NCBI GenBank assembly: GCA_026874595.1 | Contig: CM049306.1 | Span: 82,114,142-82,178,141, forward strand | Direction: 5' to 3' | Source: Sipunculus nudus | Lineage: Eukaryota; Annelida; Sipuncula; Golfingiida; Sipunculidae | Length of the DNA stretch: 64,000 nt | Shown here: in pieces, positions 1 to 64,000 of the stretch | Layout of the letters: each line of letters starts with the position of its first letter | Position numbering within the stretch: the stretch's first letter is position 1 | The notes under the pieces: generated by a model | The model's input: the letters and a program-made list of their open reading frames with translations, nothing else | Told to the model about the DNA's origin: nothing | Database searches by the model: none | Program-made: the position numbers and the translations under genes

Positions 1-46
1 CAGTCATTTCTGCTCATCTAGCGTAAATAAGAGCAAAACTGAAAGA

Positions 47-369
47 TAAGGACAAAAAATAAAAAAGTATGGTTCTCAGGCACATTTTTCAGAAATCAAT
101 GCGAGCGGGCAGTATTTTACTTTTGACCTATTTTGTATGATTCGATGAAAATGTCATATGATCAGGGAAAAGCATGAGAATAACATTTTTTTCTGCTAAA
201 CAGGTAAAAACTCTATATTTCAAAGAAAATCGTATCAAAATTGTTTTTTTTTGTCTTCTAGTAGGATGAAAACCAAAATAAAAATGTTTGTTGCGGGGGG
301 GGGGGGTTAAAATTGATGCGGGCGGTGCCTGAGAACCATATCTTTTATTTATTTTTTTTGTGGCCTAAA
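47..369 (+). mobile_element. MITE family A, copy 1
   Basis: One of five copies of a short non-coding element whose ends are inverted repeats of GGTATGGTTCTCAGGCAC (left) and GTGCCTGAGAACCATACC (right), with A/T-rich and GGCC outer ends. In this copy the left end reads AGTATGGTTCTCAGGCAC and the right end GTGCCTGAGAACCATATC followed by tttatt...ggccta. Internal landmarks shared with the other copies are tgcgggcgggcggt-like sequence inside each end, a tttcgataaaaatgtca segment, gctaaacaggtaaaa, and atcttcttgaaag-like sequence. A 13-base poly-G run has expanded near the right inner end. No open frame; presumably mobilised in trans by a DNA transposase. Confidence 0.75.
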
Positions 370-684
370 GTGGATCAGGTGAACGGCTTTGGAAGTTAGG
401 TTAAGTTCCACCATAAACATCAGACGCACATTTCTGTCACTTGTGAATATTTCTGTGACCAAAGATCAGTTTTTCAAATTCTTCCATATTGGAGATTAAG
501 CGCAGATAAAAGTTTTTATTAACGGTATTGCACTCGGGGAAACTATGAATGTTTATCCCCCAAACTTGTGCCAAATATTGACACTGAAAGAAACTCAGAA
601 CTTCTACGTGGGCTAGCTTAATAAAAGCTGTAAATCTGAACTCATTATTATATCATGTCCCAATAAGAACATCATCACTTAAAT

Positions 685-740
<56 letters not shown>

Positions 741-2465
741 TATATATATATATATATATATTTAAGTATCTAAAATAGCGGATATTGCGAGTGAGAGCAT
801 TATAAACTTTAAAACATATACGAAAAGAATAAATTAAAAAAAACTTCGTTTTGACAAAAGATTACTTCTGGTCTACAAGTTACACTTTTAAGATCTTTTG
901 TTGACCAAATCATAAAAAAAATTGGCCTTGCTCTCCATAGCGGAATGTTTTAACCATAATAATATGATTGTTGGCTTCGGTCCCGAAGCTTCAAGGTCAT
1001 ACAACAGACATTACCAAGGCTTGGCCTTAAAGAAATTGCCTTTAAACAAAAATTTGTCTCAGTCAATTATATAAAACAGACGAAGAAGAGAAAATGCCCA
1101 GGCTTTTATCATCTCACCCGGGACGTGACTGTCACTGGTATACGTATATTTCAAAATAAAGCATTGCACATGCATTAATTAATGTATTGTTTATTGATAA
1201 TTCTATATTTCATTAGGTTTGGTAATACAAATATGATATTTTATTTTTATTTATTCATCTTGTACGACTGATATTTCTATTTAATTGTGTGAGGTGTTTA
1301 TATATGTATATATTATATGTTTCAAATGTTTGCCAAATATTTCGGTCGCCTCCCATGCCTCGGGCTACTCCCCTGCTTACATATTTCCTCACCCATCTAA
1401 ATCTATCATTGTACATATTTGAATTGCGTTAAGACTCGTGTTAACATCCTGTTGTAAGGTAATAGTGGATGATTCACTTTTAATTACCAATTCCACATTA
1501 TGTACCCTACAGGTATGCAGCATTAAGAAAAGAAAACTTTGCAACCTAACCTTGTTTGTTTCTTTTGTTCTAATCTACATGATATAGACGATGCATGATG
1601 TTATGGATCCAAATTGCTGTTGTTTTGTATGTGGTTGTGTCTTATTAATTGTATATATTCTGTCACATGTATGTAAGTCACCTGTATGTATTTCCTTATA
1701 AAATAAAAAGAAACACTCCTATATCGACTGTTGGATCAGTCAACTTAGAAGATCATCTTGAAAACCAATTTATCGCGGGCCCCTTGGTCGTCGGGATTTG
1801 CATGCACATTAAACAATATTTTATGTGTCATGAAGATTTGCTTATCATACCCTGCTTGTAGTCTTTGATCCAATATTCCTAACGTTTATGTGTTGAAATG
1901 TTGCGGTGCTGAACTTCTGGGCCACTGAACTATCATATCGATGGTCCCAATCCACGGCAACCAATGTCCCATGTTCAAACTTCCAAATTGATTAAGATAT
2001 ATAAGATTTGACAGGACCTCCACGTTTTCACTTAAAACTAATGAAAAGCTATCTAATGCAAGAAACTAGACCTTAAGTTTGAAAATTGACCGAGTTATAA
2101 TAAATCCCGCGAAATCTCGCACCATCTCGGTTACCGTTATTTGCATTCAATATATAAGTCAGACCTTGAATAGAATATAAATCATTATGTCTTAAATTGT
2201 GTAAATAGTGCCAATAAAGATGGTAAACTAATACGCTGACATCAGTTTAAACCGACTTCAGTGTTTTCCTTTCGTGGACCTGTGGACCTTAACGTTCTTG
2301 TAGTTTTTTGTTTAAATCTCAGTAGAGCATAGCACGCCAGTTTTGGACTAGTTTGGACCATAGTTTGGACTAAAAGTTATCTACCCTTTTACTTTACATG
2401 GAGTGTACAGATAGTTATGGTAATTATAGCAAGCCACGCTACATCTGATGATGGTGTTAAGTAAC
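370..2465. other. AT-rich non-coding stretch with a (TA)n tract
   Basis: No exon with convincing splice sites or coding bias was seen. The only clear feature is a (TA)n tract at about 688-762 interrupted by aataaataaa. The short open frames here lack any family resemblance. Confidence 0.6.
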
Positions 2466-2605
2466 TTTAGGGGTGAGGAAACTGGAGACTGGGAGAAAAC
2501 AACCCGCCTTACTTGGACGGGCCACTACAACCCACTCTCACCACCACGCCGGGAATCAAACCCGAGTCGCCAGCGGACTCTACAACTGCTAATTGGCAGT
2601 TTCAA
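2466..2605 (-). mobile_element. tRNA-derived SINE fragment
   Basis: Read on the - strand it has a tRNA-like head with a B-box-like GGGTTTGATTCCCGGC, then a body that includes GTTTTCTCCCAGTCTCC. The body has the same plan as the SINE copy at 60.9-61.1 kb (gagaaaacc box followed by a cgaacccg box). Both ends are diverged and no target-site duplication is evident. Confidence 0.5.
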
Positions 2606-4399
2606 GTACATTCAAAATGGAGATCAATGCGCCATGGTTTTAGCGCTAAGCAGGTGCGAAAGGATATGATACTCAATCCGGGCCGTCAAAGGGTGCATTA
2701 CATCGCAAGCTCTAAATTTATTCCATCAGTATTATATGTCTGACGTAAAAAAAGCTTTTGTATCTAGATATATAGATTCAAAGTAGACTTAATGAACCCA
2801 CCATCCCTCTAGCAATGGGAGGACTTTGTGCCTGGAAGGAATGTTACACGAAAAGACAAGTGTGAAAGTCTAATCGGACTCAGGTCTCCGGGAAGATTCG
2901 TGTAAGCTATATTACCACAAGAAAACATCATTAGAATTCCTTGCGTTATCTTCCAAGAATCTTTCGAAACTTTGCTTCAGAGGGTCGATAAGTGCAAACA
3001 GAGTTAAAGATTTATTTCAATAAGCGAACTAGAGGAGCAAGCACAAGACTGTGTTAAGCCTTGAGAGACTATCCAAAATAGCCAAGCCTTAAGATGATCA
3101 AAGTTGTTCAAAGTTAAGAACTGACTGCGGAAGAGCGGGGTGGGCTGGTGAAATCGGAGACTTTTGCTATCTAATTGTGTGTCAGCGGATGGTGGGCTGC
3201 GCAACTTCTCAGGTAGCGACGACTCATTACCAGGCTTTGTCTCTCGTCTCAAACCCCGCCTCCTTTAGCTTTTTTAACCATAAAAGCTTAACAGGTATGA
3301 GACTATAAGTAGCGCTATCCCCTGGGTCCGCAGGAGTACGAACCCTGCTCTAAACTTGAACATCCTGATGGCCCTGAATAACAACCGATCATCTGATGGA
3401 CGAGTGAAAGGTAAGGCCAATACTTCTACCGGTTAGAAGCTATACTTGTTAATTAATGCTTTGTATATGCATAATGCATGTTAACTCAACAAGACATATC
3501 TTAAGAAGACTAAACTAAGGTTTATAATTATTCTGGAAGACATATGGTAGGATACGCGTGTTCAACATTTGAACGTTATAAGAAACGAATATTGGACAAC
3601 ATGTTCCATCAAGAAAGATAAGCTGCAGGTCGTGTGCGCTTACTATCATTGTATAACGATTGTTTTCCGTTCCTTCTGCTTATTTCGACTCAAGTTGTCT
3701 TACATCATTTCTCCTGGACCGTTGCCTATCAAGTAGAGGTATATGATCATGTGGTAATGCCATTATCAATCGTGCGAAACTATAACTATCAATGTTGGAG
3801 AAATACACAACGACAATAGTTTGAATAAAAAAGACACTCATAATTCAAAATTTGCTGAGACGTCCGATTTTAGAAGAATCAAAAAATGAATCAGTCGGCC
3901 ATATATGCACAAATAAATACTTTCAAAGTGAGTGACTGCATCAAGCAGAAGCTTGTAATTGCCTCGACTTACCGCAGTGTTTTTTATCTATTGATGCTGC
4001 CAATACTTAAAACACATTCAGAACAAATTCTTGGACGGTTTAATGTTAGTCTGAAGGGCTATCTCATGTTGTTTGATACATTCACCAGGGAATGGAAACA
4101 TTGGTAATGTGATTTATCTGCAATAAGTTTTATTCCTCGTTCACTAAACCCTCAAATCCTAGCCGATGGTCTGAACATATTAACATATTTTAAAATGTAA
4201 AGATATTTTGTGATTAGCTTAACATCGGTAATTCATTCATATGCTCCCCTGGAACATGTGGTCTGCAGGTATAAATCCCACATATCAGCAGCTTCTTTAA
4301 TATTAATACATCGGGATATTTCCGCAGCCTCTCAAGGGATGGTCGATCTCTAATAATCGTCATAATCATTAATTTTTGTTCCATCCTGATTTGATTGTT

Positions 4400-4500
4400 A
4401 ATGTCGTCAGGGGCGTGTTTAGAGGGGGCGCAACAGGCGCGCCCCCCCCCCCCCCCCCCCCCTAAAATTTGTTCAAAATTTTTTTGGAGGCACCTAATTT
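4400..4500. repeat. Poly-C tract inside a ggggcg-type repeat end
   Basis: A 21-base poly-C run (4442-4462) follows caggggcgtgtttagagggg. The same combination of a ggggcg(t) motif and a homopolymer of G or C recurs near 6.53, 13.29 and 45.1 kb. It looks like decayed ends of DNA transposons rather than coding sequence; the glycine-rich open frames across it are artefacts. Confidence 0.4.
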
Positions 4501-4699
4501 CGTTATTTGTCAGGGCCTGCCGAAACCTTTTGCAAAATAAGCTCACAAACACGTGTTTATAAGGCCCAGTCCTTGTTAAAACTAGTTTAACTTTAGTAAC
4601 AGAATAGGATGACACCCTTTATTGGCTATAATGGACCCAAACAAAATCCTCATTGAAAGCTGCTGCTCATGCAAAGGACATATCGTGTGATGCATGGAG

Positions 4700-4830
4700 C
4701 ACGACAGTGATGGTGGTTATAGCTAATAGATACCGGATCCCACTTCTGTGATTTGTTCAAGTAACGTCAGTGTGTGGTGTTCAATCCCCGCCGTGGTTTA
4801 TCTGACTTAAAGCGGGCCCTATGAAAGGTG
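4700..4830 (+). mobile_element. Weak tRNA-like SINE fragment
   Basis: The stretch contains gtggttatagctaatagata (A-box-like) and, about 70 bases later, gtgttcaatccccgcc (B-box-like). This spacing is longer than usual and the matches are imperfect, so it is at best an old SINE remnant. Confidence 0.25.
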
Positions 4831-4849
4831 GGGTCAGCAGGCACAAGGT

Positions 4850-5690
4850 ACCGGAACCGAACGGGAACAAGGGGGGCTTGATCGACCAGGAATTTCCAAT
4901 AGAGTAGAAAAATATGTTTGGAAATGTACACGTCTCATATATTATTTATTTTAGCTAATATGGATTTTAGTTTGGACACCCCGCGAGGGTCCGAGTCGGT
5001 AAGGTGTGTCCTATAAAGGGGAAAAGGAATGCACATCATGTGTGCCATTTGAAAAGCATGTGTACGGAGTTTTTAATCGATACTGAGGGGCCTATATTTA
5101 AGGACCCGTACCGGCCAGGAATTTCCCACGACCCAATGATCTGTTTGAAAATGTAGAAGTCTAACTAAGTTTTATTTTAGTCTAGGAATTCCCTATAAAG
5201 CACAAGATGTTAAAGTCACGTGTTTTACGAAACGTCAATATAGATTTTCTAATAATGAGTGATCCTAAGGGGCCCGGGCCCGTCAGGAGTGTCCTATGTG
5301 AAGAACACCAGAAAATACTTGAAAATGGGAAAATCTCTTTTGGCTTTTATGACTCAACAGTCCCGGCTCGGGCTTTGTCTGCTATATGCTATAGGGCCCA
5401 GTTAAACTTAATTGTTAATGCGGAACTTCGTGTTTTCTCATTTGTTTTAGCTTATAATTTTAATCCGAAGTGATCGGGCCTATGAGACTCGGGGCCCAGA
5501 AGTTCCTAAGGGCACAAGAACAGACATGACGATGAAGTCTCAAATTTAAGTCTTTCATTTGTCATAAATAGCATTAGTAAGTTTTAACCAATTGGGTCCA
5601 AAGGGCCTTGATGGGCCAGGAGTTCTTAAGGCCCATTAGAATGCATGGAAATCGTTATCTTTCGTTCCGGAAGTACATGCCGTTTTTCCA
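4850..5690 (+). repeat. Degenerate tandem array, unit about 230-240 bp
   Basis: Recurring blocks are seen in the same order: a ggcc-rich block with ccaggaatttcc (4886, 5115, and decayed versions near 5500 and 5620), a gtttggaaatgtacacgtc / gtttgaaaatgtagaagtc block (4916, 5152), a ttattttag block (4947, 5171, 5440), and a gtgtcctatrargrg block (5005, 5288). The units are badly diverged. The array begins about where the weak SINE ends. Confidence 0.5.
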
Positions 5691-7895
5691 ATTTATTCAT
5701 TTACTCTGTTTTAAGTTTAGATAAGGTATAAATGTAGGTTAGATGCTTTTGTTGAGTGTCATGAATATAATATTTATCGTGAAAAATAAAATATTGATGC
5801 GTTTGAGATGCAAATATAAATTATTCAAATTCATACCAGCAAATGTAGGTCTGGTCTTATTTATTACAAGCCGTCTTTATAATATATCGCAAATGTCCTC
5901 GGAAAGTAAACATTCTTCAATCTGTTTGGTGGAATATGATGCAAGCTGCTATATCAAAACTGTGAGCTATTGTATATAAAAAAGAAAAAGGTAATCACTG
6001 AATCACAGTAATCATCGATACAGTCCTCTGATGATCTGCGACCTGTCAAAGTTTGTAACTGTCTGACGCATCTGCACTCGCCTTGCTGCGGTGGCAATAT
6101 ATTAACTCCTTATTATGTTCCTGTAAATATTTTTTTCTTAAATTTCAATTGGTTTTGTCGATATTGTGATCTTACTGTTGTTGATAGTACACATAGCATG
6201 AGAGACACTAATTGTTGTGTGGGTAACCGTTTGTAGGTTGCTTGCTTTGAGGTTATAGGGATGCCTGCTAAGACCTGCATGGTGGATAAAGTATATATAT
6301 GAGAATATACGTGGCATTAAATGCAGAAACATTATGCATCCCTCAATTACATTCCATTCTTTAGTAAAGCGCTTCAATAAGTAGATAGCCCTGGATGTAA
6401 TGTATGATGGACCAGAATCCAAGGGGGGGTGGGGGCTATATAGATAATAATTCGACTGTTTACTGTCTCGGTCGAAGGGGGGCGGGCGGGGTGTACAATG
6501 TCAGAAAAAATATTTTGGTCGTGAGCCCCCCCCCCCCCCCCCCCCATGCTAAAATCCTGCGCACGCCCTTGGTCCTGTATTAGTTGATTCAATACCTTTT
6601 GTGGATGTTTAACTTCTGTCTGGTAGCTGTCTGTAAGGTACTGTTGATAAACATTTATTCATCCTTTACTGAACGCAAAGGGACTAAACTTAACTTTAGA
6701 CATAAAGATAAACGTGGAACTAGACCTTAAGCTTTCGAAGGAGTACTGAAAACGTTTTTTTTTAATTTACTTTGTGCAATTCCTGGCTGTCATTTTTCAA
6801 TAAACTTGAAAACCTTTTGAACTGAAGAAATGTTTATATAGAGGACAACCGACTTATCATTGATTTTAAAGTTTCCGGTTCTTGTTCTAATTGGACTTTT
6901 ATAGTCAGAGAAAAATGGTATCTCAGAACTTAAATACTGAGAAACAGAGGAAAAGGAGAAGTACTTAGGTAGAGAGTAATTAGCGTTTTTTTAATAAATC
7001 CTTAAAGAGAGGGACTCTTTTAAAAAAGAATGATTTGACAGACCTGTGTTATATCTACTGAATACCTTACAGTTGAAACAAAAATATATATATATATATA
7101 AGACAATTTTTATTTTAACAAAGGGGTGATGATTCAGCAAGAATGCTTTTATAGTAGATTTCAAGCTGAAGTCTTTACATATTCTCTATGTTATGGGAAT
7201 TATTGGAGGAATTTCAACAATGGCGCCAATGTTAGACATTTCTTTCTGCTCCTTGCGGAAATGCGTTCAGCAGATTTAAGGTAATTTTATCATTTTTGCG
7301 GCGTTAGACTATCTCAAATGGTGAATGAATCTGTATCAAGATCACGTGTAGCAGTGCAACAAGTAAAATATAAACATTTTAAAAAACAAAAAAAATTTTA
7401 TTCAAAAGACCCAGTTTATGGGCATGCGTACATCTATAGTGAATAATACAGTATTAGGCCAAGAGTTCATATGCTGTCAGGTGCCTGTAATTTGTTATTA
7501 GAATTAAGGGGGCGATAAAAATGCGCTCAATTCTGGGTATGTATGGAGGAGGGGCGTCATAACTTATTTTGGCCAAACAACAGAATAAAACAGTTATACT
7601 GGAAATAATCGCATACTGACACCAAATATATGGTTTGATTATTATGTACTGATTTAAAGAAACCTCAAATTGAAGTATTTGAAGTATAATGAAGGAAAAT
7701 TATTTGTTTAATAATCGTTTTGGTGGCTGTATCCGCATCCACTTAACATTCAAATCTCATTCAATTAAATTGTAAGCATTAATCTGCTTTCTGAAAAAGG
7801 CATTGGTGAATATTAAATCATTGATTTCAATTTGGAACAACAATCAGATGTATTCACGAATTGATTGTATGCCAAGTAAGAACTTCCTAGGTCTC
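5691..7895. other. Non-coding, AT-rich; poly-C repeat end at 6.53 kb
   Basis: No exon recognised. On the - strand, gggcgtgcgcaggatttta leads into a 20-base poly-G run (6526-6545), another copy of the ggggcg/poly-G type of repeat end. A short (TA)n tract lies at about 7083-7100. Confidence 0.5.
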
Positions 7896-7899
7896 AATT

Positions 7900-8125
7900 T
7901 GATTATTTGGGCGTGGTAAAAAAAAAAACATTTTTCCGCTCGTAGATTTGCCGATGCACATCCTCTTGTACCTAAACTCTCTCCGTATTTTACAGATTTT
8001 AGCCTGGGCGCTCATGCATGGAGGCTGCCATTTTGCGTAGACACAAAAGCCCGAGTTATAGGTCGCATGTCGAAAATATGGGTACACCACTTGTCCTTCT
8101 AAAATAACTGGTAACTGGACCCGTC
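7900..8125 (+). repeat. Dispersed repeat family B, copy 1
   Basis: It shares an ordered series of blocks with 24760-24975 in the same orientation: gggcgtggt, tttgccgat(g/a)cac, aaactctctccg, gccattttg(c/t)gta, and tcgaaa(a/t)tatgggta. Identity is moderate with many indels. No terminal inverted repeats or coding potential were seen. It may be part of an old non-autonomous transposon or SINE body. Confidence 0.55.
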
Positions 8126-8290
8126 GATTTGCCAAAAAAAAAAAGTAAGAACCTTAACTTCAAGGACCTCGAAGCTGTGTTTTCGTTTTGTAGTTAGTTT
8201 ATATGCGCCAGGTTAAATATTCGCGCGGAACATACCTGACATACTTTTACAAATACCTAATCTAGCTATCTATCTGTCTACCTATCTATT

Positions 8291-8292
<2 letters not shown>

Positions 8293-8347
<55 letters not shown>
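8293..8347. repeat. (TA)n microsatellite
   Basis: About 27 TA dinucleotides, following a short tatc-type repeat (ctatctatctgtctacctat). Confidence 0.95.
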
Positions 8348-8350
<3 letters not shown>

Positions 8351-9283
8351 GTTGTATAAATTATGTCATATAGGCTATAACTTTTATTTTGACTGTGAAT
8401 GGTTTCGGTACAGATTGAAAACCCATGTTATATTGGATACCACCATTGTAAACATCGACTTCAGTGCGCTCACTTTTTCACCGAAAACGTCAGCAGACCA
8501 TGTCTTAGCGATAACAAGTTTGTAACCTGACAGCAGCAAAAGCCAATTTCATATTATACAGGAATGTCCGATTCAGTTTCGGGTCACCCGCTACACCCTG
8601 TAGCACAGGACATTCAACTGTAAAACGTTGACTAAAAATTCAGACACGAAAATCGTAAACACGTGCAACGGCGTCATGTCGTCTGCTGTATTCTAATTGA
8701 CCCGCCGTCTGGGACTGACTGTACCGTCTGACTCATAGCATCATCTATCTAGGACAAAGCCATATCTTTGTCTTCAGTTATTTTAACAACCACATCCTTC
8801 CCACTCTTAACGTTGATTCATATTATGAAATGGTGGTTCCATTTTCCATCTACTTACTTTTTCCATCTTTTTCCATCCTTTCAAGTGACTTATCATGAGA
8901 GAAACACATTTTAATCTATGGTGGTATTTATACAGGTGTTATTTATCAAAGATTACACTTATTTTGTTATAACCCAGTTGATTAAGGACTGGTTGCACCG
9001 TTTTGCAATATTAAATGCGTGGTGGTCAATTTATCCTATGAAAGCTATGTTCTTAAAACGACGAAGTTCCTGTTTTTTTCGCATGAGCATCGCCAAATTA
9101 CACAGGCATATCTCGTGAAATAGCCGGCAGATGTCGCTCTCTACCTGAAGGGCCACAACTTTTAATTCCCATAGAACAGATAACATGTCAAGCTGAATGA
9201 GAACCATCCACTTACAGAACTCATACCTAACGTCAGTATTTTGTAATCTACGCAGAAACAGGTGAAATAATACCCTACATCTG

Positions 9284-9434
9284 TGGGGGGGGGGGGGATG
9301 CATTTTTGGCCCAAATCAAAGATCAACCTTCACAAGAAATGTCGTTAAACCGATTTACAATGGCGTCCATTTATATTCAAGTTTGTGTGTGTGCGTTGGG
9401 GGGGGGGGGGGGGGGGGAGGGGGGGGGGGGGGGA
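9284..9434. repeat. Two poly-G tracts
   Basis: A run of about 13 G at 9284-9296 and a long, almost pure G run at about 9398-9433 broken by one A. The latter follows gtgtgtgtgcgt. Long uninterrupted G runs of this length can form quadruplexes and are error-prone in assembly. Confidence 0.9.
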
Positions 9435-9584
9435 TTCGCATATGAAGGAATGTAATCAAAGTTTGGGCAACTTCTTTTTTATATTTATATATTTATGATT
9501 GGGTTGTATATTGTATATACAAATACAATATATTTCTTGGTGACACATCTCAAATACATGTATATTGCAATTAATTCTAAACTA

Positions 9585-9615
9585 GTTTTATATATATAAA
9601 TATATAATTATATGT

Positions 9616-9687
<72 letters not shown>
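9585..9687. repeat. (TA)n microsatellite, the longest near the secreted-protein gene
   Basis: Interrupted then pure TA repeat of about 100 bp, about 430 bp upstream of the 10.1 kb exon and inside the presumed first intron. Open frames across it encode only Tyr-Ile repeats. Confidence 0.95.
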
Positions 9688-9690
<3 letters not shown>

Positions 9691-10119
9691 TACATCGCAC
9701 AATACTGAAGTTCATAATGCAATTCTGTAATGTATTTTTCACATACCTATATGGATTCCCGCAAAATTCACTAAAATTACAATTTTCGGTTCTTGAGAAC
9801 ATCATGCCACAGCTCGACAGGCATTTGAGCAGCATTTAAAAATAAGCTTTGAGCTTTTCTAGATCCATCCAGTCACTATGTTTAAATTTCAGTCAACATT
9901 ATCACTCCGGCATTGTCACTGATGTCAAAAATTGAAAAGCATTGACAATGCCGATTTGGTGTATCTGCCTTGCTCAGTTTCCATATGGGAACTAATCATT
10001 ACGTGGTTAAATATTTTATGGGATTTAGCATTCCGAACAAAATTCGTGAAAATTGCATGTAGACGAAATTGTTTATTTTTATAGTACAACCTAATTTTAT
10101 CTTATTATTTTATTTTCAG

Positions 10120-10334
10120 TTCTTCTCACTCTGCTATTGATACTAGTCACAGTATGTAATGGAGAATGGTGCCCGCAATGGCGCTGTCCCTGCCAGGGAA
10201 CGAGCTCGCACAGTGTGACTACAAGGGACAGTGCCAAGTTCATCAGATCTATTAAACCCAACCGGCTGTGGCAGCAAGTCGCCAGAAGAATCGAACAAAC
10301 CAAGAACGAACTAAGTAGCGTCCTCTTCAAGTTG
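10120..10334 (+). CDS. Second exon (first found) of a spliced gene for an unrecognised secreted protein: signal-peptide core and first helix
   Basis: The exon is bounded by a pyrimidine-rich acceptor (tattttcag, AG at 10118-10119) and a consensus donor (ttg|gtaagc, GT at 10335). It opens with the last two bases of a codon (upstream intron phase 1) and then reads 71 codons ending in phase 0. Residues 1-14 are very hydrophobic (LLTLLLILVTVCNG) and look like the core and cleavage region of a signal peptide. Next comes a tight cysteine cluster, WCPQWRCPC (Cys17, 22, 24). Residues about 35-71 are charged and predicted helical (RLWQQVARRIEQ region). The start codon must lie in an upstream exon that I could not identify, so the first few residues are missing. 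I recognise no family. Secretion is inferred from the hydrophobic leader and the cysteines. Confidence 0.72.
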
Positions 10335-11111
10335 GTAAGCTCTGATAGATTTACCTTATTTTTGAGGTTGCATCACTGGAAAAATCCCATATATATTTTT
10401 TATAATATTTCAATTTTTAAAGTTTAAAAAATATTTGAAATAGTACACTATTTTAAGCACCCAATAACAGCCAATTTTTAGCGATCTAATATTAAACTAC
10501 ATGACTAATTTCAAAATTTTCCTGTTATCCCTCTTTGTTGTCTCTTTATTACTGAAAACTGAAATTTAAAATTTTGATTAAATACACAATTTAAAATTTT
10601 ATTTTTCAACATGAAAGACCATATAGTAGACAACACTGCTACCTAAAATATTTTTATAATTAAATTTTTAGATTAAGTGTTTCTCCAACAAAAATATTAG
10701 GCATCACTATGATGCTGCATTCTGGTTAATATGGTAAATACGAGTTGACAAGTGGAAAACAGCGTTCGACACGTGGTCTTAGTGGTATTTGCCACCGGCA
10801 GACTGCATGGGGCTTCTAAGAGTAGCCTCATTTGTCCCACTTGGCGACCTTCACCTTTATCCACGGCAATGACGGCTGCCAGAGAGCAAATAATGAAACA
10901 GATATTTTACTAGTGTATGTAATAATTTTTAATGGCATACAAAATTGAACAAATGTGACATGAAACATATATTATATATAAGTTTCTGTTTGGTTACTTT
11001 TGCAACCTAGAAAAAAATCCGGTCAGTTAGCCTTTTATTGGGCACCGTAAGGTTGCAAGCCGTTTGTACTACTTGACTTCTGGTGATCACCATAGATTCC
11101 AGAGGTTACCT

Positions 11112-11375
11112 AAAAGAGTTAAGAACGGTTTCTGATGAAATTTTTTTTATAGTAAATTTTATACCCAATGAACATTCTAATAAATTCTTGAGGTAAACTA
11201 TGTCATCATAATCTATTTTTAAAAATAAAATGAAAAACTTTATGCAAAAAAGTGAAGAACGGATTTTGATGAAATTTGTTGGAGATTTAGTGTAAGATCC
11301 AAATAAAAATCCGTTAAATGCTTGAGGTAAGCTGGATCACCATAATATATTTTTAATTCAAAAGTTCAAAGGATT
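11112..11375 (+). repeat. Two-copy tandem duplication, period about 134 bp
   Basis: The first unit has gttaagaacgg..tgatgaaatt, then cttgaggtaaactatgtcatcataat. The second repeats the pattern 134 bases later as gtgaagaacgg..tgatgaaatt, then cttgaggtaagctggatcaccataat. It lies in the large intron; the units have diverged substantially. Confidence 0.55.
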
Positions 11376-11984
11376 ATAAACCATAGTAACACAGGGCGAC
11401 GGGGAGAACGCTCCATTCACAGCAAAAGGGCCCAGACCGTGAGGACAATGCAATACAACACCGCTCACAACACCTCGCCCGTCTTCGAATGTTCTTGGTA
11501 GACATATGTTATAATACGAATCCTAAGGAGAGTTTCCGAGTGGTGCAAAACGTAAAAACATGAATATGGGGTCCCGACGGTCGTGCGAGGGGCGGGTTTC
11601 AGGCACCTGTGATTGCATTTGTGATTTGTGACAGGTACCTGTGGTTTCAATTTCCGGACTTGCGTCTTGACTTAATTCTTGAAGTGCGGTCTCGAGTACA
11701 TAAGCGGTTTTGAGGAAGAAACTCTCAAAAGCGTTTCAATTTCGCGATCCAACTCAGGACTGTCTTGCCTTTCACCGTAAACAAATAATATACTCTGTAA
11801 ATGACCCGAAATCATTAGAGAGCACGTGTGGCAAAATTTAAGGTGTCATTATGTCATATTTAAAACTTTCATCAAAACTTTTTGGAAAAATTTTGCTTAC
11901 AACCCTCCCGTGATCTTTAAAGGGACACTCTTTCAAGATGAATTAAGCGAGATAATAAACAACAGAGCGACTCATCGCCCGCCC

Positions 11985-12195
11985 ACCCCAGAAGCAGATC
12001 CAGGGGGAGGGGCCAGGGGGTCCTCCCTTTTTTCAGCCACCGCAACCTTTTTTTTAAGGGTTTCAGGCCAATTTTTGCTGCCTGGACCCCTCCCCCATTT
12101 CCGGACAAGGGGACCTATTATTAGGTTTTGCAATTAATCCCCCTGGGTTGGACCCCTCCTTTTCCTCAATCCCGGATCCTCCCCTGCAGTGTCCT
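11985..12195. repeat. Purine/pyrimidine-rich repeat with inverted ends
   Basis: The left part reads gcagatccagggggagggg and the right part, on the other strand, gcaggggaggatccgggatt. This gives a loose inverted repeat of about 200 bp. It is consistent with a decayed non-autonomous DNA transposon of the ggggcgg(a/g)tcc type. Confidence 0.35.
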
Positions 12196-12529
12196 GGTCA
12201 GCCAAGTGTATCCTTAATTGATCTTTCTGTCCTCACCCTGAATGGCTACCCATCTAGGAAATAATGATCGCATTAAAAAACATATATTCATTTTCAATCT
12301 TTATTTCCCAACGGACTCAACTGCAAAATACGTGACGGCAATAAGCTCTTAGTCTGGACCAGAACTCATGCCACTGTTGACCAAATATCCAGATCGTATA
12401 GGCAACCAGTGGCGTCAATTTATCTTCAAAGGTGAGGGGGATGACTCACATGCATGGGAGGGTACTTAAATATAAGGTATTCTGTTTATAGTATACATGT
12501 TAATTCTAAGCATGGTTTAGATTTATAAT

Positions 12530-13060
12530 AAGAACAGAACAGAAGTTTATTCAGGAAAAAGGCTTCAGGCCCAAAGTTCCAAACAATTCAAAGGTAATTC
12601 AGTCAAATAATTGCATAGAAATAACATACAGTAGCAATTTAACATTAATAAATAATGACTTTAACACATATTACATTACTGCATATACTGCCACAACTCT
12701 TAATGCTGTTGCTTCATTCGGTGTATTTTGACCTACATTTAAGATATATTTGCAAAATTTTAATTGCACTCTCTCTCTAAAGTTTCTGATTTTTTAAAAA
12801 CCCATAATTCACACCAATTTTTTAATACTGGCACTAAAATTTGTTCAAAAAGATAAAAAAAGATGTTTTGTACTAACGTATGTTGGTGTATTTTTGACCA
12901 AGATAATTTGTGGAGAAAGTAATACCAAGATAATTAAAGTATGGAACCACTTCTAACTGTTCACCTTTCAAATACCATCTTTTGTGTCTACACAATTAAC
13001 CATATCATCTGCAAATAACAAAGTCATTATATGTTAAAGATTACCATTTATATATCCCTT
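12530..13060 (-). pseudogene. Decayed LINE reverse-transcriptase fragment with FADD motif
   Basis: On the - strand near 13000-13035 the sequence translates to TLLFADDMV, the catalytic palm motif of a reverse transcriptase. It is followed, after one frameshift, by RWYLKGEQLEVVPYFNYLGI, typical of the segment after the active site in mollusc LINEs. Further on come LFEQILVPVLKN-CELW and a KYILNVGQNTPNEA-like stretch with several frame breaks. The element ends near 12540, where ctttgggcctgaagcctttt and a gaataaa resemble a LINE 3' end. It is too decayed to encode protein. It lies antisense within the 9.9-kb intron of the secreted-protein gene. Confidence 0.7.
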
Positions 13061-13278
13061 GACAATTGTTTCTGTGTAAATTATTACATTACTCATCTTT
13101 AAATGAAGAAAAGTTAAGATATATATTATTTCAAAGTAAATTCAGAAATGGGACCAATGTCTATTATTCTAATTATTAATATATTTCATTTCCAATTAAT
13201 CAATATATTCTCTGAAGGGGATGATTACAATGATGGCAGTCCCCCTTGTTAAAAAGAAAGGCAAAATATACCCAGACA

Positions 13279-13293
13279 CCCCCCCCCCCCCCC
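13279..13293. repeat. Poly-C tract next to a gacgcccctg repeat end
   Basis: A 15-base C run is followed by gtatgacgcccctg. The mirror motif agtggcgtcaattt occurs at about 12409 on the + strand. The LINE fragment between them may therefore have landed in an older inverted-repeat element. Confidence 0.4.
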
Positions 13294-13517
13294 GTATGAC
13301 GCCCCTGTAAAAAAACATATTTTGATATATTTTTTCAGCAGTTTACAACGCTCGATTTTTCCCTAACGAGTGTTAGATATCCAGCGACCTCTTCAGATTG
13401 GCAGGAAGAATCATATTGGTAATTGTGGTGAAAGACTCAAAGACGAAACATCTGTCCATTTTTCAGTACGGTGTCACTTAAGTCACTGAACAGCACAATA
13501 GCTTAGATATTTTTTTT

Positions 13518-13800
13518 TCTAAACTAAAAATCTGCATTCTAAGGAATGCAAACCTCCGCCATGTTCACATATTCGGCCAATATTCCCAAGTTTCATTCGT
13601 GTATAAGTGACATGTAGATTTGAAAATATTCATTGATGAAGTTCCTTAATCCGGATCCTGTGCCTGATCGACACCAACATCAAATCCCAGAAATGCCCGG
13701 AAAATTTCATGACATTCCGTTGATGACTGTGTGAGTTATCTTGTGAAGAAACACAGACACAAACACACACGAACGAGGATGAACGCATACCATCCCAGCT
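13518..13800 (+). repeat. Dispersed repeat family C, copy 1
   Basis: It begins aaatctgcattct and continues with cctccgccat, attcggcc, ttcattcgtg, a gatccn-tgcctgatcgacacc block, and a tail of ttgtgaagaaacacagacac with CA-rich sequence. The same order is found at 43553-43835 (full) and 14915-15025 (first third only). Non-coding. The CA-rich end and the recurrence suggest an old non-autonomous element. Confidence 0.6.
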
Positions 13801-14914
13801 GAGGCAATTGTAGACTGTGTTTTAATTCAGTACACAGGTTAATCTCCCTGTATGCTACCTCTCTGCCTGCCAATGCCTTCTCTAATTACAGCTGCGTCAT
13901 AACCAGCTACAGGAAGCGTTAATGTTAGCCACAGAGTTGGATACACATGTACATTGCGTCTTTCATGCAGATGCTTTCTTTGCTTACCATAGAACGTATA
14001 ATGTTCTGGCTCGCAAAGACATATCGTTAAATATTCCAAACTGAATCATGTATTCTCAGTTAGCTGATAAAAAGGAGAATAAGCTCAGCGATGCTGTCAG
14101 CAGAAGGAGAACAACAATGATATTTTTTTTAACTTCGCATTAGCTTACCATTAACGTTACCATATTCTTTGTTCTGTGTGGCTTATGGCATTCTGACCAT
14201 ACCTTTTGTAAACCTTTCGCCACATGTCAGTGTTAAGAGATCATTGTTGCTGTTAAGGTATTATAATGAACATTTGAAGTTTTGTTCTGAATTTCACCCG
14301 TTTAATTGCTTTTTATCAGCACTTGGATGATTAATGTTTGTGGAGAGTAGTTATTTATTATTATGTTCTACCCTTGGTTATTGGATTTGCAATGACGGTA
14401 AAATTTCTTAAAATATTTTGTGGAGAGTCTGTATCGAGGCCCAGAGCCATTGTGGTAGAGCTATCAGTGAATTTAGTGGATGAACCGTGAAAACATTTCC
14501 TGTGTTGTGTAGTTTGATAAGGGTCCTGGCGGAGGGTTGTGGTCTCTGACTAATTTCTTGGTATGTCATCCGGTCATCAGGTATTTGCTTGCTTCTTAAT
14601 ATGTGATCATTCCCAGACCATTGAATTTTCTGTTGTTCCTGGTATTTACGTTGGAGGTGGCATGGAATGCATATCTCAGGTTAACGACCGGTGGGTCGTA
14701 TGTTGAAAGTCTACTCACAAATAAAAATATGTCATTGTCCGCCGTCTCTCCATCCTCATTCCGTTTACATATACGCGTCAGCCCCCCACAGTGCAAACTT
14801 GGCCTTTTTTTAATTAAAAAATGTTTCACCAAGAATAAAACTAATTTCTTATTCCGCTGATCTTTTTGAGTATCCGACATCCTTTCACAGCAGTGACAGA
14901 GAAACGCACAGAAG

Positions 14915-15025
14915 AACTAGAAATCTGCATTCTGAGGAATGCATGCCTCCGCCATTCACTAACACGTATTCGGCCCATATTCTCAGGTTCATTTGTGCAT
15001 AAGTGTAAGGCATATCCTTGCCAAT
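14915..15025 (+). repeat. Dispersed repeat family C, truncated copy 2
   Basis: It matches the first third of the copy at 13.5 kb (aaatctgcattctgaggaatg, cctccgccattcac, tattcggcccatatt). It stops shortly before the 3' end of the L1-like LINE that lies to its right. Confidence 0.6.
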
Positions 15026-15515
15026 TATTTTTTCTTTCTTTTTTATAGATGTCTCAGAGATATTATTATTTTTTTCGTGTATCATCATTGACATCCATGT
15101 TTATTTGTGGACAATACAAATACAAGAGTACAATTACTACCTACGTCTATCCACCAACAGAGTCATATAACACACAAATACAAAGACAATTCACACTTTA
15201 CACTAATGCACCAATCCTTTTATAATTAATCTTTTACTTATTTGTATATTATATGCCATCTTTGTTTTTCTTTTTTTTTCTGTGTTCTACATTTCTACAT
15301 TTAACAGATATATATATAAGTGCCAGTTTATAAATTAGAACGTTCATTTGCAGATCCAACAACAACTTTTACTTCAGCTGCAATAAACAAACCGTACTTG
15401 TTCTGTACCAAAGAAACTACTAAACTTCATTCCAACTAAAATTCATTCAACACCCATATGTGTTTTTTATTTTAATTCTGTGAATTGTTCTACCAAACAT
15501 ATTATATATTACATG

Positions 15516-16004
15516 TTACAGGAAACTACTTAAAGGCTCCCATTTTTTAGTGTGAAACCTCATTTTATTATTGTTTGATGCTATTTTACTTTCAATATTA
15601 TAGACACTTTTTAAGCGATGTAAAAAATGATGAAACAGTTGACGTACTACACATTCCCCACTCCTTAATAATAACTCACGACTTTGAAATAGTGTTATTC
15701 TAAAAACAAGCATAATGTGATTAATTAACAAGTTACTTTCACTGACAGGAATAGTACCAAACAATGCAATTTCTTTGGACCAGTAGGGAAGATTTAATTG
15801 TGACTCTTCAAATTGTCTTTTGATGTTTAAGAATAAGTTTGTAGCTGTGTTACATTCATAGAATAAGTGCACTGTTGATTCTTCATTTATTAAACAGTAG
15901 GAACATCTGTTTGAATCTTTTAATTTCCATTTATATAGTAACTTGTGTACACTCAGATAATTCTCGTGAATATGTGTCGAAAGTGATTTTGTAAATAGCC
16001 TCAC
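15516..16004 (-). pseudogene. LINE C-terminal zinc-finger (zf-RVT) region
   Basis: A 162-codon open stretch with KWKLKDSNRCSYCLINEE followed by VHLFYEC, the Cys-x2-Cys ... His-x4-Cys arrangement of the zf-RVT module near the end of many L1/Tx1-like ORF2 proteins. It is the last coding part of the LINE; about 400 bp of 3' untranslated sequence follow. It is not an independent gene. Confidence 0.8.
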
Positions 16005-16119
16005 AGCAATTTACCCACATCTCTTTATCAATATTATGATTTATGGTCCACCAGTGAAATGCAGAAGATAATAAAAATTTCTTTTCAATCAAACTCGTAT
16101 ATATTAGTTTCCAACTTAC

Positions 16120-17055
16120 TTACAGAAATTCTGCACGTTCTTTCATTGTAGGTTTGTGTATTTCTTTAATTATATTTAGCCACTCCTTAGGAATGGCATG
16201 ATATATTTGCATAAGATTTAAATAATCAATTTGATTCAAATCATTATCCTTACTTATAACCTCCTCCATTTTTAAGATTTTTCCATTTGTATCTACTGTG
16301 TCTGAAATAAACTTAAATCCTGCCTTAAACAACTTTTTGTAAAATAAACTTTTCTTTTTCATCAAAATGAACTTGTTATTCCATAAAGGTTGTTGTTAAA
16401 CTTGATCTTGTGAAATAGGATATTTTTCCTGTGTGGATGTCCATGCCTTTAAACATTCTACATAAAACGTAGGAAGTGAGTTTGGTTTTCTTGTTATATC
16501 ATCATTATATCCTATAGCTGAAAGACCTCCTATTCTTGTTAAGAAGAAAGAAGGTATTGCTTTCCATTGTTCCATATCTGTATTCAGTAATCTTTTCGTC
16601 CACATTATTCGCTTTGTTTGTATCATTGATTTAACATCAGGTATTTATAATCCTCCTTGATTATATTCCCCAATCGCTGTTAAGTATTTTACTTTAGGTC
16701 TTTTTGATTTCCATATAAAATTATTACACTCATGCTGAATTATTCAATAAAACCTTCTGGCGGAGAACATACATTCCAAACATATACAAGTTTTGAAATT
16801 ACTAAAGACCTAATTATCTCAATCCTTCCAAATTTGGTTAACTGTCTTCTTGACCATATATTTAAAACGGCTATGAAGTCCCGTTCTCTTTTTAAAAAAA
16901 ATTAAGTGTATTGAACAGTGTGGTATCATAGGTAAATTGGATACCTAGGAGTTTAATAGAACCTTGATAAAGATTAACCCATTTGCAGTCTCCTTTTTTT
17001 CTCTTCTGCATTTCCATTTACCGAGCCAAGCAAGCCCAGATTTATTATAATTTAC
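16120..17055 (-). pseudogene. LINE post-RT region, decayed
   Basis: After the deletion at the RT active site, the - strand reads GLAWLGKW and, with several frame breaks, YLTAIGEYNQGG, IPDVKSMIQTKRIMW, QWKAIPSFFLTRIGG and IYHAIPKEWLNIIKE. These are typical of the connector between RT and the C-terminal zinc-finger in L1/Tx1-like LINEs. No intact frame runs through. Confidence 0.75.
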
Positions 17056-17060
17056 TCTGA

Positions 17061-18176
17061 CTAATCAGCAAATATACACTGTCTTAGTTCGCTGCTTGCG
17101 ACCTTAATTCCCTTTAAATCTTTACTTTGGCGAACCATACAAGCCATTACCTCTATTACCAGTATAAACAGATAAGGAGCAATCGGGTCTCCTTGCCTAG
17201 TTCCTCGTTTCAGAGGAAAGTATCCTGAAGACATTCCATTATTAATTATGCAGCTTTCTAGATTATTATGTAACACCTTGATCCATCTTATAAAAGAAAT
17301 ATGAAAACCCATTTTTTCTAGAACTGCTATCAAAAATATGTGATCAACTGAATCAAATGCAGCTTCAAAATCAGCAGCCATCGTTAAACCGGACATATTT
17401 TCTTGTTCTGTATATCTCATGACATCTGATATAATTCTTAATGGTACGCCAATGTACCTTCCATATAAAAATGCACACAGGTCTCCTTTTATTAACTCAG
17501 GCAAAACTCTTTATAACCTGTTGCAAAGTACTTTACTTAGTATTTTAACGTCCACGTTGATAAGGCTAATTGGACGCCATGATTTAAATAATCTAATATC
17601 TTTGCCTGTTTTTTCAATTAATATAATTATTGCTTGTCTTTGGCTTAGGGTCATTTCACCGGATTCCAAACAATAATTAAAACACTGTAACACATCTGGT
17701 CCGACATCTTGAAGGAAATTCATATAAAATTCTTTAGACAGTCCATCATTCCCAGGTGATTTATTGTTCTTCATACTCTTTAATACATCATTTATTTCAT
17801 CCATCGTTACAGGACCAGAACATATGTTAGCATCTTCCTCAGACAGGCAGGGTACATTTATAGTTGAGAGAAAATATTTACACTCCTCTATAGTAAGTGA
17901 GCTTGTTCTTTCATACTTTTCTTTGTATAATTTATTTAATTCATTTAATATTTCCTGACCATCGGTGATTTCTTTATCTTCTACCATCAGTCTTCTAACA
18001 AAACTTTTGGATTTATTTCTTTTCTGAAGGTTCAAAAAGTATTTTGTGCTTTTCTCACCTTGCTCATACCACTTTGTGCGGGATCTTATAATTAAACCCT
18101 CTGTTATATAATCATTACACTTTTCCAGTGTCTTCTTAGCTTCTAAATAAGCGGTTACTTTCTCATTTGTGGACAC
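17061..18176 (-). pseudogene. LINE reverse-transcriptase domain, broken
   Basis: Two adjacent open stretches (18176-17511 and 17504-17061) lie in one frame, separated by a single TAA where the family usually has a lysine-type residue between CNRL and VLPELI. RT motifs seen: NNKSPGNDGL, WRPISLINVD, the palm MAADFEAAFDSVDH (first catalytic Asp), RQGDPIAPYLF, then CIFAD followed at once by a stop. The second Asp of the F-A-D-D active site and about 35-40 following residues are absent, because the next recognisable sequence (VNYNKSGLAWLGKW) follows directly. A frameshift also lies just before 18176. The enzyme cannot be active. Confidence 0.88.
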
Positions 18177-19554
18177 TCTTTTCTAGTTCGTTAACAATTT
18201 TCTCTAAGTCTTTGTATTCTTTTTTAAATTTTCTTGCCTTGTTTTTACTATATTCAGAGGTATATTTCCTAATATAATATAAATATTATATAATAATATA
18301 TATAATATAGTAAAGCGTTATTAAATTTCCAATAACTCGGGCCATGCTTTTGCTCCTGAAAAGAAGCATAAAAACAATATAGCTGAATGATCAGAGTCCA
18401 CTGCTGTTAAGATGTCACTTCCTGTTACGTATGGTTGTAAAGGAGTGAACTCCTTGCCAATTTAATTCAACTAACAATATGTAAACAACAGATTCTTCAC
18501 ATGCCGTCTGAACAACAGCACATGAACAAAAAACGGATCAGGTTTATATGGCTTTATTTTATTGGTCAAAATATCGAAGAAATCTCACCAATGTGAAAAA
18601 GACGCTAGAACAGCCCTCTTGATCGAAGTCTGCGTCAGCGTAATTTCCACAGACTTGATGGTAAGAAGATGATCTCTGTCAATATGCAAATAAATTCATG
18701 ATACTGACAGGCTTGGTAAAAATCGATATTATTAAATGACACGTCTATAAGGGTAAACAAATGTTTCTAAAAACTCTAAACATAACATCAGCAGTACTAC
18801 TTTTATTTTTGAGTCAAGGAGATTACACTAGTAATGTCACGGTTGGTATTTCAAAAAATGTTTTTGTCATACACCCTTTAGTACAGTCTAAAATAGGGAC
18901 TGAAAGATGATATGAAGTAACTAGGTGTACATACTCGCCAAGCGATCACTGCGGGCAAAAACTCGGATCGGAATGTGTGACCTTGGCAATACGGTCAAGG
19001 TCAATAATAGATATCCGGAGCACATCTGTGAACTAGAAGCAATATTGGATTTTAGCGCAACAGATAATGGCGGAAGAAAAGAAACAAACACTGAAATCGT
19101 TGTTTTGGTTTACCCAAATATGAATATAGAAAAAAAAGACACATTAAAATCTGGTAAACCTCTGTCGGATATCTCTTTTTTGTTTAACTGAAAAACAGAG
19201 AGAAGTAACATGAACTCATACGATGAACTCATACGATGAACTACCAAAGTGCAGAAAATATATTAATGAGATGATTTGTGTAAAGGTTCACCAACGCAAT
19301 GTTTGCCCTAAAGGTCAACTCTGCAAGCCGAAACAAAGGCGGTACCTCATATCAGGGAATAACCCTCGGCCGATAAAAATCTCATCATGGTAGAGAATAA
19401 TTTGAAGACAATTCAGAAGCTGATTCAGAAAACCTACAAAATGTACTGTATTGTTCCTTTGGTGTCACCCTAAACCTCCATGAATTCTCTTCTCTTGTTT
19501 TTTATTTATTTTTTTTTGGAAGGGGGGGGGGGGAAGTATAATTGCAAACAGCCC

Positions 19555-19940
19555 AATCAACAAAATAATAATAATAATTTATTTTATATGGAGTAAAAGC
19601 ACATATGTGCTCTTAAACGCTTAACACACATTGAAATACACATAAATATTATAGCTGAGTAGATAATCTACACGAAAACTTAAAATATAAAATAGAAAAT
19701 ACTGAAAACTATGATGTACATGTATCACTAAGAAATGCCCACGGTTATTAAATGAAAATAAATAAATAAAGATGGTAAAAATTTACATACAATCGTATGC
19801 CTTTATAAAAAGGTGTGTTTTCAGTTGTTTTTTAAAACGTTCAAGTGTGACTGCAGATTACAAATGTTGAGGTAATTCGTTTCATAATCTAGGCCCTGAA
19901 AAAAACTAAAAGCTCGTTCCATAGCAAAAGTCCACCTTGA
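19555..19940 (-). pseudogene. 3' end of a second LINE (CR1/L2/Rex-like C-terminus)
   Basis: On the - strand from 19896 the frame reads GPRL-*-NELPQHL-*-SAVTLERF, then KKQLKTHLFIKAYDCM and a terminal stop at 19785-19783. This is the characteristic last segment of many CR1/L2/Jockey-group LINE polymerases, with the usual Trp and Arg codons turned into stops. About 220 bp of 3' UTR and a microsatellite-like ttattattattattttg end follow at about 19560. A 12-base poly-G run borders it at 19522-19533. Confidence 0.75.
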
Positions 19941-20268
19941 GAATGGTACTACCAAATAAGCAACCTAACAACCCACCAAACTACTAATAATCCATGGACG
20001 ATTATAAATATACTTTTTGGCGGAGTTAGAATAGTCAAGCAAACCAGCAGGTTCTGCATTGAAATCATACACTTACACATACACAATACATAATAATTTA
20101 TATACAAATATGTATAAATATATATATGTGTGTACATATATTTATATATATAAATAATAATTATCATCATTGTTATTGTTGTGTTATTATTATTATTATT
20201 ATTATTATTTTATTTTTTTTTATAATTATTTAAGTATGGTTTAACCTGGATATCTGGATATATTGCAG

Positions 20269-20418
20269 TTCAAGGACAGACTGAAACAACACAGTGACAC
20301 ACGGGATAACTTGGAAAGCTGTACAAGAGATCGGGATCAGTGTATGGAGATTTTACTGAGTGAGAATTGTACCCTTAAGGGGGTACCACATATAACAGAC
20401 GGACGCTACGAGATCGGG
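20269..20418 (+). CDS. Third exon of the same secreted-protein gene: charged helix with three cysteines
   Basis: The exon has an acceptor at tattgcag (AG at 20267-20268) and a textbook donor (ggg|gtaagt, GT at 20419). It is exactly 150 bp, 50 codons, phase 0 at both ends, so it joins in frame with the 10.1 kb exon and the 22.5 kb exon. It supplies residues 72-121 of the partial product. It opens with a strongly charged, probably helical run (FKDRLKQHSDTRDNLESC) that continues the helix begun in the previous exon. It holds Cys89, Cys96 and Cys105, spaced i/i+7/i+9, and one possible N-glycosylation sequon (N104-C-T). The intron before it is 9.9 kb and carries several LINE remnants; a MITE starts only 50 bp after the donor. 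Confidence 0.75.
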
Positions 20419-20468
20419 GTAAGTGGCTATGTGGGTGCAGTTCAGTATAGCTGAAATACACGGTCTAA

Positions 20469-20796
20469 GGCCAAAATAAAAAAAAAGGTATGGTTCTCAG
20501 GCACTTTTTTCTTAAATCAATGCTGGCGGTCGGTTTTTTTATTTTATTTTTTGGTATGTTTCGATATAAATGATAAGAGAAAAGCATGATAATAACAGAT
20601 TTATTTTGCTAAACAAGTAATTGCACTACATAACAAAGGAAAGTGTATAATTTTATCTTCTTGAAAGAACTGTCCGAGCGGCTGCAGCTCAAAATAGGTA
20701 AGTTCCTATTGAAAATCAAAATAAAAATATTTGATGCGGGGATTTAAAATTTATGCGGGCGGTGCCTGAGAACCATACCTTTTATTTTTTATGGCC
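20469..20796 (+). mobile_element. MITE family A, copy 2
   Basis: A 328-bp copy with outer GGCC at both ends (20469 and 20793), AGGTATGGTTCTCAGGCAC on the left and GTGCCTGAGAACCATACCT on the right. Flanking bases are taa on both sides, a possible TAA target duplication. It contains the internal ctgtccgagcggctgcagct segment shared with the 41.4 kb copy. It begins only 50 bp after the donor of the 20.3 kb exon. Confidence 0.8.
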
Positions 20797-22039
20797 TAAT
20801 ACCTCGGTGCTATAGCTGGGTTCGGCTCCCCTGGGACCCTGATTTAAAGTAGACAATAAATTTTAACATGTTCCGTGAAAAATCTGTTAACGACCACATC
20901 ATTGTTTAAAGACCAGCTCGAAATAACGACTTTTTTTTATTTTCCCGATTTCCACCTCTTTTTTTCCTCTCATATTTAAACCTTTAAATAGAGGGAACTT
21001 TTTTCTGTTTTACGGACACTTTCTTATTGACCCTTATTATGCGACCACTAAAAATTGAGAAAACATGACCGGAACAAGTGTAGCCCGGTGTTGAACAGAA
21101 ACAAACGCAATGCGTCAGTAACTGATACAGGCAAAATATAAAAAAAACTGCAACAGATAAAAAATAGCGCTACAGCTCTAGTGACGTAACCATGCATGTT
21201 CCCGTCAAGGCTTAGGCACGCCCCATATCAGAAAGCACCAATCTCCAAAAATCTTCAGATTTATTCTATGATTTCGGGTAAAATATATTAAATGATGTTT
21301 AATTTAAAAGTTAAACTAAAAAAGTCAAAACAGCTTCACTTTTTATTAATCGGTTTCTGAATTCAATAATTCGTTAGCCATAATTATTATTATTATTAAA
21401 AGTATGAAATCGCATAAAAAAACTAAACTTTGCCAATTTGGAGTTTTTTATATCATCAAGGAATACCACATGCAGTCCTTGAAGTCAGCGGGGTCGTTCG
21501 AACGCACCCAACGAACCCCAGAGGCCTTTGTGGTTTATAATAAGCAAATACGAGAATACAACCCAGTGTGTTACATAATTACACACGGAACATCAGAACA
21601 CACAGAAGGTGTTATAAAATGATACTTCAGATGCCTGGAATACCACGGGCATCAGTTCGAATCGATGGCATCCTGTAAACCTGGACTCTTTGAATATAAT
21701 TTTGATACTAAATTCTCTATCCGATTCTGCTATGTGTAACAGAGACTTGTCCAGGGACTTCAGAGTAAACGGCCCGTGTCGTCGGCCTAGGTATCGTTTG
21801 CAGGAATAGTTTTATAATGAGGTTTTCTAAATATGTTATGCAGGTATTTGAACTGTCAAACCACCACAAGTAACTTTTTTTACTTGTATCGTTGGACTTT
21901 GTTATTTTACCGTAATCACTTTCATGACATAGCACAACACATCAACATACACAGAATAATTTCATTATTTTATAACAATATATATTAACTTGTTATAATC
22001 ATTTTCATCACATTTAATGGAACAGTATTTTGTATTAAT

Positions 22040-22312
22040 TATTATTATTTTATCGTAATATGCATTTTTATGATAAGGATAATAATGATGAAGATGGTAA
22101 TAATGATGATGATAATGATAATAAAAATAAAAATAATAATAATAATAATGATAATTATAATGAAATTATTTCATTATAATTATTATAAGTAGTAGTAGCA
22201 GTAGTAGTCGTCGTAGTCTTTTTATTAGCCGTAGTAGAAGTAGATGTGGCATTAGAAGTACTGTTATAATAATTATAACAATAATCATAATAATAATAAT
22301 AATTATTATTAA

Positions 22313-22357
<45 letters not shown>

Positions 22358-22480
22358 TATTATTATTATTATTTTTATTATTATCATCATTACTTTTTTT
22401 ATTTTTATTATTTTTATTATTATTAATATTATTATTATTATTATTACTATTACTATTTCTTTTATTCCTGATTTTTTATT
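22040..22480. repeat. (AAT/ATT)n microsatellite region abutting an exon acceptor
   Basis: About 400 bp of imperfect AAT/ATT trinucleotide repeats with short tag/tac variants, changing phase from AAT-rich to ATT-rich along + strand. The final ATT-rich part supplies the pyrimidine-rich run just before the acceptor at 22486-22487. Poly-Ile frames across it are artefacts. Confidence 0.9.
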
Positions 22481-22487
22481 ATTACAG

Positions 22488-22853
22488 AAAAGTGATTTGT
22501 CAAGACTGTTGGGAGAGGATGCAATGAAGATGGCGATCCACCTAGACCACGCTTACAACATAACACACTCGCAATACAACAAGAACTACCGTATTGACGA
22601 CCACCACAAAGAAATACAGAAAATCCGCGACAACCACCTGTACGACCTACTGTGCTCAATCAGAAAGCTGCTGTCAAAGTCCTGGCCACTTCCGGTCAAC
22701 GAGTCCATCGTTCAGCCCATGTGCCGGAAGTTACACGTATCGGGAACGGACCACCGGAACTACATGCTGTTTTACGTGCTACAACAAATGTTTGACAAGC
22801 TCTACCGCCTGAAGTACCACCCCAAGTACAAATTCCTGTTCGACTACAAGTAA
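22488..22853 (+). CDS. Terminal coding exon of the secreted-protein gene: C-terminal helical domain
   Basis: The acceptor is attattacag (AG at 22486-22487), phase 0, followed by 121 codons and a TAA at 22851-22853. GC content is clearly higher than in the flanking DNA, as expected for a coding exon. The exon supplies residues 122-242. It has two probable amphipathic helices, around 158-184 (EIQKIRDNHLYDLLCSIRKL) and 208-230 (HRNYMLFYVLQQMFDKLYRL). It has Cys177 and Cys200 and possible N-glycosylation sites at N145-I-T and N192-E-S. The mature product would have eight cysteines, an even number that fits four disulfides. A helical, disulfide-bonded secreted ligand with phase-0 introns between helices recalls helical cytokines, but I see no diagnostic motif, so function is left open. 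An AATAAA lies about 300 bp after the stop. Confidence 0.8.
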   Translation, partial: KSDLSRLLGEDAMKMAIHLDHAYNITHSQYNKNYRIDDHHKEIQKIRDNHLYDLLCSIRKLLSKSWPLPVNESIVQPMCRKLHVSGTDHRNYMLFYVLQQMFDKLYRLKYHPKYKFLFDYK

Positions 22854-23154
22854 CAACTGCCTGTACACACCAGACGACCTTACGGATTACATCCCTCTCC
22901 TGAATGGACCACATACTTCGTCGATCATTCCAAGGACTTTGAATCTCTATAAATTATGTTGACGAGAAAAAGTCTAGTTATGCTGGTTATAAAAGTATGA
23001 GGACATTCTAACAATAGATTAAATGCCATATGAAATTATTATCCATCTTATGCTTTTCTTTGCCCTTGCAAGTTTTATTGATGGAAGTTCAAACCAAATT
23101 TTTCTTAAAGACTTTTACACTTACAGTATTATTTAACCAGTTTGTCAAATGTGT

Positions 23155-23160
23155 AATAAA
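23155..23160 (+). promoter_or_regulatory. Probable polyadenylation signal AATAAA of the secreted-protein gene
   Basis: A canonical AATAAA lies 302 bp downstream of the TAA that ends the terminal exon. The interval 22854-23154 would be the 3' untranslated region. The hexamer is common by chance in AT-rich DNA; the distance and strand make it plausible. Confidence 0.45.
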
Positions 23161-24755
23161 AGAGATTTAAATAGAAGGACGATTGGGTAGCTATGGGCGT
23201 GGAGCCAGTCTATTATATATGACGTTTGCAAGTGTTACATAGCAATGATGATAAAAAGAGTTCAGAGAGTCAAAATTTGTCAATGAAATGGGCATTAAAT
23301 GCATGATTTAAAGAGGATATAATTGTCAATAATCCTTTTAATAATTGATTGATAAAACGAGGAGCGGTCCCCTATTTACGGGCACTGGTAGGACCGGTAC
23401 GTTTTGTTCGTAATTTAGAAATGACCTAAATATAAATATCTTCATAGAGAGAGGTTTCTCTGAATTATTTTATTGATTAATGGGTTGTTTTAATTAATTG
23501 TTTAATAATGGATTAATTGATTATTGACTCCCACATGCGTTTGAACTTCCACAAAACAAAAAAGAGTCACTCTAAATAAATAGTCTGTCAATTGACAGTA
23601 AGTGTTTTCACTGCTTTTAGTCTCCACTAAAACACTCTTAAACACGGTCAGTTTAGTGCATATATATTTCTAAGAATTGATTCAAGAATTTAATGATTCA
23701 ACATTCAGTTTTTTCCCTCTGATGTATTAATAACTGTAAACTTGTGAAAATATAAGAACACCAAAATGTGATGTAGAAAATGTGACTGTCTGATGCTCAA
23801 ATCAGCTTAGTCAGTAAAGAGGAATCATTTACTGTAGAGGATTTTGGGATTTGTGGTTAAGGCATTGGATAGGGGAACTCACACTAAGTTGTGTACATTG
23901 AACCACAAGGTAAACAAGGATAGTCAAATTAATCTGCTGTCACATATGTTTTTTTCAAATCACAGCGCCATATATGGGCGCTGTCTTTTATTATTCACGT
24001 AGTAAGATTTCCAGACAAAGGTTAAAAAGTTATTCGGTCTCAATGAAATAATAATTATAATATCGATCTGCATTTTTGCTACCATGGAGAGAATTTGCTA
24101 TATGGCCTCTGACTATTGAACCTGAATACCAGATAACTGAATGCTGTGAGACAATGCCAAGCCTATTAAACATGTGCACTGCATATTATGTGTTTGTCTT
24201 TAATTAAAGATTACGTAAGTGTTTATATATTGGTCTGGCAGTTTGCAAGGATACCACGGTCAGAATAAACAATGCATCCAGAAACTACAAATCGCCTGCC
24301 GGTGCTGCCATCTCTCGGTGAAGAAACGCATCACTTCCCCAAGCCACAACACATGGCATGGGTTATGGCCATATCTTAGACAAGTTTACTTCTTAATCCG
24401 GAATAATGCTTCAGAAATTGCCCTTTTATGAGACAAAAGAGTAAGAAAACGTGGCTTGTGTATTTCTTTCTTCCCCTACAGCAACAAGAATTGGACAAGA
24501 ATTGTAGAAACTGGATTGCACTTTTTTTTCATCGGCCACATAATAAAGATACCCCGACATATGCCTGGATTTGTCTGATAATATGCCAGATATTTATTAA
24601 AACCAAAGGAAGGAGTTTTTTGGGCAAAATCGTTTGCCATAGCTCGCAGGCATCCCCTGTTAATTCATCCATGCAACTATGATAAAAATCAGTTTTATTT
24701 CTTTATTTATTTACTGATTCTCAGGGCCTCTGCAGGGTGCATCCTCCTATATATT
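23161..24755. other. Intergenic, no feature recognised
   Basis: AT-rich sequence downstream of the secreted-protein gene. Short open frames here show no splice context, coding bias or recognisable motif. Confidence 0.55.
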
Positions 24756-24759
24756 GTGG

Positions 24760-24975
24760 ATTTGGGCGTGGTCCAAAGAAAGCGTTAATCCACTCTAGTC
24801 TTTGCCGATACACGTCCCCTTACCACCAAACTCTCTCCGCAGAAACTGCCCTAAGAGTATACTTTGATATTACATTTCAAAACCCCATGGGATTGCCATT
24901 TTGTGTACACACTAAAACCGAGATGTCAAGGGTCGCTTGTCGAAATTATGGGTATATCACTAGCTGATATTAAAA
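24760..24975 (+). repeat. Dispersed repeat family B, copy 2
   Basis: Same block order as 7900-8125: gggcgtggt, tttgccgatacacg, aaactctctccg, gccattttgtgta, tcgaaattatgggta. Same orientation as copy 1, 16.9 kb away. Confidence 0.55.
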
Positions 24976-24979
24976 TGGA

Positions 24980-27590
24980 AGAAAACGCTCTCACCGAAAA
25001 TATGAGAAGGCTAACTATCTTATAGAAACCTGAATATAAGAATTACGAACAAAATCACAAAAGCAGGAGGAACTGACTATATATGTTTATATGTCATGTT
25101 TTCTATACACGGGTATACAGCGAAAAGAAAAGAGATTTTCACTGAAGAGCACGTTTGCGACGTATAAGAATGGAGGAAGTCTTGAGAAAATGGCATGATT
25201 TCTGAGCCTAACATGATTAATTCCCTTACAAACTTTTTATCTTTACTGATATGAATTTCATCGTCATCTCTTGGCTTTAACATATTTATAAAGTTGCAAT
25301 TAGTGATTGGAACAAAGTATGACCCGGATGCAAGGTTTATAAATGGGGGAGGGGGCGCAGAGGGGAAAGGTATTGGAGTGGACAATAGTGTTCCCATAGT
25401 GTAGAAACTTTTCGAAAAGTAAGGGTGTGATGGTGTTACCCGTAGGTTTTAAATCATCATGATACAATATCCGGATCTGTTTGTAGGCATTAAGCACTAA
25501 CTTTTCTATTGTTCCTTTATTAAAGTGACTTATTGATATTCCGATATTGGGATGAGTTGAATACCTACGTGCTACCTGGCGCATAGGTTTTAAAGTAATA
25601 AACTTTTAGAAGTAAATTTGTTAAGGTAAAGAGGGTGGCGCTGTTGGTGATGGATCTGTGTATCAAAAGAGGATCCCGGGAACAATACAATAAGAATTAT
25701 ATGTTAACTTATTATCAAGCCTTTTGTAGTTCAGCGTTTTATGCCCGGTACTAATAGAAAAATTCCATTATATAGGAGATATTAGAGCGAATCTCAACGG
25801 TTTTACGGAGTTTTTACCTTTTTTTATTCCGGGCTTTGTGGCAACCTTCTGCTTCGGTGGCCAACGCCTAAACCACTGCACTATACGTCATTTCCAACGT
25901 TTACATCCCATAATATCCGGGTTAGATGAAAAAGGATAAAAAATGGTACCGTATACGTATTAACGTTCGATTTTTGTATCTCTTTGGTGTAAAAAGATTT
26001 AAAAAAAAACGAGTTAAATTTCGGACTGTCACGTGGTTTGTTACTTTTAAGTAGGTCTATTCCAATATTTCACATCTATCAACTAGAGATAACCCCTTGA
26101 ACCTTTTATAAAAAAAAAATAGACCAGAAAAGGCTGATCCCACCGTGCATACACTGTTCGTTTTGTTTATATCCAAGTGTTTACCTTGTGTGTGTGTGTG
26201 TGGGGGGGGGGGGGGTCCGTCAAAATAATTCAAACACATCCAACATGGACATTAGACGAAACACAGTTTTGGAATTTGGCGTTTTGCATCTGGCGACTTT
26301 TCAATTATCCAACATATGGAAGTAATTAACCCCTTTAGGTTACATGTTTCTTCAGTTAGTCAAGCTTGGCGTATGTACCGTGTTACAAAACAGCGTGTCT
26401 CATACATCCTCCCCAGAAGCGTTATAATAACTTTTTTACAGGAATTTTGTACAGTTTATTAATATTTACGCAGAGTAAGACAAAAATCATAAATTTTACC
26501 AAAAAAAATTAAATGAATAGCTGACTTTAATGTATTGTGATATTTATCTTTTATACGTATAAATACCTTAAAGAAGAATTCTCTTTTTGCATAAAATTCA
26601 GCTGTACCCATGACATGTATTTTTTCATCTTTATTAGTTCATATCCTCTAGTAAACCTTGAAGCTGAAATATTAAGTGGCTTCGATATAATATGTCGTCA
26701 TTTTCAGCGGCTATTCAGCAGCGTTTCAAGTAAGTTTGTATGATTCATGACGTAGCTGATCCCGAGGTGCTGCTGCTGTGTGTTAAAAACAGATTACTTG
26801 CTTTCGACGCACAGACATATAACACCCGTGCATTATTTGACCCGTAAAGCACCTGGGGTCCAAAGAGGTTTGGTGGAGGGATAACTTCTTAGATCTCAAG
26901 CGTTTCGCCACAGCTTCGTATGTGAGTAAAACCTTAACCCAACTGGATTCATCTTCTTTAATTCATATGTAAAATTTAACGTGACACTGCTGCTCAAATA
27001 GCGTCATTGTTTTAAATATTATGATACTACTCTGCAAATGACCTCCAGAAGGGGCGCGACTCCCCCGGAAATGGCATATTATGACGTCATTCCACAGCCG
27101 AAGCAGACGACGACGCAAGCCTGACAAAAGATTACTATCACATACATACAGGGAGGTGGGTCACTGCTCCAAATATGATTCGTCGCTTATCATGCAATCA
27201 TCATTCAAGACACATGTATTCCATCAATGAGTTCAACAAGTAAACGCTGCTTTGAAACGTCAAAGCGCCTCAAATCAGACTCTATTGTCTGGGTTTGGTG
27301 CTGCCATCCACTGAACAATTCAGTAACTAATCCATTCAAAGCCAAAACAACCATTGGCGGAAATAGCTTAACCCCCCCTCCCCCATTAATTTGAAATCGA
27401 TTTCAGATTATCCCTTAGATTTCAGATTAACGCTTCAAAACTAGGGCTGGGTATCGCCGACAAATTTCGTCTTGCAATATATTGATATATGTAGTAGCGT
27501 GCTGCGATACGGATTGTGATATTTTCATTATATTAAATTCATAGAAAATAAGTGTTTCCTATATTATATATATAAACTATTGATATTTAT
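24980..27590. other. Intergenic, with (GT)n-poly-G tract at 26.19 kb
   Basis: No exon recognised. A (GT)n run passes directly into 13 G at about 26186-26215. Otherwise unremarkable AT-rich DNA. Confidence 0.5.
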
Positions 27591-27597
27591 AGTTTTC

Positions 27598-27795
27598 AGC
27601 TAGCGGCCAGGGTTCGAGTCCCGGCGTGACAATGAGAGTAATTTTAATGTCCCGCCCAATATTGGTCTTTTTTTCGTTTTCTCCAGCCCTACACACTACA
27701 GAACGTCACCATCTGAGCCATGGAGAGTGTCTCGTATTAGTATAATAACCAGTTGTACAACCCATGTGAAATAAATATAATATAATAATAATAAG
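27598..27795 (+). mobile_element. tRNA-derived SINE, 5'-truncated, with (ATAATA) tail
   Basis: It starts with an excellent Pol III B-box context (ccagggttcgagtcccggc). A body follows with tctccagccctacacacta and cgtcaccatctgagccatgg, then gtgaaataaatataatataataataa as a microsatellite-like 3' tail. The A-box region is not clear, so the 5' end is truncated or diverged. Confidence 0.6.
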
Positions 27796-28536
27796 TTTAT
27801 ATAATACGCTTATTTTTGACAGTTCGGTACTGGTCATATTAGTATGGGGTTAAGGCCCTTCATCCAAGGAATACAGTTGTATCTTGTTAAACGTAAGCAA
27901 GAATTGAGAATTGGAAACAGGACACAAGGGGAAATATTGTGAGTGTTTTATCATACGGTTTCACATATTTTGGATTCCGTTTCAAACATTTTCATTATGA
28001 TTTTCAAGTTTTTTATGTCTTTTTTTTCATGGTCTCCTTAATCAGCCACCTGATATCCCCACATATAACGAGAACTCTAATAAACTGTATGCAGTCTGCC
28101 TTATTTCTCTTGATGTGCCACAGACAGCTACTGTTTTTTTTTAGTTTTAAGGAAATTAAAAAAAGCTTAATTCAAGTACTTTCAATAACATGAATAATGT
28201 TTGAAAAGTTTCCCGGATTTTAAGCTTGATGGAACCATTAAATAATCATTAAACACACACACACAAACACACACATGAAATAATCAAAAGTAGAGGCAAA
28301 CGTCTAGCATATGGCCATATTAGGCCATAATCTCCATTTCAAGTATTTCAAGTGGAAAGTAAGAGCCAACATGCATAACTTGTTCAACTTTTGGCAATTT
28401 TCAGGCCCAACTGTAGTTGGAATTTTCATATCTTGACAATAAAATTTGTTTTGTAATAAATATTCATAATATTTATTAAGAAGCATCGGCGAATGATTTA
28501 ACAATGACTTCATTGTCTCTTCAAGCACACTCATTC

Positions 28537-28814
28537 GGCCAAAAAAAAGAAATGGTTCTCAGGCACCGCCCGCGTCAATTTTAACCCCCCACATCAAAAA
28601 ATTTGATTTTGAATTTCATCTTTCAGGAAGATAAAATAATACAGTTTTGATAAGATTTCCTTGTTATGTAGTGCTTTTACCTGTTTAGCAAAAAAAATTC
28701 TGCTTTTCCTTGATCATATGATATTTTTATCGAAACATGCAAAAAAAAAGGTAAAAAAATCGCCCGCCCGCACTGATATTTTAGAGTATCTGAGAACCAT
28801 ACCTTTTTTTGGCC
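28537..28814 (-). mobile_element. MITE family A, copy 3 (inverted orientation)
   Basis: A 278-bp copy with GGCC at both outer ends, opposite in orientation to the other four: the end with gcccgcgtcaattttaac comes first. Left end AATGGTTCTCAGGCACCG; right end GAGAACCATACCTTTTTTTGG. Shorter than copies 1, 2 and 4 because the ctgtccgag... segment is missing. It lies about 1 kb 3' of the receptor gene. Confidence 0.78.
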
Positions 28815-29383
28815 TTAGACATTATAGAGGAGCTAAAAACTAGTCACTTTGTGTTCTTTTCCCTTCCTCCAATATGTTGTTAGCGTCACCTATTGATCAA
28901 AAGATGTACTAATCGGTAAAATGCTGAGGTTCTTTTCAACTTTAAAAGACCCAGAATGTTAATTTCTACTTTCGAATAAAAGGATAATCTCAATTCTTAA
29001 TTAGCTGTCAATCAACAGCTGGCGTCACAGCTTGTTTTCTTCACGACAGTAAACGGAACTCTCCTTGACGACGATGAATTGCTGTAGATTCTTTCACTGC
29101 TTTCATCTCATACAATATCTGCACCAGTGACAAGTAACGTAACACAAGGCGAATGTTCTCCAGTCTAATATCTAAAGTAAAGGTAAAATCAGCTTCGCTT
29201 ATCACAGACATCATTCTCTATGGCTAATAAAACATAGCATTTATTAATAGCAGCCTATTCTAAAGACCAGTGCTGCTGAAACAGATAAGGTCACATTGTT
29301 CGTTTGCTCTAAATAACAAACTCTAACTAAATATCTTATCATCGCAAGCGCTAGTCGTATTAAAAACAACTATATAGAAGAGA

Positions 29384-29386
<3 letters not shown>

Positions 29387-29436
<50 letters not shown>
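29387..29436. repeat. (TA)n microsatellite 3' of the receptor gene
   Basis: Pure TA repeat of about 50 bp, directly before a small inverted-repeat element. Confidence 0.95.
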
Positions 29437-29438
<2 letters not shown>

Positions 29439-29445
29439 TACATAT

Positions 29446-29578
29446 AGTAAAACCCCGTTTGAAAAGATGTAATTCGAAACCCCCAAAAGTGATCGTGTTT
29501 GCCATTTGATCCACGTTTGTCATTAACAGGTGTTCCTCACCGACAGATTATCTGGGAGTTCGAGTTAGGGTTTTACTG
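29446..29578. mobile_element. Short MITE with AGTAAAACCC ends (pogo/Tigger-like)
   Basis: The left end reads AGTAAAACCCCGTTTG and the right end, on the other strand, CAGTAAAACCCTAACTCG, giving inverted termini on a 133-bp element between TA-rich flanks. The cagtaaaacc(t/c) terminus and TA flanks recall pogo/Tigger-type miniature elements. No coding capacity. Confidence 0.5.
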
Positions 29579-29796
29579 TTTATATATATAATATGTAATT
29601 TCTGAACTACATACGATTTCCTAATCGAGGGAAAAAAAATTATAAATCTTGCCAATAGCAATGTGACTTCAACAATACGCCATAGCAAGTAATATAAATA
29701 GGTGGCTTTAATGTACATTCGCATAATGCTCCAAACAAATCTGTGCAGAACAAATAAACGCTTGAAGGTACTGTCTTAGACCGTCCTGTCGGTTTC

Positions 29797-30921
29797 CTAT
29801 ACATTATGAGTGGAGGAGACAGATGTTGCAAGTGTATGCATGGACTCGTTCCTGTCCACGTGTTGGCGACAGCGATAGCACAAGATTGTCCGCTTGATGG
29901 CCTTTCTGAAGTGTCGGTTAAACGAGTAGTACAAGAATGGGTTGAGGGTAGAGTTTATATATCCCAGCCATAGCGCCACCGCCCAGGCATTGTAGGGAAG
30001 GCGGTAACGGATGAACGGATCCGTCAAGTTCAAGATAAAAAACGGGCACCAGCACACACAAAAACATCCCATAATAATGCTGAGAGTCTTAAAAGCTTTC
30101 GTTTCGTGTTTCATGCTTTTCACCGAGCGATTCCCGTACACCGCCGCCTCAAGGCTCCGGATTTGCACCGCTTGTTTCTTGGCCTCCATGTAAATCCTCG
30201 TATTCAGTATGAACATAAATATGGTCGGAACATAGAACGCTACTGAGGAACAGATGATAGCGAAGGGGATATTGACCATGAAGACACAAGCCCTGCCATC
30301 TGGCGGCATGCGGCAATCTATGTGTTGTTTTATTCCAATTTGGTTCCATTCGTTCATAATTGGCAGCCACGAGATAAAAATTGGGACTACCCAGCAAGCC
30401 GCGATGAACCCAAGCACCATTTTCTTTGTGACGCGCTCATGGTAAAAGGGACGGCAGATAGCGAAGTAGCGATCCATGGCGACGCATGACAGATGTAAAA
30501 TGGAGGTTGTGGTCAGCATGACATCCATACATGTGGTTATCTTACACATGATATGTCCAAGGTCCCAAGTGTGATTCGTCCAGAGATTATAAACTCCAAA
30601 CGGCATGACCAATAGTGCTACCAAAGAGTCCGCCACGGCTAGCGACATCACAAAATAGTTGGTAAACGTTTGAAGTTGTCGGAAAGTCAAGATTGATATG
30701 ATGATAATGGCATTGCCGCTGACGGTTAGTACAATGATAATGAGTAAAAACAGGACTAGAAAAACCCTTGATACAAGGCCGTACTCAGGTGGCGGCGAGC
30801 CGCTCTCCAGACACACGGGTCCGGCGCTGCTGTTCAGGTCACTCGGTGTGAAGGTCATACTTGATGTCCAGCCTTCACTTTGGTTCCAGAACCTGTACAC
30901 GGGGTCGGTGTGATCAGCCAT
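29797..30921 (-). CDS. HTR4-like: Serotonin 5-HT4-like G protein-coupled receptor
   Basis: A complete 374-residue class A amine receptor on one uninterrupted exon. Visible landmarks: extracellular N-terminus with sequons at N13 and N30; TM1 about 51-76 with SGNAI; TM2 with LAVAD (95-99); TM3 Cys126 and the amine-binding Asp133 in MDVMLTTTS; DRY at 150-152; TM4 about 168-188; second-loop Cys212, probable disulfide partner of Cys126; TM5 about 217-239; TM6 with CWCPFF (290-295); TM7 with NPFLY (327-331); possible palmitoylation Cys348 and Cys351; short tail ending THNV. The TM4 to second-loop stretch (VVPIFISWLPIM, then CVFMVN before TM5) and MGCFCVCW in TM6 match what I know of 5-HT4 receptors better than 5-HT1/2/6/7, dopamine, octopamine or histamine H2 receptors. 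The family binds serotonin at the plasma membrane and usually couples through Gs to cAMP. Ligand and coupling are inferred. An alternative C-terminus by splicing cannot be excluded. Confidence 0.9.
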   Translation of the reverse strand: MADHTDPVYRFWNQSEGWTSSMTFTPSDLNSSAGPVCLESGSPPPEYGLVSRVFLVLFLLIIIVLTVSGNAIIIISILTFRQLQTFTNYFVMSLAVADSLVALLVMPFGVYNLWTNHTWDLGHIMCKITTCMDVMLTTTSILHLSCVAMDRYFAICRPFYHERVTKKMVLGFIAACWVVPIFISWLPIMNEWNQIGIKQHIDCRMPPDGRACVFMVNIPFAIICSSVAFYVPTIFMFILNTRIYMEAKKQAVQIRSLEAAVYGNRSVKSMKHETKAFKTLSIIMGCFCVCWCPFFILNLTDPFIRYRLPYNAWAVALWLGYINSTLNPFLYYSFNRHFRKAIKRTILCYRCRQHVDRNESMHTLATSVSSTHNV

Positions 30922-30961
30922 TGAGAACCATGTTCCCGTGGCCCCAATCTCCTCTCCTCCT
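30922..30961 (-). other. Splice acceptor and short 5' leader of the 5-HT4-like receptor exon
   Basis: On the - strand the sequence ttcttctcattgcag precedes the receptor exon. It has a good polypyrimidine tract, with the AG at 30961-30960. The exon would begin 38 bases before the ATG, and those 38 bases contain no stop in frame with the receptor (reading back G-E-E-I-G-A-T-G-T-W-F-S before the Met). Either they are 5' untranslated leader joined to an upstream exon, or the protein begins further upstream in another exon. The given Met is the first in-frame Met of the exon and gives a normal-length N-terminus. Confidence 0.55.
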
Positions 30962-31138
30962 GCAATGAGAAGAAAAAAAAGTGAAAGTTAATATGTACGG
31001 CCTCATAGGTAAATTGATTGATAGGTGGAGTTGTTGGTGCCGGCGTCATCATCCTGCACAGATTTCCAGCACCTGTAGGGAGTGCTAGCTCATGGTACGA
31101 TTCACCTGGTTTTTATGTTTGCTTGATGCCGGAGTCAC

Positions 31139-32580
31139 GTGCAACGGACCCATTCAGTCTTAATGACTGTACCAGGTTACTATAGGCAGAAGCTTGTGCT
31201 TGTCTTTCTTTCTCCCCCAGGCCCGCATTCCAACCTCCCTCCCCGTATTTTATCTTTCTGTGTCTGCATATCCCTAAATCTCCGGGATTCTACCCCTTGT
31301 GGACGACTTCCACAACGCGCTCTTTGCGAGGTCGGTTACTGTGTCAGCGGGGTTACCCTGTAATTACCTGCTTTTGATCTAATTGTTGTGAAATGTTAGC
31401 CACCCACGACGGAGAGGTATGCCGGACTGGCCTCAGATCTGTTTTAACTCTGCTGATCTCCAACAGATGGATGCGAAATTTTATCATTGTGATATGGTTG
31501 AGAGTATAAATCTTTTGTGAAATACTTGCCTTAATCGACAACATCTTTCTCGTTCAATAAACCTGGTTAATATTATTCCTCACACACTAAGGTGCTCTGT
31601 TTGTCTGTCTGTCTGTTTCTCTCTCCATTGTATTTATACCTAACATATATCTTAACAGCACTCTTTTTTTTAACACAGCATGTGAACTGCGTGTAATGAG
31701 CTGCAGTGTTCGGAACAAATGAACTAGAACTGTGGATTTTTCCAAGTAAACTCAGATACAAACCAGAGGTTTCATTCTTTTTACTTTTACCAACAAAACA
31801 CACGTATGATCTTTCTCGTCGATACACCAGACCCGAACACTCACTGCCAGATTTCGTCGACAGGTGTCCCGGGTGTGACAGAATGGTATGTTATATTGAT
31901 AATATGATACTACCAAATATCCGCTAAATCTATCAAAATCCTATCATAAAATGTCATAGGTTTAGACAGATGGCAGACAGAAATATTAGGTAAAAAAAAT
32001 GTTTCATAGGCCCTTGGACTACATAAAACCCACGTAAACTGAATCTGTATTACACACAGAGACGGAGAGAACAGACCAATAAATATAAAACTGACAGGAA
32101 TAACCGATATTCAGTTCTTGGATGAGGAAGCAAATGTATTTGGTTTATGGAAATAAACATACTCTATACTTGTTGCTATTAGAAAGGGTTATTCGCCTTG
32201 TTATTTGTAAATGTTTACATACCGATATATGTATACCCTAAATTCCTGCTTATATCTAGCAGGACGTATATTTTACAAAGCTTATATAAATATAGACGGT
32301 ACTAGACACTAAAGTACATTTACTAAGTAGATAGAATATAACAAAGTGGAAAGAATTATGAAAATATTACCCAGATATTTATGAGATACCCGCTGAACAC
32401 CATCGGTTTAAATCCCACTAGACTCGCCCACACGTTGGAACGTTATAAAGCAGCTTGTAATAAGCTTACGCTTGTGAGAAAGCGTTTGACAGGGTAGATA
32501 TAAATGGGATTGATGCAAGATATCAGTACTTCTATCCTCTCTACGTTATCCCCCTCTCGCTTTCTTCTCGCCTAACTTTC
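31139..32580. other. Non-coding DNA upstream of the receptor exon
   Basis: It presumably belongs to the first intron or upstream region of the receptor gene (- strand), but no upstream exon could be recognised. A block at 31815-31905 (gtcgatacaccagacccgaacactcac ... ggtgtgacagaatgg) resembles 56825-56925 on the same strand (gtcgatatcacggacccggacactcag ... ggtgtgacgggaaagg). This suggests one more dispersed repeat. Confidence 0.4.
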
Positions 32581-32596
32581 ACTTTTTATCTTCCAG

Positions 32597-32659
32597 GCAG
32601 CTGCGGCCGCCATCACACTTGACAGGAAAAAAGTGTGGAAAGAAATGGCTGTTGAATAA
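32597..32659 (+). CDS. Possible short terminal exon of an unidentified + strand gene
   Basis: A strong pyrimidine tract (tctcgctttcttctcgccta...ttatcttccag) ends with AG at 32595-32596. It is followed by a GC-richer 20-codon frame (AAAAAITLDRKKVWKEMAVE) closed by TAA at 32657. The composition contrasts with the flanks. No matching upstream exon was found and the receptor gene is on the opposite strand, so this may be chance. Confidence 0.2.
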   Translation, partial: AAAAAITLDRKKVWKEMAVE

Positions 32660-34488
32660 TAGACTTGTCCCCTGCTCTCATCAAGAAGACTTTTTCTCTT
32701 CTCCAAATTGGTCCGTACATGATGAATTAAATACTAGAGTGCTTCATGCTGGGTGTTAACTGTGTGAAGGAGGTGAGGAGTGGAGAGAGAGGGGAAAGAC
32801 GGGATGGGTAATTGATGACGTCACACAGACAGCTACATTCTTACGATGTCCGCTGTAATAGGCTGACGGGAAAACTTAAGTCACTTCATCGCAGCATCAA
32901 CTGTCTTGTGTGACAATCAATGTGTCGGTTTCATTGTGTCTGTCTTTGTAAATGACTGCTCCCTGTCTCTAATCAGGAGCAACACTGATGGTTTGTTCAG
33001 CACCGTATTATGGTGAGCGGATTGAACACTGCACTGGGGGGATTACAAATTATGTTACTTTGAATAGATTTCCCGACACGATGGGTTACGTCTTTCCGAG
33101 TCGACACCACGGACTCGCTTATTTTCTTAACTAGGGAGAGACACTTATTTTAGAGCTAACCCAATTCGCATGGGATAAAAGAAAAATATTGACTGCCTTT
33201 AGTGTTTTGCGAGTTCATTGGGTACTTATTCGCCAGAGCATGCGACAGGTAAATCAAACTACGGCTCTCTTACGAAACCCCCAGAACATTCCGTTAAAAC
33301 TCCTTTGATTTACAAATATGTTTATGTATCTACCAGAACTGAAAGTGCGTGGGTTGTTGTGTTTTTAGCGTATCTGTCTTTTATGAATAAATTAATATTC
33401 ATTTTAAGCGTTGCTAGCTATATTTTCTGCTTATCCAAATAATATACATAAATATCACCAGCATATATACAAGAAAACAGAGCGTACAGTATATTATAAG
33501 AAAACAAAGTTATGTTGCATAATGACTTAAAATGATGCAATCTACTATCCCCATGGACAGACTGTTATTTTTATAATATATTTTTCCTCGTGAGTATCGT
33601 TAGTTGTGGATTTGTCAGTATTCCATCCTTAAATGTCATCTATTACAAGCATAACATACTTCATGCAGTAAATAAAATAATCATAAAAAAATAAAAAAGA
33701 CTTCGATTAAAAGATGTTTCATCATGAATACTTTGCCCTCCATAAATTTAAACTGAATTTGCTACCCTATATTACGCCTTCGCGGGTTCGAATCAATTCA
33801 TTTTGATACAGTAAATGCAGCATACATCTCCTAATTTTACAAGACAAAACGACCACAAAATCTTTATGTGAAAGAGAACTACAAAACTCTGTATCACGGG
33901 AAGTGACTCTGTGGTTACATATGTACCTTCATTATGTCTGTTGTTGTAACAATCAATAAAATGTCATACATGGATCATTTGTCATTTTTTTCATCAAAAG
34001 GACCTGCACACTGTTTTGTACTCGTGTGTATGCGCAGCTATCTCTTGTTTCCTTCGGTAAGGAGGTTATGTGTTCACCCTGTCTATTTGTCGTTTGGTTG
34101 GATTATTAGCAAGATTACGTGAGTTTAAAGGCTGGGACATGAGCCCGGGGAGACTTTATTAGCTTTTCGTACGGACCAAGGTAAGGGGGTTGATACAGTA
34201 TAAAGGAACGATTTTACCTTGGCGGAGGTATGCGCTCCACTTATACCTCTCTAAATTCAGAAAGCGACTTATCCCGTCTCAATTTTATTCCTTTTTTTTC
34301 GTAGGATCCTATATAAAGTACTAGTGTTACTCATTTATCTATTCATAAATACTTCCATGGCGTGTTAGGTGGCAATGGATAAAGATTAAAAATCCATAAA
34401 ATAAGAATGATATGTTATTAGTAAACTTTCTGGATTTCAGGTTTGTTTTATATTCACGGGGCTCTGAATGAACCAGGAGCCAAACCCT

Positions 34489-34612
34489 GTCGTTGAACGA
34501 GTCGCTGAGGTTCGAGTGAGCTTTCACCATTATGCCATTGAGGCAATGGTGGGGTTCAAACCGGGGACTTTCATCTTATATGTCCAACGCTTTAACCATT
34601 AGGCTACGTCCT
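34489..34612 (-). mobile_element. SINE head made of two tRNA-like units
   Basis: On the - strand, TAGCCTAATGGTTAAAGC (A-box-like) is followed at tRNA spacing by CCCCGGTTTGAACCCC (B-box-like). Directly after comes a second pair, TGGCATAATGGTGAAAGCTC and CACTCGAACCTC. The acceptor stems do not pair, so these are not working tRNA genes. Two tRNA-like units in tandem suggest a dimeric SINE. A (TA)n tract (34652-34724) lies just 5' of it on that strand. Confidence 0.55.
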
Positions 34613-34649
34613 ATCCTAGTCTGCTGTATATAACATATTAGGCGAATTG

Positions 34650-34651
<2 letters not shown>

Positions 34652-34718
<67 letters not shown>

Positions 34719-34724
34719 TATATA
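34652..34724. repeat. (TA)n microsatellite
   Basis: About 70 bp of TA repeats with one tacata interruption. Confidence 0.95.
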
Positions 34725-37203
34725 ATGCGGATGAATCTAGATAGGGCCTAGCAGAAAAGAAACACAACAGGATAGGTATGCCATGCATGACACTCATAAA
34801 ACACAGATATAGTATATACTCTCCCAGACAGCTGGTACCACCCACCCTATGTTTGCTTGTATTATAATAGTCAAAACATCCCAGTCCCAAGGACAATAAC
34901 CATGATATCTCTCGTCAACAATGGACCGGGCCTTTCCTGCTATGTCATTACCGTACCGCGCATGCGCAGGCATGCCTTTGGCTTATTTAGTTACGCATGT
35001 TTTTATTTATTATTATATTTGCCGACGCGTGGTCCTGTATGCATCCCACGTGGGGCTGGCATTTAAATTGAAATGCTATTTTTCCGGTTGATACACTGTA
35101 ACGTCAGAAACATAACTAATTGTCCCTGAACTCCATTAGTGTCACCATCAACATACAAGTGGCCATATATATATTCTTTCCTCCGGCGTCCATGGAAATG
35201 GTGTGGTATTTAATATTCTTCTTTATACCACCACAGACGTACACTGATTCGTTGCAGCTGTCCACGGACTGAGGTATATGTGCTTTAACCGACTACGGAT
35301 GTTCGAATAATTCCCGCAGAGAACCTCTAAAAAATCTAAAGTCTCGAGTCCCATTTCCGCGGAACAGCGAAAACCCTAGATCGTAAACCAGGTGTAAACT
35401 TATAGGTGAACATGTAACTAGCAGGACACTAAGCGGCCAGCGACTCCTCGGGTCACGGCCGTATTTGTCAATTGAGAACACTGATTCTGCCAATTAAGGC
35501 GTCATTTACAGAATAAAACAGAGTTATGTAAGTCAAGACAGCCACAAAGTCACTCGGGTCAGTGTTATATCCGTATTTTATTCCTAGGTAAGACCTATCT
35601 ATAAAAACGTAATATATTTTTGTTGCATAAATACAGGGTTTACTAAGAAGTGTCATTTGCCTTTGATAACTTAATTAACACCAGCGTGAATAGCATTGTT
35701 TAACTTTGAGTTATATAAGATTCGTCCTCGGGTAACTTTCGAAAAGTACATGCAGTACTTGTGAGAAAGGCCCCTGGGCGCATTATTGCGGCCGTCCGGG
35801 GTTTGGTTCCCGATATTTCTGTGCCACGTGAATAATAACTAGAACTCTATGCCAGTTACAAAATTTCATGTGGGGGCTAGCTGTGTGTCCGAAAGGTACC
35901 AAATTCCATAAGTTTGTTTGTGTCTGAGCATGAAAACACGATCTGATTTCAGAAGACGACAGACTTCATCTAATTCAGACATTTCTGCATCAATCACATA
36001 TATAAACAACCTTCCTGAATTTAAGATGAGCTCCTTGAGGAAAACCCACGGCGCAACAGCTTAGTAAATACAGTGAATTGTTTACTGTAAATATTACCTA
36101 AGAGTCTTAAAAGTCTTCGGGGAGGGCTTTTCATGTTAATTAACAGAATGACTAAGCTGGGAACAACCTAGTGATGGATTATATTAATAGTCCTTAAAAT
36201 AAACTAAGCTGGGAGAGGAGGCTCGTTTAACCTGCGCGAGAACTTCTTGGCATCGAGAAGAGTTTTTGTCTTAACTTTAGATTGATGAAATTCCTTTCAA
36301 AAGAGATTGACAATAGAATCAAGAACCAATCCTGCTTTTATGGAAAGCCTTGGACTCCAGTATCTCAAAAGGCTACTGACAGTTTTGAAAGGTGCCTTTT
36401 CAATCGACAAAGACAGTCGTTTTAAAAGGATTAGATTTTCAGATATGCATGATCTATTGGGATAATTATAAAAATCATCATATTTTTTTAATGTAAATGC
36501 ACATTGGTTCAGCAACGAATTGCATTGACACAACCGGTTCTCATCTGAGTCATAATGACGCTTACGATGATGTATACGTCACATTGTTTTATCTCTACCA
36601 AAGTTTTCCGACCTTTAATCTGAAAATGTATAAAATATGATCTCTGCCAAGATACAAGAGGAATTTATCCATTAAATTCTCTGTGACAGAGATAACCTAT
36701 AAATGGAATGATTCCTGAAATAATCAGCTTTTTATACGCTATGACGCATAACGCCGTAAAATTACGGCCATTACAGAAAGCAATTAACTAATTTGGAGAT
36801 CAAACTGACGAATTAATTTACAAATTTAGCGTTTTAACTGCTTCATTAAGTGTATAAATCTCAGTTCATGTCCCTAAACACAGCCCTGATTCTGTCACTA
36901 GACCGAACTTATTTAACTTCGGTTCATTGAAAGCTTGACACACATGTTTGTGAATGCTTAACATTCCTATGCCTTTACTTTATCCGGCTCAATTTAGGTC
37001 AATGCTTCTACTGGAGATATTTCCGGTAATTTTATCTTCAGTTTATATTATTTAAAGTTTGACATGTGTTGCTGGAATAACAGATGTTTGTCTGTCTCTG
37101 TCTGTCTCTCTCTCTCCGCAATTCCTAAAAACTGATGCATTTGGCAATAAGTACAGAACAACTGTAACAATTGTGTTTCGCCCATTTCCTTATGCCTCAG
37201 TAG

Positions 37204-37209
<6 letters not shown>

Positions 37210-37253
<44 letters not shown>
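37210..37253. repeat. (TA)n microsatellite
   Basis: About 22 TA units directly before the 170-bp tandem duplication. Confidence 0.95.
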
Positions 37254-37256
<3 letters not shown>

Positions 37257-37280
37257 CTGGCAACAGAGATGATGATAGGT

Positions 37281-37612
37281 AATAGTTCTGCCAAGGAAAC
37301 ATAATAATGGTTCTGATACAACAAGCTAGCCTTAGATGTAATGCGTGCGTCTGCCATTATGGAATACTAATTTTGTCATTCTTTCATACATGTGAATTGA
37401 TTCATGTTATATACATACATATATATATACATGTACAGATCATGATTAGATATACTTTCGCCAAGGAAACACATTAATAGTACTGAAACAACGAGCTAGC
37501 CTTTGATGTAATGCGTACGTCTGTCATTAAGGAATACTAATTTAGGTCATTTTTTTCATATATGTGAGTTGATTCATGTTGTATACATACATTTATACAT
37601 GTATAGGTATCG
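37281..37612 (+). repeat. Two-copy tandem duplication, period 170 bp
   Basis: Both units carry gccaaggaaaca, acaa(c/g)gagctagcct-type sequence, gatgtaatgcgt(g/a)cgtct, ggaatactaattt, and gttgatatacatac-like ends. The matching ccaaggaaac blocks lie at 37291 and 37461. Identity is roughly 85-90 percent by eye, so this is a fairly recent duplication. No coding potential. Confidence 0.75.
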
Positions 37613-37881
37613 TTGCGTGATTAATGTGTGTTTGTGAAGAATACTTTCTTTGGCTTCATATTCGGAAGGTAAAATTTAGTTACTTCCCTTCACAATGTTT
37701 CGCGGGTATTCCATTGTCGCGTTATCACCATGTAGAAATCTACACCAGACCCGGAACATGACCTCCGAAAACGAGTATGTGCTTTGGAAAAAAAAGAGTA
37801 GCCCTGTTTTAAATAAAAAGAGCTAAAAAGAGTACAATCACTAACAATCCCCCATTTTTATGATAAATTGAATATTAAGCT

Positions 37882-38038
37882 TGTTACGAAGACAAATTGT
37901 TGAGGGGAAAAATCCTGGGCCGATCCCGGTTTCGAACCCAAGTCGGTGGCGCCCAAGTCCGGCGAACCAACCGCTTCGCTAGCTAAGCAAGCTTCACTAA
38001 CGAGACAGTTCGATCCGCTTTTATTTCACCCCATAACA
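37882..38038 (-). repeat. 3' terminal repeat of the TRIM
   Basis: Same length as the other repeat (157 bp). The A-box and B-box-like segments are conserved here too; differences are scattered single bases. On the - strand the polypurine tract lies immediately before it. Confidence 0.8.
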
Positions 38039-38136
38039 CACCCCTTCTTAAGAGCGTTCTGCTATCAGAACAAGACTAATTATCACAGAAGTCACAGTTT
38101 AGTGAGCTTATTCCCTGGGCCACAAAGTAAACCGTC

Positions 38137-38154
38137 ACGTTAGACGAGCCCCCA
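38137..38154 (-). other. Primer-binding site of the TRIM (tRNA-Pro type)
   Basis: On the - strand, three bases after the 5' terminal repeat, TGGGGGCTCGTC matches the first 12 bases of the classical primer site complementary to the 3' end of tRNA-Pro. The next six bases diverge. Confidence 0.65.
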
Positions 38155-38157
38155 TTT

Positions 38158-38314
38158 TGTTACGAAGACAAACGGTTGAGGGGAAAAATCCTGGGCCGGT
38201 CCCGGTTTCGAACCCAGGTCGGTGGCGCACAAGTCCGGCGAACCAACCGCTTCGCTAGCAAAGCAAGCTTCACTAGCGACATAGTTCGGTTCGCTTTTAT
38301 GTCACCCCATAACA
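38158..38314 (-). repeat. 5' terminal repeat of the TRIM, with tRNA-like A and B boxes
   Basis: On the - strand it contains TAGCGAAGCGGTTGG (A-box-like) followed 34 bases later by GGGTTCGAAACC, an exact match to the GGTTCGANNCC B-box core. Thus a Pol III type internal promoter may sit inside the LTR, comparable in principle to plant Cassandra elements, which carry a 5S-type promoter in their LTRs. Whether it is transcribed by Pol III is inference. Confidence 0.75.
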
Positions 38315-38329
38315 AGCTATATATAGCCT

Positions 38330-38932
38330 GTATCTCACTGGGCTGCGACAGCTTTGCGACAAATTGTGAATTCATTCGCAACAGAGTCTCAAAAGAGTCG
38401 TTTTTTAAAACATTCGCAGCGGTTCTCATTTTCCTCGCGTGATTGGCAAAGTGTCGCTAACATGTCGCAAATTATTTGAACATGTTAAAAAAATTTGCAA
38501 AACAAAATTCCTCGCAAAATAGTCGCAGAGGCGTCGCTTGTGTCTCAAACCCGTCTCAAACATGTCTCGAACTATTCTCAAGTCAGTTTCTGCGAGTCAG
38601 GAATTGCGAGAACTGCGAGACAACTTTGAGAGGGTTTTGCGACCTATGCAACTACATTGCGAATATTTGGAGATAAAAATGAGAATCTGACATTCTGGTC
38701 GCGAATGGTCGTGCGAATATTTGACAAATGTCGTGCGAATGTCTTGTGAACATCGCACGACGGGTATACGAGCTCCAGCCGAATTTTAGACCAAACACTC
38801 GTTCAATGTTCGCAAACATGTCGTATATACGATTCAGTGTGATTGAAAGTGAATATTGTCGCTAATTCTCGTATTTTCTCGCAATTGTAGTGTCTTCAAC
38901 TAGTCGCAAGCTGTCGCAGTTCAGTGAGATAC
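38330..38932. mobile_element. 600-bp inverted-repeat element packed with GTCGC/GCGAC motifs
   Basis: The left end reads GTATCTCACTGGGCTGCGAC then AGCTTTGCGAC. The right end, on the other strand, reads GTATCTCACTGAACTGCGAC then AGCTTGCGAC. These are about 32-bp terminal inverted repeats with two mismatches and a one-base gap. The interior is dense in tcgca, tcgcg, gcgac and gcgaa, in both orientations, likely subterminal transposase-binding motifs. No open frame of note. Superfamily not determined; the target duplication is not clear. It lies 11-15 bp from the TRIM. Confidence 0.7.
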
Positions 38933-39706
38933 TACCTTAAAGCTGTATATGACACAGACTTGCATGTTGCACCTCCCCTTGCATGGAGATAAGTACAGTT
39001 TCCGCATGTTGTAACACATGCTGGACATTTGCACAAACAAAAATTGCGAAGTGTCCAAACTTAAACAAACTAGGCTGTTATAGCACATGAGAAATAGTAT
39101 ATCTCGGAACTTTTTTACTGAAAAAAGAGGGGGACAATTTAAGAGTTCTGGTGTAATTAACGTCATTTTCAGATTAACTCTTTTTGAAAGAGGGATTTAT
39201 TTAGCAAGCCTGCTACACGGAATATAACATACACCAACCACTTCTCTGACAAGAGTTTTGACAGAGAATATAAAACAGCTGTTAATTTTTTGCAATATTT
39301 ATCTTTGAGTAGCGTTAAAACCTTTTTTTTATTTTTAATATCCGTCTTTGTCTTTCAACGCTATATACATGAGCACGTATAAAAATGAGATGCAGCGAGG
39401 TACATGCATAAATAACTGTTCACCTGTTCATTCACATTTTGTTCATCTTCACGATTATTTTCCTTTCGTGGATATCGCTAATTGAAAACATTACTAACAA
39501 CCATATGTGTTGACAAAACCTGTAATGAAGCATATATATATATATATATCAATCATATCCGCGAAGCGCAAGTTCTTCGGTTTGAGCCCCGTTGTGCCTT
39601 AAAGTCAAGACAAATTTCGATTATATTTCGATAACAGTGATCAGTACAAATTTGAAATCCGGAAGGTTAAAAACATCTTGTGGTTACCTTCACTGCGTTT
39701 AGAGAT

Positions 39707-40030
39707 TTAACCGGCTTCTGTGGCTCAGGGGTAAAGTACAAGACTCAAATCCGGGAGATGGTGATTTCCAATCTCAGCCGAAGAGCGGTGATATTTTTTC
39801 ACTGTCGGCCCCCACCCAGGGTGAGCGCTCTGCAGGTTAAATGGGAAGGCTGTGCCCACGGTCGTGTATCACTCACAAACGAGTGCGTCTTTTGTAGTTT
39901 CTTCGGTGTCATGACCCAGCGATGGGGAAGATTAAACACCTAGGACCATCAGGTGCGGTAGACACCGGTTTTGGGTGACACCAGGATACAATCTAATATG
40001 ATAGGAAGCGAGTGCTACCGCCCTGTCAAT
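39707..40030 (+). mobile_element. tRNA-derived SINE, near full length
   Basis: The tRNA-like head is ctgtggctcaggggtaaagt (A-box) followed by gatttccaatctcagcc (decayed B-box). A body of about 250 bp follows with gaaggctgtgcccacggtcg, gtgtcatgacccagcg, accatcaggtgcggtaga and gggtgacaccaggatacaat. I recall similar SINE bodies from molluscs. No protein is implied. Confidence 0.6.
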
Positions 40031-41446
40031 AAGTCCCAGACCAAAATGAAAACTCTACGGATGTACATACTTAGGGTAAAAATTAGGTAAGTTAGCATTT
40101 AAAATTGAGGCGGTTACCTCCACCAAAAAAAATCTTAAAATAACTTCATTTAGAGAATGCCACCAACAGTCCGCAGACTATCCTAAAATGTTTTTACAGG
40201 TCATCCCTTGACCATGAGTTCATATTCAGTGCTGTAATGCTTTACATTCTCTTGATCGAATAATGTCATTTACTGACCATGTTAACACATTTTTTTAGAT
40301 TTAAGATTTACGTAAACAGACACACAGTGATGTTCTCAAATTATATAACTGTAAAAGGAAATCACGTTTAGTGTGCTTTCATATATCTTTACTTGTAGGT
40401 TATTGTAATATGATTGACATACACGTACCTTATATTTGTCTGTAGCTGAAGCTTAATAAGAATCAAGTAAAAATTGTAATTCTGCAGTATTTGTTAGCTT
40501 TATCACGGCCCCCAAACTATGTTCAGTGAGTTGACCCTACATGTCCCACAGTAGAGTGTAAGCGTCCGTCCAGTCGGAGGCATAGACGATGAGAACCTCG
40601 CTCTCCGTACACAGGAACACGAGTGAACACGTGAGAGCAGAACTGACAAGCTAAGAATGTCAATTAGAGTGAAACATGGTCTCCATACAGCTCTCTAATA
40701 GGTAGAAACAAACGTGTGCTGCTATTAACGAGCGAGTACAACTGCATGTGGAAGATCAGACCCGGCAGTCTGGCGGCGGGGAGGAGTCTGGCTGGGTCTC
40801 CCACCCTGGTCAACAAGGTCTGCTGTTTGTGTGTGTGTGTTTTCATGCCTTTTACCCCGTGTCCTATAACTGTTTTAATTGTATTGTAACCACGATGGGT
40901 CAGTGAGTACGAAGAAATGACAAGCAATTTTCTTTAAGCTTGCTAATATATTACATGAATGTACCAAGAGAACAATTTGTAATTCCTTATTCAACATCTG
41001 CAAGCCTTTGAATTTTTGGAGTCTAACCTAACCCATGTCAGAAAGAACATGTTTTAGGAATAAAGTACGGATTCTTATTATAATTTGACTGTATATAAAT
41101 CAAACTTAACATCATACTTTCGAACATTATTTTTTTTTATTTTGTACCAATATCCAACTTGCAACATCCGTGTTTTAGTTCGTACCATTAAAGAAAAATA
41201 GCGACCTAGAAATAAGTTTTTAAGTTTACGTGAGGAATTAATCATCCATAATTTGATAATACAACTAAAAGATACTCCGAGGACAGTAGCAATGAGCAAA
41301 TCTATCTACGGAGAACGTTTAGCCGCGATTGAACCCGTAGTGGCAGAGGACAGGGCAGAATTAGGGGTCGGCGAAGATGACAAATTATAGAAGATTCTAA
41401 AACAGCTGTAAAGATAAAAGATATATAGGCCAGTTGTAATGGGTAA

Positions 41447-41788
41447 GGAAAAAAAAGGTTTGGTTCTCAGGCACTTTTTTTCAGAAATTAATGCGGGCGG
41501 GCGGTTTTTTATTTATTTTTAATTATTTTGTATGTTTCGATAAAAATGTCAAATGATAAGGGAAAAGCGTGATACTAAGAGATTTATTTGATAAACAAGT
41601 AAAAACACTGCATAACATAGGAAATTTAATCAAAATTGTATGATTCTGTCTACATTAAAGAAATGTCCGAGTGGCTGGAGCTCAAAATTGGTAAGTTTCT
41701 GTTGAAAATCAAAATATAAATTTTTGATGCGGGGGTTTAAAATTGACGCGGGCGGTGCCTGAGAACCATACCTTTTATTTTTTAGGCC
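41447..41788 (+). mobile_element. MITE family A, copy 4
   Basis: The longest copy (about 342 bp). Left AAAGGTTTGGTTCTCAGGCA, right GTGCCTGAGAACCATACC then tttattttttaggcc. Contains the full set of internal blocks (tttcgataaaaatgtca, gataaacaagtaaaaac, gaaatgtccgagtggctgga). Confidence 0.8.
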
Positions 41789-43552
41789 TATTTCATAGCG
41801 TTAATGAGCATTACATTCAACTAGTAAATCAATTTCTGTGACAATTAAGATTCCGTAACATTTACAAGTGATTGATTGCATTTCGAAGCCAGAGAAAATG
41901 TCATATTGTTAAAACGATACCGAATTCGCATGCGTTACACGGTATAGGTAACCATTGTTTTGTCAACGAACCTCGTGAATTAAGTATCGCAAAGCGCACA
42001 CACAATATACATCTCAATTATTATCATTTTTTTCTTTCTTGAGTTTGGGAATTTTTTATTATAAGTGCAACAACGAGTATATACATTGCATAAGGCAAGC
42101 CATCCAATTCTTCTTAGCTTTACAAAATGATTTGTAATGAATGTAGGGATATATGCTCTCTTTCGAAAATAAGCTACAGATATATACGCTATGAGGGGAA
42201 AAAACAAAGCGGTTAATATAATTAACCACTGATGTCGATGTATTTTACCATACATAGTATTTTTTCTGATGTGCTTGGAATTTTCTGCCTCTACCTCAGA
42301 AAGTCTTTAGAGCTTTCACTCAGTAGATCGGGTCAAAACTCAAAATGCGTGAAAGGGGTTCAAAAATAATAAATAATATTGAATTTTACATTATTTTTTA
42401 CTATGTTCTATTGAACACATTTCATGATTTCCAATTATTACTATTTCAGGCGGTTTGTTTTATCTGACCTGCGACCTTAACCTACCTTGCATACCGGAGC
42501 AGACGTACACGTCCGTTTGGCGGGAATGGCCGACTGGCTTTAGGTAAATCAGTTTCAGTCATTAGTGAAGTCGGTCCAGTGTTTGTTCTGGCGGTTTAGG
42601 TAGGATTACACCGTTTGGTGTGGTAAATCTCTTACGTATAACAAGTGTTGACGTTGCTCTCTCATTGCTTGCGAGGCCTCGTTGCAGTAAAGCACCGCTC
42701 GTCACACATAAATTTGGACTGGCCACTACATATACATAGGCTAACAGGCCGGCAAGTAGGAGGTAGCGTTTAATCAATGGCTCTAAGGGCGGTCGTGCTT
42801 GCAAGGCAGGAGGGATAACTTATATCCGATCCCTGCCGAAGCTTTTTTCAAAGCCATTGAACGATGAATCGTACTATTCATAGCCAGCTGAAGTTATGCG
42901 CTATACTGACACTATACTGGGCACGTCACAGACACGCACTGGTGCACGCAGCTATTTTTGGATATAGCTTCCTTAAATAGCTCCACGGATACACTTTAAA
43001 TAGGTTTGCCGCACAGAAAACCGCAGGCTCTGTTGCATTGGCTTAGTGTGTTTATTGTTATGTGTATACAATGCAGTTTTAAAGCCAAGAATATGCGACA
43101 CACTGATATTACATCTGTCCAACGCAACCTTGTATCAGACAAGCAAAATGTGTATATTTTACAGTCGATTTTAGCAGGGTCATTTTAAGGAAATGTTTGA
43201 GATGAACATTCTTATAATTAAGAGTTTCCTGTCAGCATAAAAATTCGGCCTATATGGCCCACCTGTACAGCATTTTAAGGTCAGTTAAGAAATGAGGAGA
43301 CTGAGACATTTGTAGATGCCTTTTAATTCAATGGCTTAACCATTAACCAATAGCAGCTGATTCTGATTTTGTATATCTAGCATATTTTTTTTTATAATAT
43401 GAATATTATATGTTTTTTTTTCAGTCTGTGACAAAACCATAAACTTCAGAACTGCATATATTCAGAATAACAACAGCACATTTCCATTTATAACTCCCCT
43501 AAAAGGGATCAACAGCATTTTGTTATGCTAAGCATACATAAAGTTTTATACC

Positions 43553-43835
43553 TCAAACAAGAAATCTGCATTTCAATTAGTGTTAGTCTCCGTCATTCAC
43601 TTTTTCGGCCCATATTTCCCCGGTTCATTCGTGCACAATTGACTGTACATTTTTGTGAATATTCCTTGATGACGTTCCTGGATCCGAAACATGTGTCAGA
43701 TCCACACCGAAATCTCATCGTTTCTTAATGCATTGGCCCATTGAGATTCCATTCATATAACGTGAGTAATATTGTGAAGAAACAAAAAAAAAAACATGAA
43801 CGGAATGTAAGCATACCCTCCTGCGGTGGCGACTA
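43553..43835 (+). repeat. Dispersed repeat family C, copy 3
   Basis: Same block order as 13518-13800: aaatctgcat, ctccgtcattcac, ttcggcccatatt, ttcattcgtgcac, gatccgaaacatgtg, cacaccgaaatc, ttgtgaagaaac, and gaacggaatgtaagcatacc. Near full length. Confidence 0.6.
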
Positions 43836-43852
43836 CTGCGGTTGCCTTTATA

Positions 43853-44055
43853 TGCACGAGGGTTTTAATTTCGCGATGTTCGCGAATGTGAAATAATCGC
43901 AAATATAGTAGGATGTTTTTGTAAATTTTAAATCAAGACAGATCCTGCTATCCTTAGATTTAACAGTTTCTGGTGCAATCGCGAAAATGAGATCCTCGCG
44001 AAACGTTCAAATTAAGAAATCGCGAAATTTCAGCCTCGCGAAAATAAAGCAAACT
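43853..44055. mobile_element. Small element rich in TCGCGAA, with loose inverted ends
   Basis: Ends GGTTTTAATTTCGCGA (left) and, on the other strand, GCTTTATTTTCGCGA (right) on about 200 bp, with further cgcgaa and tcgcga copies inside. Looks like a MITE; no coding capacity. Confidence 0.45.
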
Positions 44056-44570
44056 ATGCACAGTATGCCAGGCCACTAACTATGCTGAGGAGCGAGTGGC
44101 GAGTCCCTTTTCATCACTGATACTGTGGAGCCGTTCTTTACGCATTTTTTTCAGGTATAACACTTCACACCATGCATGGTTTACGCCGTGTATACCATTA
44201 GTATTGCATTTACCTCTGAGCACTCTGTCCATAAAGTAGTACCTATTATAGTGCCAAAACATGATAAAATACCTGTCACTCTCGGTAATGATAGTTTTTT
44301 TCCATGACAGTGTCTATGTAATTAGTCATTTTTGCAAAAGGGTTCCGAAGGTACAAACCTGTGACATTTCACGCTAACAGTGTCATGCTGCGAGCATCGT
44401 TGCTACTAATTTTTAAATCTGCATCCGCTTTTACACCGTCACATCTCCAAGCCTTGGGTGCGTAGATGTAATCTCATGTCATAAAAATTAAAATGTAATA
44501 ATGAATAAAAAATTAATCTTTTATAAATTCATCATCACTTTCTACATAGTGCCACCTGCCATGGCAGCCA

Positions 44571-44782
44571 GGGGCGGATATACTGGATCTCCGTCCTCTA
44601 TATACAGGTAAACAGTGAGCCGTGAGTGCTGGTAGACTTAATACACAAGTGTCGCAAGTTAAAGCATGTATATAGAGAAGGAAATGATGCGAAATTATTC
44701 ATTTTCAGCGGTGCTTTTCACAGGGGTGTCGCCAGTATTGTGGGAGGGGAAGGGGTCGAAATATTTGGCAAATACAATTGAA

Positions 44783-44849
<67 letters not shown>

Positions 44850-45478
44850 TAATATTAGAAATATCAGTTGTACAAGATGAATAGATAAATAAAAATATTA
44901 TATTTGCAGGATCAAACTTATTGAAATGTAGAATTATCAATTAACAATACTTAAATTAAGTACTACATGTGCAATGCTTTATATTGAAATAAGTCCCCAG
45001 TCTGCGGATACCAGTGACAGAAATTTCATATTTTTTTTTTAGAAAGATGTAATCATTATTTGTCAGGGGGTATAAATCCCCCTCAACTTTTTTTGGGGGT
45101 AGGGGGGTGGGGGTGGTCAATGTAACCCCCCCCCCCCAACTATTAAAAGAATAACATTTATATGCCGCACATGACCTTTTTAATTAATAGAATTAAAGAC
45201 TTTAGTTCCATTTATGAGTTCACTATAACATATATCTAAATTCGGTTTAGAATCGACTTATACTGGAAACATAATACCTTATTTTCTAAAACCCTATAAT
45301 AATTGTAAAATATGTGAAATTTTATTAAGGAATATAAATATTTGAAATGTGTCATACAGACGCCAAAAAGGTAAATATATATTAATATATATGTGTGTAT
45401 GTGTGTGTCTTCAAGTCATCCTCCCAAACTGGAAGAAAATTTAACGCCACTGGCGCACCCCCTCTAAAACCGCCCCTG
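44571..45478. mobile_element. Possible composite element bounded by CAGGGGCGG
   Basis: CAGGGGCGG at 44571 and its complement CCGCCCCTG at 45470 point inward over about 900 bp. Inside lie a (TA)n tract (44788-44847), a poly-C tract (about 45126-45137) and two cgccactggcg-type ends. CAG(G/T)GGCG termini are common in non-autonomous DNA transposons. No matching target duplication was found, so the pairing is uncertain and several nested ends may be involved. Confidence 0.3.
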
Positions 45479-45511
45479 CCTGACTACAATTTTCGGAAGC
45501 GTGAATCAGAA

Positions 45512-45678
45512 ATGGGTAAGCCGGTCCTCTGCTGATGAATCTTTACCGGTCAGAAAAAGTCGGTATAGGCTCAGTAAATGTTAGGGTGCTGCCTGCCTGA
45601 TAATTTGTAAATCCGGCTGGATAAATTATCAACCGACCGAACATAATCGGTTGATGAGAGGACTCGGCTTTACTAGTC
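45512..45678. mobile_element. Small inverted-repeat element (about 165 bp)
   Basis: The left reads GTAAGCCGGTCCTCTGCTGA and the right, on the other strand, GTAAAGCCGAGTCCTCTCAT. Further inside lie imperfectly paired accggtcag and cggtcgg. The sequence would fold into a long imperfect hairpin. Consistent with a decayed MITE. Confidence 0.45.
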
Positions 45679-46158
45679 GCAAGCTGTAACAGCACTATTT
45701 CAGGTGTTTTGTTCGTGGAATCTCACCCTTCCGTCATATGTCGTTTCCACACAAAACGAACCTGTTACAGTCATTGTGAGACGGCCGGGACTACTTGTCT
45801 CAAATGTCAAATCAAAATTAGTTTCATTTCAAGGAAACAGCTGTTTGCATTTCGCATGTGCACGCTAACTAAATATTACTATTTTCGTGAAGTCCTTACC
45901 ACAGAAAAAAAACAACTCATGTTTATGTAATTTGCCTCAAAACAATTATTATCCAACGTACTTAAACGGATTACATTACTCTGTTCACGACATTTATACC
46001 TACGCCGCTGGTGCACATGTATTTAGAAGTCCTAGTGCATTGTGAATGGCTGATTTTGACGCCCACAAACCCTAACCAGCGGATTCGTACTCTTGTGAGT
46101 CCGATTTTGCGCAGTGTGCGAGGAATCCATATACACAGTCAAATCTATATACATATAA

Positions 46159-46159
<1 letters not shown>

Positions 46160-46199
<40 letters not shown>

Positions 46200-46200
46200 T
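46160..46200. repeat. (TA)n microsatellite
   Basis: About 40 bp of TA repeats. Confidence 0.9.
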
Positions 46201-49200
46201 AAATATTTATATACGTTATGCCCAAATGCCAGGAATCTTTTAGACTAACATTTTGACTTTTGTTATCAGTATTTACTCAGTCAGGCGATCATGACAGATC
46301 CCTGATTTAAGGTAGGTTTCAACGGCAGGTGCGCTGGCTCCGTCCTGTGTCACGTGACCCTGCACCGGTCGGGCCACAAATCAATGGTTTCAGTGAACCA
46401 GCCCGGAACCTAAAGCTCAGCCGTATATACCTGCGAGGAGACGCCGGGTTTTCTTGGGTTTATTGTAATAGTTTGTGACATCCAAGTACCCCCAGTCTGC
46501 TGTATATCGTCATTTGCGTGACTTTGCCTCTATATAAATTACATATCCTGGCCAGAAAAAAAAAAACAAGGCACGGGCCTTCGAGTGTATGGAATTGAAC
46601 ATTCGTATATATAATATCACACGTTTTCCTGATAACATACCTCTAAACGTAATCATGTACTCAAATTATTAATCACTGTCTTGAGTGCCATTTACACTGT
46701 CATAGTTATTAATAAAAAGTCAAGTCACGGTACGAATGAAAAGAAAGTTCATCTGAGGTTTAAAACAGATAAAACTTCAGAATATAGACGAGCATGCTGT
46801 CGACGTCACAGCTTTAAGGTAAATAAATGCATAAATAGTGTACTCACATACATATATTTTCCATTTAACATTATAATGAATTAACAGACATTCTGTATAA
46901 TAACCTGATTATTCTATTAAAATAAATAGCACAATTAAACTTTTACAGTTTTTAAAAGCAGATATAGACCAATACTGCAGATACATGTTAAAAATGGGAG
47001 TGGTTACCTCTACCAAAACAAATTCATGTTTTATACCCTGTTTTATTTTCTGAAAAAGATTAAAATATTATGTTAATGAATATGGTTCGGGTTTATTCTA
47101 AGAGAATGTATAAAAGATATTCGTGGGCAAAATATCCGAGTTTATTTCCGGTTAGGCCCATTAGACAGTTATTAGATTCAAAGCATAAAACTAAGGAGTT
47201 TCTACTTAAGGGCCCGGCCTCGTTTCCATTTACCACTTAACTGCTGTAACTGATGACAAATCAACGGCATTTCTTTACCCATGTATCATTTAAAAGGCTT
47301 CCGTCAGGTTGACGATGCAGCTAATTAATAACATGCTTATTCTCAAGTATGGGTCCATTAATCACAGAAAACTTTCATCAAAGGGCCCACCATGGACAGA
47401 CGCGTCGGGAGGCCGGGCCAGCCATGCCTTGATATCTGAGGCCGGCACTCCAGCGGGAATGGAGCGCACTTTAGTGATTACTGATCGGCAGCAAATCCGG
47501 ACCATGCCCTCAACATCATCTTTACGTCAGATCTGACGGTCTGGATTAAAGTAATATTAATTAGTTGCCAACGGAATCGGTAACGTCGTTAGTGCATGGC
47601 ATGTAACGGTTGTGCGTTACAGAGGCATTATGGATTTGTAAATTGACCAACACACTCCACACTAGCATTTAGTATTTAGTGTCAACCGCAGGGAACGTAT
47701 ATGCACATCTTATCGGTTAACGTTTCACTTTAAACCTCATATTAGTTGATGGTTGCTTCACGGATTAGCTCTGGTCACAAGAACAAAGGCCTTCCCTTGC
47801 AGTAAATGAAGACGGTCCGCCCTAGACCTGGATAATTAAACTGCATTATATGGCAATGGAAAAGAATCTAAATAAAAATTCCAACACAAAAATTTAATAA
47901 CCTATTCCAACAGTGTAACCCTATAATAATTCACAAAATGCCATAAACATTAATGCATCGCTTTCACATGCTTGTGGACATCAGTCTAAACCCATATATA
48001 TAGTATCATCTACAAAATGATCGCTACATTTGTACTTATGTTGTCACAGTATATCAGTATATTGACTGTAGAAAAACCAATCACCCAGCTACAAATATTG
48101 CAGATATCCAATGCTTTCTTTATTACATATGAAAATTCACAGATGCAGGTGTGACGTAGATTTTACATTATGCAGCGGAATGAAAGATAATTTGCAGAAA
48201 GTTCGCATAATTTGACATGACGTCATATGCAATCAATATGATTATAACTAATTTCTTCTTATTATGATAGATGATCTCATTTCTCATTCATCTTATAATA
48301 TCTTTTAAAAAAACTCGCATTTATTATATCTTTGCTTGCTTTAGAGCCTTCCATTTTCAGACTTTTAAGTACTGAATAACAAACCACCCATCAGGATCTT
48401 ACTACCTCAGTTCCAAAAAAAAACCATTTTCGGGACGCCAAAGATGCTAAAGATTCTAGTCGCTAAAGCTACCCAAGATAATTCTTCTTCAGTTAGTTTG
48501 TGTCGGAGTGCATATAATCCTCGGCTCCAAGAAACACCGAAACCCCCTTAAGAACAGCCCGAGATACACGGCTAAAAATCAGGTCAGGGAATCAAATCCG
48601 GAAATAATCACTTTGATGTTATAAAAGGATTTTTGAAATACCTATAGGGATGACGTGTACGCTTTAGATGGAAGCGTGTTTAACCTTGTTAGAGGATGAA
48701 GGCTCTGCCGGCGATGTGATGCACCGTTGCACGCTCCACCGCACGCCACATATGTTTTAGTCCGCGGATATAATTAGTCCGACAGCACCCTTGAACATAT
48801 AATAGCAAGAAGTCCCGGGTGCCTATAGCGCGGAATACTTGTTTATTTTACAAGCATTATCTCACGCCAATAATACCCGAGAGTAAAGCATCTAGCCTGA
48901 CTTCTCACACATTTAGGTTGGGTTCATATTATCATTGTAGCCTGATCGTCTAATGAACCAGGGTATCCCTTGTCTATAGGGGTCGCTTAATTTAGACAGA
49001 TGTGTAGCGTATATATGCATGTGGGTTTTTGAATCTTTTGTGTACATTCATCACCCTGCTTGAAAAAAACAGGGTCTGTATTTAGTTTAGCCTTGGTTAT
49101 ATAATGTTGATGACACCGGTTTATATATAGGCCGGTGGGCCTATATTTGCAAGAGGTACGCAGAACACATGATTTAGTGTTGCTATATTTGCATACGTTT

Positions 49201-49230
49201 TTATAACGTATCCCTTTTATGATTCATTGT
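46201..49230. other. Non-coding stretch, no feature recognised
   Basis: Some GC-richer patches (46.3-46.5 and 47.38-47.54 kb) carry short open frames. They lack a convincing splice context or protein family resemblance. Confidence 0.5.
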
Positions 49231-49232
49231 AT

Positions 49233-49233
49233 G

Positions 49234-49316
<83 letters not shown>
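49233..49316. repeat. Compound (TA)n(GA)n microsatellite
   Basis: About 50 bp of TA with one tatta break passes directly into about 16 GA units. Confidence 0.95.
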
Positions 49317-49318
<2 letters not shown>

Positions 49319-50888
49319 AAAACTGGCAAAACTGCAGAGCGTTGATGTTTTAGTAGAACAATATGCTACTATATAATGACACATGCATATATACGGGGGT
49401 GTGTGTATGAGCGGTTTTGATCCAAAATGGCACTTAAATTCCTGAAAATAATATTGTCAAATTACACACTGCTAAACCACTGATTCTTAAAATACAAGTG
49501 CTGACGGATATTGAATGAACTGTGTAATGCGTGCAGAGTCTTCACTGATCATGCCCCCTTTGTCCCTGTTAACAAATTTAAGGAAACAGGCGGTTTGTGT
49601 CCGTGCATTAAGCATGGTTTGTTGAGATACCCGTCTGTTACACCTGGACCCCGCGTCCCTCAGGAGTTAGACCTCTCACTAGGGAAACCCCAGATATTGA
49701 TTGTTCGAAAGAGTTGGAAGGGAACTAATGAACTGACAGAATATAAAGATCCCTTGACTTAAAGCTTTACGGAAGTCCTGCTTGGCCTAAAACGGGGGCT
49801 GTGCAATCTTTAGATACCCTACAGTTCCGTTTCTATATAAATAAACAATTAATCCTATTTTTAAATGGTTATTGAAGGTTTTTTTTCCATATTACGCTAG
49901 ATAAACGGTACTGGAAGTAATAGGGGTTTTCAAATAACCCCGATGAAATGAATCTGTGTAAAAACATAAATGAGAGAGAGAGACAGACAGACAGAGACAG
50001 AACGAGAAAGACAAGTGTGTTTTTATAATTTCAATTAAGGAAGAGGAAGAGTTTGTCCTCCGTTTTTGAGGCGTTGTCGTAATAATAATGATTAGATTTA
50101 CTGATTTAACTATGAGCCACGAGATGCAACTTTCGATAAAACTGGACGGGAAAAATAGTTTCACTTTCATAAACAACCCCCCCCCCCCCCCAACCCCACA
50201 TTTCAAATACACACATATTATGGATTAACTGAATAATATTTAGTCAGTTTATTCCTTCACTATTAGGACCATGGTATCTATCAACGATCCTTTTTTATTT
50301 CTAAGAAATGCTCATAGAATTGATTGATTGATGTTATTTTCATTAACGATATCTAATCAATAAAGCTGTTTTTGTAAATCAGGTAACATAAGTGACGGGC
50401 ATTATTGGTATACAACAGAAAAGTCGGCTGTACCATAAGAAATTGTTCTACTTTATCAAATCTGTCTGTCAACTTGGGCTATTCTTCAGTTCAAATGCTG
50501 TTTGAGTGCAGCCAGTTCTCATGGAATCAATCACTATTTTCCCCAAACACATGTCACGGCTTCAGATAATTAATCTACACATATCAGGCAATATATTAAA
50601 ATCAAGCACCGGGGGAACTTGGGCCTTTCACGGTGTGTTCAATAGCCTGCATTGTCAACGGCTCTGCGAGGCGGAATTAAAGATAGCTGAGCCCCGAAGA
50701 ACGCAATGTTCTTAACATTAACGTTGAATCTATGTATACTCTTATATTACAAATTTCTTGTGTGGGTCCAACAATTTTATGAGACAATTTCAAATGTTCT
50801 AGATACATGCATTGTATAATATGTCATTGCCTGAAATTGCTCTTATTGTACACACGTTCCACCTTACATTGGCCATTGCTATATATAG

Positions 50889-50957
50889 TAGCACTTGTGG
50901 GATTCAAATCTAGAGCGTTAACTTCAACGTCGACCGCTTTATCCACTTAGCCCCAGT
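50889..50957 (-). mobile_element. tRNA-derived SINE head
   Basis: On the - strand, GGGGCTAAGTGGATAAAGCG (A-box-like) is followed by AGATTTGAATCCCAC (B-box-like) at tRNA-like spacing. Acceptor ends do not pair, so a SINE remnant is more likely than a tRNA gene. Confidence 0.5.
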
Positions 50958-52825
50958 ATACCATATACGTGGGTCAAGGTCTTCTACATTTGTCTCTCAT
51001 TAACTATTGTTTGTTCGTCACGTTGTGTCTAAATTTACGCTCAATACATTGTATTTCAAAATAAGTCTCACCATTTTTGTACGTAATGGGATAGCAGACT
51101 AAAAACATCCCGTATTATACTATGCTAACACTCTCCACTACACAATAGCTAACCTTTCATCCATGGAAAACAAACTATGACAGATTTCTGTCAGACCTAC
51201 TTTTAATCCTTTCACTTGGAGATTAAGCATGTCTCTATATATATTGTGGAATGACAGGTACAAGAGGGTCATAAACACTAAAATACAGAAATCAGAGCTC
51301 TATATATAAAGCCTTAGGTTCCCGCTTTGAATATTATAACAACCCTAATTATTTGTGTCTTATTATAGGAAATACAGGATGTTCTTTACTATGAAAATGT
51401 GAGATAGAATATATATCTATAGAAACATCTAGGTTCGTATCCGTGGAAACTTGGCTGTGGGTATAATGTTGAAACCTGGTCAAAAAGTCACATGATATGG
51501 CAACGTGGAGCCCTGCACGCGATATCTTCATTGCGCCGGCCGGGCTCGGTGGTTAATGCCTTTTTACGACTCTAGAAAGCCATCTGGACGTTGTGTAAGA
51601 GAGCGAGTTGTAAAATAAAATGACAATGCCGTAACGATCTATCCTACACCGTACTACTCTTTGGTAAATCATTGTTGTATGGAGATTTAGATGGTCCATT
51701 GTTATAACTCCGTTTTAAGGTATTACGTTTTTGTCTTGCATGGTTGGTTTCTGTCAGCATTTTATCCAACGATTTATAAACAAATCTAGCCTTCAGTGAC
51801 TATTATTAGGAGAAACTTTTCGAGTGTTTTCCGAAAATAATGGGCAGTTTGCACAGGTATCACCTAACTTTGTGTCGTCTTTGTTCTGGCGGACAGAGCT
51901 GACATCTTATGCAGCCATCGAGCTGGTTTCAAGCATATATTGCCTTTGTTGATCTCTACCACAAATATTTTCTCAAGATCCTAATATTCCGGATCTTATT
52001 ATCTCTAGAATGCTGACGGAGGTATATAGGCGCACTCTAATTACCTCCCATGCACCTTCAAAAATACATGTATTTAAATTATCATATTGGTATATTTGAT
52101 ACGAATATTTATACAGACATCGATCTCTGTCAGATTCGGTTGCTAATGTGATCAGATGAACAAGCATAATAAAAGTAAGCCATGATGGTTCTTAACAAAA
52201 AAAACATGACTCAAGCTTAATTTAATGATTCATGTTGTTATAAAAACGAAAAAAAAAAACATATTTCGAGCAGTTTTTAAAAGGTATTTGCAATTTTTGA
52301 ATCAAATCTTGTATATAAGTACTTTTACGATACGTATACGGATTAAAAACCACTCGGGTGGTTATGCAATATTTCTTCTATAGCTGATTCGCATTTCCAT
52401 GAAAACCAGTAAAAATGTCGTAAAAAGCAAACCCCATGAATAAATTATATCCAAACTGTTGTAAAAACGGCATGAAAAACGGCATGAAAAAGTCCTGATT
52501 TCCAGTTATCAAAATAAGGAATGTATACCACGTGAAAAAGTTTCGGAAGCCCTTCTCCCGAACTGAATTAGAATCATTTGTGTTTTTTTTCATAAACATA
52601 TAATTTTCTGGGGTTTATTTTTCTGCTACAGTTTTTTATTACTGACATTTATCAATGACACTGACTATTAAATGGAAATTAAGGTAACTATTCGATACGA
52701 ATGATATGTTATGACTAATTTCAGTTTTTTATATTCACTACGCAAGAAATAATCCAGAACTCGTAACTTGCCGTCATGACATTTAGCATATCACTGAAGT
52801 TATATTTTTTTTTACCTTCTTGTCC

Positions 52826-52897
52826 TCCAGGTTCCAGCGCGGGATTCGAACCTCCTTTCAGTAGTCAAGCGCTTTAACCACTTCAAACCCTGTATCT
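52826..52897 (-). mobile_element. tRNA-derived SINE head
   Basis: On the - strand, GAAGTGGTTAAAGCGCTTGA is followed by GGAGGTTCGAATCCCGCGC, a perfect B-box core (GGTTCGAATCC). The 5' part of the A-box (TGGC) is lost and the acceptor stem does not close. Confidence 0.55.
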
Positions 52898-52999
52898 GAC
52901 AAGCTGATGCAAATTTACTTATAAGATATTCCTGAACTATAACTGATAGATGAAGATGATGATCACGATCATGATATCAAAAGGCCGTTAGATGATATA

Positions 53000-55900
53000 A
53001 GCTGAAATACAGCCAAAGCTCCGGGGCAATGAAATTACCTGCAACGCATGCGTGTCAATATCCCTGACAATTAACTAGGTCTAACACTTGATATTGCTCT
53101 CAGAGGCATAACGTGAAGGCTTACTGCTCAATTACATCCGAAATTGGGTCCAACAGTAACGGCTCCCAGCTGATAGTCACATCATCTAAGCATGCAATAT
53201 CATATTAATTTGAATAATTAGGTACTTATATTGAATGTGAATATTATATTTAGGAAGTGAAAACCAGAGAGAAATCTTATATGATAGTCGTAAAGATCTG
53301 TTCATGTATATATGTAAAACAACTATCATACTTAATGTCATACGCCAATATCTTATTATATTTTCATATTTATAAATATGAAATGGTTCATGAGTTAAAT
53401 CGTTTATAAATTTTTATTTATTTTTTAATCCGAAAGTCTTTTGAGACACTAAAGCGACGCATTGACCTTTCTTTAACTGGTCTTTAGCAGTTTATATAAA
53501 TATATCATCAAATATAAACAAATAAATACATAAAAAGCATATATATGTCCGCAATAGATGATATGCGTTTATGTACACATAAGTGTGTATCGGTGTGGGC
53601 CTAAGTGAATTAATCATAACTTTGCTGCGCGGGGATTTCCAAACTTTAAAAAGATGGTCCTAATGTTGGTATAATAATCAAAAAAGTGCATAGACAAACA
53701 ATGAACAGTAATTGTCTACGTATGAAAAAAATAGATAAAAACACCGAGTCCCAAATGATGACATCAGCGAACTTACCTGCCATGGTGTACGTACGGACAA
53801 TCCTAAGTTTCACTGACAGCTCAAAGCAGAAAAACCTAAATGTCACGAGGTATTATTGATTTCTTCAGGTACTTCAGTAGTGGATAAGTCCTTTAAGTGT
53901 AAGTGTCCGGTTTTCATTCATGCGTCCTACCGTTTTCCTTGTATCAGGCATGACTAAATAACGCAGTGTTGCGAAACAACAGCACAGCGGGTGTGCTAAC
54001 GCTAACTGTTTGTCCGCTAACACCTGGTGTAGTGCTGGAGAAGAACTGAGCGATGCTGGATGCAGCATATAAGAAGGCGCGGCTATGGGCGAAGGAATGC
54101 AACGATTGTCAGGAAAGCATCAGACAGCGCTACCTGGTTTTCACAACAAGTGCCAGCGGCAGAATCTAATATTTCACTGTTACATGTACACATTTGAGTT
54201 CAGGTTTATTTTTATCTCAGGTGTAACGAGATCCCTCGCATTGGTGAGTGTATTAAAAATGACTTAGCTTTCGCTAAGCCCCGCTGTGCCATGCAGCCTG
54301 ACAGCTGTTCTGCTCAATATGTGCTTTTCATTTGTACGCCGTTGATGTAGTGGGGCGTGTTTTGTCTACGTGCATGTTTCGGAGAAAGGGTTACAGGGGT
54401 AAAAGCAAGCGCTTCCCCTCCGCTTTATTGTCAGTGCCTTCATGCTACACAACGCTCCGTGTTACGTTCTTGTCGAAGTTTCTCCACAGCTGCTGTTTTG
54501 GTCATTTATTTTACATACTAGGATATAGACAGCACTGCTCCAGTCCTGTTCGCTGCTGCTGCAGTCACTCCTACAGTCCTGTTTGTCAGATAATGAGGCT
54601 GACTATAGTTAAGAGGGACTCCCTGGCGGACTTCGATAGTTTATTATGCCATTATTCATCATTCTGCTATTCTAGGCACAAGGGTTTATATGTTATAACC
54701 GGGAAAAGCAGTTAAAAAATAAAAACAACTATAACGTCTAATATCATGGGTTCCACCAGTCAATATTCCAAATATGGCTGTTCTTTTTCCACAGACCCTA
54801 GTTAAGAATGATCATTGCCTATCCATGCAGAACTGGCGTGCGTTTTTATTTTTGAGTATTTCAAGCTCGGCATGAAAGCTTCGATCCACCCCGGGGTCAA
54901 TAGCTGTTGTTGATGATCGAAGTTATGGCTCTGTGGGGAGAAGCTTCAATAATGAAATACATCAAACGCCAAATATAGAACCACAATGGCCCGATAGGAA
55001 ATTACTAATTGATAAATATGGACCTGCCAGATATCGCATTATTTAGAAAATCCTGTCCACAGGGAAGGTCAAGGTCGTCTCCAAGCGGTAAACCCCGGTA
55101 TTGTCTTACAGAAACTCGCGAGACTTATGGGAAACATCCGGTAAGCGTGGGCCTTCAGGTGTGTGATCTACATCTTCAGATGATGTGTAGAATTACTGCT
55201 CACAGCAAAATGTATCCCCGGTATAATATTTACGAGGCGGGGGTCTGGCGGCTGCCCTTGATTATATATCATATAGAAACTTGGCGGTTCATGTTGCACA
55301 CCTGAGCGCCGATGTCAATCTGACCACACACTTGAAAGTTCGGGAATGCTCACGATCCGGACCAGTTTGATAAGGTTAATCATATCGCTGGTGTTTCTGC
55401 CCTGGATTCCCCCCCACCTGTCATTCCTCTGACCAGCTGAGGTCTAACTTTGACAGGTCTTTTTGTTACCTTGGATCACGGGTAGCACGCACACAAGGTT
55501 TATATAGCACAAGATCAGACGTACCTCTGTGGTACTGTCGCCTGGGTTACGATACCGCGCAACAGTGGGTGTCCGTGGCAGACAAACCCTTGCGCTGGCC
55601 GGAAGCAACATTTTGCTAAGTGTTGGCACCTGAATATCTTGAAGATGCGCAAACAAACGAAATTTTCACCTGATTATCCTTAACATATCAAGCTCGATAA
55701 CATTAGGGTAACATCAGTGCTTAATGGTGAATAGCGAATCCAGACAGACTGAACCACGCAAATATATATATATTTCTTTACCAATTCATCAACTCAACAT
55801 TTAATCTGCTCCGTCAAACCCCCGCCCCTGAAATGCCAGACGCAACATATATTATAACGTTGGTATTATTATGAAACCAAAACTTGTCCCACATTTTTTA

Positions 55901-56440
55901 AATATTCCTTTGTTAGACGACCAGAAATTAATATTACCCAGGAAACTGCAATTTTGCCTCACTCATATGGAACATATCAATGACTATAACTGTATTAAAT
56001 TGAACCATAACACTAGGTCACCGTGTGCTGTTCTGTATATATGCACTACGGACAATCTGGCGTGAATCGTTTAGTAAGGGAATCGAGGATACCAAGTTTG
56101 AATACATATCGGGTATTTCTTTAAGCATAATGAAATCTCCTTCACAATAATGTTTATATTACGGTATCTACTTACAGTACTGTAGCCATATATGACCAAG
56201 ATTTCCAAATATATCATAAATCATAAATATTATTCTTGCTGTATCTTACCTATTCAAGTTTGTCCTAACCTCCGGAAAAATACCGACATTAACATTAATA
56301 ATCAGATAAACATGTCGCCTTTCGAGGAACTGTACCGAGGTGAAAGCTTCCAGCCTCGTGTAAGTGACGCTCTATACTCAGCAGGCCTGCCAAATAAATC
56401 TTTGTTTTAAAATCTAGGATGATTTAGGAAAAACGACGTA
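53000..56440. other. Non-coding stretch, no gene recognised
   Basis: The longest open frame (54332-54712, + strand, 127 codons, Cys/Ser-rich) has no recognisable domain, no signal peptide at its start and no splice context, and is treated as chance. Confidence 0.45.
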
Positions 56441-56445
56441 AATAA

Positions 56446-56720
56446 GGCCAAAAAAGGGGTTTGTTCTAAGGGATTTTTTCTTCTTTAAAAATCAGTGCAG
56501 ATGGGCGATGTTTTACCTATTTTGCTAAACAGGTAAAAGCACAACATAAAAAGGAAATCTTATCAAATTTATATAATTTTATCTTCTTGAAAGAAATATT
56601 CGAGCGACTGATGCTCAAAATTGATAAATTTCTAATGAAAATCAAAATAAAAAAATTGATGCGTAGAGGTAAAATTGATGCGCGCGGGGCCTGAGAACCA
56701 AACCTTTTATTTTTTTTCCT
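56446..56720 (+). mobile_element. MITE family A, copy 5 (most decayed)
   Basis: GGCC at 56446, left end GGTTTGTTCTAAGGGA (diverged), right end GCCTGAGAACCAAACC then tttatttttttt. Internal landmarks gctaaacaggtaaaa and atcttcttgaaag remain; the tttcgataaaaatgtca block is lost. Confidence 0.7.
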
Positions 56721-57062
56721 AAAGTGTTTTAACTCTTCTTTCAGGATTACTCTTTCTTTTCTCTTTTTTTCAGCGAAAATTGGTTTACTTTATAATTTGG
56801 TAAAATTAAGATGCAAGATCTATCTTGTCGATATCACGGACCCGGACACTCAGTGTCATTTGTTACCAGTAGGTGGCACTGGTGTGACGGGAAAGGTCTG
56901 CTATGATTGTCGATGTGACTGACCTCTATGACAATACTGATTTGGAAAAAAAACACGACGACATATTTAACTCATACGATTGTGCACTGTATGCGAAATA
57001 TACCATGAATCCATTTTTGACATATATATTTCCTTGCCAATGACCATTGCTTACACAAAATG

Positions 57063-57064
<2 letters not shown>

Positions 57065-57118
<54 letters not shown>
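57065..57118. repeat. (TA)n microsatellite
   Basis: About 27 TA units. Confidence 0.95.
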
Positions 57119-57119
<1 letters not shown>

Positions 57120-57122
<3 letters not shown>

Positions 57123-59265
57123 ATAATATGAAACGAAGAATTTCAGCGCCTAGCTATATAAGACATTCCACCACATGTTATACATGTATTTATAATACAG
57201 AGAGGTTGTTCAACCATGGATATTAAAACGAGGACCTCCCTACAATGATACAATGGTGACCATAAACCCCGTGGAGAGGAGACATTGCGATCAAATATAT
57301 ACGACCGTCTCTGTATATATACGTGAGGACAGGTGGGAGGCAATATTACTCATATCCTGTTCACCTTAGCATACATAAGTTGTACTCGGTATAGAGATTA
57401 GTACACGTAATACAACAATATGCCTGGTTGATACTTCCTTCAGTACAATGCGAGTCAGTAGGCATTTTCTTTGTTATACTATAAACACTTGCACTCTAGC
57501 TCGATATAACCTTAAAGTATTTGGCCATGATTCAATATCCATGTATAGGGCTCAGCCCAGTGTCATTGTATAGAGCCGCTCACCTTAGTTCGATACAAGC
57601 AGTAGTCCATCACAGGTTTATAAATATTAACGTAGGTTAATTCATCTGTATCGCTGAAGTATATATAGATACATTAATGCTTATTTTGCATCAGTATGTA
57701 AGGTTTAATCTAATACAGCCTCTTTAGTATACAGCTAGCCTAAGTGCTCACTGGCATCAGAGTTTATAAATTAAACGATGTTCTCTATTACAGACAATTG
57801 TGTAGTACAGATATTTATATCAATGAAAAATCATCTATTATTACATGTTTTAGTTGAATGTGGGCATTTTTGTAACAGACTACTACTTTCCCACCTTTTA
57901 ACGAGGAACAATTGGATCCAACAAGAGGGGAGGGGGGTGACATCACATATGCATGTCCACATATGACCAATCGCTATGGAACAAAGCTCTGTTGCGATTA
58001 TAAATGCTTGTTACATAGCAGAATATATTTTAGAAGATTTTAATCTGTATATATTTCGGTAATCAAACTTGAATCCATTGAATGACGTCACCACATCAGT
58101 CCTGCGTTTAATTTTTTTAACGTGACCTTTACACAACCACAATAAACTGCCGTCCCCGATAAACAGAAGAAGATAGGATTTTCATATTGGCCTCGGCAGT
58201 TCCAGGTGACTTATTCATGAAAAATATCATAACTATAGAAATAAAGAAAAAGTATTTATATAATCCAAAAACGTTATAAATAGATAATGACACATAAATG
58301 CAAGGAATCTAATATGTCGCGAAACGACATCTATATATAAATACAATGATATTGTGGAAAATGAGACAAACAAAATCCCTGTATAATTCTTCCTTATCCT
58401 GTAACTACGTTAATAAGAGTGGTTATATATATTTCTTGACTGTTGAAAATAATACATTCCTTTTTTTAATACGCCAACACAAGCATCTTAATAGGGATTT
58501 ATTTTCTGTTAAGCGTATAAGGGACTGGTGACTCTGTTTATACCGCCACAAGATTACCATCATTGGTACTGATACTAGAATATATAAATAAATAAGTATT
58601 CTACATTTGGCTTAATTGCCAATTCACACAGGTAAAACCAAAGTACTTAAAAGTTAATACTTAAAGAAATAGCGTGAATAAGGAAAATAAAAACGCTGCC
58701 ATCCAATAGAGGACGGTCGGAAATAAGGAAACCCGATGTATACGATAAACCTTGTGAAAAAAGTGTATGTTCAAAAAAAGAAAAGTTCAACTTACCGAAC
58801 ATCTCCGTGACACGAATATGCAGAAATATATCACAAGCTGTATTTATTTTATAACGAACGTTTCAATATCTATAGTGAAGAGGCCCTTGGAGATGCTGAT
58901 TTGATAAGTTTCACATCTGGAAACGGTCTTGAATGGTTAACTCGCCACCCTCAACATGTTCATAAAATTCGATTCCATAATGTATGTTTGTTCAGCTACT
59001 AAAACTCCTTAACCACTTTCTCCACCAGAGTGAGTGAATTACTGCTGATGACTGCGACGAATCGTCATTTATAATAGGCGGTGTCTTAAAATGGTTAGCT
59101 TCTCACGTCAGCCATACCCAATAACCTACCTAACTTTATAGACTTCGCCCAGTTTTGATACAAAACATGCATCTGGACGGACGTATATATGTCCTGTGAA
59201 ATGTCTGGAACGCTGCGCAGTGGCTTGAAACAGGACATCGAAACAGAAGGAACTTGGTATATAAG
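57120..59265. other. AT-rich non-coding stretch
   Basis: No exon, RNA gene or clear repeat recognised. Confidence 0.5.
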
Positions 59266-59267
59266 CA

Positions 59268-59269
<2 letters not shown>

Positions 59270-59329
<60 letters not shown>
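59270..59329. repeat. (TA)n microsatellite
   Basis: About 29 TA units ending in tctctct. Confidence 0.95.
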
Positions 59330-59333
<4 letters not shown>

Positions 59334-59339
59334 CTTTTA

Positions 59340-60014
59340 TTGTGTGCAGCAGTCTTACATGTGTCTGTGTAGCGCTAGCATTGTCTGTTGCCATGGGAGA
59401 CGCTCGAGCTGGCCCGGCCCACGTGCGGGATGTGCATGGCGTGTATAGACACAGTGCTAATCTGGAACTTTCTGGGCTGGTCGCTCTCTATTGGCGCGTG
59501 TCTTGTAAAGTTCTTTGGGTGTGTGTATTATGTATTGTTGGGTTCTTTCAATTGTTCGTGAAATAGAAGTTTTTAGAGCCAAAAAGAGTCAGGAGAGAGA
59601 AATATTCCAGCGGACACGGAAGAGTGTGAGTCAGTTTTGGACCTGTCCGATAATTGTAGTAGTTACAGGGATTCTACGAACCCTAAGCAGATTTAGTGCG
59701 GCCTGTCTCCAGTTTACTATCGGGATTTACAAGAGCTTTACTTTGGACTATTTGAACTGTTAACGTGGATTATTGGTTTTAAAGGACTTGTTGTCGCTGT
59801 GACAGTGCTGGTATCCAGGTATTGTACACTTTATTTATTATAATGTGTAACTGTATTGATTTGCTTTTGTACTGTTGTTATACTGTGTAATTGTATTGAT
59901 TTAGTGTATTGTAATATTAGGGTTGTGTTAAGAATAAATTATAATAATTTGTTCACAAAAATCTACTGACTTCTTTATTCAATCCCCTAGACATTTTACG
60001 CTGCCTAGTGTTAC
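59340..60014 (+). repeat. LTR-like stretch, possible solo LTR
   Basis: It differs from the flanks in composition (GC-richer first half, then T-rich). It contains an AATAAA at about 59934, followed within 80 bp by a pyrimidine-rich segment and a terminal ctgcctagtgttaca. The order resembles the R-U5 end of a retrotransposon LTR. I could not find the matching TGTAAC-type start or a target duplication, and no gag or pol remnants flank it, so the call is tentative. Confidence 0.28.
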
Positions 60015-60092
60015 AGAATCTGATTTGTTTTTATCTCCATAACAAAATTTATGCTAGTCACGACAACGTGATCTGTTGATATTAAGTTCCGT

Positions 60093-60096
<4 letters not shown>

Positions 60097-60148
<52 letters not shown>

Positions 60149-60154
60149 ATATAT
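60097..60154. repeat. (TA)n microsatellite
   Basis: About 58 bp of TA with one ttta break. Confidence 0.95.
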
Positions 60155-60234
60155 GTCGGCACGATTGGTCCGATTAAACAACAAATGTCTGGGGATGGTT
60201 ATCGGGACGTGATGATCGGGCCTGTGTAGGGATT

Positions 60235-60450
60235 GCAGATTAAATACGCGTCAGATTACCATGGCTACTTCGTTAAACGATTTCAGGTTACCCTTATAAT
60301 TTCGGATTACCTCACCAAACCAGCACAGGTATAAACTGAACAGTGAGGGGGTAACCTGAAATTAGGTTCTGACTACCTCCGGGTGTAGTCCGAGATCGAT
60401 TTTAGATTACCGGGGGATAACCTGAAAAGGGGTGCAACCTGAATTAGTTA
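60235..60450. repeat. Clustered ATTTCAGGTTACC-like motifs in both orientations
   Basis: Variants of attncagnttacc occur at about 60247, 60281 and 60300 on the + strand, and ggtaacctgaa-type or ggataacctgaa complements occur near 60350, 60416 and 60434, giving a loose inverted arrangement. A similar pair (atttcagattatccc, atttcagattaacg) is at 27.40-27.43 kb. Nature unknown; perhaps a decayed MITE. Confidence 0.35.
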
Positions 60451-60717
60451 CACCGACATGGAATATTGTTTATCGAAAACAACTTTTCATATGTAATAGG
60501 ATTACCGATGAAATATCTATATATGTTAGGTACCGCAAAACTATTTTTGTGGCAACTCTTTGTGATATATATATGTAGACTTTTCGAGAGAGAAAAAGAT
60601 TTTTTTCTACCATGCAGTGTATGAAGACTTGTTTTATAGTGGGATCCTTCGAAAACGATTCATGATAATATTGATTCAATTCAGAGTCAACGGTATTCGA
60701 AGTGTAGTCAGATCTTA

Positions 60718-60719
60718 CC

Positions 60720-60794
<75 letters not shown>
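60718..60794. repeat. (TA)n microsatellite
   Basis: About 75 bp of TA with two tgta interruptions. Confidence 0.95.
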
Positions 60795-60904
60795 CGCGCG
60801 AGCAACACGACTTACCCTATACAAGACTAAACCTCACTGAATTTAATATAAACTATAGTTATTTTACATGGATTATACCGCTAGTTACAGTAACTAATGT
60901 TAGG

Positions 60905-61092
60905 CACTCTTCATGGCTCCAATGGCGGTCATTCGTAATCTCAAGGGGTTGAGGAAACCCGGAGAACCCGGAGAAAACCAGGAACGGGCAACTATAGAGC
61001 CCATTCTCGTAGCCACGCCAGCAATCGAACTCGGGTTGCTAGCGGTAAGAGCAGAGCTTGTTACCACTCAACTGTCCAAGATCACCGAATTT
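60905..61092 (-). mobile_element. tRNA-derived SINE
   Basis: On the - strand the head reads ACAGTTGAGTGGTAACAAGC (A-box-like), then CCCGAGTTCGATTGC (B-box-like). The body then runs to GGTTTTCTCCGGGTTCTCCG and GGGTTTCCTCAACC. The tail segment (gaggaaacccggagaacccg on the + strand) belongs to a box conserved in many invertebrate and fish SINEs. Same plan as 2466-2605. Confidence 0.6.
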
Positions 61093-61808
61093 CTCAATTG
61101 CTTATATTCAATGGATATATTTTATTGATTATTCATTAAACTAAAAGGAAAACTATAAATTAAACTAAAAATCCAGCTTAAATTACTGACCAACGTAAAA
61201 TCTTTCTTCATTGACATGCAGTGTTGTTGTGCGAAAGATCATGGTTCGACTTTTGATAGATCAATGGATACTGACATCACTTGTCATACAGTCAGGATAT
61301 TTTAATCAATATAATGTACAGAATATCAGGTATGCGCTATAATTTGTAAAATGTAAATAAGAAATAATAATTAGCGACTTGCTTTGTTTTCTTTATCTTG
61401 ATGAGACTAGATAACTGGCATGTTTATTATTATCTCACCTCTGTATAAAGCTAATATTCCACATGCATTATGTAAATCTGTAAAAGTCCTCAATGACATT
61501 TGCAATTACCATGGTAACATGGGTATATTGTCTGAATATTTCTGGAATTTTTAAGACACTCTCCCTCTCCTGGTGATGCAGACCTTTTATACGCATTTTA
61601 GTGTATTTATATACAGATGTAAGCGATAAACCCTACCTTCTGAAAATCCTGAATCCGTTTCACATATGAACTCAAATATAATTACGATGAAAAAATAGGA
61701 TTGACGGACCGACAGTCAGTGTCCATGGACAAGGCAGAGCGACTTCCTCAGGCTGATGGTATAACCTTGTAGACACTTGTAGGACTAATTGCAGCAGTTT
61801 CCTTAACA

Positions 61809-61936
61809 ATGGACAGCGTGGCATGCTGTGACAAAATTAGGAAGCTTGCTCTCTCGCCAGTGAACTTGAGTGAAGTCGGAGTGACATCTATTAAAGGTTC
61901 GGTCGAGATATTTCTGTGCCCAGCCATAGTCTCGAG
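61809..61936 (+). CDS. Possible first exon of a + strand gene running out of the window
   Basis: An ATG at 61809 opens 42 codons (MDSVACCDKIRKLALSPVNL onward) up to a consensus donor, tcgag|gtaagt, with the GT at 61937. In the unspliced DNA the frame stops exactly at the donor (TAA). GC is higher than in the flanks. It could equally be a 5' untranslated exon or chance. No family is recognised and no partner exon was found in the remaining 2 kb. Confidence 0.18.
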
Positions 61937-61939
61937 GTA

Positions 61940-64000
61940 AGTTATGAAAGTTAAATAGTTGCGCTTAATTTGTTTTTGTTTCGTCTTTTCCTATCCATGT
62001 ATTTATATTTTATACATTTTTTATACACAAACTGATATTTAGCTTAAAGATAACTACATGTATGTGTTAGACTAGGAGAATTGGACGTAATTTTTTATTA
62101 ATTTTAAGAACATGCAGTGAATCACGTGACCATTCAAGTGTTTACCTGACTGGCTACTGGTCTTCCTTAACAACGATATTTCACATGATCTAAACATATC
62201 GAATACACCTTAACTAACAATCTTGATTTTAAGATCCTGAATATTTCCTTGATCTAATCAAACTAGGATGGGTTGTACATAAACGCAAGAAATATGTTAA
62301 TCAAAACCGAGTGTCATGTATGTCAAATCCTATCGACAGTTGCATCAGAGGTCATCTCTGCCTGCCAAAACAAAGGCGGCTCCAGCTAGGTGACTCATGC
62401 CCATTGAAGGCGGCGGAAACTTTCGCTCCGTTCGGGAATTCACATTTGATATTGTCCCTGAGCGCCCTTTCTCGCTTCTGAAATCCTCACACAAAAAGAT
62501 TTGATTCAGATTACCTTCAACATTTAAAGAATATCCCTACAGGATTTTCCTTATTTATTTGACAAAGGTTTATCAAAATCCGTTGAATAATACTTAAGTA
62601 AAGTTGCAAACAAACAAACAAACCAACTGCAACAAATTTGTAAACTGGTAGTGTTATTAAAAAAAATCAGTGGTGTCAAATGCCTTATACCAGAATAATA
62701 ACCAGTAGATGTTGGTGTAGAAGTTTATTAAGCAGAGATGGGACCTATAACAAGCCACGGCAAGTGATAAACATGAACTACAAGGACATTGTGACCTAGC
62801 ATATTTATAATACAATTTATAATCCCATATGCACGATTAAATAATAATATAAAGCAACAACTATAATTATATACAGCCACAAAACGGACGTGGTTATAGC
62901 AGCTCCACGTACACATGTACTTATATCATTTTATCTGTTTATTAGCTCCGAACACCATTTTGCCCAGTTGAGATGATGTATTCATATGTATAAATGATGT
63001 ATGAGTCAATGAATGTTACCCACAATATTGTAGGCATTAAGAAGGGGGGGGGGGGGGCTTGGTGCAGGGGAATTTGGTTGCTCCCTCGTAACCCTACACG
63101 ATAGGCCCTTGATTTCTCCCAGATACACAGCAGAATTTTCTTTCATATCTGATTCATGTATCGAGTAAATTTGTTAATGTGTTTACATGTTAACCTTAAT
63201 CAAGGGGTCACAGTGGTGACATCACGTGTCAGTTTACAGTGACACCAAAGTCTACTTTACGCCAGTATATTACGATGACAGAGTCATTCTTCGTGCAGGC
63301 TGTATGCAACGTACAAACAGCCACCTTTCTCGTTTTGAGATGTCCAGTCACATCGCGATTTAACCTTACACAGCCAATCAGAACGTAGGAAAATTGATCA
63401 GACGACGGCACATAACGCGGGTACTAGCATACTGAACTGAACCCGGATTTGCCAGACATGACAAAGAGTTGTAATGATGTTCTAGATACTATGGTGTTGT
63501 TTAATGAGCCATTAGCATAAGAACATGTGTTTGCACAAGCTGTCATGGATAATTGAGGTTTAAGGATGGTGAAAAACATGTGGGAGTTGTCCGAAATTTT
63601 GGTCGGTCCAACCTGCGCCTGATACATGGTCACAGACGGAAATATTAAATGGTTTTCCATACACTATGCTAATATATGTAAAATCCGTCAATAAGGACAC
63701 TATCTATTTTCCTCTTTGTTAGTGCAGAATAATTAAATTGATTTGGGATGGGTTATTTATATATGTGGATATTTATAACGCTATGGCTGTTATATAACGG
63801 TTATATATTTCCATGGCATACAGCATGGCGTCATTAATGTAGCCAAAATACCTATATAACACAACAATATCATTCAAACGAAATTGCCGCAAACCTGGTA
63901 ACAGTAAAATACCGTAAATTAAAGAAACAATATGTTATAGTGCCACGTGGCTGAAGTATAAGTAGATATATGCAAAATCACGAAAAATCAGCTTACTGCA
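61940..64000. other. Non-coding stretch, poly-G at 63.05 kb
   Basis: No gene recognised. A 14-base poly-G run lies at 63044-63057. A short block near 62353-62385 (ggtcatctctgcctgcc followed by aaaacaaaggcgg) resembles 19313-19345, perhaps another old repeat. Confidence 0.45.

Follow-up and report, generated by a model that had tools for sequence, protein, structure and literature searches.

A probable spliced gene for a secreted, helix-rich protein without a recognised family

The window, by which is meant the whole stretch of DNA analysed (64 kb, GC content 0.37), resembles animal DNA to judge by its genes and carries on its plus strand three exons, located at 10120-10334 (exon A), 20269-20418 (exon B) and 22488-22853 (exon C). 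Exon A is preceded by CAG and followed by GTAAGC, exon B lies between CAG and GTAAGT, and exon C follows CAG and ends in TAA. The phase is 1 into exon A, whose first two bases complete a split codon, and 0 at both the A/B and B/C borders, after which the frame runs to the stop. The same borders, frames and 242-residue product had been proposed in an earlier note on this DNA and were recovered here. Exon A, an open frame flanked by AG and GT, encodes the end of a leader (LLTLLLILVTVCNG), a WCPQWRCPC cluster and the predicted start of the first long helix. Exon B, the less certain of the three, encodes three cysteines (C-x6-C-x8-C) and the sequon NCT, and is of phase 0 on both sides. Exon C is the terminal coding exon, with 121 amino acids followed by TAA, two cysteines, two sequons and further predicted helices. 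About 300 bases past the stop, at 23155-23160 of the plus strand, a possible polyadenylation signal AATAAA is found by pattern, which may be a chance occurrence since the plus strand of the window contains 82 such hexamers.

The splice sites are of unequal quality. The exon A donor is matched or exceeded in score by 68 of the 3546 GT sites of the plus strand, and that of exon B (GTAAGT after GGG) is equalled by 14 of them, itself included. The CAG acceptor of exon B is poor, with 8 pyrimidines in the 16 positions of its tract and a score of -1.1, and exon A joins exon C in frame when exon B is skipped. The gene model starts at exon A and lacks the first exon. With a looser donor threshold, eight candidates running from an ATG to a donor were found upstream, against 0 to 6 in 11 other 10-kb stretches; some of them are nested and none stands out. 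The top-scoring one (3368-3410, MALNNNRSSDGRVK) has an equally good counterpart in 3 of 12 ten-kb stretches, its own included.

On the minus strand, at 29797-30987, one long open frame encodes a receptor of the rhodopsin family (7tm_1, E 4.6e-59) in which the DRY and NPxxY motifs are present and for which the PDB offers a 5-HT4 receptor fusion as the closest match (7xt8, E 1.5e-86); judged from its sequence, the frame may hold the whole coding region in one exon, starting near MADHTDP. By a codon score trained on this gene, a single training gene and as such a weak yardstick, exon C is matched by none of 120,534 background windows (none of 243 open ones), exon A by 138 of 122,034 (36 of 2243 open ones) and exon B by 5,520 of 122,664 (1408 of 7141 open ones), the counts not being independent because the background windows overlap. 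The same score prefers the true frame of the three in exons A, B and C alike. A second coding measure gave exon B 0.009 in its own frame against 0.026 in another frame and 0.094 on the opposite strand, with 1219 of 7141 open windows equally good. An unfiltered scan combining codon and splice scores over candidates of 90-300 bases returned 20 at least as good as exon A on the plus strand (itself included) and 251 on the minus strand, 247 of which overlap the receptor gene and 4 lie outside it; at the level of exon B there were 287 on the plus strand (itself included, 16 overlapping the receptor gene) and 500 on the minus strand (415 overlapping it). The GC content of exons A, B and C is 0.49, 0.46 and 0.47, compared with 0.23-0.34 in the five flanks measured (0.23 and 0.33 on the two sides of exon B), and that of third positions is 0.63 overall (0.58, 0.50 and 0.71, respectively). 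On the codon-score and scan counts exon C is firmly coding-like and exon A is fair as a coding exon; the coding signal of exon B is weak and does not prove the exon by itself, and its good donor, its rise in GC and its place in the exon order speak for it. When the product was searched by tblastn within the window, it found its own exons alone, the next match having an E-value of 0.40.

The joined exons translate into 242 amino acids, and the mature product has a calculated mass of 27.3 kDa and pI of 9.3. A core of about 11 hydrophobic residues is followed by a small-residue cleavage context, an arrangement that fits the usual rules for a signal peptide. Cysteines occupy residues 12, 17, 22, 24, 89, 96, 105, 177 and 200, and as Cys12 falls inside the leader, eight would be kept in the mature product; the sequons are at residues 104, 145 and 192. 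Thus, the hydrophobic leader, the WCPQWRCPC cluster, the eight cysteines and the three sequons described previously are all present in the translation. The leader, the small-residue cleavage context and the even number of cysteines argue for a secreted protein. Of the several amphipathic helices also described, two are clear, at residues 48-65 and 170-187, and amphipathicity is moderate, because 71 of 2000 shuffled sequences reach the mean helical moment of the product and 200 of 2000 its share of windows above 0.5. Beside the Pfam search reported below, no enzyme-like motif known to us was recognised in the product.

Structure prediction, put forward in the earlier note as a check, was carried out with AlphaFold (AF2) on exons A and C separately and without relatives; it returned helices in both exons, at low confidence in exon C. 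Exon A was modelled with helices at 34-43 and 48-70, the successive ten-residue blocks over the latter having pLDDT values of 74, 91, 88 and 72, and with two short strands (9-12 and 15-18) in the leader region; the whole model has a pLDDT of 70.9 and a pTM of 0.32. Exon C was modelled with helices at 3-31, 36-65, 72-81 and 90-110, equivalent to residues of approximately 124-152, 157-186, 193-202 and 211-231 of the product, and this model, with a mean pLDDT of 46.5 and a pTM of 0.30, is not good enough to demonstrate a bundle. Taken together, the two models suggest that one long helix is followed, after an extended connection, by a closely linked pair of helices and then, after a longer link, by the final helix. 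Such an order is that of the long-chain helical cytokines, and it is found in other helical bundles as well.

Searches in family and structure collections agree with the earlier note, to which no family with this pattern was known. No Pfam family scored above cut-off, the sole weak match being DUF632 with exon C (E 0.077), the sequences of the PDB gave no meaningful match (best E 0.17), and Rfam gave nothing at gathering scores. Exon C drew 37 pattern matches from viral_contigs and 69 from genome_contigs, collections ill-suited to animal genes, and by tblastn none of these encodes a relative. A secreted, helix-rich, cysteine-containing product without a recognised family is supported by these results, and the locus is probably a real gene for such an orphan.

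The reading favoured here, with a probability of roughly 0.7, is that of a real gene for a secreted glycoprotein folded as a helical bundle and most likely acting as an extracellular ligand or binding partner. The exons as sequence, the leader, the cysteines, the sequons and the tendency of exons A and C to form helices are read directly; from them we infer a protein, its first exon missing from the model, that would be cleaved after NG to leave about 228 residues (178 if exon B is skipped), and would be glycosylated and crosslinked by disulphides. Its working parts would be a disulphide-rich N-terminal knot, with three cysteines in eight residues, one long helix across the border of exons A and B, and three helices from exon C, the whole forming a disulphide-braced helical bundle. 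Outside the cell, the bundle would make a surface contact with a receptor or with another secreted protein. A ligand role is compatible with the predicted helix and loop order and with the intron phases, and homology adds nothing to it.

In the foremost alternative, given somewhat less than an even chance, the secreted product would be lineage-specific and serve structure or defence, as do proteins of haemolymph, eggs, sperm, mucus or the shell matrix; it would be helical by happenstance and no ligand. The lack of a Pfam family above cut-off favours it, as does the frequency of orphan secreted proteins in invertebrate genomes; against it, no internal repeat and no strong composition bias are seen by eye in the product.

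A narrower form of the secreted-ligand explanation would make the product an invertebrate four-helix cytokine or hormone of class-I type, activating a gp130/IL6R-like or CRLF3-like receptor and the JAK-STAT pathway; on the models and alignments this is rather unlikely. In this layout exons A and B would supply helix A, and exon C the other three helices (B, C and D); the A-B and C-D crossovers would be long and the B-C link short, in line with the helix order and loop lengths predicted from the exon models. The phases of the introns (1, 0, 0) place phase 0 introns between helical blocks, as in class-I helical cytokine genes, LIF and IL-6 among them. According to PMC2654155, the genes of the IL10 family, IL3, IL21 and IFNL1 split no codons and exon 1' of IFNL2/3 ends one base into a codon, so that some helical cytokine genes have phase 0 introns, in certain cases preceded by a first intron of phase 1. 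However, another source (PMC1626468) reports phase 1 introns to be over-represented near the points where signal peptides are cleaved and phase 0 to be the commonest in most coding regions, and therefore the phases, proposed earlier as suiting a ligand, match some helical cytokine genes without singling out a ligand.

The proposal of a cytokine- or hormone-like ligand, which the helix and loop order and the phases fit, found no homology in alignments, profiles or Pfam. Pairwise alignments with shuffled controls were made against human GH, PRL, EPO and leptin, and a second set against G-CSF, IL-6, LIF, GH, PRL and EPO (72 comparisons, three gap schemes, 400 shuffles). Exon C, GH-like by eye, gave a few local matches with GH and PRL, out of register, and 48 (GH) and 165 (PRL) of 1000 shuffles did as well; EPO and leptin showed nothing. 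Exon B, in which C-x6-C and a downstream LKGVP recall the A-B loop of G-CSF, was matched by 388, 290 and 387 of 400 shuffles against G-CSF, and by 186, 90 and 51 of 400 against IL-6 under the three gap schemes. The best of the 72 comparisons paired LIF with the mature product at cheap gap costs, where 1 and 6 of 400 shuffles were as good, followed by GH with exon C (16 of 400, PRL giving 49 of 400 in the same repeat alignment). As controls, IL-6/G-CSF and GH/PRL were matched by 0 of 400 shuffles, but LIF/IL-6 by 243 and EPO/GH by 320.

A further set of 21 comparisons, with 2000 shuffles each way, covered LIF, OSM, CNTF and four non-cytokine decoys. End-to-end with cheap gaps, human LIF was equalled by 17 of 2000 controls when the query was shuffled and by 13 of 2000 when LIF was shuffled, CNTF by 57 and 72, and OSM by 267 and 310; the decoys gave 80 and 168 (calmodulin), 199 and 262 (myoglobin), 1096 and 1304 (ferritin), and 892 and 1109 (ApoE). 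Under standard gap costs 712 and 689 of 2000 controls did as well as LIF and the signal was gone. Being one among 72 and 21 comparisons, the LIF signal counts as a hint only. It was also lost in profile comparison by hhalign, where 77 plain and 76 pattern-preserving shuffles of 100 were as good for the LIF family, 11 and 11 for IL-6/G-CSF, and 18 and 20 for GH/PRL; the ferritin decoy, with 2 and 0, outperformed all the cytokines, and myoglobin gave 56 and 69. As a sequence comparison, this does not support the cytokine reading. No cytokine model was found in Pfam at E-values up to 10, the IL-6/G-CSF profile (PF00489) included, though human IL-6 used as a control weakly matches the IL11, IL23 and GCSF models. 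Hence neither Pfam at that threshold nor hhalign against shuffles gave a match to a known class-I cytokine family, and neither alignment nor hhalign (18 of 100) gave in-register similarity to GH/PRL across the helices. These are weak negatives, because true class-I relatives often miss one another too: LIF and IL-6 did so in the alignment controls, human LIF as a phmmer query retrieved none of the other cytokines at E-values up to 1, and G-CSF found IL-6 only at E 0.33 and above.

Compared with vertebrate cytokines of the LIF/CNTF/IL-6 type, the product would share secretion, disulphide bracing, four helices and long A-B and C-D loops, which are here only predicted, as well as phase 0 introns; it differs from them in having no convincing sequence or profile similarity. 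To our knowledge, members of that family do not carry an N-terminal cluster like WCPQWRCPC. The GH/PRL family also consists of helical secreted hormones of similar size; the handful of local matches that it shares with exon C fall out of register and, as set out above, lack significance. The amphioxus GH-like protein has 208 residues (PMC9010856). In titles and the first lines of abstracts, with few subscription journals covered, no lophotrochozoan class-I helical ligand appeared, and the closest among the matches listed was the interferon-like protein of oyster. This protein, CgIFNLP, is presented in PMC8218723 as a proposed secreted mollusc cytokine of about 15 kDa that binds a receptor driving a STAT3 reporter, against 27.3 kDa for the mature product here, the two being compared by description only. 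Molluscs are reported in PMC13203501 to have an IL6R-like receptor, JAK and STAT, with no IL-6-like ligand found, and CRLF3, an insect receptor, has no known endogenous ligand according to PMC6797617. That the product is an invertebrate class-I helical cytokine and the missing ligand of IL6R-like or CRLF3-like receptors is improbable. Nevertheless, if the species group fits, having an actual secreted helical candidate would allow such missing-ligand questions to be addressed through expression and receptor assays; if it is no ligand, it would be one more lineage-restricted secreted protein.

The secreted-ligand reading has to be weighed also against a larger extracellular or membrane protein, to which the exons would belong together with more exons 5' and in which the hydrophobic stretch would form a membrane segment or lie internally. 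This is improbable as well. Exon 1 is missing and none of the eight upstream candidates is singled out, and, were the missing exon to lengthen it, the leader could belong to a more extended membrane segment; but a hydrophobic core of its size is short for crossing a membrane, and its context resembles, by the usual rules, that of a signal peptide. An artefact in which open stretches were chained by chance is very improbable, since exon C beats every background window, exons A and C have a GC content well above that of the measured flanks and all three exons share one joined frame, even though exon B alone is within background and 19 other plus-strand candidates equal exon A.

The A-B intron contains, at approximately 15516-18182 of the minus strand, a reverse transcriptase element in pieces that lie in separate open frames (RVT_1, E 5.9e-13; zf-RVT, E 4.5e-06; RVT_1, E 0.0063). 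AT/TA and ATA/ATT repeats are numerous in the window, as at 22266-22457, where the ATA/ATT tract stops about 30 bases before exon C. An open frame with a glycine run (RAQDFSMGGGGGGAHDQNIFSDIVHPARPP), at 6374-6658 of the minus strand, is possibly part of a repeat element.
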